51,358 nucleotides of DNA. Source: a virus. Position numbers and translations under genes: made by a program. Positions 1 through 51,358 of this stretch are shown here, one piece after another. The DNA is taken from the IMG/VR virus record IMGVR_UViG_3300036801_000054, positions 1 through 51,358 of that record. The stretch is one strand, 5' to 3'. The stretch's first letter is position 1; each line of letters opens with the position of its first letter. A model generated the notes under the pieces. It made no database searches and was not told the DNA's origin. It saw only the letters and a program-made list of their open reading frames with translations.

Positions 1-127
1 GGAAGCATTGCCATTGTGCGCCCGGCCCTCCTCCTTGCCTTTCTTCGTCGGGTCTTTGGTCACGACGTTTGCCATGCCTTGCTCGCCCTGCCAGCAACCT
101 TCGCGCGTCGCGAAGGCGGGATTCGCG
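1..127. repeat. Terminal direct repeat, left copy (circular contig overlap)
   Basis: Bases 1-127 are identical to 51232-51358. This is the usual sign that an assembler walked once around a circular or circularly permuted molecule, so the unique genome length is about 51,231 bp. The repeat lies inside a single open reading frame that continues across the junction, so it is an assembly overlap and not a true terminal redundancy with its own function. Confidence 0.95.
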
Positions 128-1593
128 ACACCGGCCGCCGCGCCAGCCGCATCGATTCGCTCGCGCCACTCCGACTTAAGGCGCAGCCAGTCGCCCTTGA
201 CCGAGTTCCACACGTTGGTCATGGTAATGTGCGCAAGCAGCTTCATGCGAACGTCGGCGATGTCACCATGCACCATGTAGCAGAAGCCCGACATTTTCAG
301 ATAGGTCTGAAAACCGACGCTCTCGAATAGCGCTGGCGTCTCAAACTTACTCTTCGGGTCGGTCGTAATGATCGCTGGGTACTTGTTCAGATTTTGCGCG
401 ATTACTTGGCGGACCATTTCCGCGTAGAGCTCGGTAGTGAATCGGCCCGGAACAATGACCGATTGAAGCAGGCAAAACTCGCGCGACACGTCGTTATTCT
501 GGAACGTGAAAAACCCGCTGAAATCGTTGTCGAGCTTCAGGACGATGGCGGAATGAATCTGCATATTCTTGCGGGCCGCGCGCTTGGCGATCACGTCCTC
601 AATCGCTAGTTTCGCGACGTCGGCTTCGTAGCCTGACCCGATCACGCTTTTGCAGTAAATCCACTCGACTTTGGGCGCGAACAGTTGCGCCTGACCGATC
701 GCGGCATCGGCCCGCGCTTGGTTGTCAGGCAGAAGCGGCTGCGGCACGCCGCACTGATCCGGGCAGGCATCGCAGGTTCCAAGGTATACGTCTTCCGAAT
801 GTAACGACACGAGTTTCCCTCCTCCAATTGCGTCATCCTTGCGGGTCAAAATAATATCGCCGTTTGCCACATGCGGGTTCGACTTCTCGGCGCGCAGCGG
901 GTTATCTATGATCGGGTCCAGGGTCATCAGGTAGTCTTGCTTGCGTTTCGCAGTGAGCGCCCATTCGGATGTGCCGTATTCACAGGACACGACGCGGGCA
1001 ACGCTACGCACGCCGGCAGCCTTCAAGCGATTGATTTGGCCTACCCGATGCTTGAGCTGCGCGTCTGAGTCCAGCCCGCTGACGGACGTATTCACGACAG
1101 CGGACAGTGCGGCCAGACGCCTAATATGGTCATCCGAAAGCGGAATCCAATGCTTGGTGATGATGACCGGAATCTTGCCTGTTTCGCGCAGCCATTCGCA
1201 GACCTCGAGCGTATTGTCCCAATCGTGACAGGGTTCGCCAGCGGTGCCAATCCGATACCAATAGGACGGATGATCCCTGACTGTGCGGAAGATGCTGGCG
1301 CGATTGTCGGGCGTCAGTTTCCGCGACACGCTGACGGTAAAATCGATGCCGTAGCGCTCGGCGATCTTGTTGGCGTAGCACTCGCCATAACATCCAGTGC
1401 CGGGGCGCGCTCGCATACCAAGCGTGCAGCCCTTCACCGTATCTACGTCCAGCACACCCTTTTCATTCTCGGACGCCGTGAGAATCGGTAGGTACTGACG
1501 AAGACCGCCACCACTGGGCGCGCTATCGGCGAATAGGCCGGATTGCAGAACGATTGGAATAATCTTCGCTCGCGCTGCCGCTTGCTCAAGCAT
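1..1593 (-). CDS. Radical-SAM-like / GNAT-like / DNA methyltransferase fusion, N-terminal part (continues at 51231-50554)
   Basis: This is the first 531 codons of a 756-residue protein cut by the contig ends. The frame has no stop from 1593 to base 1 and rejoins the frame ending at 50554. The ATG at 1593 overlaps the stop of the preceding gene by 8 bp. Residues about 40-300 look like a radical SAM barrel: Cys56, Cys68 and Cys72 (C-x11-C-x3-CYA) are followed by a GEP motif at 119-121 and alternating strand-helix segments, with a second cysteine cluster at 274, 277 and 281 that could hold an auxiliary iron-sulfur site. Residues about 330-440 resemble a GNAT acetyltransferase, ending with the typical LFESVGF. 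The methyltransferase part follows in the companion entry. The cysteine spacing is not the canonical CX3CX2C, so the radical SAM call is tentative. The neighbouring DpdA-like gene suggests a role in DNA base modification, which is inference. Confidence 0.7.
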   Translation of the reverse strand, partial: MLEQAAARAKIIPIVLQSGLFADSAPSGGGLRQYLPILTASENEKGVLDVDTVKGCTLGMRARPGTGCYGECYANKIAERYGIDFTVSVSRKLTPDNRASIFRTVRDHPSYWYRIGTAGEPCHDWDNTLEVCEWLRETGKIPVIITKHWIPLSDDHIRRLAALSAVVNTSVSGLDSDAQLKHRVGQINRLKAAGVRSVARVVSCEYGTSEWALTAKRKQDYLMTLDPIIDNPLRAEKSNPHVANGDIILTRKDDAIGGGKLVSLHSEDVYLGTCDACPDQCGVPQPLLPDNQARADAAIGQAQLFAPKVEWIYCKSVIGSGYEADVAKLAIEDVIAKRAARKNMQIHSAIVLKLDNDFSGFFTFQNNDVSREFCLLQSVIVPGRFTTELYAEMVRQVIAQNLNKYPAIITTDPKSKFETPALFESVGFQTYLKMSGFCYMVHGDIADVRMKLLAHITMTNVWNSVKGDWLRLKSEWRERIDAAGAAAGVANPAFATREGCWQGEQGMANVVTKDPTKKGKEEGRAHNGNAS

Positions 1594-1822
1594 TGGCGTG
1601 CTTCAAATGTTTGCGCGCTTCGCGGCTGCCATGCTCGCGCAGCGCAATCGTGAGTTCCGCAATGCGCTGGTCCTGCTCGCGCAGAATGCGGGCGCTATCC
1701 GTGACGATCAGAAGCGTCGAGGCATCCGACACGCAATAACCGGCCGGAATCTTGGCAAGCTTGGCCGCCAAGTCCTCAAGCAGAACCGCAAGGTCAGAAT
1801 GCGTTGTGCGCGGATGTTTCAT
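1586..1822 (-). CDS. Small hypothetical protein upstream of the fusion enzyme
   Basis: A 78-residue protein not recognised. It is mostly helical, with a charged stretch reading REQDQRIAELT that suggests a short coiled coil near the C-terminus. Its stop overlaps the start of the radical-SAM-like fusion by 8 bp, so the two are probably co-translated. The start is uncertain: ATG at 1822 and GTG at 1846 are both possible and neither has a clear Shine-Dalgarno sequence. Confidence 0.6.
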   Translation of the reverse strand: MKHPRTTHSDLAVLLEDLAAKLAKIPAGYCVSDASTLLIVTDSARILREQDQRIAELTIALREHGSREARKHLKHANA

Positions 1823-1846
1823 AAATGGTGGGGCTACTTGCGACAC

Positions 1847-1972
1847 CGGGCGTCATGCTTTCGTACACCGGTATTGGAGTGACCTAGTCGCTTTCGCCCA
1901 TTTCCTGTTAGTTAGCCGCCCCACCCTCGATCCATCCGACTCCGGCTCGGAAGAGATCGCGGGCGGGCGGGG
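1847..1972. other. Non-coding gap between recT-like gene and the modification locus
   Basis: About 126 bp with no convincing gene. It contains an in-frame mini-ORF of five residues on the reverse strand and GC-rich stretches, but no clear promoter or terminator. It is one of the few breaks in the otherwise overlapping leftward unit, so an internal promoter for the modification genes is possible. Confidence 0.4.
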
Positions 1973-2815
1973 TTATTTCTTCGCCGCTTGCGCCGCGAGT
2001 TCCTTCAAGCGCTTCTCGATCGCGGCATCCAGCTCGTCGCGCTGCGTGTCGTCCTTGACTGCTCGGATCAAGTCGCGGGCCAAGTCGAAGTCCGCCCCGG
2101 TCGTGGCCTTGTTGATCGACTCGGCGATCTCGGCGAAGGAGAGCGCGTTGCCTTGGATTTCTGCGGCTGGCTCCGCCTGTTGCCGCAACGTCTGCTTGAG
2201 CGCATCGACGCGGCTCGGGGCCTCTACTTCTCGCAGCGGTGTCACATCGATGATGTCGCCGACTTCCTCCGACGTCGGGAATCCGAGCGCGATCTCAGGT
2301 GCATAGGCGCGAGTCCAGAACGATGCCGCGCGATAGATGAACATTTGCTCGGCCATCGTCAGCCATTTACTGCCGCTTTTCTTCGACCAGCCTTCGGCCT
2401 CGATCATCGGCCAATCGATCCACGTGCCATCGAGTCGTGCGCCGGTTTCTTTCTCGATTGCCCAGGCGCGGCAGGCGCGGTCCTTCTTGCCCTTCTCGCC
2501 TATATATTCGTAGCGCAGAGCCGAGAATCGGCCGCAGGTATTCACCGACGCGATCAGGAACACCGCGCGCCAGCCGGGGCGTCCTTGGATGATGTCGAGG
2601 TTATTCGCCACCATCAGCGGCGATGCACCGATGCGCTGCGCAATCTCGACAATCAGCGCACAGTCGGCCACCTTGCCGCGATAGACCGCGGGCACGAGTT
2701 CGGAGCTCGACAACATCTTGCCGGCGCGCTGCAGCAAATCGAACGCTTGCGCGGCGGCGAAGCCAACGTCGGTAGTGCGGTGCGGAAGGGTTACGACTGC
2801 GCTGTCATTCGGCAT
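1973..2815 (-). CDS. RecT-family single-strand annealing protein
   Basis: A 280-residue protein with the RecT/Bet-like pattern: a central segment with GKVADCALIVEIAQRIGASP and NNLDIIQGRPGW, then MAEQMFIYRAASFWTRAYAPEI, seen in phage recombinases that promote strand annealing. The C-terminal 80 residues are charged and helical. The ATG at 2815 is preceded by AAAGGAGAG at good spacing and overlaps the end of the YqaJ-type exonuclease gene by 11 bp. Together the two form an exonuclease plus annealase pair (Red-like recombination), probably used for replication intermediates and genome circularisation. Confidence 0.85.
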   Translation of the reverse strand: MPNDSAVVTLPHRTTDVGFAAAQAFDLLQRAGKMLSSSELVPAVYRGKVADCALIVEIAQRIGASPLMVANNLDIIQGRPGWRAVFLIASVNTCGRFSALRYEYIGEKGKKDRACRAWAIEKETGARLDGTWIDWPMIEAEGWSKKSGSKWLTMAEQMFIYRAASFWTRAYAPEIALGFPTSEEVGDIIDVTPLREVEAPSRVDALKQTLRQQAEPAAEIQGNALSFAEIAESINKATTGADFDLARDLIRAVKDDTQRDELDAAIEKRLKELAAQAAKK

Positions 2816-3719
2816 TGCTCTCTCCTTTGGGTTTGACGAAACGGGCGTCGATCTGCTCACGCGGCTCGACGGTGTAGCCTTTGACTTTGATCAGCTTCCG
2901 GCGCAGCAGTCCGCCATCTGCGAACACAAGTTCGCTCGCGTCCTTCATGAATCCGAGCAAATGCGCCTTGGCTGCCGCCTCAACATCGGCATAGCGTTGA
3001 CGATTGGCGGTCGCCTGGTGGTACACGGAGCGCCAATGCTCAAGCTCCTGCGGCGCGTGCAGAACCTCGCCCGTCGTGCCGCGATAGAGCAATCGCAATG
3101 CCGCGATTGCCTCTGGCGCGTCCGGGTTCACGCTCGGCGGCGTATCGTGCTCAACATGCCACCAGAAACGATCTACGCCGGCCTCGATCATCTCCGCGAG
3201 TTCGGGATCGAACTGGACTTCGTAGGTAACGATCGGCGGGCGCACAAACAGAACGGGAATATGCGCGACCGCCAAGCCCGCAAGACTCATCTGTTGCGTC
3301 ACCTGCAACATGATCTCGTCGGGAATGTTCGCCGAGCCGGCCTCGCCGAAGCCATCGCGGGAGCCGCGTGACTTGGCTTCGACGACGATGTTGCTTGCTG
3401 GGCCTGGTGGCACAAGCGCATAGGCATCTAGATGCGCAATCAAACGCCCGCGTCGCAGTGTCGGTGGCTCCTCAGCCAGCATACAGCCGCGTTCCTGCGC
3501 GTACTCGCCAAGGATGTACGGTTGCACCGCATGGCCCCAGCGAAGCAGCGCGGTGTCGTCGGGCGGATCCTGCCGGCGCGTTTTAATCGCCCAGAGTTCG
3601 GCTTGCGACATCCGCCGCGAGAGCCCGAGCGCGGCAGCGACTTCGCTCGCGCCCACACCCTCAAAGCGGACGGCTTTCTGCTCGGCGGTGAGGCCGGCCA
3701 TGCGCTCGGGCGCGTTCAC
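2805..3719 (-). CDS. YqaJ-type viral recombinase exonuclease (lambda exonuclease superfamily)
   Basis: A 304-residue protein of the YqaJ nuclease family. GASEVAAALGLS near residue 25 is the usual N-terminal motif; RWGHAVQPYILGEYAQERG follows; the metal-binding D and E-x-K are visible as AHLDAYAL and VVEAKSRGS, then QVTQQM. It would degrade double-stranded DNA ends to give single strands for the RecT-like partner downstream. The start is the GTG at 3719, which overlaps the stop of the preceding gene as GTGA; an upstream in-frame ATG at 3758 would overlap that gene by 43 bp and is less likely. Confidence 0.88.
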   Translation of the reverse strand: MNAPERMAGLTAEQKAVRFEGVGASEVAAALGLSRRMSQAELWAIKTRRQDPPDDTALLRWGHAVQPYILGEYAQERGCMLAEEPPTLRRGRLIAHLDAYALVPPGPASNIVVEAKSRGSRDGFGEAGSANIPDEIMLQVTQQMSLAGLAVAHIPVLFVRPPIVTYEVQFDPELAEMIEAGVDRFWWHVEHDTPPSVNPDAPEAIAALRLLYRGTTGEVLHAPQELEHWRSVYHQATANRQRYADVEAAAKAHLLGFMKDASELVFADGGLLRRKLIKVKGYTVEPREQIDARFVKPKGESNAE

Positions 3720-3952
3720 GCCGCCACCGGCTCGAACCATGCTCCATCCTTGCCGCATTGCGTCGGCGAATTCTCGCCGATGCGCATCGTCGTGCAGAAT
3801 GGCGGGCGCGATGGCTCACCTTCACCCGTGACCGCGTAATCCGATACCGGCTCGCGTCGCGCATCCCGGTGGGAGCAGAGCGACATCTCCACTCGGTCGG
3901 GCGATACGTTCGGATTCGCCAAGCGATGGCGACAGTCTTTGCAGAACTTCAT
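3716..3952 (-). CDS. Small zinc-binding phage protein
   Basis: A 78-residue protein starting MKFCKDCRH and ending CGKDGAWFEP, a pattern common in small phage proteins with a treble-clef-like cysteine set (Cys4, Cys7, then further Cys and His residues). The function is unknown. GAGGGG lies eight bases ahead of the ATG, and its stop overlaps the GTG of the exonuclease gene, so it is part of the recombination operon. Confidence 0.8.
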   Translation of the reverse strand: MKFCKDCRHRLANPNVSPDRVEMSLCSHRDARREPVSDYAVTGEGEPSRPPFCTTMRIGENSPTQCGKDGAWFEPVAA

Positions 3953-3954
3953 CG

Positions 3955-4194
3955 TCAGCCCCTCGTTTCCGCACCATTCGCCTCGGCCCCGGCATCAGCG
4001 CTCGCATCCTCGACGCTGAACTTCGGCGCGTGAATGATGAGCGCGTCCTGGTCGGCGATCGGTGCTTCGTACTTTTTGCGTGTGAAGTGGCGGATTGCGG
4101 CGGCCTCACTGCGGGCGCGCACCAGCGCAACCGCCTTGCCGTCTTCGAAAACGATTCGGATGGGCGCCTTCTTGCTATCGGTCTTGTCCATCAT
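3955..4194 (-). CDS. Hypothetical protein
   Basis: A 79-residue acidic-tailed protein, not recognised. The first 50 residues look like a small alpha/beta fold (IRIVFEDGKAVALVRARS) and the end is rich in Ala, Glu and Asp. Its ATG overlaps the stop of the upstream gene, with a second ATG directly after. Confidence 0.7.
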   Translation of the reverse strand: MMDKTDSKKAPIRIVFEDGKAVALVRARSEAAAIRHFTRKKYEAPIADQDALIIHAPKFSVEDASADAGAEANGAETRG

Positions 4195-4352
4195 TTCACT
4201 CCCTTGGTTAGCGTTACGACTTTCTGTTGGCGCTCGCGCTCGGCCTCGGCGCGCTGTTCACGTCTGATCTTTGCGAAACGTTTTCGCAGGTCCGTTTCGT
4301 GACTCGGCGTGTAGACGAATGCCCGGTCGAGAATCGAGCGCAGCGGCTTCAT
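4191..4352 (-). CDS. Small basic coiled-coil protein
   Basis: A 53-residue protein rich in Arg, Glu and Lys (KRFAKIRREQRAEAERERQQ), so probably one long helix. It starts at the ATG at 4352, which overlaps the upstream stop, and its own stop overlaps the next gene. Function unknown; the tight overlaps on both sides support that it is real. Confidence 0.65.
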   Translation of the reverse strand: MKPLRSILDRAFVYTPSHETDLRKRFAKIRREQRAEAERERQQKVVTLTKGVK

Positions 4353-5236
4353 GATTCGATCGCGTATTGCTTCGTTACGTTGCCATCTTTAATGCGGCCG
4401 ACAACGCATTGGCGAACCCAGGTGAAACCGCTTCGCAGCCGGCGAATATGCCCGCGCCTCACATGCATTGCTGGCGATGCGTGCGATCCATTTCCAGAAG
4501 GCCCTAGCGGCGCGCGATCATCTGCCAATACCAATGTGTAGTGCGCGGATAGGGGTCGCTTGCCGCGACGAATTCGCGCCGCATTGAGCTTCGCGTCCGG
4601 CTCATGTCTATCCATTTCCACATTCTTGCAAGCGAGCGCGCAGATCAACTCAAGGACTGGAGTCAAAGCTTCGTCGAAAGCCGACTCGCGCATCCGTTCC
4701 CATTCTTGCGCGCTGACGCCGCATGCGGTCGGATTGTAGAACCCGTAGCTGGCGACGGGTAGATACATCCCATCTTTAGTCCCATCAGATATTCCAGCGG
4801 CCACTGAAGGCACCCAAGCGAAACAGTCTGGAATTGGGGTCCAGATTTTATCGCCGCGTACTCGGCTCGCGATAAAGGAAAAAATTATGATTGCGTCTTC
4901 GGGTAGTGTGCCAAGATCACCGCCACTATCCGCGGTCGCTCCACGCCACGCTTTTGGATGGCAAGCTAGAACGCACATCGGGAGATGTTCGCGCCCGAGA
5001 TTGAACTGCAAGGCCACGCTCAAAAAAGGAAGGTGGATTACCGGAATACCGGCCCCGTGCATTTGGTGCCAAAGCGTGACAGCGTCCTGCTCTGGCCCGC
5101 AGGCCCAGCCGTTCTCCGGCAGGACAAATCGAGTGCTGCCGGCTAACAAATTGATCGCCGGGGCCACGCGCCCAGTGGAATCCACGAAATGCGCGCCGGA
5201 CAAGAAGTCGACGGCGCGGTCAGCATAGTGGTTCAT
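4349..5236 (-). CDS. Conserved phage hypothetical protein with C-terminal RRGHIRRL motif
   Basis: A 295-residue protein. The C-terminal half contains RGKRPLSAHYTLVL, HVRRGHIRRL and WVRQCVVGR, a set of blocks often seen at the end of phage proteins of unknown function (His/Arg-rich, possibly nucleic-acid binding). The N-terminal half is hydrophobic in places but has no clear signal or membrane anchor. The start at 5236 overlaps the stop of a small membrane peptide; the frame is open further upstream to 5296 but that would overlap more. Confidence 0.75.
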   Translation of the reverse strand: MNHYADRAVDFLSGAHFVDSTGRVAPAINLLAGSTRFVLPENGWACGPEQDAVTLWHQMHGAGIPVIHLPFLSVALQFNLGREHLPMCVLACHPKAWRGATADSGGDLGTLPEDAIIIFSFIASRVRGDKIWTPIPDCFAWVPSVAAGISDGTKDGMYLPVASYGFYNPTACGVSAQEWERMRESAFDEALTPVLELICALACKNVEMDRHEPDAKLNAARIRRGKRPLSAHYTLVLADDRAPLGPSGNGSHASPAMHVRRGHIRRLRSGFTWVRQCVVGRIKDGNVTKQYAIES

Positions 5237-5340
5237 CGGTAGCCGAAGAAAACCGCCAGCACGGTCAGCACCGCGACGCCGAGGTAGGCGAGACAATCGA
5301 CGAGATCGTGGCCGAGGGCGTTAAGACGGTCGGCGATCAT
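5233..5340 (-). CDS. 35-residue membrane peptide
   Basis: Short ORF with one predicted membrane segment (LAYLGVAVLTVLAVFFGY) after a polar N-terminus. Both ends overlap neighbours as ATGA, which supports translation. It is one of several single-span peptides in this genome; function unknown. Confidence 0.6.
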   Translation of the reverse strand: MIADRLNALGHDLVDCLAYLGVAVLTVLAVFFGYR

Positions 5341-5774
5341 GACCACGTCCGATGCTTCTCGGCGATGTGCTCGAAGCCGTCGTATTCGCTGACCTCATAG
5401 TCGAGGCCGTCTGGAATCTCGATGACGCGAAGCTTGGCGTACGCGCCGTCTGCAGCCTCGCCCATTTCGTCGACGACCTTGATCAGCAAGGCATCGTCGC
5501 GGGGGATATCGCGCGCGTTAAGGACAAACTTCTCGTCGGGCGAGAACGTCGTGATAAAAAGGCCGCGTCCTTTGTCAACGCCAGCGCGGTACTCGCGCCA
5601 TTCCTTGATCGACCGCGCGTATCCGAGGGCGCTTTCGTCGCCGCGTTCCTCGGGCGGGTAATACTTGTCGACCGGAGTTACTTCAAGCCCGGCGCAGCCG
5701 AGTTCGTACAGGCGTAACTCGGCCTCTGGCGACAGAGAGAAACCGCCATAGCAAGCGTTGATGACGACCTTCAT
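5337..5774 (-). CDS. Conserved phage protein of the MKVVINACYGGFSLSPEA type
   Basis: A 145-residue protein beginning MKVVINACYGGFSLS, a hallmark start of a widespread phage family of unknown function. The middle has many charged residues (REYRAGVDKGRG) and the C-terminus reads DYEVSEYDGFEHIAEKHRTW, also typical. The ATG at 5774 overlaps the stop of the upstream gene; longer starts lack support. Confidence 0.8.
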   Translation of the reverse strand: MKVVINACYGGFSLSPEAELRLYELGCAGLEVTPVDKYYPPEERGDESALGYARSIKEWREYRAGVDKGRGLFITTFSPDEKFVLNARDIPRDDALLIKVVDEMGEAADGAYAKLRVIEIPDGLDYEVSEYDGFEHIAEKHRTWS

Positions 5775-6124
5775 GACTGTTCCGCCTCCCGCAGCACGCG
5801 CTGGCGCAGATGATGGGCACATGTCCGCGCCTTCGTGATCGGGATGCAGCCGAGCGTGCAATCAGGGCAGGATGCGTCGGACTGCTCCGTCTCCTCGTCG
5901 TACTCGTCCTCACTCGCGCGGATCGCTGCGAGCATGGAGTCATAGGCGTTGCAGGCGCGGACGATGAAGCGCGCATTAGCTTTAGCGACTTTCACGTTGT
6001 AGCCGTGAATCACCGGCGCGATAGGAAGCAAATCGCCACCATCACCGACATCGAAGCCAATCATTGGCGCTCGCCTCCGCTTGTTCAACATCCACGGCGT
6101 CGGCGTATGCGCTTGCTTATCCAT
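5771..6124 (-). CDS. Phage hypothetical protein (HTPTPW family)
   Basis: A 117-residue protein with HTPTPWMLNK at residues 6-15 and NARFIVRACNAYDSMLAAIRA in the middle, a common small phage family. The C-terminus has a cysteine set, CPDCTLGC and a later CAHH, that could bind zinc. The ATG at 6124 has GGAG about 8 bases upstream, placed at the stop codon of the previous gene. Confidence 0.78.
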   Translation of the reverse strand: MDKQAHTPTPWMLNKRRRAPMIGFDVGDGGDLLPIAPVIHGYNVKVAKANARFIVRACNAYDSMLAAIRASEDEYDEETEQSDASCPDCTLGCIPITKARTCAHHLRQRVLREAEQS

Positions 6125-6132
6125 TCTTGCTC

Positions 6133-6399
6133 CTAGGATGGGTCGGCGGAGAGGATGGCGCGGAGTGCGGCAAGTTCTGTCGCCCAATTCTCGCCGCGAT
6201 ATTGTTGTCCAGTGCGCGCAAATTGGGTCGCGAACATACCGTTGAGCTCCGGCTCAATCACGTCATATTTGGCGATGAACGCTCCGATCGCCGCCACCGC
6301 CGCGTCATACTCCGCGAGCAGGGCTTCAGCGTCGGTGCGATGCACGGCTAGTTTGCCACCATTCGTAAGCCACTCGCGCAGTCGGGCGTGTGCGGTCAT
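6133..6399 (-). CDS. Hypothetical protein
   Basis: An 88-residue protein not recognised. It is helical and acidic, with WLTNGGKLAVHRTDAEALLAEYD near the start. The ATG at 6399 forms an ATGA overlap with the upstream gene. Confidence 0.7.
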   Translation of the reverse strand: MTAHARLREWLTNGGKLAVHRTDAEALLAEYDAAVAAIGAFIAKYDVIEPELNGMFATQFARTGQQYRGENWATELAALRAILSADPS

Positions 6400-6596
6400 T
6401 CGCAAGCCTTCAGCGCGGCTTGCGCAATCTCTTGTGCGTTTTCAGCCGTCGGCATCTTGTCGGCGATTGTGCGCAGCGCCTTCACCAGCACCTCCCTCTG
6501 CTTGACCCCGGCCCGCAGGCCATCGGCATGTCCGCGCATGTATGCCGCGTTCAGGTCGCGCGCTTGGGCTTGCACCAGTTGCCCGAGGTCGGTCAT
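6396..6596 (-). CDS. Hypothetical helical protein
   Basis: A 66-residue protein, largely helical (VQAQARDLNAAYMRGHADGL and ENAQEIAQAALKACE). It overlaps both neighbours by four bases. No function can be assigned. Confidence 0.7.
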   Translation of the reverse strand: MTDLGQLVQAQARDLNAAYMRGHADGLRAGVKQREVLVKALRTIADKMPTAENAQEIAQAALKACE

Positions 6597-6823
6597 TTGC
6601 TGTCCTTCATGAACTCGGCCGCGAATTCGTCGATCCGTTTAAGCAACTCGGTGTAATCGATGGCGGTTGCGTAGTTGCCCTCCGTATCAGCCTCGCCTTC
6701 ATGCAAAAGGCTGCTGTGCCAATCCAAGTCGTGCCCGTCGTTCCATCTCAAGTCGTGATCGGATGGATTGGACGTGAACTTCGTCTTCAGGAAAGCAACA
6801 AAATCGGCGACGGGATCACTCAC
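6593..6823 (-). CDS. Hypothetical acidic protein
   Basis: A 76-residue acidic protein, not recognised. Start chosen at GTG 6823 because it forms a GTGA overlap with the stop of the preceding gene; the frame is open to 6928 but that extension would run over most of the upstream gene. Confidence 0.68.
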   Translation of the reverse strand: MSDPVADFVAFLKTKFTSNPSDHDLRWNDGHDLDWHSSLLHEGEADTEGNYATAIDYTELLKRIDEFAAEFMKDSK

Positions 6824-7029
6824 GCGAGCCTCGCCGGGATGTACTCGGAGCCGGTGCCACCGCAGCGCGGACAGATGAGCCGCTCGGGCTCGAGCAAATC
6901 GGCACCGCTGCCAATGCAGACCGCGCACAAAACGAACCGCCCCGGCACGACCGCGACCGGCGCGTCACGGAATCCGGCGACAGAGGCCGCGAGCGCTAAC
7001 ATATCGAACGGGGCAAACGGCGCGCTCAT
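6820..7029 (-). CDS. Small zinc-ribbon-like protein
   Basis: A 69-residue protein with two Cys pairs, CAVC at about 35-38 and CPRCGGTG at about 53-60, a zinc-ribbon or DnaJ-like arrangement. The N-terminal third is hydrophobic. Its ATG overlaps the stop of the membrane peptide upstream. Confidence 0.7.
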   Translation of the reverse strand: MSAPFAPFDMLALAASVAGFRDAPVAVVPGRFVLCAVCIGSGADLLEPERLICPRCGGTGSEYIPARLA

Positions 7030-7115
7030 CGCAGCACCGCCAACGCAATCGCCGCGCCGAGCAGCAGGACGGACGACGCGGCGCCGAGGGTGGAGATCAG
7101 CCAGTAGCGGGCCAT
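7026..7115 (-). CDS. 29-residue membrane peptide
   Basis: ATG at 7115 gives a short peptide that is nearly all membrane segment (ASSVLLLGAAIALAVL). It overlaps the stop of the preceding peptide as TGATG and the start of the next gene as ATGA. The frame is also open to 7208, but the shorter start fits the overlap pattern. Confidence 0.5.
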   Translation of the reverse strand: MARYWLISTLGAASSVLLLGAAIALAVLR

Positions 7116-7186
7116 CACGACAGCGCCAGCCAGAGGACGCGGAGCCAGATCAGCGCATCCGTGCAGAGCAGAAGCAGAGCGGTCAT
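7115..7186 (-). CDS. 23-residue membrane peptide, first gene of the leftward unit
   Basis: Starts at ATG 7186 with GGAGAACCGA just upstream, a good ribosome binding site, about 22 bases after the predicted transcription start. It encodes a hydrophobic peptide (LLLLCTDALIWLRVLWLALS). If translated it may serve mainly to couple translation into the downstream peptide. Confidence 0.5.
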   Translation of the reverse strand: MTALLLLCTDALIWLRVLWLALS

Positions 7187-7214
7187 TCGGTTCTCCGTGG
7201 GAATGCATGGGCGA

Positions 7215-7244
7215 ATATTAGGCGCCCCTTTATGCGTGCGTCAA
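7215..7244 (-). promoter_or_regulatory. Leftward promoter
   Basis: Reverse strand -35 box TTGACG (7244-7239) and -10 box TAATAT (7220-7215) separated by 18 bp, placing transcription start near 7208, ahead of the first leftward gene at 7186. The -35 box lies inside one half of the 9-bp inverted repeat. Confidence 0.6.
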
Positions 7245-7289
7245 TAGGTCGCCCTAACTTTCCGACGAACGGTAGGTTAGCCTATTGAC
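7240..7289. promoter_or_regulatory. Inverted-repeat operator between divergent promoters
   Basis: GTCAATAGG at 7240-7248 and its exact complement CCTATTGAC at 7281-7289 are 41 bp apart centre to centre (about four helical turns). A further CTAAC (7254-7258) and GTTAG (7276-7280) are also inverted. Each 9-mer overlaps the -35 box of one promoter, so a dimeric repressor binding here could control both directions. The likely ligand is the Cro-like protein encoded next to it. Confidence 0.6.
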
Positions 7290-7313
7290 AGGCCACGCGC
7301 TGACGGCAAGAAT
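7285..7313 (+). promoter_or_regulatory. Rightward promoter
   Basis: Consensus -35 TTGACA (7285-7290), 17-bp spacer and -10-like AAGAAT (7308-7313). Transcription would start at about 7320, almost on the ATG at 7322, so the first mRNA may be leaderless. Confidence 0.6.
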
Positions 7314-7321
7314 CCAATCCC

Positions 7322-7513
7322 ATGCGCACCGAAGATGCAATCGAGCATTTTGGCAGTCAAGCAGCCCTTGCGCGAGCCCTAGGTATCCGTCCTCCATCCA
7401 TCGCGGACTGGGGCGACGATGTGCCGCCGCTGCGTCAATTGCAGCTCGAGCGACTCACCAAGGGCGAACTGAGGGCTGATCCCGCGATTCTCGAGCCGTC
7501 GAAGTCGGCATGA
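7322..7513 (+). CDS. Cro-like transcriptional regulator
   Basis: A 63-residue protein with a helix-turn-helix of the Cro/Cro-II type: QAALARALGIRPPSIADWG at about 13-31, then a helix reading LRQLQLERLTKGEL. It should bind the inverted repeat directly upstream and regulate the divergent units. No matching CI-type repressor gene was found, so it may only set the timing of early expression. No Shine-Dalgarno precedes the ATG, consistent with a leaderless start. Confidence 0.8.
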   Translation: MRTEDAIEHFGSQAALARALGIRPPSIADWGDDVPPLRQLQLERLTKGELRADPAILEPSKSA

Positions 7514-7782
7514 TTCCGCTTTCGACCATCTGTATGGTGGTCCAAGGCCCGTTCCCGCTCGCATCTTGGGAATTCGGCCGCCACTTGCTCGGCCGCACGG
7601 TCACCACGGTGAGCCTAGAGCAGTCGAGCTTCGGCATCGTCGGGCAGCGCTGCTACGCGGTCAAGATTCCCGATCAACCGGTCATTCTCGTCGCGACTCC
7701 CTGCCTGATCCCCCTCGCGCCTCCCTCGACCGATAGCGTCGAGCGCGGGACGGAGCGGATGCCGGAAGGGGTGCCAGCGTGA
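7510..7782 (+). CDS. Hypothetical protein
   Basis: A 90-residue protein not recognised. The N-terminal 60 residues are strand-rich (MIPLSTICMVVQGPF, VTTVSLEQSSFGIVG), which suggests a small beta fold. The ATG overlaps the Cro-like stop as ATGA and the 3' end overlaps the nuclease start. Confidence 0.7.
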   Translation: MIPLSTICMVVQGPFPLASWEFGRHLLGRTVTTVSLEQSSFGIVGQRCYAVKIPDQPVILVATPCLIPLAPPSTDSVERGTERMPEGVPA

Positions 7783-8189
7783 GCCGCGCCCGCACCGCCG
7801 CGCTGCGCTTCCGCGAGACCGACTTCGACGATCGCGGTCGCATCCAGACTTCGCAGCGCGACTACAACGCGACCGAGGCGCAGGTTATGTCCGCCGTGCT
7901 CGCCGCGATGGCCAAGCATCCGAAAATCGCTTGGCGAAGGCGGCTCAATTCAGGCTTCGTCATGCTCGACAGCGATCGTCCGTTCCGCTCTGGCTTCGTC
8001 GGGTGCTCGGACATCATCGGGCAGACAACGGCGCTCTGGGGCGGCAGGTTCATCGCCTGCGAGTGCAAGAGTTCGACCGGCGTACTGACCGAAGCCCAGG
8101 AATCGTTCCTCGACGTCGTCAAGACTGCGGGCGGCATCGCGTTCGTCTGCCGCTCGCTTGATGACCTGTTCAGGGCGATACCGCTATGA
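7779..8189 (+). CDS. VRR-NUC domain nuclease
   Basis: A 136-residue protein matching the VRR-NUC fold of the PD-(D/E)XK superfamily: E at TEAQVMSAV (first helix), GFVGCSDIIG with the acidic metal ligand, ACECKSSTG with the E-x-K catalytic pair, and TEAQESFLDVVKTAGG. Stand-alone VRR-NUC proteins in phages are thought to cut structured DNA such as Holliday junctions or flaps during replication and recombination. It starts at GTG 7779 with AAGGGG upstream. Confidence 0.85.
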   Translation: MSRARTAALRFRETDFDDRGRIQTSQRDYNATEAQVMSAVLAAMAKHPKIAWRRRLNSGFVMLDSDRPFRSGFVGCSDIIGQTTALWGGRFIACECKSSTGVLTEAQESFLDVVKTAGGIAFVCRSLDDLFRAIPL

Positions 8190-8332
8190 CGATGATCGCT
8201 TGGCCCTGGCTCCTGCTCGCATTCTCGCTCGGCGGATTCTTTGGCGTCATGCTCGTCTGCCTGCTCTCAATCGGCCGCGCGCCACAGCCGCCGATCGCAG
8301 CGCTCGCCGACGTCAAGTGGCCGCGAGCATGA
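8186..8332 (+). CDS. Small membrane protein
   Basis: A 48-residue protein with one membrane segment (WLLLAFSLGGFFGVMLVCLL) and a Pro-rich tail. Start ATG overlaps the nuclease stop; its stop overlaps the next ATG. Function unknown. Confidence 0.6.
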   Translation: MTMIAWPWLLLAFSLGGFFGVMLVCLLSIGRAPQPPIAALADVKWPRA

Positions 8333-8481
8333 CCAAACGCGCTCTCAGTTGGCACCTTGTCGCAGCCGCTTACGTGTGTTCCGCGGTGGAATTATCAGTT
8401 CACAATGATTACATCGCTATAGCTGCTTACTTGGTTGCCATAACGTTCGTGCCCGCGGCTTGCCTTGTGAGGTTCGCATGA
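8329..8481 (+). CDS. Small membrane protein
   Basis: A 50-residue protein with two hydrophobic stretches (LVAAAYVCSAVEL and IAAYLVAITFVPAACLV). Joined to both neighbours by ATGA overlaps. The base composition of 8380-8440 is more AT-rich than its surroundings. Confidence 0.6.
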   Translation: MTKRALSWHLVAAAYVCSAVELSVHNDYIAIAAYLVAITFVPAACLVRFA

Positions 8482-8675
8482 CCGCCCGCGACATCGACCT
8501 GTTGCCATTCACATTCGGCTTCCTGCTGTTCGATGCCGTCGTGTTCGCTTACAGGCGCGAGTGGGTCGGCATGTGCCTCTACCTAGCATTCGCGATCGTG
8601 CCCTACGCGACGAAGCGCTGGTCCGACAAGCAAGCGGCGGTCGTGCTGGTACAGCGGCGACGGAGGGCGGCCTAA
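8478..8675 (+). CDS. Small membrane protein
   Basis: A 65-residue protein with two predicted membrane spans (FTFGFLLFDAVVFAY and MCLYLAFAIVPYA) and a basic tail ending QRRRRAA. It is the third membrane gene in a row. Start at 8478 overlaps the upstream stop. Confidence 0.65.
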   Translation: MTARDIDLLPFTFGFLLFDAVVFAYRREWVGMCLYLAFAIVPYATKRWSDKQAAVVLVQRRRRAA

Positions 8676-8879
8676 ATGGACCACTCCGAGGGACTGATCC
8701 TGCTCACGCGCTGCGTTAAGGAAATGGGCGAGCAGGCCGCAATGGAGAACTTCAGCACCGCGCTTGCTTGGCACGGCGAAGCGCAACGCGCGCTGCGCGA
8801 CGTTCAGGTATCGCTGCTTGAGCAACAGTTCCGCCAGAAGCAGCGGCAGGCGCAAACGAACGAGGGTCATACGGCGTAA
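8676..8879 (+). CDS. Hypothetical helical protein
   Basis: A 67-residue protein whose ATG directly follows the TAA of the previous gene. Glutamine-rich helix at the C-terminus (LEQQFRQKQRQAQ). Not recognised. Confidence 0.68.
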   Translation: MDHSEGLILLTRCVKEMGEQAAMENFSTALAWHGEAQRALRDVQVSLLEQQFRQKQRQAQTNEGHTA

Positions 8880-8920
8880 ACGCAGGACGCGCGGGGGCCG
8901 CGCGAGAACGGGGGTAGGCG

Positions 8921-9256
8921 ATGGAACGACCGCACATTCAATCGGGATCGAGCATTATTCCGCGGGCGCGAACGGGCGACGCGATCACGTCCCGCGATGC
9001 CGCAGCTCGGGCCGCGCATTTCGCGCAGGACCATTGCGAGTCGATCCTTGGCGTGCTCTACCGGCCGATGACCTGCTACACGATTGCCCGCTTGACCGGG
9101 CTCACGCATGTGCAGGTCGCGCGCCGCCTCGGGGAGATGGAGCAGAAACGCGACGAGTTCGGCAACGTCACGCGCGAGGGAACGATCAGGCCGACCGGTA
9201 AGACGGAGATCGGCGAGTCTGGTAGTCCGTGCCGGCTCTGGGAGCGCGTCGCGTGA
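8921..9256 (+). CDS. Winged-helix-like DNA-binding protein
   Basis: A 111-residue protein with a likely winged helix at residues 45-80: LYRPMTCYTIARLTGLTHVQ then VARRLGEMEQ, followed by a beta-wing with TGKTE. Such proteins often sit next to phage replication initiators. Preceded by a G-rich site (GGGGGTAGG). The C-terminus ends with the GTGA overlap to a small membrane peptide. Confidence 0.7.
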   Translation: MERPHIQSGSSIIPRARTGDAITSRDAAARAAHFAQDHCESILGVLYRPMTCYTIARLTGLTHVQVARRLGEMEQKRDEFGNVTREGTIRPTGKTEIGESGSPCRLWERVA

Positions 9257-9345
9257 GCCAACTCAAGCGCGACTTCGGGACGGCGGTCGTCTGGGTGTGG
9301 CTGGTCGCGATTGCGGCCGCCGCGGCGTCGAAGCTCCTGTTCTAG
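9253..9345 (+). CDS. 30-residue membrane peptide with amber stop
   Basis: GTG start overlaps the previous stop. One membrane span (VVWVWLVAIAAAAASKLL), ended by TAG at 9343. The frame then stays open for 62 more codons (see findings). Confidence 0.5.
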   Translation: MSQLKRDFGTAVVWVWLVAIAAAAASKLLF

Positions 9346-9518
9346 ACAACCGCTGCCGTCTGTCGGAAATGCCATCCAGTGTCGGCGCAAGTCTTACAAT
9401 TCAAACGCCGGGAAGAGCGATTTGTGGGAGTCGGGACGCCCCGTTTCTCCTGCCGCGCCTGCTCCCGCCCACACGGGCGCTACCGGCACCCCATCAACCT
9501 GCCTTGTGGGAGGCACCC
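9346..9518 (+). other. Gap upstream of the replication initiator-like gene
   Basis: A 173-bp stretch without a gene that has a good start. In the frame of the preceding peptide it encodes a cysteine-rich sequence with CRKC and later CRAC, so it might be part of a readthrough product or a relic of a zinc-finger gene. The initiator frame is also open here, but its best start is TTG 9519. Confidence 0.4.
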
Positions 9519-10202
9519 TTGTCAGACAAGCTAATTCGTGACGAAATATTGCGATCGCATCGTTATGTGAGTCTTTCGAGCGATACTACCAAGCTTACGT
9601 TCTTCCATCTCCTGCTTTCATCCGACAGCCTAAGCAATTCCGAAGCAACCGCCACCGCGTTATCGATCATGATGGGACGGGTCGTGACCGAGGCCGCAAC
9701 GGCCACGATCCTCGCCGAGCTTGCCGACCATGACCTCGTCCGAATCTACGAAGCGGACGGCAAGCGGTACGTACATATACCGCGTTCGAGACAGCGTATC
9801 CGCTATCTCAGAGGCAAGCACCCGCGCCCGCCAACAGAAATCGAGGATAACGAAATCAAGGATTTAATCGCTGAAGTCGGACTGCGGTCTGACCGTGGTC
9901 AGTCTCAAGTCGGACCTAAGTTACCTGAAGCGAAGCGAAGTGTTGTTGTTGTTGAAGCGAAGCGAAGTGAAGAGAAACAAAGTCAACGTCTGGTGCGCGC
10001 TACGCGCTTACCTACGGACTGGCGACTACCGGACGAGTGGAAGGACTGGGCGGTCAAGGTCCACCATCTCGATCCCCAACGGGCGGTGCGCATAAGCCTC
10101 GCATTCCGCGATTACTGGATCGCCAAACCCAAAGACGCCACCCGCCTCGATTGGCTCGCCACATGGCGGAACTGGATCCGCAAGGAGTGTCAGGATGCGT
10201 GA
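9519..10202 (+). CDS. Replication initiator-like protein
   Basis: A 227-residue protein. Residues 1-100 (SDKLIRDEILRSHRY to YVHIPRSRQRIRY) resemble winged-helix initiators of phages; the middle is a low-complexity Lys/Glu/Arg/Ser linker; the C-terminus (LPTDWRLPDEWKDWA to WLATWRNWIRKE) matches the tail region of DnaT/DnaD-like and phage O-like replication proteins. The start is TTG 9519, chosen because GTGGGAGG lies at ideal spacing; an in-frame ATG at 9369 lacks such a site. Two 17-bp direct repeats inside the linker coding region make it likely that the origin lies within the gene, as in lambda O. Confidence 0.75.
   Translation: MSDKLIRDEILRSHRYVSLSSDTTKLTFFHLLLSSDSLSNSEATATALSIMMGRVVTEAATATILAELADHDLVRIYEADGKRYVHIPRSRQRIRYLRGKHPRPPTEIEDNEIKDLIAEVGLRSDRGQSQVGPKLPEAKRSVVVVEAKRSEEKQSQRLVRATRLPTDWRLPDEWKDWAVKVHHLDPQRAVRISLAFRDYWIAKPKDATRLDWLATWRNWIRKECQDA
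9926..9969. repeat. Two 17-bp direct repeats, candidate origin iterons
   Basis: TGAAGCGAAGCGAAGTG occurs at 9926-9942 and again, identical, at 9953-9969 (27-bp period), followed by an A-rich stretch. A shorter repeat, AAGTCGGAC, occurs twice just upstream. Repeats inside an initiator gene recall the lambda origin inside gene O. Confidence 0.55.
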
Positions 10203-10551
10203 CTGCCCGAAGTGCTTCAAGCCGGTCGACGGTGCATCGTGCCCTCACTGCGGATTCAGCGAACCGGGGTCATCCGGCAAGCCCATCGTTCCGCAACGCG
10301 TCATCCTCTGCGCCAACTGCTCCGAGCTCGGCATACTCACCGAGAATACCCGCGGCGGCGATGGCAAGGAACCACACCCAGGACCGTGGTATTGCCACCG
10401 CCACTTCCCGCCGTTCTCCGGTCGCGCCTACGCGACCAAGCCCGCGCCACCGCCGCAAGGTTTCCAGAGCCTCAAAGCATTGGTGAGCCGAGTACCGAAA
10501 GACCCTGAAGACCACGCCGAACGCGCCGCCATACAAGGCGAAGGCGCATGA
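10195..10551 (+). CDS. Zinc-ribbon protein
   Basis: A 118-residue protein with CPKC and CPHCG in the first 20 residues (a classic zinc ribbon) and a second Cys/His set, CANC with CHRH later. It may act with the replication initiator it overlaps. AAGGAGTG precedes the ATG. Exact function unknown. Confidence 0.72.
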   Translation: MRDCPKCFKPVDGASCPHCGFSEPGSSGKPIVPQRVILCANCSELGILTENTRGGDGKEPHPGPWYCHRHFPPFSGRAYATKPAPPPQGFQSLKALVSRVPKDPEDHAERAAIQGEGA

Positions 10552-10766
10552 CTACCGAGCGCAAGTGCTCGAGGTGCAAGGCTGCGCTACCGTCATTCCT
10601 CGATCGGCCAGACACCTACTGCAAGACTTGTCGCGCCAAGATCGTGAAAGGATGGAGACTCAAACGCGATGGCCTGTTGCCGGCCGCTGAGGTCAATCAA
10701 TTCCGCAAGCCGAGCTACGACGCCGGCCCACTCGACCTCGCGCTCAAAGGATGGGCCAAGGCATGA
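10548..10766 (+). CDS. Small zinc-finger protein
   Basis: A 72-residue protein with CSRC and CKTC at residues 7-10 and 26-29, followed by a Lys/Arg-rich segment, so it could bind nucleic acid. Linked by ATGA overlaps at both ends. Confidence 0.7.
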   Translation: MTTERKCSRCKAALPSFLDRPDTYCKTCRAKIVKGWRLKRDGLLPAAEVNQFRKPSYDAGPLDLALKGWAKA

Positions 10767-11161
10767 AGCGTGCCAACGATGTGTTTTCGGGTCCTTCCAG
10801 CCTAGGCAAGTTATCGGGTAATTCTAACCCCTTGAATGAATTAGCGCCAAGCATAAACGAGTTTCGTTCTCAATCAAAGATATGCAAGAAATGTAACGAG
10901 GTAAAGGAACTTAGCTCTTTTCATCTCGTTAGCCAAAACTCGGATGGTCGCTCTGGTAAATGTCGAGCCTGTGAGAACAAACGAAGGATGGAACTCTGGC
11001 ATGCCAGACGCAGGGCCGCTGGCGACCACATCATCCCGCGCAAACTGTTCGACATGACGACGTTGGAGGGTACTCGCGCAGCGTGGGCACTATCGAACTT
11101 GCGGCCACTTAGCGCGAAGGAAAACATCGCCAAAGGCGCCAAGGTTTTGTCACTGCTATGA
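10763..11161 (+). CDS. HNH endonuclease-like protein
   Basis: A 132-residue protein. CKKCNEVKELSSF at about 45-57 with a later CRACENKRR is the zinc knuckle seen in many phage HNH enzymes. The C-terminus has DHIIPRKLFD and AWALSNLRPLSAKENIAKG, the His-Asn core of the HNH motif. The spacer between knuckle and core is short compared with typical relatives, so part of the fold may be missing. The first half (10763-10960) is clearly more AT-rich than its neighbours, which suggests recent acquisition. It sits next to the terminase, as HNH proteins often do in cos phages, where they assist packaging cleavage. Confidence 0.72.
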   Translation: MKRANDVFSGPSSLGKLSGNSNPLNELAPSINEFRSQSKICKKCNEVKELSSFHLVSQNSDGRSGKCRACENKRRMELWHARRRAAGDHIIPRKLFDMTTLEGTRAAWALSNLRPLSAKENIAKGAKVLSLL

Positions 11162-11574
11162 GCGAAGCCCTGACGCAGGCCCAGGTATCCGCAATCCTTT
11201 GCATTACCAAGCGCCGCGTGCAGCAAATGGACGTTGACGGAGATGGCCCGCCGCGCACTGGCTCTGGGGAATATCCGGCGGCAGGTTTCGGCGAATGGCT
11301 CAAGAAGCGCTCCGACAAGGGGCACAAGGATCGGCTGACGAAGGCGCAGGCCGACGTTGCGGAGCTCGAGGCCGGCGAGATGGCGGGCGAGCTCGTTCGG
11401 GTCGCTCCGACGACTGAGCGATGGGGAAAGATGTGCGCCGCCTTCAAGGCTCGCTTGCTGACGATTCCTCCGACGCTGGCACCGAGGATTGCGGCGCCTG
11501 GTCGTGCCGCCGAAGCGCAGGCGGAGCTCCAGAGGGCGATTCACGAAGCGTTGACGGAGTTGGCCGATGTCTGA
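11158..11574 (+). CDS. Terminase small subunit (Nu1-like)
   Basis: A 138-residue protein with an N-terminal winged helix-turn-helix of the Nu1/MerR type (LTQAQVSAILCITKRRVQQM), then a charged helix (KAQADVAELEAGEMAGELV) typical of phage terminase small subunits that recognise the packaging site. Position: 0.7 kb ahead of the large subunit. ATG overlaps the HNH-like stop. Confidence 0.8.
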   Translation: MSEALTQAQVSAILCITKRRVQQMDVDGDGPPRTGSGEYPAAGFGEWLKKRSDKGHKDRLTKAQADVAELEAGEMAGELVRVAPTTERWGKMCAAFKARLLTIPPTLAPRIAAPGRAAEAQAELQRAIHEALTELADV

Positions 11575-11794
11575 CTCTCCGAGGGTCAGAAAAATACCGC
11601 GAGAGCCGACGCGAGAAATGCTGCGAGCGGTACTTGATCGGTCGCCTAGAACAAGCCCATCCCAAGGCGCGGTTAATGGTGCTCCATGCTGGTGGAATTT
11701 CCCTGGAGGATTCACCGCAATCTGGCGAACAATGTACGACGCAGCCGCCAAGGAACCGCAACCGCGTAGGAATGGTCGTCAGCGACGTGTCTGA
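11567..11794 (+). CDS. Hypothetical protein
   Basis: A 75-residue protein with PTREMLRAVLD near the start and WRTMYDAAAK near the end, blocks seen in small phage proteins of unknown role. Overlaps the small terminase gene by 8 bp. Confidence 0.6.
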   Translation: MSDSPRVRKIPREPTREMLRAVLDRSPRTSPSQGAVNGAPCWWNFPGGFTAIWRTMYDAAAKEPQPRRNGRQRRV

Positions 11795-11826
11795 ATCCGC
11801 CATCCTCGACGAGACGGAGTTAGCGA

Positions 11827-12024
11827 ATGGTTGACGCTTTAGTTTTAGCCCTTCTTTGGTCGGCTCGATGCATTTTCTTGGCGTTAATGTGGCCGCTCGC
11901 TGCGTTCATTTTCATAGCGTTTGGGGTGATAGCATTTCTTCCGGCGCGGTTGCTTACCCTGACCGACGTGACGATCGGAGATTGGATGCGCTTCTGCTTT
12001 CACTTCGAATGGCTGAAGCCATGA
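11827..12024 (+). CDS. Small membrane protein
   Basis: A 65-residue protein with two membrane segments (LVLALLWSARCIFLALMWPL and AAFIFIAFGVIAFLPARLL). GGAG precedes the ATG. Inserted between the two terminase genes; function unknown. Confidence 0.65.
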   Translation: MVDALVLALLWSARCIFLALMWPLAAFIFIAFGVIAFLPARLLTLTDVTIGDWMRFCFHFEWLKP

Positions 12025-12245
12025 CCGATAACTGCAAACTGTTGCGACACGCCGCATCCCTTCTCGATCAAGAAGCCGCCGCGCTTAGAGAGACGAACTT
12101 CGCGCCATTTGGCGAGAACTGCGTTTTCGGTGAGAACGGGCTGTCGGGGAAACGCACCTGGGCCGATGATGAATCGCGCGAGTGGTATCAGGAATTACGC
12201 CGCACGGCAAAAGAGTTGCGCTTGGCGGCGAAATATTCTTTGTGA
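12021..12245 (+). CDS. Hypothetical protein
   Basis: A 74-residue polar helical protein, not recognised. Starts as ATGA overlap with the membrane protein gene and ends as GTGA overlap with the large terminase. Confidence 0.62.
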   Translation: MTDNCKLLRHAASLLDQEAAALRETNFAPFGENCVFGENGLSGKRTWADDESREWYQELRRTAKELRLAAKYSL

Positions 12246-14137
12246 ACGAAGCCTCTATTCTCGACGAGATGGAGCGCGCGGCGCGGCAGATTCTGCGCCC
12301 GCCACCAAATCAGACGGTGAGCGAGTGGGCGGACGCGAACCGGCGCTTGTCGAGCGAATCTTCGCCGGAACCGTTCCAGTGGCGCACCTCGCGCGCCGAG
12401 TATCAGCGCGGAATCATGGATGCGTTCTCCGATGCGCGGAACCGGAGGATTGTATTTAAGAAATCAGCGCAAGTCGGGGCGACATCGATCATCGAAAACA
12501 TCGTCGGCTTTCACATCGATCAAGACGCTAGCCCGATCCTACTCGTTGAACCGACTCTAGACATGGGCGAGACGATGTCGAAGGACCGGCTAGCGCCGAT
12601 GTTCCGCGATACCGCTTGCTTGCGCGAGAAAGTCGCCGACGCCCGCTCGCGCGATTCCGGGAACACGCTGCTCCACAAGCGATTCATCGGCGGCCACCTG
12701 ACGATCGCCGGCGCGAACTCTCCGGCCTCGCTCGCGTCGCGGCCGATCCGCGTGCTCCTCTGCGACGAGATCGACCGGTTTCCGATATCCGCTGGCGCGG
12801 AGGGCAACCCGGTAAAACTAGCGATCAAGCGCACCAACAACTTTTGGAATCGCCGTATCGGTCTTTTCTCGACGCCGACCGACGAGGATGTCGGGATCGA
12901 CGCGGAGTACAAGGCGAGCGACCAGCGGCGCTTCTTCGTCACCTGCGGATGCGGGCACGAACAGGTTCTGGAATGGAAGCAAGTGAAGTGGACCAAAGAC
13001 GATGGCTCTGACGCCGCCTACGCCTGCTTAGGTTGCGGCACGCTCATCGACGAAACTGAGCGCGACAGGATGGTTGCGGCCGGGAAGTGGCGAGCGACCG
13101 CGCCGTTCCGCGGCGTCGCCGGCTTCCACATTAACGAACTCCATTCTCCGTGGCGGTCGTTTTCCGACGTTGTCACCGAGTTCCTGGAAGCGAAGGATGA
13201 TCCGGAGAAGCTCCGCGTCTGGGTGAATACCTCGCTCGGCGAAGCGTGGAAGCCGGAACGCGCTGGTGGCGTTTCCGCGGCGGCGCTAGAGGATGCCGAA
13301 GGCTTGCCGGTCGGGGAGATTCCGGCGGGCGCGCTTGTGCTCACGATCGGCGTGGATACCCAAGGCGATCGGCTCGCCGTGCACTTGTGCGGGTTCGGCC
13401 GCGATCGCCAGCAGTGGACGATTGATTATTTCGAGTCGCCAGGCGATCCGAATCTCGATGAGGCGTGGGAGAGGCTGACCGAGTATCGGCGCCGGAAATG
13501 GCCGCATCCTCTTGGTGGCGAAATTGGCGTTTCGCTTACCGGCATCGATTCAGGCGGCCATCACTCCGACCGCGTCGTGGCCTATGCGCGCGAGCATCGC
13601 AGCGAAGGGGTACTGGCGCTTAAGGGCTCGTCGCATCCGCTGCCGACAATGTTGAAAATGCGCCCGAGCAAGGTTGACTATCGCGCCAACGGTAAGGTCG
13701 TGAGGAAGGGTGCGGAACTCTGGCTCGTCGGCACCGACGCGGTGAAGTCCGTCATTGATTCCAAGCTGCGCGCAGACTCGGATCGTCGGAAGATTCATTT
13801 TGCGCTTGGCCTTGGCGCAGAATTTTTCCGCCAGATCACCGCTGAGATATACGACAAGGTAAAGCGGCGCTGGATCAACCCGAAGAAGAAACGCAACGAA
13901 GCTGGAGACACTCTTGGCTACTGCACTGCGATAACCGCTCATCCCTGGCTCCGTCTCAACGTTGCGACCGAAGCGAAGTGGCGCTCCTACGAGAGGAAAT
14001 TGACTATCGCCAAGCGGTCCGAAACGCCTTCCAACGGCGAGAATGTGGCTCCAGAGCCACCCAAAGAGGTCCCCATCCAGCCGCAACGACGCCATTTGCA
14101 AGCGCCTCGTCGCGGCGGGTTCATAAACCGGTGGTGA
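12242..14137 (+). CDS. Terminase large subunit (GpA family)
   Basis: A 631-residue packaging ATPase-nuclease of the lambda GpA type. The ATPase Walker A-like segment is FKKSAQVGATS at about residue 72; Walker B is VLLCDEIDRF at about 175. A four-cysteine zinc site (CGCGHE and ACLGCG) follows near 240-265. The nuclease part has GIDSGGHHSDRVVAY (metal-binding Asp) and a later KKKRNEAGDTLGY. The start is GTG 12242, which overlaps the previous stop; an upstream in-frame ATG would run into that gene. It cuts and pumps phage DNA into the prohead; GpA relatives generally act at cos sites. Confidence 0.93.
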   Translation: MNEASILDEMERAARQILRPPPNQTVSEWADANRRLSSESSPEPFQWRTSRAEYQRGIMDAFSDARNRRIVFKKSAQVGATSIIENIVGFHIDQDASPILLVEPTLDMGETMSKDRLAPMFRDTACLREKVADARSRDSGNTLLHKRFIGGHLTIAGANSPASLASRPIRVLLCDEIDRFPISAGAEGNPVKLAIKRTNNFWNRRIGLFSTPTDEDVGIDAEYKASDQRRFFVTCGCGHEQVLEWKQVKWTKDDGSDAAYACLGCGTLIDETERDRMVAAGKWRATAPFRGVAGFHINELHSPWRSFSDVVTEFLEAKDDPEKLRVWVNTSLGEAWKPERAGGVSAAALEDAEGLPVGEIPAGALVLTIGVDTQGDRLAVHLCGFGRDRQQWTIDYFESPGDPNLDEAWERLTEYRRRKWPHPLGGEIGVSLTGIDSGGHHSDRVVAYAREHRSEGVLALKGSSHPLPTMLKMRPSKVDYRANGKVVRKGAELWLVGTDAVKSVIDSKLRADSDRRKIHFALGLGAEFFRQITAEIYDKVKRRWINPKKKRNEAGDTLGYCTAITAHPWLRLNVATEAKWRSYERKLTIAKRSETPSNGENVAPEPPKEVPIQPQRRHLQAPRRGGFINRW

Positions 14138-14146
14138 GGAGGATTT

Positions 14147-14506
14147 ATGGACAGTGTCCGGGTAACGATAGGCCGGGATGGCGAACCGCTTCGCAAGGTC
14201 CCGACCTACACTCTCTCCGTGGAGTTTCAGCCTGCTGGCCGTATCAACGGCTCATTTTCTCTGGGTCCGAGCACCGAAAATGATTTCGCTGCGGTGTTCG
14301 ACTGGATCAATGCCGCGTTTTGCGCCGAAGATAGACTTCAAATCTGCATCGAGATTGATGATGATTGCAACCGAGAAATGTACGGCGGCTGGTGTGTGAT
14401 AACACAAACCTGCGTGAACGTCGCAACTTCGGCAGCGCTCAGTTTTTCGGTAATGGGGCGACTAATCCCTCCAGAGGCTCCGTGGGAACGGATGGCTGGT
14501 CAATGA
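14147..14506 (+). CDS. Hypothetical protein between terminase and head genes
   Basis: A 119-residue beta-rich protein (PTYTLSVEFQPAGRINGSF; LQICIEIDDDC) with four Cys residues. Not recognised. GAGGAGG precedes the ATG. It is somewhat lower in GC than its neighbours and pairs with the helix-turn-helix gene that follows. Confidence 0.7.
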   Translation: MDSVRVTIGRDGEPLRKVPTYTLSVEFQPAGRINGSFSLGPSTENDFAAVFDWINAAFCAEDRLQICIEIDDDCNREMYGGWCVITQTCVNVATSAALSFSVMGRLIPPEAPWERMAGQ

Positions 14507-14754
14507 ACCGAAAGCGCGAACTCACCGACCTTGCCGAATCCCTGCAGGCGATCGGGATCAATCCGCAGCGCATCGGCGAACTACTCGGCTACTCCGGGCA
14601 GCACATCCGAAACATCCTCCAAGGGCAGGGGCGGCCGACCCGCGATAGGGCTATTGCCGACATCCTCTCCCGCCTGCCCGCGCAACTCCGGCGGCGCGTA
14701 GAAAGCTGGCGCGCGGCGCGACTTGTTGCAAAGAGCAAACAAACACCGCTTTAG
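14503..14754 (+). CDS. Helix-turn-helix protein
   Basis: An 83-residue protein with LAESLQAIGINPQRIGELLGY and SGQHIRNILQGQGRPTRDRA, an XRE-like helix-turn-helix. Its place in the late structural region suggests a regulator carried as a cargo gene, or a head-completion protein with an unrelated fold. Start overlaps the previous stop. Confidence 0.62.
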   Translation: MNRKRELTDLAESLQAIGINPQRIGELLGYSGQHIRNILQGQGRPTRDRAIADILSRLPAQLRRRVESWRAARLVAKSKQTPL

Positions 14755-14960
14755 CTGGTCAGGTTTCGTCCTACGCTACCCGCACGCGCGGTAGTCGCGG
14801 GTCGGGGGCTTTAGCGGTGCATGGATGCGAGGGGCATGACGACGATCCTTGTGAAGCGATCCGTCGTTTTCTGCTCGGCTGGCTCGCGCCACGCAAGCGT
14901 GGCTTGCACGATGCGACTTTCCGCTTTAAAGGGTTCATTTTCAGCGCGAAAGGAACGCAC
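14755..14960. other. Intergenic region with hairpins before the head genes
   Basis: About 206 bp without a supported gene. It contains ACCCGC...GCGGGT and CCACGC-AA-GCGTGG hairpins without a U-run. A late promoter may lie here, but no good -35/-10 pair is evident. Confidence 0.4.
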
Positions 14961-15320
14961 ATGTCGACACTGACCGCGAAAGACACGGAAGTACCGGGAA
15001 CCGCCAGCTACACGTTCAAATTCCTGGATGCGAAGGGCAAGGACGCCAAGGTCGATACGTCGGCTGGATTGCCGACTGTCACGCCAGACAATGCGAGCGT
15101 CGTCGACTCTGTCGGCGCGGTTGCCGATAATGGCGATGGAACGTTCACCGCCAGCGTTCACGTTCTCGACAATCTCGGCGCGTGCAATCTGACCGTCGCA
15201 GGCGATGCGGATTTGGGTGATGGCGTCGTTCCGGTCACCTTCGTCGACGTCGTCAGCGTCATCCCCGGCGACGCGACCACCGGCTCCGGGACGTTCGGCA
15301 CTATCACTCCCGACGCCTAG
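14961..15320 (+). CDS. Ig-like structural protein
   Basis: A 119-residue protein, strand-rich with Gly, Thr, Val and Asp, and an Ig-like repeat core (GTASYTFKFLDAKGKDAKVD, ADNGDGTFTASVHVLDNLG). This composition fits a virion surface or decoration protein. Clear AAAGGAACGCAC site ahead of ATG 14961; the upstream open frame to 14817 has no support. Confidence 0.65.
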   Translation: MSTLTAKDTEVPGTASYTFKFLDAKGKDAKVDTSAGLPTVTPDNASVVDSVGAVADNGDGTFTASVHVLDNLGACNLTVAGDADLGDGVVPVTFVDVVSVIPGDATTGSGTFGTITPDA

Positions 15321-15332
15321 TTCATCTCCAGG

Positions 15333-15399
15333 TCAGCGCGCGAGGTTTCGCTTTGGGCTCCTCCTCCCTAGTCTTCGGCGAAGCGCGCTGAATTTTTTT
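15333..15399 (+). terminator. Intrinsic terminator-like hairpin
   Basis: TCAGCGCGC (15333-15341) pairs with GCGCGCTGA (15383-15391), an inner TTCGC pairs with GCGAA (15378-15382), and a run of seven T follows at 15393-15399. It has the parts of a rho-independent terminator but the loop is long, so efficiency may be partial; the next ATG is only three bases away. Confidence 0.5.
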
Positions 15400-15401
15400 C
15401 A

Positions 15402-16169
15402 ATGATCTCCATCGGCATCTCCAGCAACGTGCAGGACACCATCCGGCAGTTGAACGCGCGCCGCGACCAGGTGCCGTTCGCGACCGCGGTTGCTCTCACT
15501 CGTACCGCCGTGAAAGTGAAGGACGCCGAGTACAAGGAGATGGTCGACGTCTTCGACCGCCCGACTCCGTACACGCTGAACTCGCTCTACGCGAAGGGCG
15601 CGACCAAGCAGAATCTCGAAGCCGTCGTCTGGCTCAAGTACGACACCAGCAAGGGGACGCCGGCCGATAAGTACCTGACGCCGGAGATCTCCGGCGGTCA
15701 ACGGCGGCTGAAGCGATTCGAGCGGGCGTTGCGCTCGGTTGGCGCGCTTCCTGACGGCTATTTCGCAGTCCCGGGAGCCGCCGCGAAGATGGACGCCTAC
15801 GGCAACATGGCGACATCGCAGATTGTGCAAATTCTGTCGTACTTCCGCGCGTTTAGGCCGGAGATCGGCTACCACGGCTTTCTCTCCAACATCACCGACA
15901 AGCGCAAAGCGAAGCTCGCTCGTGGCACCAAGCGGCAGCTCGGCTTCGAATACTTCGTCGGGAGCCCAGGAGACCGCTTGCCGCTCGGTGTCTGGCAGCG
16001 CTTTGGCTTCGCCCGCGGCTCGGCGATCAAACCGATCCTGATCTTTGTCAAGAGCGCGCACTACCCGATCCGCCTGGACTTCGGCTACGTGGCGCAGCAA
16101 ACGGTCAACCGCGAGTTTTCAGGCGAGTTCCAGCGCGCGCTAGCCGAAGCAACCGCGTCGGCGCACTGA
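15402..16169 (+). CDS. Putative head-tail or minor tail protein
   Basis: A 255-residue protein. The N-terminus (ISIGISSNVQDTIRQLNARR, then FATAVALTRTAVKVKDAEY) and FDRRPTPYTLNS-like block FDRPTPYTLNSLYAKGATK resemble a phage family located near portal genes and distantly like lambda gpZ minor tail proteins. No Shine-Dalgarno precedes the ATG; a U-run is there instead. Role in virion assembly is inferred from position. Confidence 0.6.
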   Translation: MISIGISSNVQDTIRQLNARRDQVPFATAVALTRTAVKVKDAEYKEMVDVFDRPTPYTLNSLYAKGATKQNLEAVVWLKYDTSKGTPADKYLTPEISGGQRRLKRFERALRSVGALPDGYFAVPGAAAKMDAYGNMATSQIVQILSYFRAFRPEIGYHGFLSNITDKRKAKLARGTKRQLGFEYFVGSPGDRLPLGVWQRFGFARGSAIKPILIFVKSAHYPIRLDFGYVAQQTVNREFSGEFQRALAEATASAH

Positions 16170-16178
16170 GGAGGGATC

Positions 16179-16490
16179 ATGGCATTCGACGCGAAAACTC
16201 CTGACGAGATACGACTCCTCACTTTCGATTTCGCCGCCAAGGCCGTATCCGGCGTGACGCTCTCGAATCCGACGCTCTCCGTTGACTCGGTTGTGGCCGG
16301 GACGGGGATCATCGGCGACGTGACGCTGGGTACGGGAGCGGTTGCGGACCTGACGGTGACCTCGCTCGGCACCGGCGGCATGGACGGCAGCCGCTACCGT
16401 CTGAAGGCCGAGGTTGACGCCAGCAATGGCGAGCATCTCGAAGTCTTCCGCGATTTGCCTGTGTCGATCAGCTCGGGGAGGGTCACATGA
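16179..16490 (+). CDS. Hypothetical Ig-like structural protein
   Basis: A 103-residue protein made of short strands with Thr, Gly and Val (TLSNPTLSVDSVVAGTGII). Similar in style to the protein at 14961. GAGGAGGG precedes the ATG. Likely a small virion component; no specific function. Confidence 0.65.
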   Translation: MAFDAKTPDEIRLLTFDFAAKAVSGVTLSNPTLSVDSVVAGTGIIGDVTLGTGAVADLTVTSLGTGGMDGSRYRLKAEVDASNGEHLEVFRDLPVSISSGRVT

Positions 16491-16756
16491 CCGACCGTTT
16501 TCCTATTCCGACCGCATCTGGAAGCCGCTTCGTCGATCGCGCCTTGGACGAAGACTTTGGCGCGCGCGCGAGCCCGATGATCCGGCGGATTGTCTGTTTG
16601 CTTTGGTGCAGCAGGCACGAACGCGGCGCTCGCGGCTGGGATGCGAGCGGACAAGGCAGGCTTGCCGTATGTCAGGGCTGCGGCTGCGCTCGCTTCGCTC
16701 CGGCGCCGCAGGAGGAAATTGAGCGACGCGCCGCTTGGCTGGCGCGAGATCAATGA
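16487..16756 (+). CDS. Cysteine-containing hypothetical protein
   Basis: An 89-residue protein with a possible zinc site (CLLWCSRHERG and CQGCGCARF). Not recognised. ATGA overlaps at both ends. Confidence 0.65.
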   Translation: MTDRFPIPTASGSRFVDRALDEDFGARASPMIRRIVCLLWCSRHERGARGWDASGQGRLAVCQGCGCARFAPAPQEEIERRAAWLARDQ

Positions 16757-17322
16757 CCGCCATCCTCAAGCACGAGCCGACGCAGGTCCGCGCCGGCGAC
16801 ACGTGGCAATGGAGGCGCGAGGACCTGGCAGCGAACTACCCGGCGCCGACATGGACGCTCTCCTACGTGTTCAAGAACGCGGTCAAGGCGTTCAGCTTCA
16901 GCGCCACCGCAGACGGCGCTTTCTTCGCGATCAACGTGCCATCTGCCGAGACCACGGACAACCCTGCCGGCTTCTATCGCTGGGCGGCGCAAGTCGCGAA
17001 CGGCGACGAGCGGCACACGGTCGGAACCGGCACGACGGAGGTGCTCGCCAACGTGTTCGACACGCCGGACGCGCCGCAGGATACGCGGTCAAAGGAACGC
17101 CGCATCCTGGACGCAATCGAGGCGGTCATCGAGAGCCGCGCGAGCAAGGATCAGGAACGCTACCAGATTGCCGGGCGCGAACTCTGGCGCACGCCGATCA
17201 AGGATTTGCTCATGCTCCGCGACGACTACGCGCAAGCGGTCGCGAGGCAAGAGGATGCCGCTCTACCGGCCGGCCAGCGCAAGGGGCGTAACGCCTACGT
17301 GCGATTCGGGCAAATCACATGA
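16753..17322 (+). CDS. Head-completion type protein upstream of the portal
   Basis: A 189-residue protein. The first 110 residues are strand-rich (TWTLSYVFKNAVKAFSFSAT); the C-terminus has ERYQIAGRELWRTPIKDLL then LRDDYAQAV and VRFG, a module often encoded just before lambda-type portals. Likely a head or head-tail joining protein; precise role unknown. Confidence 0.68.
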   Translation: MTAILKHEPTQVRAGDTWQWRREDLAANYPAPTWTLSYVFKNAVKAFSFSATADGAFFAINVPSAETTDNPAGFYRWAAQVANGDERHTVGTGTTEVLANVFDTPDAPQDTRSKERRILDAIEAVIESRASKDQERYQIAGRELWRTPIKDLLMLRDDYAQAVARQEDAALPAGQRKGRNAYVRFGQIT

Positions 17323-19229
17323 AGTTTGACGAGCCCCTGTTCTCGCCCGGCGCGAGCGCCATGATCGAGCGCAATGTCGCGGCGCGCCAAGCGCCGGCCG
17401 CACCTCGCCGCGGGCAGCGCATGTACGGAGCGGCGCTGCAAACCCGCCTGACCGCGAACTGGCAGGCGCAGACCGGCAGCTCGGATTCGGAACTCTGGTC
17501 GAGTCTGACCACGCTCCGCAACCGGTCGCGGCAACTGGTGCGAGACACGCCCTATGCCAAGCGGGCGAAGACGGTCATTGTGAACAACACCATCGGCTCT
17601 GGCATCAAGATGGAGCCGAAAGTAGTCAACCAGCGCGGCAACCAGATCAAGCCGGTGAACGCCGACATCTCGGCGGCGTGGAACGACTGGACCCGCGCTG
17701 AGAATTGTCACACCGGCGGGAAGCTCCACTTCTGCGATCTCGAGCGGATGGCCTTCGGCGAGATCGTCGAGGCCGGCGAGATCGTGCTACGGAAGCACTA
17801 CCAGCCTTTCGGCTCAAGCAAGGTGCCGTTCGCGATCGAGGTCATCGAGGGCGAGCGCCTTGCCGATGATGCCGTAACGCCGGTATCCGGCGGCTCGCAG
17901 TTCTACCGCATGGGCGTCGACCGCGATGTCTACGGTCGTCCGACCGGCTTCTTTATCCGGCGATTCCACCCGGGCGAGGTCCGCTATGCCGGCCCGGACC
18001 CGAACCTGCTCGAGCGTGTGCCGGCCGAGCAGATTTTCCACCTCTACATCATCTCGCGCTGGCCGCAGACCCGCGGCGAGCCGTGGCTGCATACCGCCAT
18101 GCGCCGGCTCAACGACATGGACGGCTACAGCGAGGCCGAGATCGTCGCCGCCCGCGCCGCAGCCTGCTACATGGGCATCATCACCACGCCAGACGAAAGC
18201 GGTATGGCCGACGGACCGGCGGCTGAGGGTGGCGTGCCAGAGTTCGAGCTCGCGCCCGGCGCGGTGCCGCGGCTGGCCCCTGGTGAACTCTGGAACGAGC
18301 ACAACCCGAACCGGCCGAATTCGGCGATGGACCCGTTCATGCGCCTGATGCTGCGCGAGGTCGCCGCCGGCGCCGACGTGTCCTACGAGTCGCTGTCGCG
18401 TGATTATTCACAGTCGAACTTTTCCAGCTCTAGGCTGGCGCTCCTCGACGATCGCGACCTCTGGCGCGTGTTTCAGCAGTTCTTCATCCGCAATTTCCGC
18501 GAGCCTCTGCACCGGGAATGGCTCCAGCAGGCCATCTATGCGCGCGCCATTCAATCGGTGAGCGTTTCCGACTACCTCGCCCAGCCCTCGAAGTTCGAGG
18601 CGGTTTCGTTCAAGCCGCGCGGATGGGGATGGATCGACCCGGTCAAAGAGGTCCAGGCGTACAAGGATGCGCGCCGGGCCGGATTCATCTCGACCGCGCG
18701 CATTATCGCCGCGACCGCCGACGGCGCCGACCGCGACGAGATTTGGACCGAGATCGCCGAAGAGAACGCCGATGCAGAGGCCAAGGGCATCACCGTCACG
18801 ACCGACCCCGGCGTGATTCTTGAGGGCCGCGAGAGTGACGCCACGCTTCCCGATCCTGCGGCGAATCCGAACGCCGATGCGGCGAGCGCCAGCGACGGCG
18901 CGACGCCTGGCGATGCTTATGCACGGGCGTTGACCGAGGTTGCCGGCGCGCAACGTGAACTCGCGCTGTCGGTGTCGAACATGAAGGCGCCGGTCGTGAA
19001 CATCTCGCCGCAGCCCGTGGTCGTGAATACGCCAGACGTGAAGGTAGAAGTGGCTGCGCCGCAAATCCATCTGGAAATGCCACAGCGCAGCGAACTTGAT
19101 CAAGCGGAGATATTGGAGCGCGACGACAACCGACTGGCCCGCGTCATCCGCACCAATCGCGGCGATTTTGAAATCACAGAGCGTGACGCTAACGGAGACG
19201 CGAAGCGCATGAAAAGGAAAAGCGCATGA
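17319..19229 (+). CDS. Portal protein (lambda family)
   Basis: A 636-residue lambda-type portal. Typical blocks: LRNRSRQLVRDTPYAKRAK and NNTIGSGIKM near residues 65-95; CDLERMAFGEIVEAGEIVLR; FHLYIISRWPQTRGEPWL; and DVSYESLSRDYSQSNFSSSR at about 355-375. The C-terminal 120 residues add a Val/Pro-rich linker and a charged tail not needed for the core. It forms the dodecameric gate through which terminase packs DNA. Confidence 0.93.
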   Translation: MKFDEPLFSPGASAMIERNVAARQAPAAPRRGQRMYGAALQTRLTANWQAQTGSSDSELWSSLTTLRNRSRQLVRDTPYAKRAKTVIVNNTIGSGIKMEPKVVNQRGNQIKPVNADISAAWNDWTRAENCHTGGKLHFCDLERMAFGEIVEAGEIVLRKHYQPFGSSKVPFAIEVIEGERLADDAVTPVSGGSQFYRMGVDRDVYGRPTGFFIRRFHPGEVRYAGPDPNLLERVPAEQIFHLYIISRWPQTRGEPWLHTAMRRLNDMDGYSEAEIVAARAAACYMGIITTPDESGMADGPAAEGGVPEFELAPGAVPRLAPGELWNEHNPNRPNSAMDPFMRLMLREVAAGADVSYESLSRDYSQSNFSSSRLALLDDRDLWRVFQQFFIRNFREPLHREWLQQAIYARAIQSVSVSDYLAQPSKFEAVSFKPRGWGWIDPVKEVQAYKDARRAGFISTARIIAATADGADRDEIWTEIAEENADAEAKGITVTTDPGVILEGRESDATLPDPAANPNADAASASDGATPGDAYARALTEVAGAQRELALSVSNMKAPVVNISPQPVVVNTPDVKVEVAAPQIHLEMPQRSELDQAEILERDDNRLARVIRTNRGDFEITERDANGDAKRMKRKSA

Positions 19230-19618
19230 CGGCAATCGTACCCGAAGCAAGTCAAGCCGATATGCTCGAGGATATTCTGCGCGACCCGTGCACGATCAGG
19301 CTTTATATCAACGATCCAGGCGTCTCGCCGACCGCTGCCGATTTTCAGGAAGCTGAAGGCGGCGGATACGCGGCGAAGCCCATGCGGGCAAAGGGCTGGG
19401 ATATGTCGCGGGCGCCCATGCTCGCATCCTACCCAAAGCAGGAGTGGCGCTTCTCCGGTCCGGCTGGCGTCGTTCGTGGCTACTACGTCACGCGCAACAG
19501 CGATGGAAAACTGCGCTGGTTCGATCCGCTCCCAGGCGGCCCGATGAACATTTTGAACGATGGCGATCAGATCGCGGTGTCGGTCGATCTTTCGCTCGCG
19601 GGCGATCAGTCCGCGTAA
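19226..19618 (+). CDS. Structural protein of unknown role (portal-adjacent)
   Basis: A 130-residue protein with DPCTIRLYINDPGVSPT at the start and WRFSGPAGVVRGYYVTRNSDGK later, ending in a strand-rich segment. This looks like a phage virion or tail-associated protein family of unknown function. Overlaps the portal stop by four bases. Confidence 0.65.
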   Translation: MTAIVPEASQADMLEDILRDPCTIRLYINDPGVSPTAADFQEAEGGGYAAKPMRAKGWDMSRAPMLASYPKQEWRFSGPAGVVRGYYVTRNSDGKLRWFDPLPGGPMNILNDGDQIAVSVDLSLAGDQSA

Positions 19619-19633
19619 CAAGGAGCGAGAGAC

Positions 19634-20074
19634 ATGGCAACCGGCAAGGGCAATACATTCATCAACGATTACCTCAAACTTCTGTTGAATGCGACGGCAA
19701 TCGCGAACATTGCAGATAACGCTGGCAGTGGGCCGCTGACGAACCTCATCATGGGGCTGTCGACTGGCACGCTCTCGGCAAGCTCGAGTCAGACCACGAC
19801 TGAGGCGGCCTACACATCCTATGCGCGCGTCGCGATAGCGCGCACGACCGGAGGCTTCACGGCAGCGAGCGCGCAATCATCGGTGCTTGTGGCGACATGC
19901 AGTTTCCCGGCGGCGACCGGCGGCAGCGAGACGGAGACCTATGCCATGCTCGGGACGGACAATACGGCGAGCGCGGGGAAGAGTCTTTACTTTGGTCCGG
20001 TGTCTCCAAATTTGGCAGTGTCGTCAGGAGTCACACCGCAGTTGACGACGGCAACCTCAATCGCGGAGGCTTAG
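19634..20074 (+). CDS. Phage structural protein (tail-fibre-type)
   Basis: A 146-residue protein starting with FINDYLKLLLNATAIANIAD and continuing LTNLIMGLSTGTL, a head often seen in small phage structural proteins annotated as tail-fibre or tail-associated. The rest is Ser/Thr/Ala-rich. GGAGCGAGAGAC precedes the ATG. Confidence 0.68.
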   Translation: MATGKGNTFINDYLKLLLNATAIANIADNAGSGPLTNLIMGLSTGTLSASSSQTTTEAAYTSYARVAIARTTGGFTAASAQSSVLVATCSFPAATGGSETETYAMLGTDNTASAGKSLYFGPVSPNLAVSSGVTPQLTTATSIAEA

Positions 20075-20491
20075 ATGAACGCGGAAGGCATCGCGCTCCT
20101 GCGCCTCCTTATCTTCAAGATGTGGTCGCTGAACGAGGCTCGCGAAAATGGCGACTGCGCGGCGATAGCCGAGACCATAAACACTTGGATGCCGCCCGGA
20201 ATGAAAGTGTCCGCCGCCGACGTTCAGACTGCGCTCGGGCGCTCTCCATCAGTCTCCGTTGCCGTCAACCTCGTCCTGCTGCGCACGAAGATCGACAAAA
20301 CGCCCACCCTCTATTCGGCACGTCTCAGCGGCGATTATCAGGCGATCCTGAACGAGGTCATCCGTGATCCAGAGTTGAGGCAAGCAACACTCGCCGACAT
20401 CGTGGAAGCGATGGCGATGCGTCCGGTCTCGCGGCCGACGCTAACGGTTGCAGGTTCCGCGAAGTTGATAGGAAGGGCGAGTCTGGGATGA
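20075..20491 (+). CDS. Hypothetical protein
   Basis: A 138-residue helical protein, not recognised. ATG follows the previous TAG directly. It ends in an ATGA overlap with a signal-peptide-bearing gene. Confidence 0.62.
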   Translation: MNAEGIALLRLLIFKMWSLNEARENGDCAAIAETINTWMPPGMKVSAADVQTALGRSPSVSVAVNLVLLRTKIDKTPTLYSARLSGDYQAILNEVIRDPELRQATLADIVEAMAMRPVSRPTLTVAGSAKLIGRASLG

Positions 20492-22044
20492 AGCTCGCCG
20501 CGTTCCTGTTCGCCGCGTTCGCAGCGTCGGCGCTCGGACAGGGCGTCAACCTCAACGGCGTCGGGACGAACAGCGCTCCGGGAAGCTACACCGGAGTCGG
20601 TGGATCCGGCTCGACCTCGGCCGGGCAGGGCGGCTTCGTTTGGGGCATCGGCTCGCGCGAGGATGGAGGAGGCTCTGCGCTCGGCCGGAACAACAACGCC
20701 TTCGGGACTGATTCCCACGTCACCGGGCAGGGCGTCTGGGTCATGCACGACAACGGCGTGGGCGAGGGCTGGGCCAACTTCTCCAACGGCATGCAAGGCA
20801 GGGTCATGGGTCATCAAGCGAACGACCGCGCGATTCGCGGCGCTCGCGCATATGCCATCGGCGCGTTTTCGTGTGACGGGGATTGCGGACGCGGCGTCGG
20901 CGACGCGCAGAGAATCGAACTTATGGTTCGCGCGACTACGGTCGGAGCGGCATCCATGCAGCTTTCGTCCTCGAACAATGGCGCCGGAATTTCCCCGAAC
21001 ATTACGGTTATGGTCGTACCGGACAACGGAAGCATGCGCTTGCGCGGAAGTGTCGTCGCTCGCGATCTGGCAACCGGCGCGAGCAAAAGTTGGGACTTCA
21101 AGGCGCTGGCACGGCGCGGCGTGGGCGCGGCATCGGTAGTCCTCGTCGGTGCGACCGTAACGCCTGAATTCTCGGACGCTTCTGCATCGGCGTGGACGCT
21201 TTCGGTATTTGCCGATGTAAGCCGCGGATCGATCGCCGTCGTCGGCAATGGCGAGGCAGGGAAAACGATTCAATGGGCCGCAGACGAGTGGACCGTCGAG
21301 AATGTCGGCGGCGGCGGGACTGCGCCGCCCCCAGGGCTCGCGGTCGCGACGGCATCGCTCCCGGTTGGAACCGTCGGGACGGTTTACTCGGAGACGCTGG
21401 CTTCGACAGGGGGGACGCCGCCGTATTCCTGGAATGCAGCGGTGCTACCGGCGGGCCTAGCGCTGTCCGGAGCGAACATCGGAGGGACGCCGACTGCCTC
21501 AGGGCAATCGACGGTGTTGTTCACCGTGACGGATTCGGTCTCGGCGACGGCGAACGCGTCACTGCTCATGACGATCAACGACCAGGGCGCTCCGCCGCCG
21601 ACGCAGTTGGCGAACGCGAGCTTCGAATCCCCGTTCCTCTCGGGCGGTTATCAGTATCGATCGGCGGGCGCATTCTGGGTCTTCTCCGGGAATAGCGGGG
21701 TCGCGGCGAACAACAGTGCATTTCACCCGGCGCCCGCGCCGGATGGGGTTCAATGCGCCTTCGTGCAGATGATGGGAACCGTATCGCAAACCGTGACGCT
21801 CGCCGCCGGAAGTTACACGCTGTCGTTCAAGGCGAGCGCGCGGCCACAGCAAGGTCCGAACGCGGTAACGGTCGCGCTCGACGGCGCGCAGATCGGCGCG
21901 ACCGTGACGCCGCCGAGCAGCCAAATTTGGACCGCCTACTCGATCCCGTTCGCTATCGCTGCCGACGGACCTCATACGATCTCGTTCGCCGGGCAGGCCA
22001 CGACGGACCTGACGACGTTCGTCGACGCCGTAACGATTCAATAG
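20488..22044 (+). CDS. Adhesin-like protein with signal peptide, Ig-like and carbohydrate-binding-like domains
   Basis: A 518-residue protein. Residues 1-18 (KLAAFLFAAFAASALGQ) read as a signal peptide. A Gly/Asn-rich region (about 20-120) resembles surface-protein or fibre-head segments. Residues about 275-365 form an Ig-like putative domain (LPVGTVGTVYSETLASTGGTP). The C-terminal 150 residues (NASFESPFLSGGYQYRSA to TFVDAVTIQ) look like a galactose-binding/DUF642-type jelly roll. This suggests sugar binding at a cell surface. The signal peptide is odd for a virion protein; it might be exported from the infected cell or the segment may be a hydrophobic virion anchor. Confidence 0.65.
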   Translation: MKLAAFLFAAFAASALGQGVNLNGVGTNSAPGSYTGVGGSGSTSAGQGGFVWGIGSREDGGGSALGRNNNAFGTDSHVTGQGVWVMHDNGVGEGWANFSNGMQGRVMGHQANDRAIRGARAYAIGAFSCDGDCGRGVGDAQRIELMVRATTVGAASMQLSSSNNGAGISPNITVMVVPDNGSMRLRGSVVARDLATGASKSWDFKALARRGVGAASVVLVGATVTPEFSDASASAWTLSVFADVSRGSIAVVGNGEAGKTIQWAADEWTVENVGGGGTAPPPGLAVATASLPVGTVGTVYSETLASTGGTPPYSWNAAVLPAGLALSGANIGGTPTASGQSTVLFTVTDSVSATANASLLMTINDQGAPPPTQLANASFESPFLSGGYQYRSAGAFWVFSGNSGVAANNSAFHPAPAPDGVQCAFVQMMGTVSQTVTLAAGSYTLSFKASARPQQGPNAVTVALDGAQIGATVTPPSSQIWTAYSIPFAIAADGPHTISFAGQATTDLTTFVDAVTIQ

Positions 22045-22053
22045 GGCGCGGCC

Positions 22054-22542
22054 ATGAACCTCACCTCCGCTCAACGAACCACGCTTGCCGCAGACATCAA
22101 CGGGCAGGCATCTCTCGCCGCCGCGCGCACGACGCACGACGCTCCGGCGGTCGCCGCGTTCTACGCGGGGACTGGAGCGGTTAACGTGTGGCGCAACGAT
22201 GTGTCGGTCGCGTCGGTTATCGCGGTCATCGGCATGAGTGAATTCGTGGGACTGACGGCGATCAAGCAGAACGGTTTGATCCTGCTCACCCAAGCACCGG
22301 TTGTCGATGCTACGCAGGCTACCGTGCGCGCTGGATTTGCCTCAATCTTCGCGGCTGGCGCGACCCTGACCGCACTCAATGCTCTGGCGATTCGCGCTGC
22401 GACGAAGTTTGAGGCTCTGTTCACAAACGGCGCCGCGGTCAATGGGTCGTTTCTGATGCAGAACGATGGCAATCTGCCGGCGCTGACGCTTCTCGGGCAA
22501 GCTCTCGATCCGGCGACGGTCGCGCTCGCGATGGGATGGTGA
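22054..22542 (+). CDS. Phage structural-type hypothetical protein
   Basis: A 162-residue Ala/Thr/Val-rich protein. The start MNLTSAQRTTLAADI and FYAGTGAVNVWRND are seen in phage proteins of unknown function near fibre genes. No specific role can be given. Confidence 0.65.
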   Translation: MNLTSAQRTTLAADINGQASLAAARTTHDAPAVAAFYAGTGAVNVWRNDVSVASVIAVIGMSEFVGLTAIKQNGLILLTQAPVVDATQATVRAGFASIFAAGATLTALNALAIRAATKFEALFTNGAAVNGSFLMQNDGNLPALTLLGQALDPATVALAMGW

Positions 22543-22543
22543 G

Positions 22544-23020
22544 ATGGCGACCGTAAACTTCTATTGGGCAACCCAGACCGCAGTTACGCTGACCACGGCA
22601 GGAGCGAGCACTGCGGATGGAACGTATGGTGCAGCCGGCACCGATCTTGATGTGCGTTCCGCTGGAAATGCGAGCCTGCTTACCGATGCCGATTTCCTAC
22701 TGATCTGCCAAGTGGCTACAGCGACCGGTATCGTCGCGGGCAAGGTCATGGCGGACCTGTACGCGCTGCCGAAGCTGGATGCGACGAATTTGCCGCAAAT
22801 CGATACCACGAGCTCGTCAAGCTACGCGCCGCCAAATCATCGGATCGGGTCCTTTTACGCGGCCAAGGCGCCGAGCACAAACACCGATACCTATTTCGCG
22901 ATCACCGGCGTGCTGCTTAAGCCGAACCTCTACACGCTAGCCATCATCAATCGTTGCGGGCAGACGATCAGCGCCAATTGGACGCTGAAAGCGTACTGCA
23001 CCGATTTGCAGGGCGTGTAG
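22544..23020 (+). CDS. Hypothetical structural protein
   Basis: A 158-residue strand-rich protein (VNFYWATQTAVTLTTAG; NLYTLAIINRCGQTISANW). Likely a virion component of the same block, adjacent to the repeat protein. Confidence 0.65.
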   Translation: MATVNFYWATQTAVTLTTAGASTADGTYGAAGTDLDVRSAGNASLLTDADFLLICQVATATGIVAGKVMADLYALPKLDATNLPQIDTTSSSSYAPPNHRIGSFYAAKAPSTNTDTYFAITGVLLKPNLYTLAIINRCGQTISANWTLKAYCTDLQGV

Positions 23021-25111
23021 ATGTCAACCGTTTTCACTCGGGGCAGGAGGTTTCGCGGCCAGCCGATCGGCGGCGAGTTGGAGGTTGATCTTAATCATGC
23101 GCTGAATCGCAGCCTTGTGTTCACCTCTGCGCCGGGCATGAACATCGACGGACGCTCGGCGTACCCGCATAATTATCTGGCTCAGCAAAGCACGTCGAGC
23201 AGCGGTACTCCGCTTGCTTCCGGAAATATTGTCAGAGTCGCCAATCCAGCATCCGCTGACTCGCCGTATTCGGGGCTCGTCTGGAAATACGTCAGCAATT
23301 CGTCGATCTTCTATCCATATGCGCCGCTCGGTGCGGCGACGACGCAGCACTACACGCTGATGTTCCTTGGCGGGTCGCTATCGGAGTCTGTGCGCAAGCA
23401 TGCGATGATGCTAGGCGACGAGAGCGGCGGCGCCGGTTTCGCGCAGGCCGCGTTGGCATTCAACCAGACGAAGGGGCAATCGAATAGCGCGGGTAGGCTG
23501 GCCTATTGGGAGTATAACGGCGGCATTAAGATTTGCGCGGACTCGGCCTCGGGTGCCGGGATTGTCGATGGCAAAATTCACGTCTACGCCGCGGTCCGCG
23601 ACGGCAGCAACGCAACGCTTTGGAAGGATGGCGTCGATGTCACGAACTCTGCGACAGCCGATTCATCGACGCAGAGCATAACCGCATGGGTCGCCAGCGG
23701 TCGCAACACCTCTGGCGGCTGCCCAACCTACACCATGCGCCAATGGGTATTCGCCAGCTCCCTGTCGCGCGGAGAACTCGAAGCCTGGGCCGACAACCCG
23801 TGGCAGGACGCGCTGCCATACGTGCGGCGCAAGTATTTCGCAGTATCTTCAGGAAGCGCCTCTGGCTCCGTAGCCTTTTCCGGATCGGGTTCGCTGTCCG
23901 CGGTAGGCAAACAGGATGCAGCCGCATCCGCCGCTTTCTCCGGGACATCTGTTTTCACCATTGTCGGCAAGGAACTCGCGAAAGGAAGCGTTGCCTTTGC
24001 GGGCGCCGGCAATTTATCTGCTGTCGGCAAGGAGCTTGCGAAGGCGTCGTCCGCGCTCGGCGGATCTGGTACGTTCACGCCCATCGGCGCGGAGCTCGCC
24101 AATGGCGCCATTAGCTTCGCTGGCAGTTCAAGCTTCGCTCCGGTTGGGCAGATACTCTACAAGGGCAGCATAGCATTTGCCGGCATGGGATCAATGTCGG
24201 CGGCCGGCCAAACATCAAGTGGGAGCGCGGTTACCTTCACCGGCACGGCCGCGTTCGATGCGCGAGGCGCGACTCTAGCCAGCGCCTCCACCGCGTTCTC
24301 CGGCGCGGCTTCCTTCGCCCCAGTCGGCCATACCTTCGCCTCGGGCACGGTCACATTCGCCGGCGCGGGCGCTTTCGATGCCGAAGGGCAGACAGCGGCG
24401 GCGGGCGTCGGTGCGGTGGATTTCGCTGGCCTTGGCGCATTCTCTCCGGTGGCGTCATCAATTGCCTCCGGTGTCGTCGCATTCTCTGGATCTGGCGGAA
24501 TGCAGGCGGCAGGAGCAGGCGGAGCGGCTGCAGCCACAAGTGGCGGGCTCGGAAGACTCAAGCTCCCATACTTCGTTCCGACGCTGTATTCGCCGCGTCC
24601 GCAAGTCGTGCGCGCATTCGTATCGCACGTCGGGCTATTCCTGTCGGTTCAGTCCACCGTCGAGACAGGCCGAGCCATCCGCTCGCGTGTTTGGCTGCCG
24701 CTATCAGTGCACTCGCAGTCCAGAGTTGGCGCCCAAGTTAGGAGTCTCGCTGCGCTCGCGTTCTCTCCCGCCATTGCCAGTACCGTCATCCGCGCCAAGG
24801 CGACCCGGAGCAGAGCGGCGTTTTCCATAGCGGCCTCGACGGCATCGAGCATCGTCGCGGTTAGGCAGTCACGGGCCGCCGTTTCCTTATTGGCTTCGAG
24901 TCGGCAGCAGATCGCGCCGGCGGTGCGCTCCAATGTTCGCGTCTTTGCTGCCGCGCGTTCGCGCTTTGCTCTGAAGAAAACCGCTGATATCAGATCACGT
25001 GCCGCGCTCTTCGCTGTCGCGACGTCTGCTGTCGTCTGCACAACCGTAGTTTCTCGCGTCGCCGAGATGGACCGGCGCGACCTCGACCTGTTGGCGCTAC
25101 TCGCCGCTTAA
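23021..25111 (+). CDS. LamG-like protein with two families of tandem repeats
   Basis: A 696-residue protein. Residues about 25-265 resemble a concanavalin/LamG-like jelly roll (SLVFTSAPGMNIDG; KIHVYAAVRDGSNATLWKDG; TMRQWVFASSLSRGELEAW). Residues 282-503 are eleven tandem units of about 20 residues on the pattern G-x-V-A-F-x-G-x-G-x-F-x-x-x-G. Residues about 525-680 hold a second, Arg/Ala-rich repeat with RSRAA cores about every 24 residues. This is probably an adhesive surface protein or fibre. The repeats are a likely site of length variation. Confidence 0.7.
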   Translation: MSTVFTRGRRFRGQPIGGELEVDLNHALNRSLVFTSAPGMNIDGRSAYPHNYLAQQSTSSSGTPLASGNIVRVANPASADSPYSGLVWKYVSNSSIFYPYAPLGAATTQHYTLMFLGGSLSESVRKHAMMLGDESGGAGFAQAALAFNQTKGQSNSAGRLAYWEYNGGIKICADSASGAGIVDGKIHVYAAVRDGSNATLWKDGVDVTNSATADSSTQSITAWVASGRNTSGGCPTYTMRQWVFASSLSRGELEAWADNPWQDALPYVRRKYFAVSSGSASGSVAFSGSGSLSAVGKQDAAASAAFSGTSVFTIVGKELAKGSVAFAGAGNLSAVGKELAKASSALGGSGTFTPIGAELANGAISFAGSSSFAPVGQILYKGSIAFAGMGSMSAAGQTSSGSAVTFTGTAAFDARGATLASASTAFSGAASFAPVGHTFASGTVTFAGAGAFDAEGQTAAAGVGAVDFAGLGAFSPVASSIASGVVAFSGSGGMQAAGAGGAAAATSGGLGRLKLPYFVPTLYSPRPQVVRAFVSHVGLFLSVQSTVETGRAIRSRVWLPLSVHSQSRVGAQVRSLAALAFSPAIASTVIRAKATRSRAAFSIAASTASSIVAVRQSRAAVSLLASSRQQIAPAVRSNVRVFAAARSRFALKKTADIRSRAALFAVATSAVVCTTVVSRVAEMDRRDLDLLALLAA
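23864..24532 (+). repeat. Eleven tandem coding repeats of about 60 bp
   Basis: Coding region for residues 282-503 of the LamG-like protein. Units are 20 residues (one has 22) with conserved F at position 5 and about 11 and G at 7 and 15. Nucleotide identity between units is moderate, so the array is old but could still recombine. Confidence 0.75.
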
Positions 25112-25121
25112 AGGAGACGAC

Positions 25122-27050
25122 ATGGCAACCGACAAAACCCTTCGCATCGGCCGGCAGTATCGATACGCGCAGATCGATTCCACGGCGAAGACCGGAACGC
25201 GCACCTTCCCGCTGTCGTTCTCCAACGAGACGCCGGTGGACCGCTTCTTCGGCAAGGAAATCCTGCTCCACGGACCGGGCAACGTCCGCATGGGCCGGAT
25301 CAACGCTGGCGCGCCGTATCTCTTCAACCACAACGCGAATGACCCGATCGGCATCGTTGATCCGGGCACGGCATCAATCGGACCGGATCGGCACGGCCGG
25401 GCGAGCGTGACTTTCTTCGATACGCAGCGCGGGCAGGACTGCCAAGCGATGAGCGAGCAGGGTATGCGCAACGTCAGCGTGGGCTACGACATCCACGCCG
25501 TCGAGGAAATGCCTGGTGGCGAGGGCTACTACATTACCGACTGGGAGCCGATGGAGCTCAGCATGGCGCCGCTGCCAGCGGTCACCAGCGTTGGCATGAT
25601 GCGCGACGATCCAGGCACCGAGCGCGACATACGAGTAAGGCCAGCCGCGGCAGCAAGCGGCGGGCAAGCAGCAACGGCGGTGCGAGACGCCGAACATCAA
25701 CCCGCCGCACCCGCGGCACATACCAGAGGACTCGCGATGAGTGACGTATCTACCGCCGCGGCGGGCGCAACCGCCGGAACAGGTCTCCAGACCACGAACT
25801 TGCCGAACGATGGCACGATGATCGAGCGGCTGCGTATCAAGGGCCTCGACGCCCTGAAGCGCAACCACGACGTGCCGGGAGACGTGCATCAGAAATGGGT
25901 CGACGATGGCATCACGGTCGACGAGGCGTCGCAGTCGACGCTCACCATGATCGCCGAACGCGCCAAGCGTAGCACGACCTCGCAACCGTCGCGCGTCGGC
26001 ATGACTGATGGCGACATCAAGAAGTATTCGATCTCGCGCGCCATCCGAGCGAACTTCGAGAAGAGCTGGCCGAAGGTCGCGCCGTTCGAGGCCGAGATCA
26101 GCCAAGCGCTGGCTGCACGCTTGGGCAAGCAGACCGGCGAGCACTCGTTCTTCGTGCCGGTCGAGGTGCAGGAAGCGATGGCGATGGCGCGCGGACAGCG
26201 CGACATGATCGTCGGCACGAACACGCTCGGCGGCTACCTGGTCGCCACGCAAGTGCAAGGCTTCATCGATCTGCTGCGCAACCGCAGCGTGGTCATGCGC
26301 ATGGGCGCGACGCTGATGCCCGGCCTTACCGGCTCGGTGTCGGTGCCGAAGCTCACCGGCTCGGCGACGGCTTACTGGTTCGCCAACGAAACCGGAACGG
26401 CCACAGAGTCCACGCCTACCGTCGGCCAGATGACACTGATCCCGAAGACTGTCGGCGGATACGTCGAAGTCTCGCGGCAGCTCCTGCTGCAGACCGCCTA
26501 CAACGCCGACGCCATCATCAACGGCGACCTCGCCCAAGTGATCGGGCTGGCGGTCGACACGGCGGCAATCTCCGGGCCGGGCACTGCGGGGCAGCCGACC
26601 GGGATCATGAGCACGACCGGCGTGGGCACCTCGGCGCCGGGGACCACGACGGCCATCAGTTACGCCGACATGATCCGGTTCCAGACGACCGTCGCCGGGA
26701 GCAACGCGTTCTTTCCGGGCTTCGGCTACGTCACCACGCCGACCGTCGCTGGCGTTCTCATGGGCAAACCGAGGTTCACGAACTCCGACACGCCGATCTG
26801 GCAGGGGATGATTTCCGACGGGACTGTGGTCGGCGCGCCGGCAATGTCCAGCCTGCAAGTCGGCTCGGGCACCGTGCTCGCTGGCGACTTCTCCAAGGTC
26901 GTCATCGGCGAATGGGGCGTGCTGGAGATCGAAGCGAACCCGTACGCGCAGTTCCAGGCCGGCATCATCGGCATCCGTGCGCTGTACACGGTCGACGTCG
27001 GCGTGCGTTATGGCGCCGCGTTCTCTCAAGGCACGGGTTTCATCAGCTAA
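25122..27050 (+). CDS. Prohead protease and major capsid protein fusion
   Basis: A 642-residue fusion. Residues 1-180 are a U35/S78-type prohead protease: YLFNHNAND supplies the catalytic His and MRNVSVGYDIH the Ser. A linker rich in Ala (about 175-235) follows. Residues about 240-642 are an HK97-fold major capsid protein: an N-terminal scaffold-like helical arm, GTNTLGGYLVATQVQGFIDLL, GYVEVSRQLLLQ, and the C-terminal IGIRALYTVDVGVRYGAAF. Self-cleavage at the linker would release the capsid protein. AAAGGAGACGAC precedes the ATG. Confidence 0.92.
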   Translation: MATDKTLRIGRQYRYAQIDSTAKTGTRTFPLSFSNETPVDRFFGKEILLHGPGNVRMGRINAGAPYLFNHNANDPIGIVDPGTASIGPDRHGRASVTFFDTQRGQDCQAMSEQGMRNVSVGYDIHAVEEMPGGEGYYITDWEPMELSMAPLPAVTSVGMMRDDPGTERDIRVRPAAAASGGQAATAVRDAEHQPAAPAAHTRGLAMSDVSTAAAGATAGTGLQTTNLPNDGTMIERLRIKGLDALKRNHDVPGDVHQKWVDDGITVDEASQSTLTMIAERAKRSTTSQPSRVGMTDGDIKKYSISRAIRANFEKSWPKVAPFEAEISQALAARLGKQTGEHSFFVPVEVQEAMAMARGQRDMIVGTNTLGGYLVATQVQGFIDLLRNRSVVMRMGATLMPGLTGSVSVPKLTGSATAYWFANETGTATESTPTVGQMTLIPKTVGGYVEVSRQLLLQTAYNADAIINGDLAQVIGLAVDTAAISGPGTAGQPTGIMSTTGVGTSAPGTTTAISYADMIRFQTTVAGSNAFFPGFGYVTTPTVAGVLMGKPRFTNSDTPIWQGMISDGTVVGAPAMSSLQVGSGTVLAGDFSKVVIGEWGVLEIEANPYAQFQAGIIGIRALYTVDVGVRYGAAFSQGTGFIS

Positions 27051-27072
27051 CACTTGCTGCTAGCAGTGCGTT

Positions 27073-27099
27073 GCGGGGCGCTCATCGTGGGCGCCCCGC
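27073..27099 (+). terminator. GC-rich hairpin downstream of the capsid gene
   Basis: GCGGGGCGC (27073-27081) pairs perfectly with GCGCCCCGC (27091-27099) across a 9-base loop, about 22 bp after the capsid stop. No U-run follows, so it may stabilise the capsid mRNA 3' end or dampen readthrough rather than terminate. Confidence 0.5.
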
Positions 27100-27122
27100 C
27101 CAGCGAAGGAGAAGAGAGACAA

Positions 27123-27374
27123 ATGGCAACGAAAGCAAGAGTGATTCGCGGAGTCGGTGTCCGCGGGAAGTACCACGCGGAGGGGATGATCCTCGCGATC
27201 GTCAATCCGCCGAAGACACAGGACGAGATTTCCGGCCAAGAGTACGCCGAACTGAAATCGTCCTATTACGTCGAGGCATACAGCGAGCCGGCGACTCAGG
27301 CGCCCGTCACCGCATCGGTTCCGGCGCATTCGTCCGTCGCGGCAGCGCCCCAGGCGCCAGCGAAAAAGGGGTAG
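27123..27374 (+). CDS. Small protein downstream of capsid
   Basis: An 83-residue protein with KARVIRGVGVRGKYHAEGM at the start and a Pro/Ala-rich tail. Similar small proteins follow HK97 capsid genes and may act in head completion. GAAGGAGAAGAG precedes the ATG. Confidence 0.68.
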   Translation: MATKARVIRGVGVRGKYHAEGMILAIVNPPKTQDEISGQEYAELKSSYYVEAYSEPATQAPVTASVPAHSSVAAAPQAPAKKG

Positions 27375-27381
27375 TCGGGCC

Positions 27382-28965
27382 ATGTGGCGTCAGAACGATC
27401 CGCAGGGCAACGAATCGGGCAAGGTGAGATTCGACCTGGTGCCCTATATGAACGGCCGCGTGTTCGATCTCGGCTGCGGGCCGCAAAAGGTCTATCCGGT
27501 TGCGATCGGAATCGACAACAAGGTCGACGCGAAGCTCTTCGGCATCGAGGTTAAGCCGGACATCGCCGTGCAGACATGCGAGCGCATGGAATTCCTCGCC
27601 GACGGCGCGGCGGATACGGTTTTTTCCTCGCATCTGCTCGAGCACATCTACGACTTCTCGGGCGCGCTAAAGGAGTGGTGGCGGATTCTCAAGGTCGGCG
27701 GGCACATGATCCTGTATCTGCCGAATAACGACGACGCGATCGAGTCGGGTGGATACCCGAAGATCGGCGAGCCCGGCGCGAATCCAGACCACAAGTGGAA
27801 CGTCAGCTACGACCTCATCGTGAACACGATGAAGGCCATCGGCTCGTGGGACTTGGTCGAGTTCGAGAAGCGCAGCAAAGACTTCGAGTATTCGCTCCTC
27901 TTCGTGTTCAAGAAGATCGAAGGCCACGGCGGATTCGCGACGTTCTCCTACCGCAACCCGAAGCCAGTCGAGAAGACGCTCGGCATCGTGCGGCTCGGGG
28001 CCTACGGCGATGCGCTCTGGATCACCGGACTCCTGCCGAAGTTCAAGGCCGAGGGCTATCACATCACGGTTTACACGCAGCCGCAGGGCGAGGAAGTCTT
28101 GCGCGGCGATCCGAATATCGACCGCATTATCTGCCAGCCGCACGGACTCTTCGACTTTGGCGACAACCGGATCAGCATGTGGCAGACCGCGTACTGGCTG
28201 CACGAAGAGAAGAAGTACGATCGCTTCATCAACATGATCGGCTCGACCGAGCGCAGACTTCTTCCGCAGCCATTCGACGCCGACTTCTACCTGCCGTTCG
28301 AGCAGCGGCATCGCATGATGAACCGGAACTACGTCGAAGCGCTGCACGAATGGGTCGGCGTGAAGTTCGACGCGTTCACCTCGCGGCAGAAGTTCTACCC
28401 GACGGCGGCGGAGCTCGCATGGGCGGCCGAGGAGCGCGCAAAGATCGACGGGCCGCTGGTGTTCATCAACCCGAGCGGATCGAGCCTGCCGAAGTGGTGG
28501 CCGCATGCGCAGCAATTGGCCGACATGCTATCAGCCGAGGGCATCCATTCTCGCATCGTCGGCGATCTGCGCTGGACGAAGTTCCGCAGCTCGCGCTACA
28601 TCGGCGTCATCGGCAATGACTGGCCGATCCGCAAGGCGTTCGCCCTGGCGACGCTGTCCGACGCGGTCGTGGGCACGGAAAGCGCACTCGTCAACGCGGT
28701 CGCCTACGAGCAGCCGTTGAAGGTCGTGCTCATGTCGCACTCGACCCATGAGAACCTGACGCGGGACTGGAACCGCGCGATCGCGGTCGAGCCCGAAGGG
28801 CTGGCCTGCTATCCGTGCCATCGGATCCATGCCGACGGCAGCCATTGCCACGCGGATCGGGAGACGGGTGCGGCGGCTTGCCAAGCGGCGGCCTCGGCCG
28901 AGATCGTCTTCGGCTACATCATGGAGCATCTGGCCGAGCAGAAGCGCGAAGAGGCTGCGGCATGA
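27382..28965 (+). CDS. SAM methyltransferase fused to GT9-type glycosyltransferase
   Basis: A 527-residue fusion. Residues about 10-170 are a class I methyltransferase: VFDLGCGPQKVYPVAIGID holds the SAM site and DTVFSSHLLEHIYD and GHMILYLPN follow. Residues about 195-500 resemble glycosyltransferase family 9 (heptosyltransferase): IVRLGAYGDALWITGLLP, VFINPSGSSLPKWWP, DAVVGTESALVNAVAYEQP. The end has ACYPCHRIHADGSHC, a cysteine patch seen in GT9 proteins. Sitting within head genes it could decorate a virion protein or alter host surface sugars; which one is unknown. Confidence 0.85.
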   Translation: MWRQNDPQGNESGKVRFDLVPYMNGRVFDLGCGPQKVYPVAIGIDNKVDAKLFGIEVKPDIAVQTCERMEFLADGAADTVFSSHLLEHIYDFSGALKEWWRILKVGGHMILYLPNNDDAIESGGYPKIGEPGANPDHKWNVSYDLIVNTMKAIGSWDLVEFEKRSKDFEYSLLFVFKKIEGHGGFATFSYRNPKPVEKTLGIVRLGAYGDALWITGLLPKFKAEGYHITVYTQPQGEEVLRGDPNIDRIICQPHGLFDFGDNRISMWQTAYWLHEEKKYDRFINMIGSTERRLLPQPFDADFYLPFEQRHRMMNRNYVEALHEWVGVKFDAFTSRQKFYPTAAELAWAAEERAKIDGPLVFINPSGSSLPKWWPHAQQLADMLSAEGIHSRIVGDLRWTKFRSSRYIGVIGNDWPIRKAFALATLSDAVVGTESALVNAVAYEQPLKVVLMSHSTHENLTRDWNRAIAVEPEGLACYPCHRIHADGSHCHADRETGAAACQAAASAEIVFGYIMEHLAEQKREEAAA

Positions 28966-29492
28966 CGCCGAAAAGCGTTATCGGCACGGCCGCACTGCAC
29001 GAACTTGTGCAGACGGCGCGGGCGGCTCCATCCGGCGACTTCGTCGAGGTCGGCGTCTACAAGGGCGGCAGCGCGGCGCATCTGGCCGGCGTGGCGAAGG
29101 ACAAGGCGCGGCGGCTGTTCCTGTTCGACACGTTCACCGGCATCCCTTTTGCCGACCCGGACTTGGACCATCACAAGGTCGGCGATTTCAACGACGTCAG
29201 CCTTGAAGAGGTCCGCGCCGCGCTGCCGGAGGCGACGATTGCCGCCGGCGTCTTCCCCAATACGCTCAAATATTGCCCGGACCTCGGCCCGATCGCGCTG
29301 GCGCATATCGACTGCGACCAGTACAAGAGCGTGCGCGAGTCTGCAATCGCGCTCGTGCCCCTCATGGCCCCGGGCGGCGTCATGGTCTTCGACGACTACA
29401 ACGTACTCAATGGGGCGCGTAAGGCGGTAGACGAGCAATTCGGCAAGCGCGTCGAGGTCAGTCCTTGCGGCAAGGCGTGGGTGCGCTTCTGA
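28962..29492 (+). CDS. TylF/MycF-type O-methyltransferase-like protein
   Basis: A 176-residue class I methyltransferase: GDFVEVGVYKGGSAAHLAG is the SAM loop, LFLFDTFTGIP is typical of the TylF/MycF sugar methyltransferase group, and IALAHIDCDQYKSV plus GGVMVFDDYN hold metal-binding acids. Together with the preceding methyl/glycosyl fusion it forms a small sugar-modification pair. ATG overlaps the previous stop. Confidence 0.8.
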   Translation: MTPKSVIGTAALHELVQTARAAPSGDFVEVGVYKGGSAAHLAGVAKDKARRLFLFDTFTGIPFADPDLDHHKVGDFNDVSLEEVRAALPEATIAAGVFPNTLKYCPDLGPIALAHIDCDQYKSVRESAIALVPLMAPGGVMVFDDYNVLNGARKAVDEQFGKRVEVSPCGKAWVRF

Positions 29493-29782
29493 TGCCCTTC
29501 GTTGAGAACCTCGACGAGTTTCTCGATCCCGGCGACTTCGCCGACATGGCGGTCTATACGCCACAGGGCGGCTCGGCGTCGACCGTCAATGTCATTTTCG
29601 ACGGCGCCTACATGGAGACGCTCAACGTCGAGGATAGCGGCCCGGCAGCGCATGGGAAGGCCGCGGACTTTGCTGGCGTCAGGCAGGGCGATGCCCTGCG
29701 AGTGCGCGCCACGGACTACTTCATCCGGGACAAGCGGCCCGATGGGCAGGGCTGGATCACGCTCAAGCTCGAGCTGCAATGA
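29492..29782 (+). CDS. Head-tail attachment protein (gpFII-like)
   Basis: A 96-residue protein with the lambda FII-like pattern: an N-terminal FLDPGDFADMAVYTP, VIFDGAYM, and a C-terminal block RVRATDYFIRDKRPDGQGW. It would join the filled head to the tail. TGATG overlap with the upstream gene. Confidence 0.75.
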   Translation: MPFVENLDEFLDPGDFADMAVYTPQGGSASTVNVIFDGAYMETLNVEDSGPAAHGKAADFAGVRQGDALRVRATDYFIRDKRPDGQGWITLKLELQ

Positions 29783-30228
29783 CTCTCCATGTCCGCGACC
29801 AAATCCTCGATGCCGTCCTTGCCGCGGTCACGGGTTTGCCGACCACAGGCGCTCGCGCGTTCGATTCCCGGGCCTACCCGCTCGAGCGCGAAGAGTTACC
29901 AGGAATCAACGTTCGGTTTCACGAAGCGACCGAGCGCAGCACGCCCGGCGACTTTCCGCGGCCCAGGATGCTCGAGCGGACCTGTCGGATTCAAGTGGTC
30001 GGCAGCGTCCAGGCGACAACGAACTATCGCAAAGCCGCCAACCAGATCGCGCTCGAGGTGGAGTCAGTCTTGGGCGCGCCGGGGGCGGGTTCACCGGCGA
30101 AATGGCTCAACCTTATCGGCACCGAGCTCCAGATCAGCGGCAGCGGGGAAAAGCCGGTGGGCGAGATCACCCTGACCTACGAGGCGTTCTATATAACCTT
30201 GGAGAACGACGCGACGACTCCGAAATGA
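29779..30228 (+). CDS. Tail completion or terminator protein
   Basis: A 149-residue protein of the phage tail completion type (gpU/minor tail-like): RDQILDAVLAAVTGLPTTG and YPLEREELPGINVRFHEA in the first 50 residues, ITLTYEAFYITLEN at the C-terminus. Position between head-tail connector and tail tube supports this. Confidence 0.7.
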   Translation: MTLHVRDQILDAVLAAVTGLPTTGARAFDSRAYPLEREELPGINVRFHEATERSTPGDFPRPRMLERTCRIQVVGSVQATTNYRKAANQIALEVESVLGAPGAGSPAKWLNLIGTELQISGSGEKPVGEITLTYEAFYITLENDATTPK

Positions 30229-30518
30229 GCAAAATATCAAAACTTGAAGCTAAAGAACTGCATCGGATTATCGCGATCGCACGGTCGTGCGGGTTTTTCG
30301 AAGTGCAAAGAGAAACGATGATGAGATGGATTAGAAACGGAGTTGGGGCACTCGACGCTTCGGAAAGGGCGCGGCGCATCTATTGTCGCGACAACGGCAT
30401 CGATCCAAACGAGACAGCGGATGACCGCGTAGAGCAAATGGCGCTTGATAATCTGGATCAGCTTCAGGTGTCGCCGCCATTTGACGAGAGCAACCCATCC
30501 GGCATCATCAGGCATTAG
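30225..30518 (+). CDS. Hypothetical protein
   Basis: A 97-residue polar protein, not recognised, with mixed charged helices (SKISKLEAKELHRIIAIARS). Lower GC than its neighbours, which could mean recent arrival. ATGA overlap with the upstream gene. Confidence 0.6.
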   Translation: MSKISKLEAKELHRIIAIARSCGFFEVQRETMMRWIRNGVGALDASERARRIYCRDNGIDPNETADDRVEQMALDNLDQLQVSPPFDESNPSGIIRH

Positions 30519-30521
30519 GCA

Positions 30522-30626
30522 ATGGGTAGCACAACAAGAGTTTTGCACGAAGCTTTGATCCGGGCCGCGCAGGCGGCTCTGGATGCTTGGAAGAGATGGC
30601 TTAAGGAGCAGCAAACGGCTTCCTGA
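30522..30626 (+). CDS. Small hypothetical peptide
   Basis: A 34-residue helical peptide (LIRAAQAALDAWKRWLKEQQ) starting three bases after the previous stop. No strong ribosome binding site; may be real because of the close spacing. Confidence 0.4.
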   Translation: MGSTTRVLHEALIRAAQAALDAWKRWLKEQQTAS

Positions 30627-30773
30627 TCGAGCCACGCCGCGAGCGAATCGCGGCCTCGCCGGTCGGGGCTTCAGTTGCAGTAGCAGTACGCCCGGGCACG
30701 CTTAGTTCGCCGCGCCGCAGAGTCGGCCCCGCGATCTGGTCAACGCCTCCCCGGTTACAACCGGAGAGCAGCA
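30627..30773. other. Intergenic region ahead of the tail tube gene
   Basis: About 147 bp without a gene. It contains a perfect GCCGCGA-gcgaa-TCGCGGC hairpin (30636-30654) and, at the ribosome binding site, CCGGTT-ac-AACCGG. A promoter for high tail tube expression may be present but no good match is visible. Confidence 0.4.
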
Positions 30774-32012
30774 ATGACCATCCCCACAGGGGTACAAACC
30801 GTAGTCGCGTTCGCCGAAGAATCGGCATTCGGCACGGCCGCCAACTCTACCAGCGGGCAATTGCTTCGCCGCGTTTCGTTCGATCTCGACAAGGACAAGG
30901 ACACCTACGAGTCGGACGAAATCATCGGCACCTACCAGACCTCCGACTTTCGGCATGGCATGGTCAAGATTGCCGGGACGCTCAAGGGCCGGCTCTCGCC
31001 GGGCAGCTACAAGACGTTCATGGCCCACGGCCTGCGCCGCGACTTTACCGCCGGCGCCGGCGGCACGTCGACAGCCTACGCCGCAGTCGCCGGGCTCGGA
31101 TTCACGGACAGCGCCGGCGGGTTTCTGTCGGCCGGGTTCAAGGTCGGCGATGTGGTAGCCACTGGAACTGGCACCGCAACCGGCGGCGGCTTCGGCGGCA
31201 GCAACGCCACCAACAACGGGCGCTACTACGGGATCATCGCGCTCACGACGGGCTCGATGGGCGTGGTCAACCTAGACGGCAGCGCGGCGACGATTGCCAA
31301 CGATGCCGCGGGCGAATCGGTAGGCATCAACGTCGTCGGCAAGAAGACATGGGTGCCGACCTCGGGCCATACGAACAAGTCGAGCACGATCGAGAAACTG
31401 CTCGGCACCTCGACGCCGATCTCCGAGGTCTATCTCGGCAACAAGGTCAACAGCATCGCGGTAACGCTGCCGGCGACCGGGCTCAACGGCGTTGACTTTG
31501 GCTTCATGGGCCAGTCGCGGGCCGCACTCGGAACAGCGGCCTACTTCACCTCGCCATCAGCCGCTAGCACGACCGGTCTGACGGCAGCCGTCAATGGCGT
31601 CGTTATCTACCAGGGCGCGGTCATCGGACTACTCACTGGCCTCGACTTCACGGTCAATGGTGGCATGACCGTCGGCGCGGTCGTGGGCTCGAACATCACG
31701 CCGGATGTCTTCGTCGGCCGCGTCAAGGTCACCGGGCAATTCACGGCTTACCTGCAAGACTCGACCTTCATCGCTGCGTTCGACGCCGAAAGCGAAGTGT
31801 CGATCAGCGCGATTCTGACTGTCGATAACAGCGCGTCTCCGAAGTTCGTCGCCTTCACATTGCCGCGCGTCAAGCTCGGTTCGGCGAAGAAGTCGGATGG
31901 CGAGGGACCGATCATCATTACCGCAGCATTCACGGCGCTCTACAACGCCAATGGGGGAAGTGGAACCAACTCCGAGGCGACAACCATCAGCGTGCAGGAT
32001 TCGGATGCGTGA
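30774..32012 (+). CDS. Major tail tube protein
   Basis: A 412-residue tail tube-type protein: the N-terminus (TVVAFAEESAFGTAANST; LLRRVSFDLDKDKDTYESDEI) and the long Gly/Thr/Val-rich strand-rich body fit siphovirus tube proteins with an added Ig-like insert. High expression is suggested by the strong site and position right before the tail chaperones. Confidence 0.82.
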   Translation: MTIPTGVQTVVAFAEESAFGTAANSTSGQLLRRVSFDLDKDKDTYESDEIIGTYQTSDFRHGMVKIAGTLKGRLSPGSYKTFMAHGLRRDFTAGAGGTSTAYAAVAGLGFTDSAGGFLSAGFKVGDVVATGTGTATGGGFGGSNATNNGRYYGIIALTTGSMGVVNLDGSAATIANDAAGESVGINVVGKKTWVPTSGHTNKSSTIEKLLGTSTPISEVYLGNKVNSIAVTLPATGLNGVDFGFMGQSRAALGTAAYFTSPSAASTTGLTAAVNGVVIYQGAVIGLLTGLDFTVNGGMTVGAVVGSNITPDVFVGRVKVTGQFTAYLQDSTFIAAFDAESEVSISAILTVDNSASPKFVAFTLPRVKLGSAKKSDGEGPIIITAAFTALYNANGGSGTNSEATTISVQDSDA

Positions 32013-32026
32013 CGCTGCGTAAACCG

Positions 32027-32085
32027 TCCCGCCGGCCCGGCCTCCATTTGCCCTCGCAGGCGTGGAGGCTGGGTGTCGGGCGGGA
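32027..32085 (+). promoter_or_regulatory. Long hairpin between tail tube and tail chaperone genes
   Basis: TCCCGCC (32027-32033) pairs with GGCGGGA (32079-32085) and GCCTCCA (32040-32046) with TGGAGGC (32063-32069). There is no U-run. It likely acts as a 3' end stabiliser or partial terminator that lowers transcription into the chaperone and tape measure genes. Confidence 0.5.
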
Positions 32086-32112
32086 ATCAACTTCAACTAT
32101 GCGAGGGCACCT

Positions 32113-32514
32113 ATGGATTTGCGACAACTTGAGCAGCAGGATACGGCCGAGTACGTGCTTCTGACTCCAGCTGGGGATAAGACCGATGTCGTCTTTACGC
32201 TTGCTGGCGCGACGCATCCTATTCGCGAGGCGTTCGAAAAGCGCGCCACGACTCGGAATCTGCGCGATTTCAACAAGAAAGGACGCGCAACGCTGCCAGA
32301 AGACCCGGACGACATCAAAGACCTCCAGGTTGACAGGCTTACGGCCTGTACGCTCGGATGGGAGGGGATGATGCTGGACGGTAAGGACTACCCGTTCTCT
32401 CCGCAGAATGCGCGCCAGCTCTATGACGACGTGAAGTTCGCTTGGCTTCGCGATCAAGTCGATGCGGCATTGAGGGCCGTCGAAAATTTTATAAAGACGC
32501 AGTCGCCGAACTGA
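32113..32514 (+). CDS. Tail assembly chaperone G-type (zero-frame product)
   Basis: A 133-residue protein matching the lambda gpG role by position between tube and tape measure. AGGGCACC precedes the ATG at 32113. Most ribosomes end here at the TGA at 32512; some shift at 32484-32490 to make the longer GT-type product. Confidence 0.78.
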   Translation: MDLRQLEQQDTAEYVLLTPAGDKTDVVFTLAGATHPIREAFEKRATTRNLRDFNKKGRATLPEDPDDIKDLQVDRLTACTLGWEGMMLDGKDYPFSPQNARQLYDDVKFAWLRDQVDAALRAVENFIKTQSPN

Positions 32515-32864
32515 CAGAGCAACTCGTCGCGCACTGCGAATATCACTTCAAACTCGACCGGCCGCGCAAAGATGGATCGACTCTGCGAAACCACCTCCAG
32601 TCTGCTCAACGCCAATCCGGTCGAGACCTTTTCGCCGACGAGCCGAGATGCCCGGCCGCGTTTCGCCACCTTACGCAATGGTTCAATGAATTGCACTGCG
32701 CGCGCGGCTCGTCTGGATTCGGTCCGAACCCGATTCAATACGTGGATATCGCAGCATGGGCGGCGCTCACCGGACGCGAGCCCTCGCCGGAAGAAGTGGC
32801 GGCAATCGTGCGGATAGACCGCGCCTTCCTTAACGTGGTCGCGAGCGCGCAAGATGGCGACTGA
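32113..32864 (+). CDS. Tail assembly chaperone GT-type frameshift fusion
   Basis: Translation begins at 32113, shifts -1 at 32490 and continues to 32864, giving about 250 residues with a C-terminal extension containing YKDAVAELTEQLV and a later NPIQYVDIAAWAALTG. This matches the arrangement of G and GT proteins, which wrap the tape measure during tail assembly. The 3' end overlaps the tape measure start by 11 bp. Confidence 0.78.
32484..32490 (+). other. Programmed -1 frameshift site A AAT TTT
   Basis: The heptamer AAATTTT is placed in the zero frame as A AAT TTT and obeys the X XXY YYZ rule. Slipping back by one base enters an open frame that has no start codon of its own downstream and continues to 32864. 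Confidence 0.8.
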
Positions 32865-35800
32865 TATCGCAGCGGTCAACCAAGTCACCATTACCGCCAA
32901 GGATGAGACGGGTGCGGCCTTTGCGTCTGTCGCGAGCAATCTCACGGCTCTCGTTACGCAGTTCGGCGGCGCGGCGAGCCTAATCAAGGGCGCTCTCGGG
33001 GCCGTAGGTGTCGGCTCCTTCGTGACCGCGATAAGCGGAGCCATTGAGTTGCAGGCGCAATTGGGTCAGCTTGCAGCGCGCGCTGGTATTACGGTGGAAG
33101 CGTTGACATCGATGCGATTCGCAGCGCACGAAGGCGGGCTTACGCTTGAAGAGGTTGCCATTGGCTCCGCGCGTCTGTCGAAGGCGCTATTTGAGGCAGA
33201 AGATGGCACGACTAAGGCCGCGAAAGCGCTGGCCGCGCTTGGACTCGACGCCAAGGAATTGAGCTTCCTAGGGCCGGCAGAGCAGATGAAGGCCCTCGCC
33301 GATCGCCTCGCCCAGTTTCAGGATGGTGGGACGAAGACGGCGATCGTCATGGAGCTCCTAGGCCGGAGCGGAGCGCAGTTCCAAGCGTTTCTTAAGGCGC
33401 TCGCTCAGGACGGCGCGGCTGCGGCACAAGTCACGACCGAGCAGGCGGAAGCTGCAAAGCAAGCGGAGGCCGCGTTCGCCCGATTGGCCGACAACTCGCT
33501 GAAGCTCAAGATCGCGCTTGCAAACGAATTGTTGCCGACGATAGTCGATATTACTGACGCGCTAATCAAAATGCAGGAAGGCAGCACGATCAGCGAGAAG
33601 GCGGCGGCGCTGCTCACCGAAGATTTGAGCCTAGCCGGTAAGGCGCTGCGCGTCCTGTTCGCGCCGCAGATCGCAGCCGCTGTCCTGGTGTACGGCGACG
33701 GTATAGATCGATCGGCCCAGTCCACCAAAAATTGGGGCGGCGAAACAGCGCGGGCGCGCGATTCGCTGGCTTCGTTGGAAGGCGTAGTCAACGCGGTAAC
33801 GGTCGATCTCGACAAGCTCAATACTGTCATCAGTTCCATTGAGTCCAAAGACCTCGGCATCGGCTCTGGCTTCGCCGCCTCGTTCAAGGTGCTGACGGAC
33901 GCGCTTAACGCCGGGTCGATCTCACTTGAGCGCTACCAGGCGTTGACCAAGCAACTACTCGGACAGCAGCCGTTCGCCGAGAAGCAAGCGGCGGCGGCAA
34001 AAGCGCTGGAGGAGGAGCACCAACGTCTGCTCCAATCGACGCAGGACTACATCGATGCCGCGATCGACGAAGCGGCGACCATGAACCTCGACACGGTAGC
34101 GCTCATGCGCCACAAGGATGCGCTCGCACTCCTGTCGAAGGCACAGAGTGAGGTGCTGGTCGACGAGCGGCTACGCGCGATCGATATCTCCAATCAACTC
34201 AAGGCCGCGAATGAGCAACTGGTCAAGGGCTGGCAAGCCTATGATGCGGCGATGGCGAAGCTTCAATCGGATCAGGACAGTTATATTGATTCATTGATCT
34301 CTGAAGTCGATGCACTCAAGATTGAATCGGCTACCATCGGCCTGAGCAACGCCGAGCGCCAGATTTACATTGCCACGCAAGACCTCGCCAAGGCGTCGGC
34401 TGAAGGCAACGCCACCGCGGTCGCGTTCCTGACCGAGAAACTCAGGCTTCTCGGCGAAGTCGAGTCTAAGAGTGTCGCCTTCCAGGCGGTCAAGGATCAA
34501 GCGAAGGCCGTACAGGAAGCGTGGAAGCAGACCGCCACGACGATTGAGGATGCCATGGTCAGCGCCTTCGAGGGTGTGCTGACGAAGGGTAAGGACCTCT
34601 TCCAGCAGCTCAAGGACTTTGCCATCAAACTCTTCGAGCAACTGGTACTGCGGCCGATCCTTGCGCCGATTGCCGGAAGCATTGCCAGTTCAATCTTTCC
34701 CGGCGCGGCTGGGGCGTCTGGATTGGGCGGCGGAGGCATCGGTGGCGCGTTCCAGCTCGGCAACGTCTTCGGCGGCGAAGGCAATCTTTTCTCGAATTTC
34801 ACCTCTGGTTTGCAAGGCATCGGTAGCGGGTTATCCAACTTCTTTGCTGCGATCGGTAACGGTACTGGGCTACTCGACTCCGCGACTTCTGCCTTCGGCG
34901 GGCTCGGGGCGTCGATCAGTCAAATGCTACCCGGCATAGGCATCCTTGCCGCTATCGGCATCCCGCTCCTGTCGAGCCTCTTCAAGTCGGGCGGCGGCCC
35001 GAAGGAAGGCGGTTCGGCGACACTGGGCGATGTCTCGGCGATCACGGCGCTGGGCAGCGGCAACGCCGGCGCGGGTCGTTTCTTCACGCCTAACTCGGCT
35101 GACGCGGCCGTCGCGGATACGATCAAGAACGTCAACGCGCAGTTCTCGACTATCCTGACCGCGTTGGGCGGAAAGGCGTTCAACGTCGGCTTCGCGCTCG
35201 GCTTCGACACCGACCCGAAGGGCACTGCGCAGTCTCGCGTCTCTGGTGGTGTGTCAGTGGGCGGGCAGCAAGTCTTCTCGCAACAGAATCTCGACGTTGG
35301 CAGGGATGATGCGAGCCTACAGGCCGGCCTTGCATTGGAAGCGCAGCGCGCGGTACTCGCCGCGCTGAAGGCTTCCGATCTGCCGGCCGATATCGCCAAG
35401 CTCTTCAGCGGCCTCGACGTTGGCACACTCAGCGCCGACCAGATCACCGCCGTCGAGAAGACGGCCGCGACCTATAAGGCGATCAACGATGCGATCGCTT
35501 CGCTGCCGGCAGACATTCAGCAGCACTTCACCGACATGCTCGACGGTACGCAGCAGCTTGCGAACAGCATCCTCGTTGTCGTCGGCGTCATCCAGACCTT
35601 CAGCGGCGCGGTTGCCGGGCTCGGACCGAAGCTTGAAGCGCTGGACCCGGCGAGCATTACCGCGTTCGTGGATGCGCTCGGGGGTGCGCAAGCGGCTGCG
35701 GCATCGTTCTCTTTCTTGGCCGCGAACTTCCTGACTTCGACGCAGAAGATGGATCTTGCGACGGCGACGCTCAATGCCGACTTCGCCAATCTCGGGATCA

Positions 35801-37329
35801 CGACGATTCCGCAGACGCATCAAGCATTCCTAGACCTGCTCAACAGCTTTGACCTGACCACTGACGCCGGGCGGCAGATGTATGCTGGCGTGCTCGCGTT
35901 GTCGCAGCTCTTCGTCACGGTGCATGGCACTGCTGACGATGCTGCCGGCGCGCTTGGCAGTGTCTCGGATTCGCTGAAGGCGATCAGCGACGCGCAGGGC
36001 TTCTTCGATGCCAACTTCTACAGCGATGCCGAGCGGGCGGCAGCTAAACTCGCGAGCGAGCAGCAACAAGTCAACGCCGCGCAGACCGCGCTTGGCGTCG
36101 CCATTCCGCAAACCGTCTCCGGTTTCAGGCAACTGATCGAGAGCATAGACCAGACTACGCCAGCAGGGAAAGCGATGTATGCCGCGCTGATCGTTCTGGC
36201 GCCAGCCATCTTCGATATTGCTACGGCCAGCAAGACAGCGGCTGACCAGATCACGGCTGCCGCTTCGGCAATCTCGAATGCCGGAGCCGGCCTCGATGTC
36301 GCCCAGACCGCCGCAGACAAGTTCGTGAGCAAGTTCGAAGCGAAGATCACCGCTCTTGCCAATCTGTCGACCGGCGATCTAGGCTCGAAGTTAGGTATTC
36401 AGATTCCACTTTATACGGCGCAGATCGGTCAGCTACAGACTCAACTCGCCGACTACCTGCAAAGTACCGGTGGCAATATCGACATATTCGCCGTTCAGTT
36501 GCAGACGGAGATCGAGAGCCTCTCGAATGCCAACGATCAGATGGTCCAGAAACTCGCCGAGTTCACGACGCTTAAGGCGCAGTATGGATCGGCCATCGCG
36601 GAGCAGCTTATTGCGCTTGAGGAAACGTACAATCAACAGCAGCGGGCGCTGCATGGCAATGCCGACGCTCTCGCGGCCTTGCAGACGATCTATCAGCAGA
36701 ACTGGCAGGACATTATCAACGGCGTCGCGTCTGGCGTCGATGGCACGCTCTCGCAATTGGACAAGCTCAGGCAGGGCATTCAGGACTACCTCGACAGCCT
36801 GAAGGTCAGCGAACTATCGCCGCTCACCCCTCAGCAGAAGCTCGCCGAGGCGCTGTCGCAACTGAACGCCGAGGCAGCTAGGGCCGCAACTGGCGATCAA
36901 GGCGCACTCGGAGACGTGACCAAGTTCGCGGATGCATACCTGCAACTTGATCGACAGATCAACGCCAGCGGGCAGGCATTCACCGATGCCTACAACTACG
37001 TCGTCGGCCTCCTGCAACCGCTGACGCAGGCCGGCACGTTCACCGATGTCGCGGTGCCGGGCTCGCCCACGCCAACCGGTACGCCGCCACCGACCTCGAC
37101 GCCACCTACCACGACCGTTACCGGCAAGGGCGGCAAGCAATTGGCGACGACGGACGATCTGACGGCGACGGCGACGCTGCTTACCAAGCTCCATACCGAC
37201 GTACTCGGCGTGCAGTCGCAGTTGGCGACTCTGACGGCAGCCGTGGAATCCGGCTCAAACAAGAACGTCGCCGTGGTCGAGCGCAGTGCCAACAAGATCG
37301 TCGACGGCGTCAAGAGTCGGACGAAATGA
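32854..37329 (+). CDS. Tape measure protein
   Basis: A 1491-residue protein, the largest in the genome. It begins with TDIAAVNQVTITAKDETGAA, has long helical and Ala/Gln-rich stretches, hydrophobic segments near residues 35-65 and 600-710, and a Pro/Thr-rich linker near the end. It sets tail length and may be ejected with the DNA; at about 0.15 nm per residue the tail would be near 220 nm. Confidence 0.93.
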   Translation: MATDIAAVNQVTITAKDETGAAFASVASNLTALVTQFGGAASLIKGALGAVGVGSFVTAISGAIELQAQLGQLAARAGITVEALTSMRFAAHEGGLTLEEVAIGSARLSKALFEAEDGTTKAAKALAALGLDAKELSFLGPAEQMKALADRLAQFQDGGTKTAIVMELLGRSGAQFQAFLKALAQDGAAAAQVTTEQAEAAKQAEAAFARLADNSLKLKIALANELLPTIVDITDALIKMQEGSTISEKAAALLTEDLSLAGKALRVLFAPQIAAAVLVYGDGIDRSAQSTKNWGGETARARDSLASLEGVVNAVTVDLDKLNTVISSIESKDLGIGSGFAASFKVLTDALNAGSISLERYQALTKQLLGQQPFAEKQAAAAKALEEEHQRLLQSTQDYIDAAIDEAATMNLDTVALMRHKDALALLSKAQSEVLVDERLRAIDISNQLKAANEQLVKGWQAYDAAMAKLQSDQDSYIDSLISEVDALKIESATIGLSNAERQIYIATQDLAKASAEGNATAVAFLTEKLRLLGEVESKSVAFQAVKDQAKAVQEAWKQTATTIEDAMVSAFEGVLTKGKDLFQQLKDFAIKLFEQLVLRPILAPIAGSIASSIFPGAAGASGLGGGGIGGAFQLGNVFGGEGNLFSNFTSGLQGIGSGLSNFFAAIGNGTGLLDSATSAFGGLGASISQMLPGIGILAAIGIPLLSSLFKSGGGPKEGGSATLGDVSAITALGSGNAGAGRFFTPNSADAAVADTIKNVNAQFSTILTALGGKAFNVGFALGFDTDPKGTAQSRVSGGVSVGGQQVFSQQNLDVGRDDASLQAGLALEAQRAVLAALKASDLPADIAKLFSGLDVGTLSADQITAVEKTAATYKAINDAIASLPADIQQHFTDMLDGTQQLANSILVVVGVIQTFSGAVAGLGPKLEALDPASITAFVDALGGAQAAAASFSFLAANFLTSTQKMDLATATLNADFANLGITTIPQTHQAFLDLLNSFDLTTDAGRQMYAGVLALSQLFVTVHGTADDAAGALGSVSDSLKAISDAQGFFDANFYSDAERAAAKLASEQQQVNAAQTALGVAIPQTVSGFRQLIESIDQTTPAGKAMYAALIVLAPAIFDIATASKTAADQITAAASAISNAGAGLDVAQTAADKFVSKFEAKITALANLSTGDLGSKLGIQIPLYTAQIGQLQTQLADYLQSTGGNIDIFAVQLQTEIESLSNANDQMVQKLAEFTTLKAQYGSAIAEQLIALEETYNQQQRALHGNADALAALQTIYQQNWQDIINGVASGVDGTLSQLDKLRQGIQDYLDSLKVSELSPLTPQQKLAEALSQLNAEAARAATGDQGALGDVTKFADAYLQLDRQINASGQAFTDAYNYVVGLLQPLTQAGTFTDVAVPGSPTPTGTPPPTSTPPTTTVTGKGGKQLATTDDLTATATLLTKLHTDVLGVQSQLATLTAAVESGSNKNVAVVERSANKIVDGVKSRTK

Positions 37330-38930
37330 CGAACGTCTCAGACGCTCAGTTTGCAGCATGGCTCCGGACCAATGATCCCGAGCGGACGGTATTGGCGGAC
37401 ATGGAATACCGCGGCAATTATGAGGCTCCAGCGATCACGCCCTACACCGGCTTGGTGCGTCTGGCGACGAACCACTATGTGGACGATAGCGGCCCGCATC
37501 AATACATAGATTGCATCGCCTCGGTGCCCTCATTCTCGCAGGCCGTGGACCGCGAGCGGCTGGGCGGCATCGCCACACTGTCGTTCGGCACGATGGAGCT
37601 TATCAACGATGACGGTCGCGCCGATTTCCTGCTCAATCTAGCCGTTGATGGTGGGCTGATCGCTTACTGGCTTGGCAGTCTCCGTTGGGCGCGCGATGAC
37701 TTTCGCTTGATGTATTCAGCGATCGTGCAGAAAGTGGAGGCCAGCGCGCCGGCGACGCTGTCGGTGACGCTGAAGGACCTCGGGCTCTTGCTCGACAAGT
37801 CGATCGGCGGATCATCGCTCATCGGCGGCACTGGGCCGAATGCCGACCAGCCTCGTTCATATTTCTTCGGCTACGTGCACCAGGCCGAGTGCAAGGTTAA
37901 GGACTTCGGATCGCTTCTATACGACTATGCGGATTCCGGATCGATTGCCGACACCGTAGACCACGTCAGAGATCAAGGTGTGATCGTGCTCTACACCGAC
38001 AACACGGACGGCACCGTCACGCTGTCGGCCTCGCCGACGACATCCGGCCCGATTACCGCCGACCTGTATCGCGAAGTCACCGACGCCTTGCCCGGAGCGC
38101 GCTGTAGCCAACTCATCGACGAACTGATCGCGGATATCGCCGGGTTGAGCGCGCGCGGCCTCTACCGCGGCGCGCATCCGAGCTTCACGGTCGGCGACGC
38201 CGATGATTATCCCGTCGGGATACTCGTCGCTGACAAGACGAATCTGCTCGACGTGCATGAAAACGCCATGACCACGGCGCTCGCTTTCGGGTCGATGAAC
38301 CGATATGGTCAGTACGAATACGGCCGCCTGCGCCCTGACGACATTGCCTCACTGCATCTGCCGGTATCGGCGACGGTGCGCGCAGACGATATAGCGCCGC
38401 ACGATCAGATCGTAATCGACCGCGCCGTGCCGACCTACTACTCGACTCCGGTCATTGTCAATCGGAACTGGACCTCTCAGTCGCAGTTCGCCGATTCCAT
38501 CGTCGGCGATGTGCTGGCCGGCTTCACGCGCACCGGCTACTACGTCGATCCGTACACGGCGCCAGCCGATGACACCTACGAGGTGAACCCGCAAGCCTAT
38601 CACCGCCTGCTGGTCAAGGCGCCAGCACAGGACACCCTGATTTCGGCGATTGATGATGCCACAGCGCGGCCATTTGCCCTGCGTTGGATCGCCGCGCGCC
38701 TGGCGCAATCGCTGCCGTGGCTGGAGTTCGTCTCGGTCACAGTCGGCCTCTGGTTCTACTACCTGCGACTCGGCGACGTGGTACGGCTGGACCTGGATGG
38801 CAGGCTCGGATTCGACTCGAACTCGCGCCTGCAACTGGCGGGCATGGTCATGTCGGTGGCAGAGAACAAATTGGTATTGATTCTGGTGCGCCGTCGGCCT
38901 GCCATCGTCACGGGGAACCCGAATGCCTAA
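37326..38930 (+). CDS. Minor tail protein / tail tip
   Basis: A 534-residue protein directly after the tape measure. It starts with DAQFAAWLRTNDPERTVLADMEY and later has strand-rich blocks (LSFGTMELINDDGRADFL; GLWFYYLRLGDVVRLDLDG) typical of tail-tip or baseplate hub proteins of this type of siphovirus. Exact domain assignment is not possible by eye. Confidence 0.72.
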   Translation: MTNVSDAQFAAWLRTNDPERTVLADMEYRGNYEAPAITPYTGLVRLATNHYVDDSGPHQYIDCIASVPSFSQAVDRERLGGIATLSFGTMELINDDGRADFLLNLAVDGGLIAYWLGSLRWARDDFRLMYSAIVQKVEASAPATLSVTLKDLGLLLDKSIGGSSLIGGTGPNADQPRSYFFGYVHQAECKVKDFGSLLYDYADSGSIADTVDHVRDQGVIVLYTDNTDGTVTLSASPTTSGPITADLYREVTDALPGARCSQLIDELIADIAGLSARGLYRGAHPSFTVGDADDYPVGILVADKTNLLDVHENAMTTALAFGSMNRYGQYEYGRLRPDDIASLHLPVSATVRADDIAPHDQIVIDRAVPTYYSTPVIVNRNWTSQSQFADSIVGDVLAGFTRTGYYVDPYTAPADDTYEVNPQAYHRLLVKAPAQDTLISAIDDATARPFALRWIAARLAQSLPWLEFVSVTVGLWFYYLRLGDVVRLDLDGRLGFDSNSRLQLAGMVMSVAENKLVLILVRRRPAIVTGNPNA

Positions 38931-39768
38931 CCTCCGCATTACGGTGCCCAACTATCACGATGAGGCGGTGCTGACGACGGAACTGGAATCGTTTACCGGT
39001 TTCGCGGTGGGGAATACGCAGAACGTCGAGCGCGATTCTGTCTGGCGTTCAGGCGACCTGACGGCGCAGAAATTGTATGGCGTATTCCCCAATGACGGGC
39101 ACGTCTGCGATTCCTTCGGGCTGTTCCGGCACGGCTGCTTGGGCGGCACCATCCAGTTCGTGGGTTTCTCGACGCCGGACTGGACCGGTACACCAGAGAT
39201 CGATACCGGCAAGCTCGAGACGGTCGATGCGATCACGCTGGGCAGTCTGGCCCCGTTTGGCACGACGCCGCTCGGCGTGCTCAATGACCCGTTCGCCGAC
39301 GAGGCCCCGCTTGTGCATTACTTCACGGCGAAACCTCTGAAGTCGTACTACTTCCGCTTCGAAGATACGCACGTGAAGGCGATCAATCCCTACTGGCAAG
39401 TCGGACGCATCGTGCTCGGCCAAGCCTTCGAGGTTGGCATCAACCCGGCCTATGGTGCCGAACTTGGATTCTCAGATACCAGCGCCGAGCGGACGCGGAC
39501 CCGGGGTGGCACGCTGCGCGTGGGTCCGGGGGCGATGGTGCGATCGATGATGCTCGATTTCCAATGGGTGAATGAGGCCGATCGTCCGACCTGGGAAGAT
39601 GTGATGCGCTACGCCATGACCTCGCGCGACGTAATGCTGTCATTGTTCCCGAACTCCGGCGGCAGGCTCGAGCGCAGCAATACCATCAACGGAACCTTCA
39701 GTTCGCTCGATGGCATCGGTCGGCAGATCAGTTGGCTCACGAAAAAAGTAGTGATTGAGGAGAACTGA
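38923..39768 (+). CDS. Tail-tip associated protein
   Basis: A 281-residue protein, overlaps the previous gene by eight bases. Contains TPDWTGTPEIDTGKLETVDA and a block with DFQWVNEADRPTWEDVMRYA. Position suggests a baseplate or tail-tip part; not recognised further. Confidence 0.65.
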   Translation: MPNLRITVPNYHDEAVLTTELESFTGFAVGNTQNVERDSVWRSGDLTAQKLYGVFPNDGHVCDSFGLFRHGCLGGTIQFVGFSTPDWTGTPEIDTGKLETVDAITLGSLAPFGTTPLGVLNDPFADEAPLVHYFTAKPLKSYYFRFEDTHVKAINPYWQVGRIVLGQAFEVGINPAYGAELGFSDTSAERTRTRGGTLRVGPGAMVRSMMLDFQWVNEADRPTWEDVMRYAMTSRDVMLSLFPNSGGRLERSNTINGTFSSLDGIGRQISWLTKKVVIEEN

Positions 39769-39770
39769 GC

Positions 39771-40403
39771 ATGTCCGGATGGCCGCTGACCGTCGATTCC
39801 GATGACTATATCGAGCTCCTCAATGGCCTGAAGGATCAGGTCGAGGCGCTCGGCAGCATTACCCTGCTCCGCGGTCCGCAAGGCTCGGTTGGACCACGCG
39901 GTTTCCGCGGCTTTGTCGGACCCGATGGTACGGTCGGCGTTCCTGGCAGTCAGATTTACAGCGGCAGCGGCGCGCCGACCTCTGGCATCGGCATCGATGG
40001 TGACTACTACATCGACACGACCGCCAAGGTACTCTACGGCCCGAAGACGGGCGGCGCGTGGCCGACGCCTGGGCTCAACCTCGGCACCGATGTCGTCCAG
40101 CGCGAAGCCATCGTGGCACTGACCTTGGGCAATGGCAGCAACGATCTTGACTGGGACCTCTATGGCGCGTTCTCGCTGACCTGTACCGGTACGAGCTGCG
40201 CGCTCAATCATCTGAACCTACCGACGCCGCTCGTCGGCTCCATGCTTGGCTTCATCTTCGACGGAGGGAACGCGGACGTGGCGACGCTCTTTCCAGGCGT
40301 GACCTGGACGGCGAACACGGCACCCGATATGCCGGCCTCGGGCTTCAATCTCGTCTCGCTCTGGTGCTATGACGGCTCGACGCTATACGGGTGCGCGGCA
40401 TGA
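39771..40403 (+). CDS. Collagen-like tail fibre protein
   Basis: A 210-residue protein with a short collagen-like Gly-X-Y run at about residues 34-60 (GPQGSVGPRGFRGFVGPDG), then DGDYYIDTTAKVLYGPK, a small domain common in phage fibres. The N-terminal SGWPLTVDSDDYIELLNGL is paralogous to the fibre at 41329. Confidence 0.78.
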   Translation: MSGWPLTVDSDDYIELLNGLKDQVEALGSITLLRGPQGSVGPRGFRGFVGPDGTVGVPGSQIYSGSGAPTSGIGIDGDYYIDTTAKVLYGPKTGGAWPTPGLNLGTDVVQREAIVALTLGNGSNDLDWDLYGAFSLTCTGTSCALNHLNLPTPLVGSMLGFIFDGGNADVATLFPGVTWTANTAPDMPASGFNLVSLWCYDGSTLYGCAA

Positions 40404-41326
40404 TGAATCTGAAGGCCCTGCGCCATCACGGCTCGCTTGCGCCGCCGGCACCGGATCATCTTACGCTCCGCTACTACCTCGGCGGATCGACCTTCGACAC
40501 TGACGCGGACGGGACGCAGACCTTCGTTTATCCCGATGGACCGTTCGTGTTCTATGCGCTGGGACCGAGCGCCACTAATCCACCGCTGCTCGATTGGCTC
40601 ATCAACAGCGACAACAGCTATCTCCTCGGGTCCATCGGCCGCGATACCGTCAACCTCGGCGGCGGGCTTACCACGGCGGCGCGGCTGACTCTGCAATACT
40701 TTCCACGGCACTATCTCGGCTCGACGTTCGAAGCACAGGCGTTTGAGCACGACACGGTCTTTCCCTATTCGACGCCCTACGGTCCATTGCTTGAATTTGC
40801 CTGCGATCCAAGTGCGCACGATCCATCGTTCGATGCCGGCAATGGCTGGTACGTCAATCGCTTCTCGGACCAAGGCGGATTCCACGAGATCGACAGCGCC
40901 GTCTCGATCACGAATCAGTATCCGGCCGGCTGGGACACGGCCGAGAAAGTAAAGCAGGGCAACCTCATCGCGCTCCTGCCAGACGGATACGCATGGGGCA
41001 CGCTCGCGAACTCGCGCTTCTCTTACGTCGTGACGCAGACCGCGGGGCCGGCGCGAGACTTCGATGTGGAAGCGTATACGACCACAGACGCTGGCAATCG
41101 CGTGCGGCAGAACGATTGGGCGACATTCGGTGGCGCGTCCAATTCCGACTGGTGGACCTTCGATACCTACGCTGGCGCGCTCACCGCGCCGCACCCGTTC
41201 AATGCCTTCGTTGTCGCCAAGCGGCAACAGATGGGCTACGACTACACGGGCACCGCCTACAGCATCCAGCCGAAGTTGCTAGGCGTGGACTTCGGCACCG
41301 CGATTAACCTGGCTTGCGAGGTGTAG
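40400..41326 (+). CDS. Tail fibre-associated protein
   Basis: A 308-residue aromatic and acidic protein, strand-rich (LRYYLGGSTFDTDADGTQTF; FDVEAYTTTDAGNRVRQND). It sits between the two fibre paralogues and likely forms part of the receptor-binding complex. ATG overlaps the upstream stop. Confidence 0.65.
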   Translation: MMNLKALRHHGSLAPPAPDHLTLRYYLGGSTFDTDADGTQTFVYPDGPFVFYALGPSATNPPLLDWLINSDNSYLLGSIGRDTVNLGGGLTTAARLTLQYFPRHYLGSTFEAQAFEHDTVFPYSTPYGPLLEFACDPSAHDPSFDAGNGWYVNRFSDQGGFHEIDSAVSITNQYPAGWDTAEKVKQGNLIALLPDGYAWGTLANSRFSYVVTQTAGPARDFDVEAYTTTDAGNRVRQNDWATFGGASNSDWWTFDTYAGALTAPHPFNAFVVAKRQQMGYDYTGTAYSIQPKLLGVDFGTAINLACEV

Positions 41327-41328
41327 CG

Positions 41329-42264
41329 ATGGGCTGGCCGCTTACCGTCAATTCGACTGACTACATCGAGCTTATCAACGAGCTCCACGAGACGACGCTG
41401 ATCCCCGGCCCACCGGGCACTACCGTCAATATCCTGACCGGCAGCGGCGATCCGGCCGACGGCACGGGGGCGGACGGCGACTTCTACATCGATACCGATA
41501 CCTCGACCATCTGGGGTCCGAAGGCGGCCGGAACATGGGCCGGTACGTCGGGCGGCGTGATTCCAGGGACCGGAGGTGGCGGCCTGCCATCATGGTATGC
41601 ACCGGGCTCACTCACTGCATCCGTCGATGCGGTCGCCAACAATCTCACCGTCGACTTCAGCGCCAAGCGCGAGTGGAATGTGGCGGTCGATGCGGCGCTC
41701 GACACGTTCACCTTTACCGCGCCGACCGGAACGCCAAAGGTGGCGATGTCGCCGCTCATTCTGCGGCTCTACGTCAGCGGCTCAGGCACGCTCGACCCCG
41801 ACATTTGGTACAGCGGCGGGGCGACCAATATCTTCAACTGGAAGACGATTCCGACATACGTGCCGGCGAGCGGCAATTCTCTAGTGCTCTATCTCGACTA
41901 TGACCCGTCCGAAGGCTGGTTCATGTGGACCGGATATGCGGTCGAGTCGGCAGCGTTGGACGCGAACGCGGAGATCGACAACCAGTCTCCGGTGACCGGC
42001 TTCAGTTATACGGTCAAGAATGGCTCGTTCTATCTGATGCTGACGCCATTGGGCACGCTCGCCACGGGCACGGTGACGATGCCGCCAACGCCTGTCGAGC
42101 GTCAGGTCGTGTCGATCAACTCGACGCAGATCATTACGTCGTTCACGCTCAACGCCAACAGTGGGCAGACGCTCGTCGGTGCGCCTGCCGCGCTGGCGGT
42201 CAATACGCCGATCCGGTTCGTCTGGGACCGCACGACTGGCGGCGGTACTTGGTGGCCGGCCTAG
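41329..42264 (+). CDS. Tail fibre protein, paralogue of the 39771 gene
   Basis: A 311-residue protein starting GWPLTVNSTDYIELINEL, with GDFYIDTDTSTIWGPKAAG aligned to GDYYIDTTAKVLYGPK in the fibre at 39771. The short GPPG stretch at 30-33 is a minimal collagen-like remnant. The C-terminal 200 residues differ and probably carry receptor recognition. Confidence 0.75.
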   Translation: MGWPLTVNSTDYIELINELHETTLIPGPPGTTVNILTGSGDPADGTGADGDFYIDTDTSTIWGPKAAGTWAGTSGGVIPGTGGGGLPSWYAPGSLTASVDAVANNLTVDFSAKREWNVAVDAALDTFTFTAPTGTPKVAMSPLILRLYVSGSGTLDPDIWYSGGATNIFNWKTIPTYVPASGNSLVLYLDYDPSEGWFMWTGYAVESAALDANAEIDNQSPVTGFSYTVKNGSFYLMLTPLGTLATGTVTMPPTPVERQVVSINSTQIITSFTLNANSGQTLVGAPAALAVNTPIRFVWDRTTGGGTWWPA

Positions 42265-42267
42265 AGC

Positions 42268-42726
42268 ATGATAAAACGCCGCGGCAACGATAACCCAGAC
42301 GACACTGGTGTTCTCCATCGGCATCCGCTTGAGGGGCCGGACTCGAATTGGGGCAGGGCCCTGGTCGGTGAAGTCAAGTCGATCCGCGAAGGCACCGCGG
42401 ATATGCACAAACAAAATCTCGGCATCATTCAAGCGGTGCGCAGCGAAGTCCAAAAACTAGACGATAAGGTGACGCTGCACATCTCCAATGACGAGACAGA
42501 ATTGGCAGCCATAAGGAAAACAGTTGCGCTGCAGCCGACCACGGAGCAGATGAAGGGATTGCTCAACGCCTGGACAGCTTGGCGCGGAGCGGCGCTGGTC
42601 GGAAAATGGGGCGCTGCATCTCTCGTCCTGCTGGCCGGTGTCGCTGTTTCCTTAGCAGCTATCGCTGGCGTCGTGCTGTGGGTAATGGGTAAAGCTCCGT
42701 TCCCGGCGATACATATTGGTGGATGA
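42268..42726 (+). CDS. Membrane protein, possible holin
   Basis: A 152-residue protein with a cytoplasmic polar region and one or two membrane spans at about 110-142 (AASLVLLAGVAVSLAAIAGVVLWV). Directly upstream of the endolysin; candidate for holin or antiholin, or a tail-anchored helper. Confidence 0.6.
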   Translation: MIKRRGNDNPDDTGVLHRHPLEGPDSNWGRALVGEVKSIREGTADMHKQNLGIIQAVRSEVQKLDDKVTLHISNDETELAAIRKTVALQPTTEQMKGLLNAWTAWRGAALVGKWGAASLVLLAGVAVSLAAIAGVVLWVMGKAPFPAIHIGG

Positions 42727-42727
42727 G

Positions 42728-43195
42728 ATGAGTCCGAACCTGCAAGCCTTCCTTGATATGCTCGCGCGCTGCGAAGGCACAGACGGTGCAGACGGCTATC
42801 GCGCTCTATTCGGTTACACGCCGACGAACGGGCGCATCTTCGACAACGGCTATATCGACCATCCAGGCATCAAGTTTCCATTCACGCAGACCGATGGCGC
42901 GACGAACTATTCCACGGCCGCCGGCCGCTACCAGATCATCAAGCCGACATGGCTCGAACTGAAGTCTGCGCTCGGCTTGGTCGCGTTCACGCCCGCCGAT
43001 CAGGATGCCGCCGCGATTGAATTGATTCGGCGCTGCGGCGCGCTACCAGATATCGAGGCCGGCGATCTGCAGGCCGCCATCGACAAGTGCGCTGGCATTT
43101 GGGCGTCGCTGCCAGCGAGCCACTATCCGCAGCCGAAGCGTACCTACGCCTTCGCCGAGAAAGCATTTGCGGACGCGGGGGGCGCCATCGCATGA
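42728..43195 (+). CDS. Endolysin (lambda R-type lytic transglycosylase)
   Basis: A 155-residue muralytic enzyme. LDMLARCEGTDG has the catalytic Glu16; GYRALFG, HPG and GRYQIIKPTW are the standard motifs of the lambda lysozyme/transglycosylase family that cuts peptidoglycan glycan strands. No signal peptide is seen, so it needs a holin to reach the wall. Confidence 0.9.
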   Translation: MSPNLQAFLDMLARCEGTDGADGYRALFGYTPTNGRIFDNGYIDHPGIKFPFTQTDGATNYSTAAGRYQIIKPTWLELKSALGLVAFTPADQDAAAIELIRRCGALPDIEAGDLQAAIDKCAGIWASLPASHYPQPKRTYAFAEKAFADAGGAIA

Positions 43196-43395
43196 AACTC
43201 TGCGTCGAACAGCGCGGACCGCTCTACATCGGAGCGACGCTGACGACGGCGCGCGGCATGGTCGTGCTCCGGCGCTGGCCGTGGCCCGGCAACGAAGTCG
43301 GGCGCGAGCGGCACTTGCGTGCTGCCAAGACTTATGCGAACTCGGTCGCGAACGTGCTGACGTGTCCGGTCGAGATCGCGGAGGTATTGCAATGA
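43192..43395 (+). CDS. Small hypothetical protein in the lysis block
   Basis: A 67-residue protein, not recognised, with ATLTTARGMVVLRRWPWPG. ATGA overlaps on both sides. Confidence 0.62.
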   Translation: MKLCVEQRGPLYIGATLTTARGMVVLRRWPWPGNEVGRERHLRAAKTYANSVANVLTCPVEIAEVLQ

Positions 43396-44585
43396 CCGCA
43401 GTTCTAAAGCCTGCTCGGCAAGACGCTCGCGACTACCGGTACGACGTTGGGGCCGCGGCGCCCGCGCCCGCCACGCTTGATTTATCGTCGCTCTACACGT
43501 TCGGCATGGTCGGTCAGGCCGGTGCTAACGATTGCGCCGGGCTGGCCGCGGCGAACCTTGCCCAGGCATGGCAGTGCCTCTGGGGATACGCCCCGAAGAT
43601 CGCGCTCAACGGCGCGTGCGTCTACGTGCTGACGAAGGAGGCCGCGGGTGCCAAGGCCGCCGATAACGTCGGCACGACCGTCTCCGGCAACCTCGCGACG
43701 CTGCTCAAGACCGGAGCGCCGCGCGACTCGTTCGCGTGCTCGCCGTTCACGGACCCGAGCACGGATGCTCTGGCCGACTCTGCGAAGCACAAGATCACGG
43801 CCTACCGAAACGTGTTCTTCCATGGCAGCGATGCTGGCGCCATCGACGCGATCAAGTCCGCGCTCGCGAACCGATACCCGATCGAGTTCGGCTTCGATGT
43901 CTATAAGTCGTGGTGGGACACCGGGACGCTGAAGTGGCCGCTCGACCCTGCCGACTACGACGGTCGCAGCCATGCGTGCGTGCTCTACCCGAAGTACGAC
44001 GCCGACTTCGTCTACATGATCAACACGCGCGGCGGCAGCGGGCTCTGGCGCCTGCCCTGGGCGTTCATCGCGACGTCACACTGTTTCACCGGCTACACGA
44101 TCGATGGCATCGCGATGGCCGATTCGTGGCAGGGCCAGCCGCCGCCAGCGCCATCTCCACCACCGACCAAGAGGGCGACTCCAGTGCTCAACGCTTCAGC
44201 ATCGATAACGGTTCCACCGGGCGGACCAACCCCGACCGGCCTCATCACCGTGACCTATTCAGGCGACGCAAATTACTCCGCGGTCAGTATGCAACTCAAC
44301 CCCGACGGAACGACGCCGACGGCACCGCCGCCCCCGGCGCCTGGGTCCGGTCTGCTCCACGACATTGCGATGGGTCAGTCGTTCGTCTCCGGGGCCGGCG
44401 ACAAATGGGAGATCGTGACGAACGCCACTCCTCCGAACGGACAGATGCTGCGGAACGGGGCCGCGACTGGCATGAGCGGCGACCGCATTGTCGAGACAAG
44501 CGACGGCAAGGTGAAGCTGCACCGTTACACCGGATCGTGGTTCCAGTGGAACCCTCCGAACTTCGATCAGACGAAGGCGCCATGA
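43392..44585 (+). CDS. Papain-like (C1-type) cysteine protease with linker and C-terminal domain
   Basis: A 397-residue protein. Residues about 25-245 fit a papain-like fold with Cys48 in GANDCAGLA, His194 in GRSHACVLYP and Asn211 in YMINTRGGSG. A Pro-rich linker (about 252-265) leads to an Ig-like segment and a 60-residue C-terminal domain. The role is unclear: virion-associated processing, degradation of host proteins, or assistance in cell exit. Confidence 0.78.
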   Translation: MTAVLKPARQDARDYRYDVGAAAPAPATLDLSSLYTFGMVGQAGANDCAGLAAANLAQAWQCLWGYAPKIALNGACVYVLTKEAAGAKAADNVGTTVSGNLATLLKTGAPRDSFACSPFTDPSTDALADSAKHKITAYRNVFFHGSDAGAIDAIKSALANRYPIEFGFDVYKSWWDTGTLKWPLDPADYDGRSHACVLYPKYDADFVYMINTRGGSGLWRLPWAFIATSHCFTGYTIDGIAMADSWQGQPPPAPSPPPTKRATPVLNASASITVPPGGPTPTGLITVTYSGDANYSAVSMQLNPDGTTPTAPPPPAPGSGLLHDIAMGQSFVSGAGDKWEIVTNATPPNGQMLRNGAATGMSGDRIVETSDGKVKLHRYTGSWFQWNPPNFDQTKAP

Positions 44586-44890
44586 ATTTGCGCGAAGCCG
44601 TCATCCAGGCGATCACCGACGATCATCAGCAGATCGACGTGGGCCGGCTCGCCTTGTTCGCGGTCATGTGGATCGTGCTCGGGGCGATTCCGTGGGTGCT
44701 GATCCTTGCCTCGGTCGCGCTCGTCACGGGGCGGTCGCTGGCTGACCTATGGGGCGTCGGGGCGGCGATTGGCGCGATCTGCACCGGGTTCGCTGGCGCG
44801 ATCGCGGCGCTCGGCGCCTATGTCAGCCAGGACAAGAAGCCGACCGCGCCACTGCCGCCGACCGCGCCTAGCGCAAGCCTGCTCAAATGA
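44582..44890 (+). CDS. Two-span membrane protein, holin candidate
   Basis: A 102-residue protein with two membrane segments (LALFAVMWIVLGAIPWVLIL and VGAAIGAICTGFAGAIAALGA) and a short polar tail: topology of a class II/III-type holin. Next to endolysin and spanins. Confidence 0.62.
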   Translation: MNLREAVIQAITDDHQQIDVGRLALFAVMWIVLGAIPWVLILASVALVTGRSLADLWGVGAAIGAICTGFAGAIAALGAYVSQDKKPTAPLPPTAPSASLLK

Positions 44891-45321
44891 TGCTCGCCGA
44901 ACTCCACGCCAAGGCCGCCGAGAGCGCGCAGCGCAGTCCGCTGACGTGGGGCGCGCTGCAGACCGTCATCTCGGCTGTCGCCTCGACCATTATCGGCGTC
45001 GTCGCCGTGCTCGCCTGGACAGACAACCGCTACGAACTCCGCGACCATTCGCCGGACCGGCCGCCGGATATGACGCTCAGGCAGGAGATGCTCGCCGGCC
45101 GCACGACCGCGCAACGGACAAGCGCGTGGATCACCGTGCAGCTCGTCAAGAATGAAGCCACGGCAGCGCGCAACCGGGTCAACGATTGCAACGTGCTCCG
45201 AGAGAAGGCCGCGCTGACGCCGATGGAGCGCGGCGTATGCAAGCAGTACGACGACGAGCTGCCGATGGCCCAGAGGCGCTATGACGATGCGCTCGCCGAG
45301 GCCAACAGGCTTTCCCGATGA
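44887..45321 (+). CDS. Single-span membrane protein in the lysis block
   Basis: A 144-residue protein with an N-terminal membrane segment (VASTIIGVVAVLAW at about 32-45) and a long charged helical region outside. Could be an antiholin or spanin-like helper. Start at 44887 overlaps the previous stop. Confidence 0.6.
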   Translation: MMLAELHAKAAESAQRSPLTWGALQTVISAVASTIIGVVAVLAWTDNRYELRDHSPDRPPDMTLRQEMLAGRTTAQRTSAWITVQLVKNEATAARNRVNDCNVLREKAALTPMERGVCKQYDDELPMAQRRYDDALAEANRLSR

Positions 45322-45342
45322 ACCCAACGAAGGAGAACTGAC

Positions 45343-45555
45343 ATGGTGAGCGGACAGGAACTCGTTTCGGTGCTCGTGTATTTGGTCATCTGGGGGCTGA
45401 TCATCTACGTGCTCTGGTGGGGAATTGGCAAGGTCGGCCTGCCGGAACCCTTCGGCAAGATCGCGACCGTCATCCTTGTCGTGCTGACAGTCGTCGTCCT
45501 GCTGAACCTCCTGCTCGGATTCGCGGGAACGCCGCTGATCACTTGGCGACGCTGA
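45343..45555 (+). CDS. Two-span small membrane protein, holin candidate
   Basis: A 70-residue protein with spans LVSVLVYLVIWGLIIYVLWW and ATVILVVLTVVVLLNLLLGF and a positive C-terminus. This matches small phage membrane proteins found beside spanins. GAAGGAG precedes the ATG. Confidence 0.65.
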   Translation: MVSGQELVSVLVYLVIWGLIIYVLWWGIGKVGLPEPFGKIATVILVVLTVVVLLNLLLGFAGTPLITWRR

Positions 45556-45556
45556 C

Positions 45557-46030
45557 GTGTTCGAAATCATCAAGCTCGTCGCGATCGGACTCGCCTTGGC
45601 GGCGATGGCTGCGGCGGCGCATAAAGCATGGACCTCGTTCAAGGAGGGCATCGCCGCTCCCTACGTGCAGGCGCAGATAGCGGCCGATCAGCCGAAGATT
45701 GATGCGGCGGTAGCGGCCCAGACGCTCGCGGAGGCGAACACGAAGGCCGCCCGCGACAGCGAAGCCTCGTGCAAGAGCGCCTCTGAGGTGGTCACAGCGC
45801 AGGCGAAGAAGGACAAGGACAAGAGCGCCGCGCTTGAACAACAGCTTGTCGCGACCAAGCACGCCAACGCAGCCGCGGCAACCGCGAGTCAGCCCGAGAT
45901 TGACCGCTGGCGCGCTGCGGCTCGCGACGAGAAGAACGCGCACAAAGTCTGCGAGGACACGCTGGCGGTCATTACGCCGGAGCTCCGCGACCAAGCCAAG
46001 CAGCAGATACGGCAGCGGGGCGGGAAGTGA
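45557..46030 (+). CDS. Inner-membrane spanin (Rz-like)
   Basis: A 157-residue protein: an N-terminal membrane anchor (FEIIKLVAIGLALAAMAAAA) followed by long Ala/Lys/Glu-rich helices. This is the usual i-spanin design that reaches across the periplasm. GTG start at 45557. The lipoprotein partner follows. Confidence 0.75.
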   Translation: MFEIIKLVAIGLALAAMAAAAHKAWTSFKEGIAAPYVQAQIAADQPKIDAAVAAQTLAEANTKAARDSEASCKSASEVVTAQAKKDKDKSAALEQQLVATKHANAAAATASQPEIDRWRAAARDEKNAHKVCEDTLAVITPELRDQAKQQIRQRGGK

Positions 46031-46497
46031 TAGACCTCGCTCGGGCGGTCATTGCCGTGGAAGGGCATACCCGAGTCCCCGTCCAGAGGCTTCCGCTTCT
46101 CGGACGTCCCGGTACTTTTGACCGCCGGGCCGCAGGGATTGCGATTTTAGCACTATTGCTTGCCGCCTGCGGAGCCGTGGCACCGGTCAAGCCGCCAGAC
46201 GCGACAATCCAGTACGTGCCGACTCCATACGCGGTGAAAGAACCCTGCTTCAAAGAGGAGGATCGGCCGCCGCTGCCCGTCTACACCTTCAACACCGATG
46301 CCGAAGTCGATGCGGCGAGCCCCGAGCAGCTTGTCGCCGGGATGCGCGCCGATAAAATCGTCGATTGCCGCTACCAGGCCGCGCTCGAGCGCCTGTTCAT
46401 CGTTTGCAGACAGAAGGAAGGTGCGCCAGTGACCGAGCTAGCGCCTCTTCAGTGCGGCTCGCCGATAGAAACACCACCCAAGGAGGTCAAGAAATGA
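46027..46497 (+). CDS. Outer-membrane lipoprotein spanin (Rz1-like)
   Basis: A 156-residue protein with a lipobox LLAACG after a hydrophobic stretch (AAGIAILALLLAACG, Cys at about 48), then a Pro-rich segment (PVKPPDATIQYVPTP) typical of o-spanins. The N-terminal 35 residues before the hydrophobic core are longer than usual, so a later start is possible (for example GTG at 46060). Unlike lambda Rz1 it is not nested in the i-spanin gene. Confidence 0.72.
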   Translation: MIDLARAVIAVEGHTRVPVQRLPLLGRPGTFDRRAAGIAILALLLAACGAVAPVKPPDATIQYVPTPYAVKEPCFKEEDRPPLPVYTFNTDAEVDAASPEQLVAGMRADKIVDCRYQAALERLFIVCRQKEGAPVTELAPLQCGSPIETPPKEVKK

Positions 46498-46925
46498 GCC
46501 ACCTATATCGAACGGTATATATCTGGATATATCCCGGGATATGCCTTGCCCAAACCCTCGTCCCGGCCGCCGCGCCGACCGACTGGAGCTTCTATGGCTT
46601 CATCCTGGTGACCGTCGCCCTGGTCACCCTCGTTATCTGGCTGCATCGGAAATTCCCGAGCCAGACCGCGAAAGTAGACGCCGAGCTCAAGACGAAGAGC
46701 GTCGACGTCGGCCACCGGATCGCGGACGGGCTCGAGGCGTTGGTCGCGAAGATCGACAAGGCGGCGGTCGCGCCGGCTCCGGCAGCGGATCCAGCCCCAT
46801 CGCCGGAACCAGTGCCAGCCGGCAAGGCCGGGCAGGCGGGGAAGCTATCGATCGACGTGACCGGCGATCCGGCTACCGACTTGGCAGCGTTCCAAGCCGC
46901 GTATTTCGCGAAACCGGCTGCGTAG
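46494..46925 (+). CDS. Membrane protein at the end of the rightward unit
   Basis: A 143-residue protein with a hydrophobic N-terminus and a second span (WSFYGFILVTVALVTLVIWL at about 31-50), then a Lys/Asp helix and Pro/Ala-rich tail. Start region has an unusual run of ATA/TAT codons. Function unknown. Confidence 0.65.
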   Translation: MSHLYRTVYIWIYPGICLAQTLVPAAAPTDWSFYGFILVTVALVTLVIWLHRKFPSQTAKVDAELKTKSVDVGHRIADGLEALVAKIDKAAVAPAPAADPAPSPEPVPAGKAGQAGKLSIDVTGDPATDLAAFQAAYFAKPAA

Positions 46926-46956
46926 GATCGCTCAGGTTCGACGCGGCGTGAGGTCG

Positions 46957-46985
46957 GGCTATTCGGATGTGTCCGGGAAATAGCC
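46957..46985. terminator. Hairpin at the convergent junction
   Basis: GGCTATT-CGGA-TGTG-TCCG-gga-AATAGCC forms a stem-loop where the two transcription units meet. It lacks a U-run and overlaps the end of the leftward DUF4326-like gene, so it may slow both polymerases only weakly. Confidence 0.4.
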
Positions 46986-47099
46986 GCCGATGCGAAACGG
47001 ATTACTCCACTTGCCGGGGCGCGCGACCCTCACCGTATTCGGCGGCATCTTCCAGCCCTTCTTGCGCGACAACTGCACGCGATGCGGTCGCTCCCTCAT
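46959..47099 (-). CDS. Truncated DUF4326-like protein
   Basis: A 46-residue ORF starting RERPHRVQLSRKKGWKMPPN then VRVARPGKWSNPFRIGGY, the N-terminal hallmark of the DUF4326-like phage family, whose members are usually about 100 residues or more. It stops after TSE, so the C-terminal part is missing or lost at this end of the unit. ATG overlaps the previous stop. Confidence 0.65.
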   Translation of the reverse strand: MRERPHRVQLSRKKGWKMPPNTVRVARPGKWSNPFRIGGYFPDTSE

Positions 47100-47392
47100 C
47101 TCGCGCCCGGGTCGGTGGGCGGGGCGAGAGCGCGGATGGCATGAGCGCATGAGGTGCATGCGCCGACGAATTGCAGTCGTCCGTCCGGCGCCGATTTAGC
47201 CAGCAAGTCGCATCGATCAGCCGCCTCCTCCAGCGCATCACTCCTCGCGCTCGCCAGCAGGACTTCGAGTTCGGCGATGCGTTCGTCCTTGGATTGACCG
47301 ACGAATATCGATCCATCCTCGTTTATGCGAATCTCTGGATGGTCAGGGCTGCTCAGCAGCGCTTCCAATTCACGAACTGTAGGTTTGCTCAC
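47096..47392 (-). CDS. Hypothetical protein with coiled-coil
   Basis: A 98-residue protein, helical in the middle (DERIAELEVLLASARSDALE) with a Cys pair at the end (CDLLA, CTSCAHA). GTG start at 47392 is preceded by AAGGAGGAG, the strongest ribosome site in the neighbourhood, so it was chosen over the upstream ATG. Confidence 0.72.
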   Translation of the reverse strand: MSKPTVRELEALLSSPDHPEIRINEDGSIFVGQSKDERIAELEVLLASARSDALEEAADRCDLLAKSAPDGRLQFVGACTSCAHAIRALAPPTDPGAR

Positions 47393-47393
47393 C

Positions 47394-47591
47394 TCACTCC
47401 TCCTTGATCGACTCGCGCGGGGCCCAGTTGATCGTTTGCGAAGTTGCATCGTTCATGGTGCGCGATGGTCGGCGAAATCGTTTGCGGACGCCAGGCAGCA
47501 ATCCAAACCAGCCGAACACGAATACAGTCACGCCAGAAAAGATCAGCGCGAATACCATCGCCAGACCGGCAGTGAGCCAGAAGTCACCCAC
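47394..47591 (-). CDS. Small membrane protein
   Basis: A 65-residue protein with one long hydrophobic segment (LTAGLAMVFALIFSGVTVFV) and a positively charged C-terminus. GTG start at 47591 has AAGGGGG upstream and overlaps the previous stop. Confidence 0.68.
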   Translation of the reverse strand: MGDFWLTAGLAMVFALIFSGVTVFVFGWFGLLPGVRKRFRRPSRTMNDATSQTINWAPRESIKEE

Positions 47592-48189
47592 GTCCGCCCC
47601 CTTCGGCTTCGCGGGCGAGGGCGAGGGCGGCATCGGTTGCGGCGTCTAGTCTGTCCCCAGACCAAACCGGTCGCGCTGGTCCGTTGCCATCAAAATAATC
47701 TATTGCAAATTGTTCTGAGTCCCGCAGCATCCGATACCTCGCCGCGTCCCTCTCTGCCGCCTCGGCGCGCTTCTCGGTTGCGAATCTATGTTCAGCCTGA
47801 TACTTCTCGCTCTCACACGTAAACTTGTGCTGGCCTACAAGCCATTCGATGCGCTCGTCTTGCTCCGCGATGCGCCGCGACTGGGCGTCACGCTCACGGG
47901 CGAGGCGGGCGAGGCGGGCGAGGCGTTCGATGATGTCAGCCGACACATGATCTTGTTGTGCAACCGGCCAACGCGTGCGCAGCAACAGGATGCGTCGCGC
48001 TACTTCCTCATCCCCAACCGGCGCGCGAAGGGCCGCGAGTTCCTTGGTCTGGGCGTCGTAGGCGGCGAGCAGGGCTAATAACTCACGTCCGAAATCCTGT
48101 CCCTGATCGCTGGCGTACTTCGCGTGCCGCTTGATTCCATCAAGACTATCCTGCGTCAGCGCCGCGCTCTGCGGGGATAGGTTAGTCAT
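47584..48189 (-). CDS. Coiled-coil phage protein with C-terminal RYRMLRD module
   Basis: A 201-residue protein with long helical coiled-coil segments (LARLARLARERDAQSRRIAEQ) and a C-terminal block RYRMLRDSEQFAIDYFDG plus LDAATDAALA that is common in small phage early proteins of unknown function. Confidence 0.78.
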   Translation of the reverse strand: MTNLSPQSAALTQDSLDGIKRHAKYASDQGQDFGRELLALLAAYDAQTKELAALRAPVGDEEVARRILLLRTRWPVAQQDHVSADIIERLARLARLARERDAQSRRIAEQDERIEWLVGQHKFTCESEKYQAEHRFATEKRAEAAERDAARYRMLRDSEQFAIDYFDGNGPARPVWSGDRLDAATDAALALAREAEGGGRG

Positions 48190-48406
48190 GGTGCGTTCCA
48201 CAAGTCGGGCAAAGTTTGTGATCGCCTAGCGCTGGCGCACATTCGCGGAATGACTTTATCTCGCGCAGCGTCGCGGCGGCGGCGTTGAGCGCATAAAAGT
48301 GTCGATCAACATGTTGGTCGCGCACTCCGCTGTCGCGCAGTTTTGCGATGCGCGTGGCTTCCGCTTCGACGGATTCGACCATCTGCTCAATCGTCGGCTC
48401 AGTCAT
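48182..48406 (-). CDS. Hypothetical protein with C-terminal zinc site
   Basis: A 74-residue protein; ATG 48406 has AAAGGA upstream. C-terminus reads CPTCGTHHD, which could bind zinc. Overlaps the next gene by eight bases. Confidence 0.7.
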   Translation of the reverse strand: MTEPTIEQMVESVEAEATRIAKLRDSGVRDQHVDRHFYALNAAAATLREIKSFRECAPALGDHKLCPTCGTHHD

Positions 48407-48761
48407 GGGGCGATCCTTTCGCGGCGTCGGCCAGCACATAAAGTTGCAGTTCGGAGTAGGTCGATTCCAAATCATAAATTAGAGCAGATACCCCTTGCTC
48501 GATTTCGTCTGCCAAAGCCAGCAATGGACGATTCGCCTCCTGTGCCGGAATGCCACGCGATTCAGGGTCAACAAATTGTCGCAACTTATTGGCTAGCGCA
48601 GTCGCCCCTTCATGTGGCACCCGCTCCCGGCGCAGTTGCGCGATGGCGTCGGCGGCTTGCTCGCGCAGCGGATCGACTCCATTGGTCGGGTCATAGTCGC
48701 GCAGCGCACGCTCAATCTCGTCCAACTCCTTGTCGCTGATCGCCGCGCCGCGTTCGCTCAT
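48399..48761 (-). CDS. Hypothetical acidic protein
   Basis: A 120-residue helical and acidic protein, not recognised (ISDKELDEIERALRDYD). ATG 48761 preceded by AGAGGA. Confidence 0.7.
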   Translation of the reverse strand: MSERGAAISDKELDEIERALRDYDPTNGVDPLREQAADAIAQLRRERVPHEGATALANKLRQFVDPESRGIPAQEANRPLLALADEIEQGVSALIYDLESTYSELQLYVLADAAKGSPHD

Positions 48762-48955
48762 GTCCTCTGTCCCCACGCCTTCCAAGCATCTAGTTTGCTT
48801 CGTGTCTCTAGCGGCCCATCCGATGTTAGCAATTGCACCGGCCCACGCGCTCCACAGACCGCGCACTCGACGAAAGTGCATCCGGTTATATCGTTCAGCC
48901 TAGCGCTTAATTCGCGACCACTACTATCGCAGAACGGACAGCGTGCCCTAGCCAT
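48758..48955 (-). CDS. Lar-like restriction alleviation protein
   Basis: A 65-residue protein with CPFCDSSG at 6-13, VECAVCGARGP near 29-39 and a C-terminal WKAW, the pattern of the Lar family, named from Rac prophage Lar that lowers type I restriction. In many phages the function is only assumed. GGGAGGG precedes the ATG. Confidence 0.8.
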   Translation of the reverse strand: MARARCPFCDSSGRELSARLNDITGCTFVECAVCGARGPVQLLTSDGPLETRSKLDAWKAWGQRT

Positions 48956-48957
48956 CG

Positions 48958-49014
48958 CTACCCTCCCGCCTCGATGATGTCCGGCCCATCGGGCGCGCGC
49001 TGGCGGGCGATCAT
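48958..49014 (-). CDS. Possible 18-residue peptide
   Basis: Short frame starting as an ATGA overlap with the preceding 55-residue gene and ending three bases before the Lar-like start. No other support. Confidence 0.25.
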   Translation of the reverse strand: MIARQRAPDGPDIIEAGG

Positions 49015-49178
49015 GCGATTAACTCCAAACATTTTCGCTCGGCGTTCCATTCGCAATAAGCCTTGGGACCATCAACGTCATTAAGACGCCGCATGAGCCA
49101 TGCGATGTCAGGCCATGTGAGCTTTGGCAGCTCGGCCATAATTATCTTAAGCGCGTTGAATCGATCCTCATTGCTCAT
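49011..49178 (-). CDS. Hypothetical 55-residue protein
   Basis: Reads MSNEDRFNALKIIMAELPKL and continues with ordinary codon use to TGA at 49011. A GGGAG site precedes it. Not recognised. Confidence 0.55.
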   Translation of the reverse strand: MSNEDRFNALKIIMAELPKLTWPDIAWLMRRLNDVDGPKAYCEWNAERKCLELIA

Positions 49179-49288
49179 GCTTCATCTCCCGAACGTGGGC
49201 GGGGCTGGCCGGGCGCAATCCGGCTCATGATTCTGGCTGACCGTGGCACGTCAGTTGGCCCATAGGACGACTGCTCTGCCGCCCGCAT
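49175..49288 (-). CDS. Possible small peptide
   Basis: 37-residue frame with an ATGA overlap to the downstream 55-residue gene. No recognised motifs and no clear ribosome site. The rest of 49179-49349 shows nothing else convincing. Confidence 0.3.
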   Translation of the reverse strand: MRAAEQSSYGPTDVPRSARIMSRIAPGQPRPRSGDEA

Positions 49289-49349
49289 GTCTGCGCACCG
49301 CTAGGCGCGCTGTCGTGTATCTCGACTCCATGCCGCAGCCCCATTGCTG

Positions 49350-49646
49350 TCAGTGCTTCTTGCCGCCGTGCTTGGAGGCTTCCCACGCCTTCCATGCGCT
49401 GACAGACGCGGCGAGGTCAGCCGGCGGACTGTAGCCCGCTGGCGGCGCAGTATTGCCCTGCACGAACGCGGCCTGAATCGTCCCCGGGCTCACCGTCGGG
49501 CAGATCACGTTGCAATTCGTTGTGGCGCCAGTCTGCTGCAAAACGTACTGGCATCCGGCCTCGTCGATGCTGGCGACAGTCGGCCCCGGGAATCCTTTGT
49601 GCGACTGCGTGTTCGCTTCGTGTGAAGGCTGATCGTGCTTGCTCAT
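49350..49646 (-). CDS. Hypothetical protein
   Basis: A 98-residue protein with SKHDQPSHEANTQSHKGFPG at the N-terminus, Ala/Thr/Pro-rich middle and Lys/His tail. GGAG precedes ATG 49646. Immediately downstream of the DpdA-like gene; unknown function. Confidence 0.68.
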   Translation of the reverse strand: MSKHDQPSHEANTQSHKGFPGPTVASIDEAGCQYVLQQTGATTNCNVICPTVSPGTIQAAFVQGNTAPPAGYSPPADLAASVSAWKAWEASKHGGKKH

Positions 49647-49672
49647 GTGGTGCTCCAATGTTTGTGGTGCGG

Positions 49673-50398
49673 TTAGACTGCGAACTCCGTTTGTTGCGGC
49701 ATGCGTTCGATCCATGACGCGAAGCGTTCGGCCTCGCGCCAGCAATTCCCATCGCGGCCATTCATCCGAGCTGCGTAGCTCCATGCCATGCTGTCGGCGG
49801 AATGGAGAAAATCTACGATTGTGGCTATTTGCAGCGAGGTTTTCTTGAGCCCGAAACCATGTAGGCGCAAGTCTGGCCGCTCGGCTTTGATCGCTTGCAA
49901 TACCGCAACAATCGCGCTCGGGTTGCCATTGCGCTTGCAGATCGAGCCGACGCCAACCCACATGCCGGGCTCTAGGCGCGCGCCGTACTGGCGAACGTGC
50001 GAAACGTACTCATCCGGCGCATAGCCTTGCAGAACCGGTAGCACATAGACTCCGACATTCTCCGCGATCAAGTCGTCGTACCGTTCAATCGTCAACCGCT
50101 GATGCTCTATGACCGTCAGCCCGGTCTTGGCGAGCATGTGCGGCTCGCACATATAGTCCTGCGCCACCGCAGCCAGCAGCCCTGGCGAGCGGGACCACCG
50201 GCGGATCTCTGCCGCGTACTCGCTGATCGGCGACGGATAGCCGCCGAACTTGGCGATAGTCGTGAACGCACCGGAGTCCATGATCCACTTGCCCTTGGCG
50301 CTGATGTCGGACCTTCGCGTACGCAAGCGATTGACGCTGATGAACGCGCGGCTGATCTGCTTGGCGTCGCTAGGCTGGTGCAGGCCGCAAAAAAACAT
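49673..50398 (-). CDS. DpdA-like DNA transglycosylase (TGT-related)
   Basis: A 241-residue protein related to tRNA-guanine transglycosylases and the phage DpdA enzymes that insert 7-deazaguanines into DNA. KWIMDSGAF at about 50-58 holds an Asp-Ser-Gly motif like the TGT substrate-binding Asp; YVLPVLQGY, VGVGSICKR and LHGFGLKK follow at the positions of further barrel motifs. The zinc-binding Cys set of bacterial TGT is absent, as in several DpdA families. The start is ATG 50398, overlapping the stop of the peptide upstream as TGATG; a longer start at 50494 would run through that peptide. No preQ0 synthesis genes were seen here, so the base would come from the host. Confidence 0.78.
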   Translation of the reverse strand: MFFCGLHQPSDAKQISRAFISVNRLRTRRSDISAKGKWIMDSGAFTTIAKFGGYPSPISEYAAEIRRWSRSPGLLAAVAQDYMCEPHMLAKTGLTVIEHQRLTIERYDDLIAENVGVYVLPVLQGYAPDEYVSHVRQYGARLEPGMWVGVGSICKRNGNPSAIVAVLQAIKAERPDLRLHGFGLKKTSLQIATIVDFLHSADSMAWSYAARMNGRDGNCWREAERFASWIERMPQQTEFAV

Positions 50399-50511
50399 CA
50401 CCGGGTTCGCTGCGCCTGCTGGTGGGCAACGACATAGGCGGCAATGCCGACATTTGCCGCAACGATCGCAAGCGCGACAGCCCACATGATCCAACCGAGC
50501 CTGCTCATCAT
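50398..50511 (-). CDS. 37-residue membrane peptide between fusion enzyme and DpdA-like gene
   Basis: Starts MMSRLGWIMWAVALAIVAAN with GAGAAGGAAG just upstream, one membrane span, and a stop overlapping the DpdA-like ATG. The strong ribosome site suggests that it is translated and couples translation to the next gene. Confidence 0.6.
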   Translation of the reverse strand: MMSRLGWIMWAVALAIVAANVGIAAYVVAHQQAQRTR

Positions 50512-50553
50512 GCTTCCTTCTCGTTCATTGCCGGGCGTGCGGACCGGCGCGCG

Positions 50554-51358
50554 TTATAGCCGGCCGATCGGCTGGTATAGGTCACCAATCTTCGATATGT
50601 CTCCCTTGTACGCGACGATGATCTTCTGCTCGCGCTTCGGGAACTTGCGCCGGTGCAGCGTTTTCTTCGCATGCGCTAGGCGCGTGAATTCTGATTCGAG
50701 ATATACGATCTTGTTGTAGACCGATAGCCCGTTATCCTTAAAGAAGAGTTCCGTCTCTGCTTCGGAGCAGTAGTAGGCGCCGCGTTTGTCGCGGCTGTCA
50801 CCGGTCATGACCACGAAAAAGCAATTGTCGTTTAGGTGCTCGATGGCCTTTTTGTAACCGATGAACAGCACATCGCGAAACTTCTCGTAGGTGTCCAGAG
50901 AGTTGATTTCCCCTGGCGGGGCCGTGCCGTCGTAGTCGACATACCGTTCCACTTTGTAGTACGGCGGGCAGGTGAATATCAGGTCGAACATGCCGTCAGG
51001 CGCATAGGTGGAGCTGTCCGCGTTCACCCATTTGACCGCGCCGAACTCGCCGCAAATCTTATTGTTCGCATCGCACTGATTCTTCCGTATCTCGCTGGCG
51101 ACGTACTCATACCCGCACGCGCCCGAGATGTAGCCAAATTGGACGCCACCACCGAACGGGTTATAGACCCGCCGTCCAGTCTTCGGCATGAAGAACCGCG
51201 CGATAACCTCGCACGCGACCGGGTCTAGGACGGAAGCATTGCCATTGTGCGCCCGGCCCTCCTCCTTGCCTTTCTTCGTCGGGTCTTTGGTCACGACGTT
51301 TGCCATGCCTTGCTCGCCCTGCCAGCAACCTTCGCGCGTCGCGAAGGCGGGATTCGCG
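50554..51358 (-). CDS. Radical-SAM-like / GNAT-like / DNA methyltransferase fusion, C-terminal methyltransferase part
   Basis: C-terminal portion of the protein starting at 1593; bases 51232-51358 duplicate 1-127. Residues about 535-756 of the joined protein form a class I SAM-dependent DNA methyltransferase: NPFGGG at 555-560 is motif I-like, and FTCPPYY at 617-623 matches the catalytic (S/D/T)PPY-type motif IV of amino-methyltransferases acting on adenine N6 or cytosine N4. The end is a lysine/arginine-rich segment. An internal ATG at 51306 (equivalent to 75) could give a free-standing methyltransferase of 250 residues, but the frame is open far upstream and no ribosome binding site stands out there. 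The target base and sequence cannot be read from this. Encoded just upstream of a small membrane peptide and the DpdA-like gene. Confidence 0.75.
   Translation of the reverse strand, partial: ANPAFATREGCWQGEQGMANVVTKDPTKKGKEEGRAHNGNASVLDPVACEVIARFFMPKTGRRVYNPFGGGVQFGYISGACGYEYVASEIRKNQCDANNKICGEFGAVKWVNADSSTYAPDGMFDLIFTCPPYYKVERYVDYDGTAPPGEINSLDTYEKFRDVLFIGYKKAIEHLNDNCFFVVMTGDSRDKRGAYYCSEAETELFFKDNGLSVYNKIVYLESEFTRLAHAKKTLHRRKFPKREQKIIVAYKGDISKIGDLYQPIGRL
51232..51358. repeat. Terminal direct repeat, right copy
   Basis: Exact second copy of bases 1-127. Joining the two copies restores one uninterrupted reverse-strand frame from 1593 through 1/51231 to 50554. Confidence 0.95.

Follow-up and report, generated by a model that had tools for sequence, protein, structure and literature searches.

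To our knowledge, Elp3—the catalytic subunit of Elongator—is the sole precedent for a radical-SAM domain and a GNAT domain acting on a nucleic-acid base. Its product, 5-carboxymethyluridine, derives from acetyl-CoA, with free acetate as the intermediate according to the latest account (PMC13315578). As the carboxymethylcytosine route of CmoX shows (PMC12783734), phages have other ways to attach handles of this kind to DNA. For phages that carry the transglycosylase DpdA without companion genes—the "DpdA-only" group—the documented outcomes vary: the DNA of Orion is unmodified and that of phage 7-11 has traces of modification (PMC6884629), and MED16 bears dADG in its DNA (PMC8306585).

Here, we describe a phage locus in which a DpdA-like gene lies beside a gene for a fusion of radical-SAM, GNAT-fold and methyltransferase domains. 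It is found in the IMG/VR virus record IMGVR_UViG_3300036801_000054, whose entire 51,358 nucleotides were analyzed and are called the window in the following. In the literature searched on radical-SAM enzymes, GNAT proteins and phage DNA modification, no description of such a fusion was found—a prior mention is possible—and the architecture is widespread and apparently undescribed. Phage DNA modifications determine which restriction and other defences fail, and the fusion offers an expressible and concrete starting point for finding a new base.

Gene layout and domains of the fusion

The window carries an exact direct repeat of 127 bp at its two ends. This makes the record circular or a circular permutation of about 51,231 bp, in which the fusion gene spans the junction (1593..1, continued at 51231..50554) as one frame of 756 aa. 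Relatives encode the same protein in a single uninterrupted ORF. The features of the locus are as follows, the GNAT-fold domain being placed with the help of a homologous protein from a close relative, L002.

1..127, no strand: direct terminal repeat of 127 bp, identical to 51232-51358
1..1593, minus strand: residues 1-531 of the fusion (ORF covering its 5' two thirds), comprising the spore photoproduct lyase (SPL)-like radical-SAM domain, the GNAT-fold domain and the linker that leads to the methyltransferase
739..1506, minus strand: radical-SAM domain of the fusion, from the AlphaFold2 model and six invariant cysteines
244..648, minus strand: GNAT-fold domain of the fusion, about residues 316-450, from the structure match of the homologous L002 residues
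50554..51357, minus strand: 3' part of the fusion gene, class-I SAM methyltransferase (phrog_498, phrog_12517), whose first 126 nt repeat the other record end
50398..50511, minus strand: single-span membrane peptide of 37 aa, MMSRLGWIMWAVALAIVAANVGIAAYVVAHQQAQRTR, read directly
49673..50398, minus strand: DpdA, 7-deazaguanine DNA transglycosylase family, 241 aa (PF23859, phrog_1279), ATG at 50398 and stop at 49673

DpdA, membrane peptide and fusion are thus consecutive on the minus strand in an operon-like order, as a sequence-only reading of this DNA had described. The interval that it assigned to the locus, 49673-51358, does contain DpdA and the membrane peptide, but merely the C-terminal third of the fusion. 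The TGA of the membrane peptide overlaps the ATG of DpdA, 42 nt lie between the fusion stop and the membrane peptide, and the gap from fusion to DpdA amounts to 155 nt. Omega values of about 0.03-0.08 across the three fusion domains and of 0.16 for DpdA reflect purifying selection, strong in all three fusion domains, which argues that the fusion domains and DpdA are functional. The same region as DpdA also encodes a small zinc-ribbon protein resembling the restriction-alleviation protein Lar (48758-48955, minus strand), whose matches to PF14354 (E 1.9e-5) and TIGR03655 (E 2e-8) are both slightly below the cut-offs; this gene is possibly part of an anti-restriction island.

The fusion of radical-SAM, GNAT and methyltransferase domains had been called from the letters of the DNA, and all three domains are supported by AlphaFold2 and structure comparison. 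For the radical-SAM/GNAT part—the N-terminal two thirds—Pfam, PHROGs and NCBIfam returned nothing, and a sequence-only search of the PDB with the fusion or its radical-SAM part gave nothing meaningful. The model of residues 25-300 of the window fusion (pLDDT 94.3) adopts the partial TIM-barrel fold of radical-SAM enzymes. Its best match listed is spore photoproduct lyase (4fhf; Z 12.3, 224 residues, rmsd 4.2)—an enzyme that acts on DNA—followed by viperin with a Z of 12.0, and the remaining listed matches are mostly radical-SAM enzymes; the absence of Elp3 from the best 50 matches listed does not imply its exclusion. Six cysteines are invariant in 62 relatives, arranged as C-x9..11-C-x3-C near the N end and CxxCxxxC at the C end of the domain, and are of metal-ligand type. 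The canonical CX3CX2C spacing is absent from this domain, which also lacks a PF04055 match; non-standard cysteine spacings are known in the radical-SAM superfamily.

The model of the whole L002 protein has a pLDDT of 80 and a pTM of 0.55, the latter rendering the relative domain placement unreadable. Within this model, residues 313-450 form a GNAT fold with a Z of about 16 to GNATs. Residues of this domain rank with the best conserved in the fusion protein. Where the CoA pyrophosphate loop, (R/Q)xxGx(G/A), calls for glycine, none is present in 47 of 47 sequences, in which Y396 is invariant; this makes the use of acetyl-CoA doubtful. A second GNAT protein is encoded directly downstream of the GNAT-methyltransferase in L089 (5254-5871). 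This paralogue, with 34% identity to the fusion GNAT domain, has KGNGLA as a glycine loop of the CoA type and matches PF00583 weakly.

Residues 453-749 of L002 fold as a class-I methyltransferase with a Z of 17.7 to the tRNA m2G10 enzyme aTrm11, and tRNA m2G enzymes are the nearest solved structures of this domain. On the sequence level, it matches phrog_498 "DNA methyltransferase" (E 1.9e-35) and phrog_12517 (E 1.7e-37); PF01555 is hit with 17.5 bits, under the cut-off of 26.7. Within the class-I SAM fold, it carries the motifs I and IV of DNA amino-methyltransferases of the (D/N/S)PP(Y/F/W) type: NPFGGG (NPFGGGVQ in 47 of 47 sequences) and (T/S)CPPYY (FxCPPYY in all 46 sequences with letters there). 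The nucleic-acid substrate of the fusion is probably DNA, the reservation being owed to the tRNA m2G enzymes among the solved structures.

Distribution and radical-SAM partner of the fusion

Relatives of the fusion occur in at least 231 IMG/VR loci (one scan) and in five bacterial or metagenome-assembled genomes; none was found in plasmids. Among 50,697 phage records, no relative covers 80% of the protein, and isolated phages match the fusion in the methyltransferase part, for example with the ParB-methyltransferase of P2559S.

The domains are not always held in one chain. Across 86 loci, a single ORF covers the three domains in 53; in 21, the radical-SAM part is an adjacent ORF (downstream in a few cases); one has the methyltransferase split off; and 11—some of them on truncated contigs—are without a detectable radical-SAM of the fusion type. 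In four of these 11, a canonical, SPL-like radical-SAM enzyme with CX3CX2C spacing is encoded by the very next gene, directly downstream of the GNAT-methyltransferase:

L074, 10410-11288: canonical SPL-like radical-SAM gene
L087, 1729-2586: canonical SPL-like radical-SAM gene
L092, 5166-6038: canonical SPL-like radical-SAM gene
L093, 2865-3704: canonical SPL-like radical-SAM gene

The radical-SAM partner has apparently been replaced in these loci. The replacement enzyme is kin of PA0069 and Rv2578c and, weakly, of spore photoproduct lyase; it exceeds the PF04055 cut-off in three of three cases tested, and another of the 11 loci, L100, has a truncated copy. A tree built from the GNAT-methyltransferase core requires 13 changes of the fused state, of which at least nine fall on branches with good support; for the canonical partner, it requires at least three label changes. 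The radical-SAM enzyme has therefore persisted although it was repeatedly split off, fused, reordered and replaced, which argues for a functional link with the GNAT-methyltransferase core. Hence, the lasting partner of this core is a radical-SAM enzyme—of two different SPL-like types—and not DpdA.

Against a constant partnership counts at least one lineage, L075/L078, where no radical-SAM gene was found beside the core. In L057 (record G056:17493-18308), the radical-SAM gene upstream of an intact GNAT-methyltransferase bears three in-frame stop codons, and represents either a decayed partner or a case of read-through. The recurrent neighbours of the core are mostly replication and recombination genes, the most frequent clusters being shadow ORFs of the fusion, and no modification gene other than the radical-SAM recurs widely beside it.

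Possible chemistry of the fusion

We give about an even chance to the reading that the fusion is a self-contained, DpdA-independent enzyme for the hypermodification of nucleic-acid bases, belonging to a widespread environmental phage family. Its domain make-up, its cysteines and methyltransferase motifs, the purifying selection and the radical-SAM linkage are observed; the roles of the methyltransferase, radical-SAM and GNAT parts we infer. The methyltransferase domain, of the exocyclic-amino-group type, would grip the phage DNA and flip or methylate a base. Next to this base, the radical-SAM domain would make a 5'-deoxyadenosyl radical, which would activate a C-H bond, be it in the base, in the newly added methyl group or in a small acyl donor. 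Binding of this donor would fall to the GNAT-fold domain, or else this domain would supply, position or hand over an acyl-type group. The resulting base would be larger than an N-methylated one and would block restriction enzymes. In its boldest form, the idea is that one polypeptide joins methyl transfer with C-H activation by a radical and group handling of the GNAT type, and so builds a bulky base directly in DNA—Elp3's DNA counterpart, making an uncatalogued modification in hundreds of environmental phages. In this form, we consider it unlikely.

The fusion might instead be an ordinary protective methyltransferase yielding N6-methyl-A or N4-methyl-C, with an SPL-like radical-SAM domain for DNA repair and a GNAT that is a degenerate binding domain in the place of its relatives' ParB. 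The methyltransferase domain does belong to the phage DNA methyltransferase family phrog_498, which elsewhere is fused to ParB, the GNAT is without a CoA loop and the radical-SAM domain folds like a lesion-repair enzyme. However, a role in repair leaves the fusion, splitting and re-acquisition of the radical-SAM with the same GNAT-methyltransferase core unexplained, and the high conservation of the GNAT residues does not speak for degeneration, so that an ordinary methyltransferase appears rather unlikely.

Quite improbable is a target other than DNA, be it RNA (tRNA or phage transcripts), a protein or a small molecule. The tRNA m2G methyltransferases as closest solved structures are consistent with such a target, as is Elp3, the known radical-SAM/GNAT enzyme, which acts on tRNA (PMC13315578); on the other side, the sequence kin of the methyltransferase domain are annotated as phage DNA methyltransferases, often ParB-fused, and the window bears no tRNA genes.

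If the fusion followed the chemistry of Elp3 strictly, acetyl-CoA or acetate would be converted to a radical that adds to the base, resulting in a carboxymethyl-type DNA modification. The order of radical-SAM and then GNAT from N to C terminus in one chain has its precedent there (PMC13315578), and carboxymethyl bases exist in phage DNA, made via another route by CmoX (PMC12783734). Nevertheless, we hold this chemistry to be very unlikely, given a radical-SAM part that is nearest to SPL and viperin among the matches listed and a GNAT devoid of the CoA glycine loop.

DpdA and comparison with known systems

The sequence-only reading had proposed that a DpdA-like transglycosylase and the fusion form one modification pathway, fed by a precursor from the host. 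Its identification of DpdA is confirmed by Pfam PF23859 (E 9.2e-44; 150 bits against a curated cut-off of 27 in the profile search), by phrog_1279 "queuine tRNA-ribosyltransferase" (E 1.4e-64) and by two aspartates in the alignment—D41 in DSGAF, which is invariant, and D202 in SADS, which is nearly invariant—that we take to be the catalytic-type aspartates of the TGT superfamily. The reported absence of queC, queD and a canonical queE holds as well: profile searches that detected their controls found neither QueC nor QueD/PTPS in the window, and no PF04055 match exists in the window, so that no canonical QueE is encoded. By QueC and QueD/PTPS, the phage hence does not encode the preQ0 biosynthesis of a self-sufficient 7-deazaguanine pathway. 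DpdA probably acts separately from the fusion and uses host precursors; wherever the host supplies a 7-deazaguanine (preQ0/preQ1), DpdA would put it in the place of some of the guanines.

The proposed coupling of the two enzymes fails on co-occurrence. PF23859 DpdA is present in two of 87 different records (82 viral and 5 bacterial genomes) with the fusion or the GNAT-methyltransferase core, namely the window and L002, which lie in one small clade of the core tree. DpdA is missing from the next relatives in this clade, L021 with a record of 21 kb and L061 with one of 40 kb. The L002 and L021 proteins are about 81% identical to the fusion of the window. Conversely, a search for the fusion in 13 other DpdA-bearing records detected its positive controls and no fusion. 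The TGT-like family phrog_887, distant from DpdA, adds two lineages among 50 fusion records: it is found in three of them, two of which carry a 100% identical copy and look like one phage. This is at most a weak excess, and phrog_887 is never adjacent to the fusion. There may be a faint statistical association of DpdA and fusion. Side by side, the pair does not recur in the other records searched, L002 bearing the two genes about 1.9 kb apart.

That DpdA inserts a host 7-deazaguanine which the fusion then methylates or acylates is thus extremely improbable, since the common strand, the short gap, the membrane peptide overlapping the DpdA start, the recurrence in L002 and the deazaguanine in the DNA of the DpdA-only phage MED16 (PMC8306585) are set against a DpdA missing from 85 of the 87 records—including 36 of 37 viral records of at least 30 kb, the window being the sole carrier—a fusion missing from 13 of 13 other DpdA records, and phrog_887 in just three of 50, two with an identical copy. 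As nearly all relatives of the enzyme are without DpdA, the most fitting view of the fusion is that of an independent DNA-modifying machine, to which DpdA is incidental. Gene adjacency in one genome can hence mislead as pathway evidence: DpdA is the neighbour here, the radical-SAM enzyme the lasting partner.

Some further proteins of the TGT type were observed along the way. Members of phrog_887 are encoded in L026 (15220-15999), in L027, L081 and L084, and in record G011:36680-37399, with a DNGAFT motif. In Rhizobium phage RHph_TM3_3_3, an annotated attL lies inside a DpdA-like gene (L017 7156-7170; MN988468.1 49957-49971), which is preceded by two methyltransferase genes. In Microcystis phage Mwe-JY07 (L018 5421-6983), an unannotated 520-aa protein is encoded directly upstream of a DpdA-like gene; BLAST of this protein against the fusion domains gave no match.

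Among described systems, the phage DpdA enzymes of CAjan, Rosebush and MED16 share the PF23859 family and both aspartates with the window gene 49673-50398, which differs in having no QueC or QueD companions and hence falls into the DpdA-only group. Phage ParB-methyltransferases (phrog_498; gp66 of Croceibacter phage P2559S) share this methyltransferase domain, including its R-x-G-x-W linker, motif I and (S/T)CPPY, but bear ParB in the place of the GNAT and no radical-SAM. In P2559S, an ASCH-domain protein, the ParB-methyltransferase and an S-adenosylmethionine decarboxylase are encoded consecutively (L112 3671-6123). Mom of phage Mu, which modifies adenine in DNA, is likewise a GNAT-related phage DNA modification enzyme, and by eye both appear to be without the CoA glycine loop; homology of Mom and the fusion GNAT domain was rejected with an hhalign probability of 0.1%.

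With Elp3, which makes cm5U in tRNA, the fusion has in common the radical-SAM-then-GNAT order in one chain and, probably, a nucleic-acid base as target (PMC13315578). It differs by a radical-SAM part nearest to SPL and viperin among the matches listed, another cysteine spacing, the lack of the CoA glycine loop and the added methyltransferase; the missing loop and the closeness of the radical-SAM part to SPL and viperin limit the analogy. With spore photoproduct lyase (4fhf) and the PA0069/Rv2578c families, the radical-SAM domain of the fusion shares the fold (Z 12.3 to the lyase); the canonical replacement enzyme of L092 also shows sequence matches to them. Compared with these enzymes, the fusion stands apart by its divergent cysteine motif (C-x9..11-C-x3-C and CxxCxxxC) and by the GNAT and methyltransferase domains that are fused onto it.
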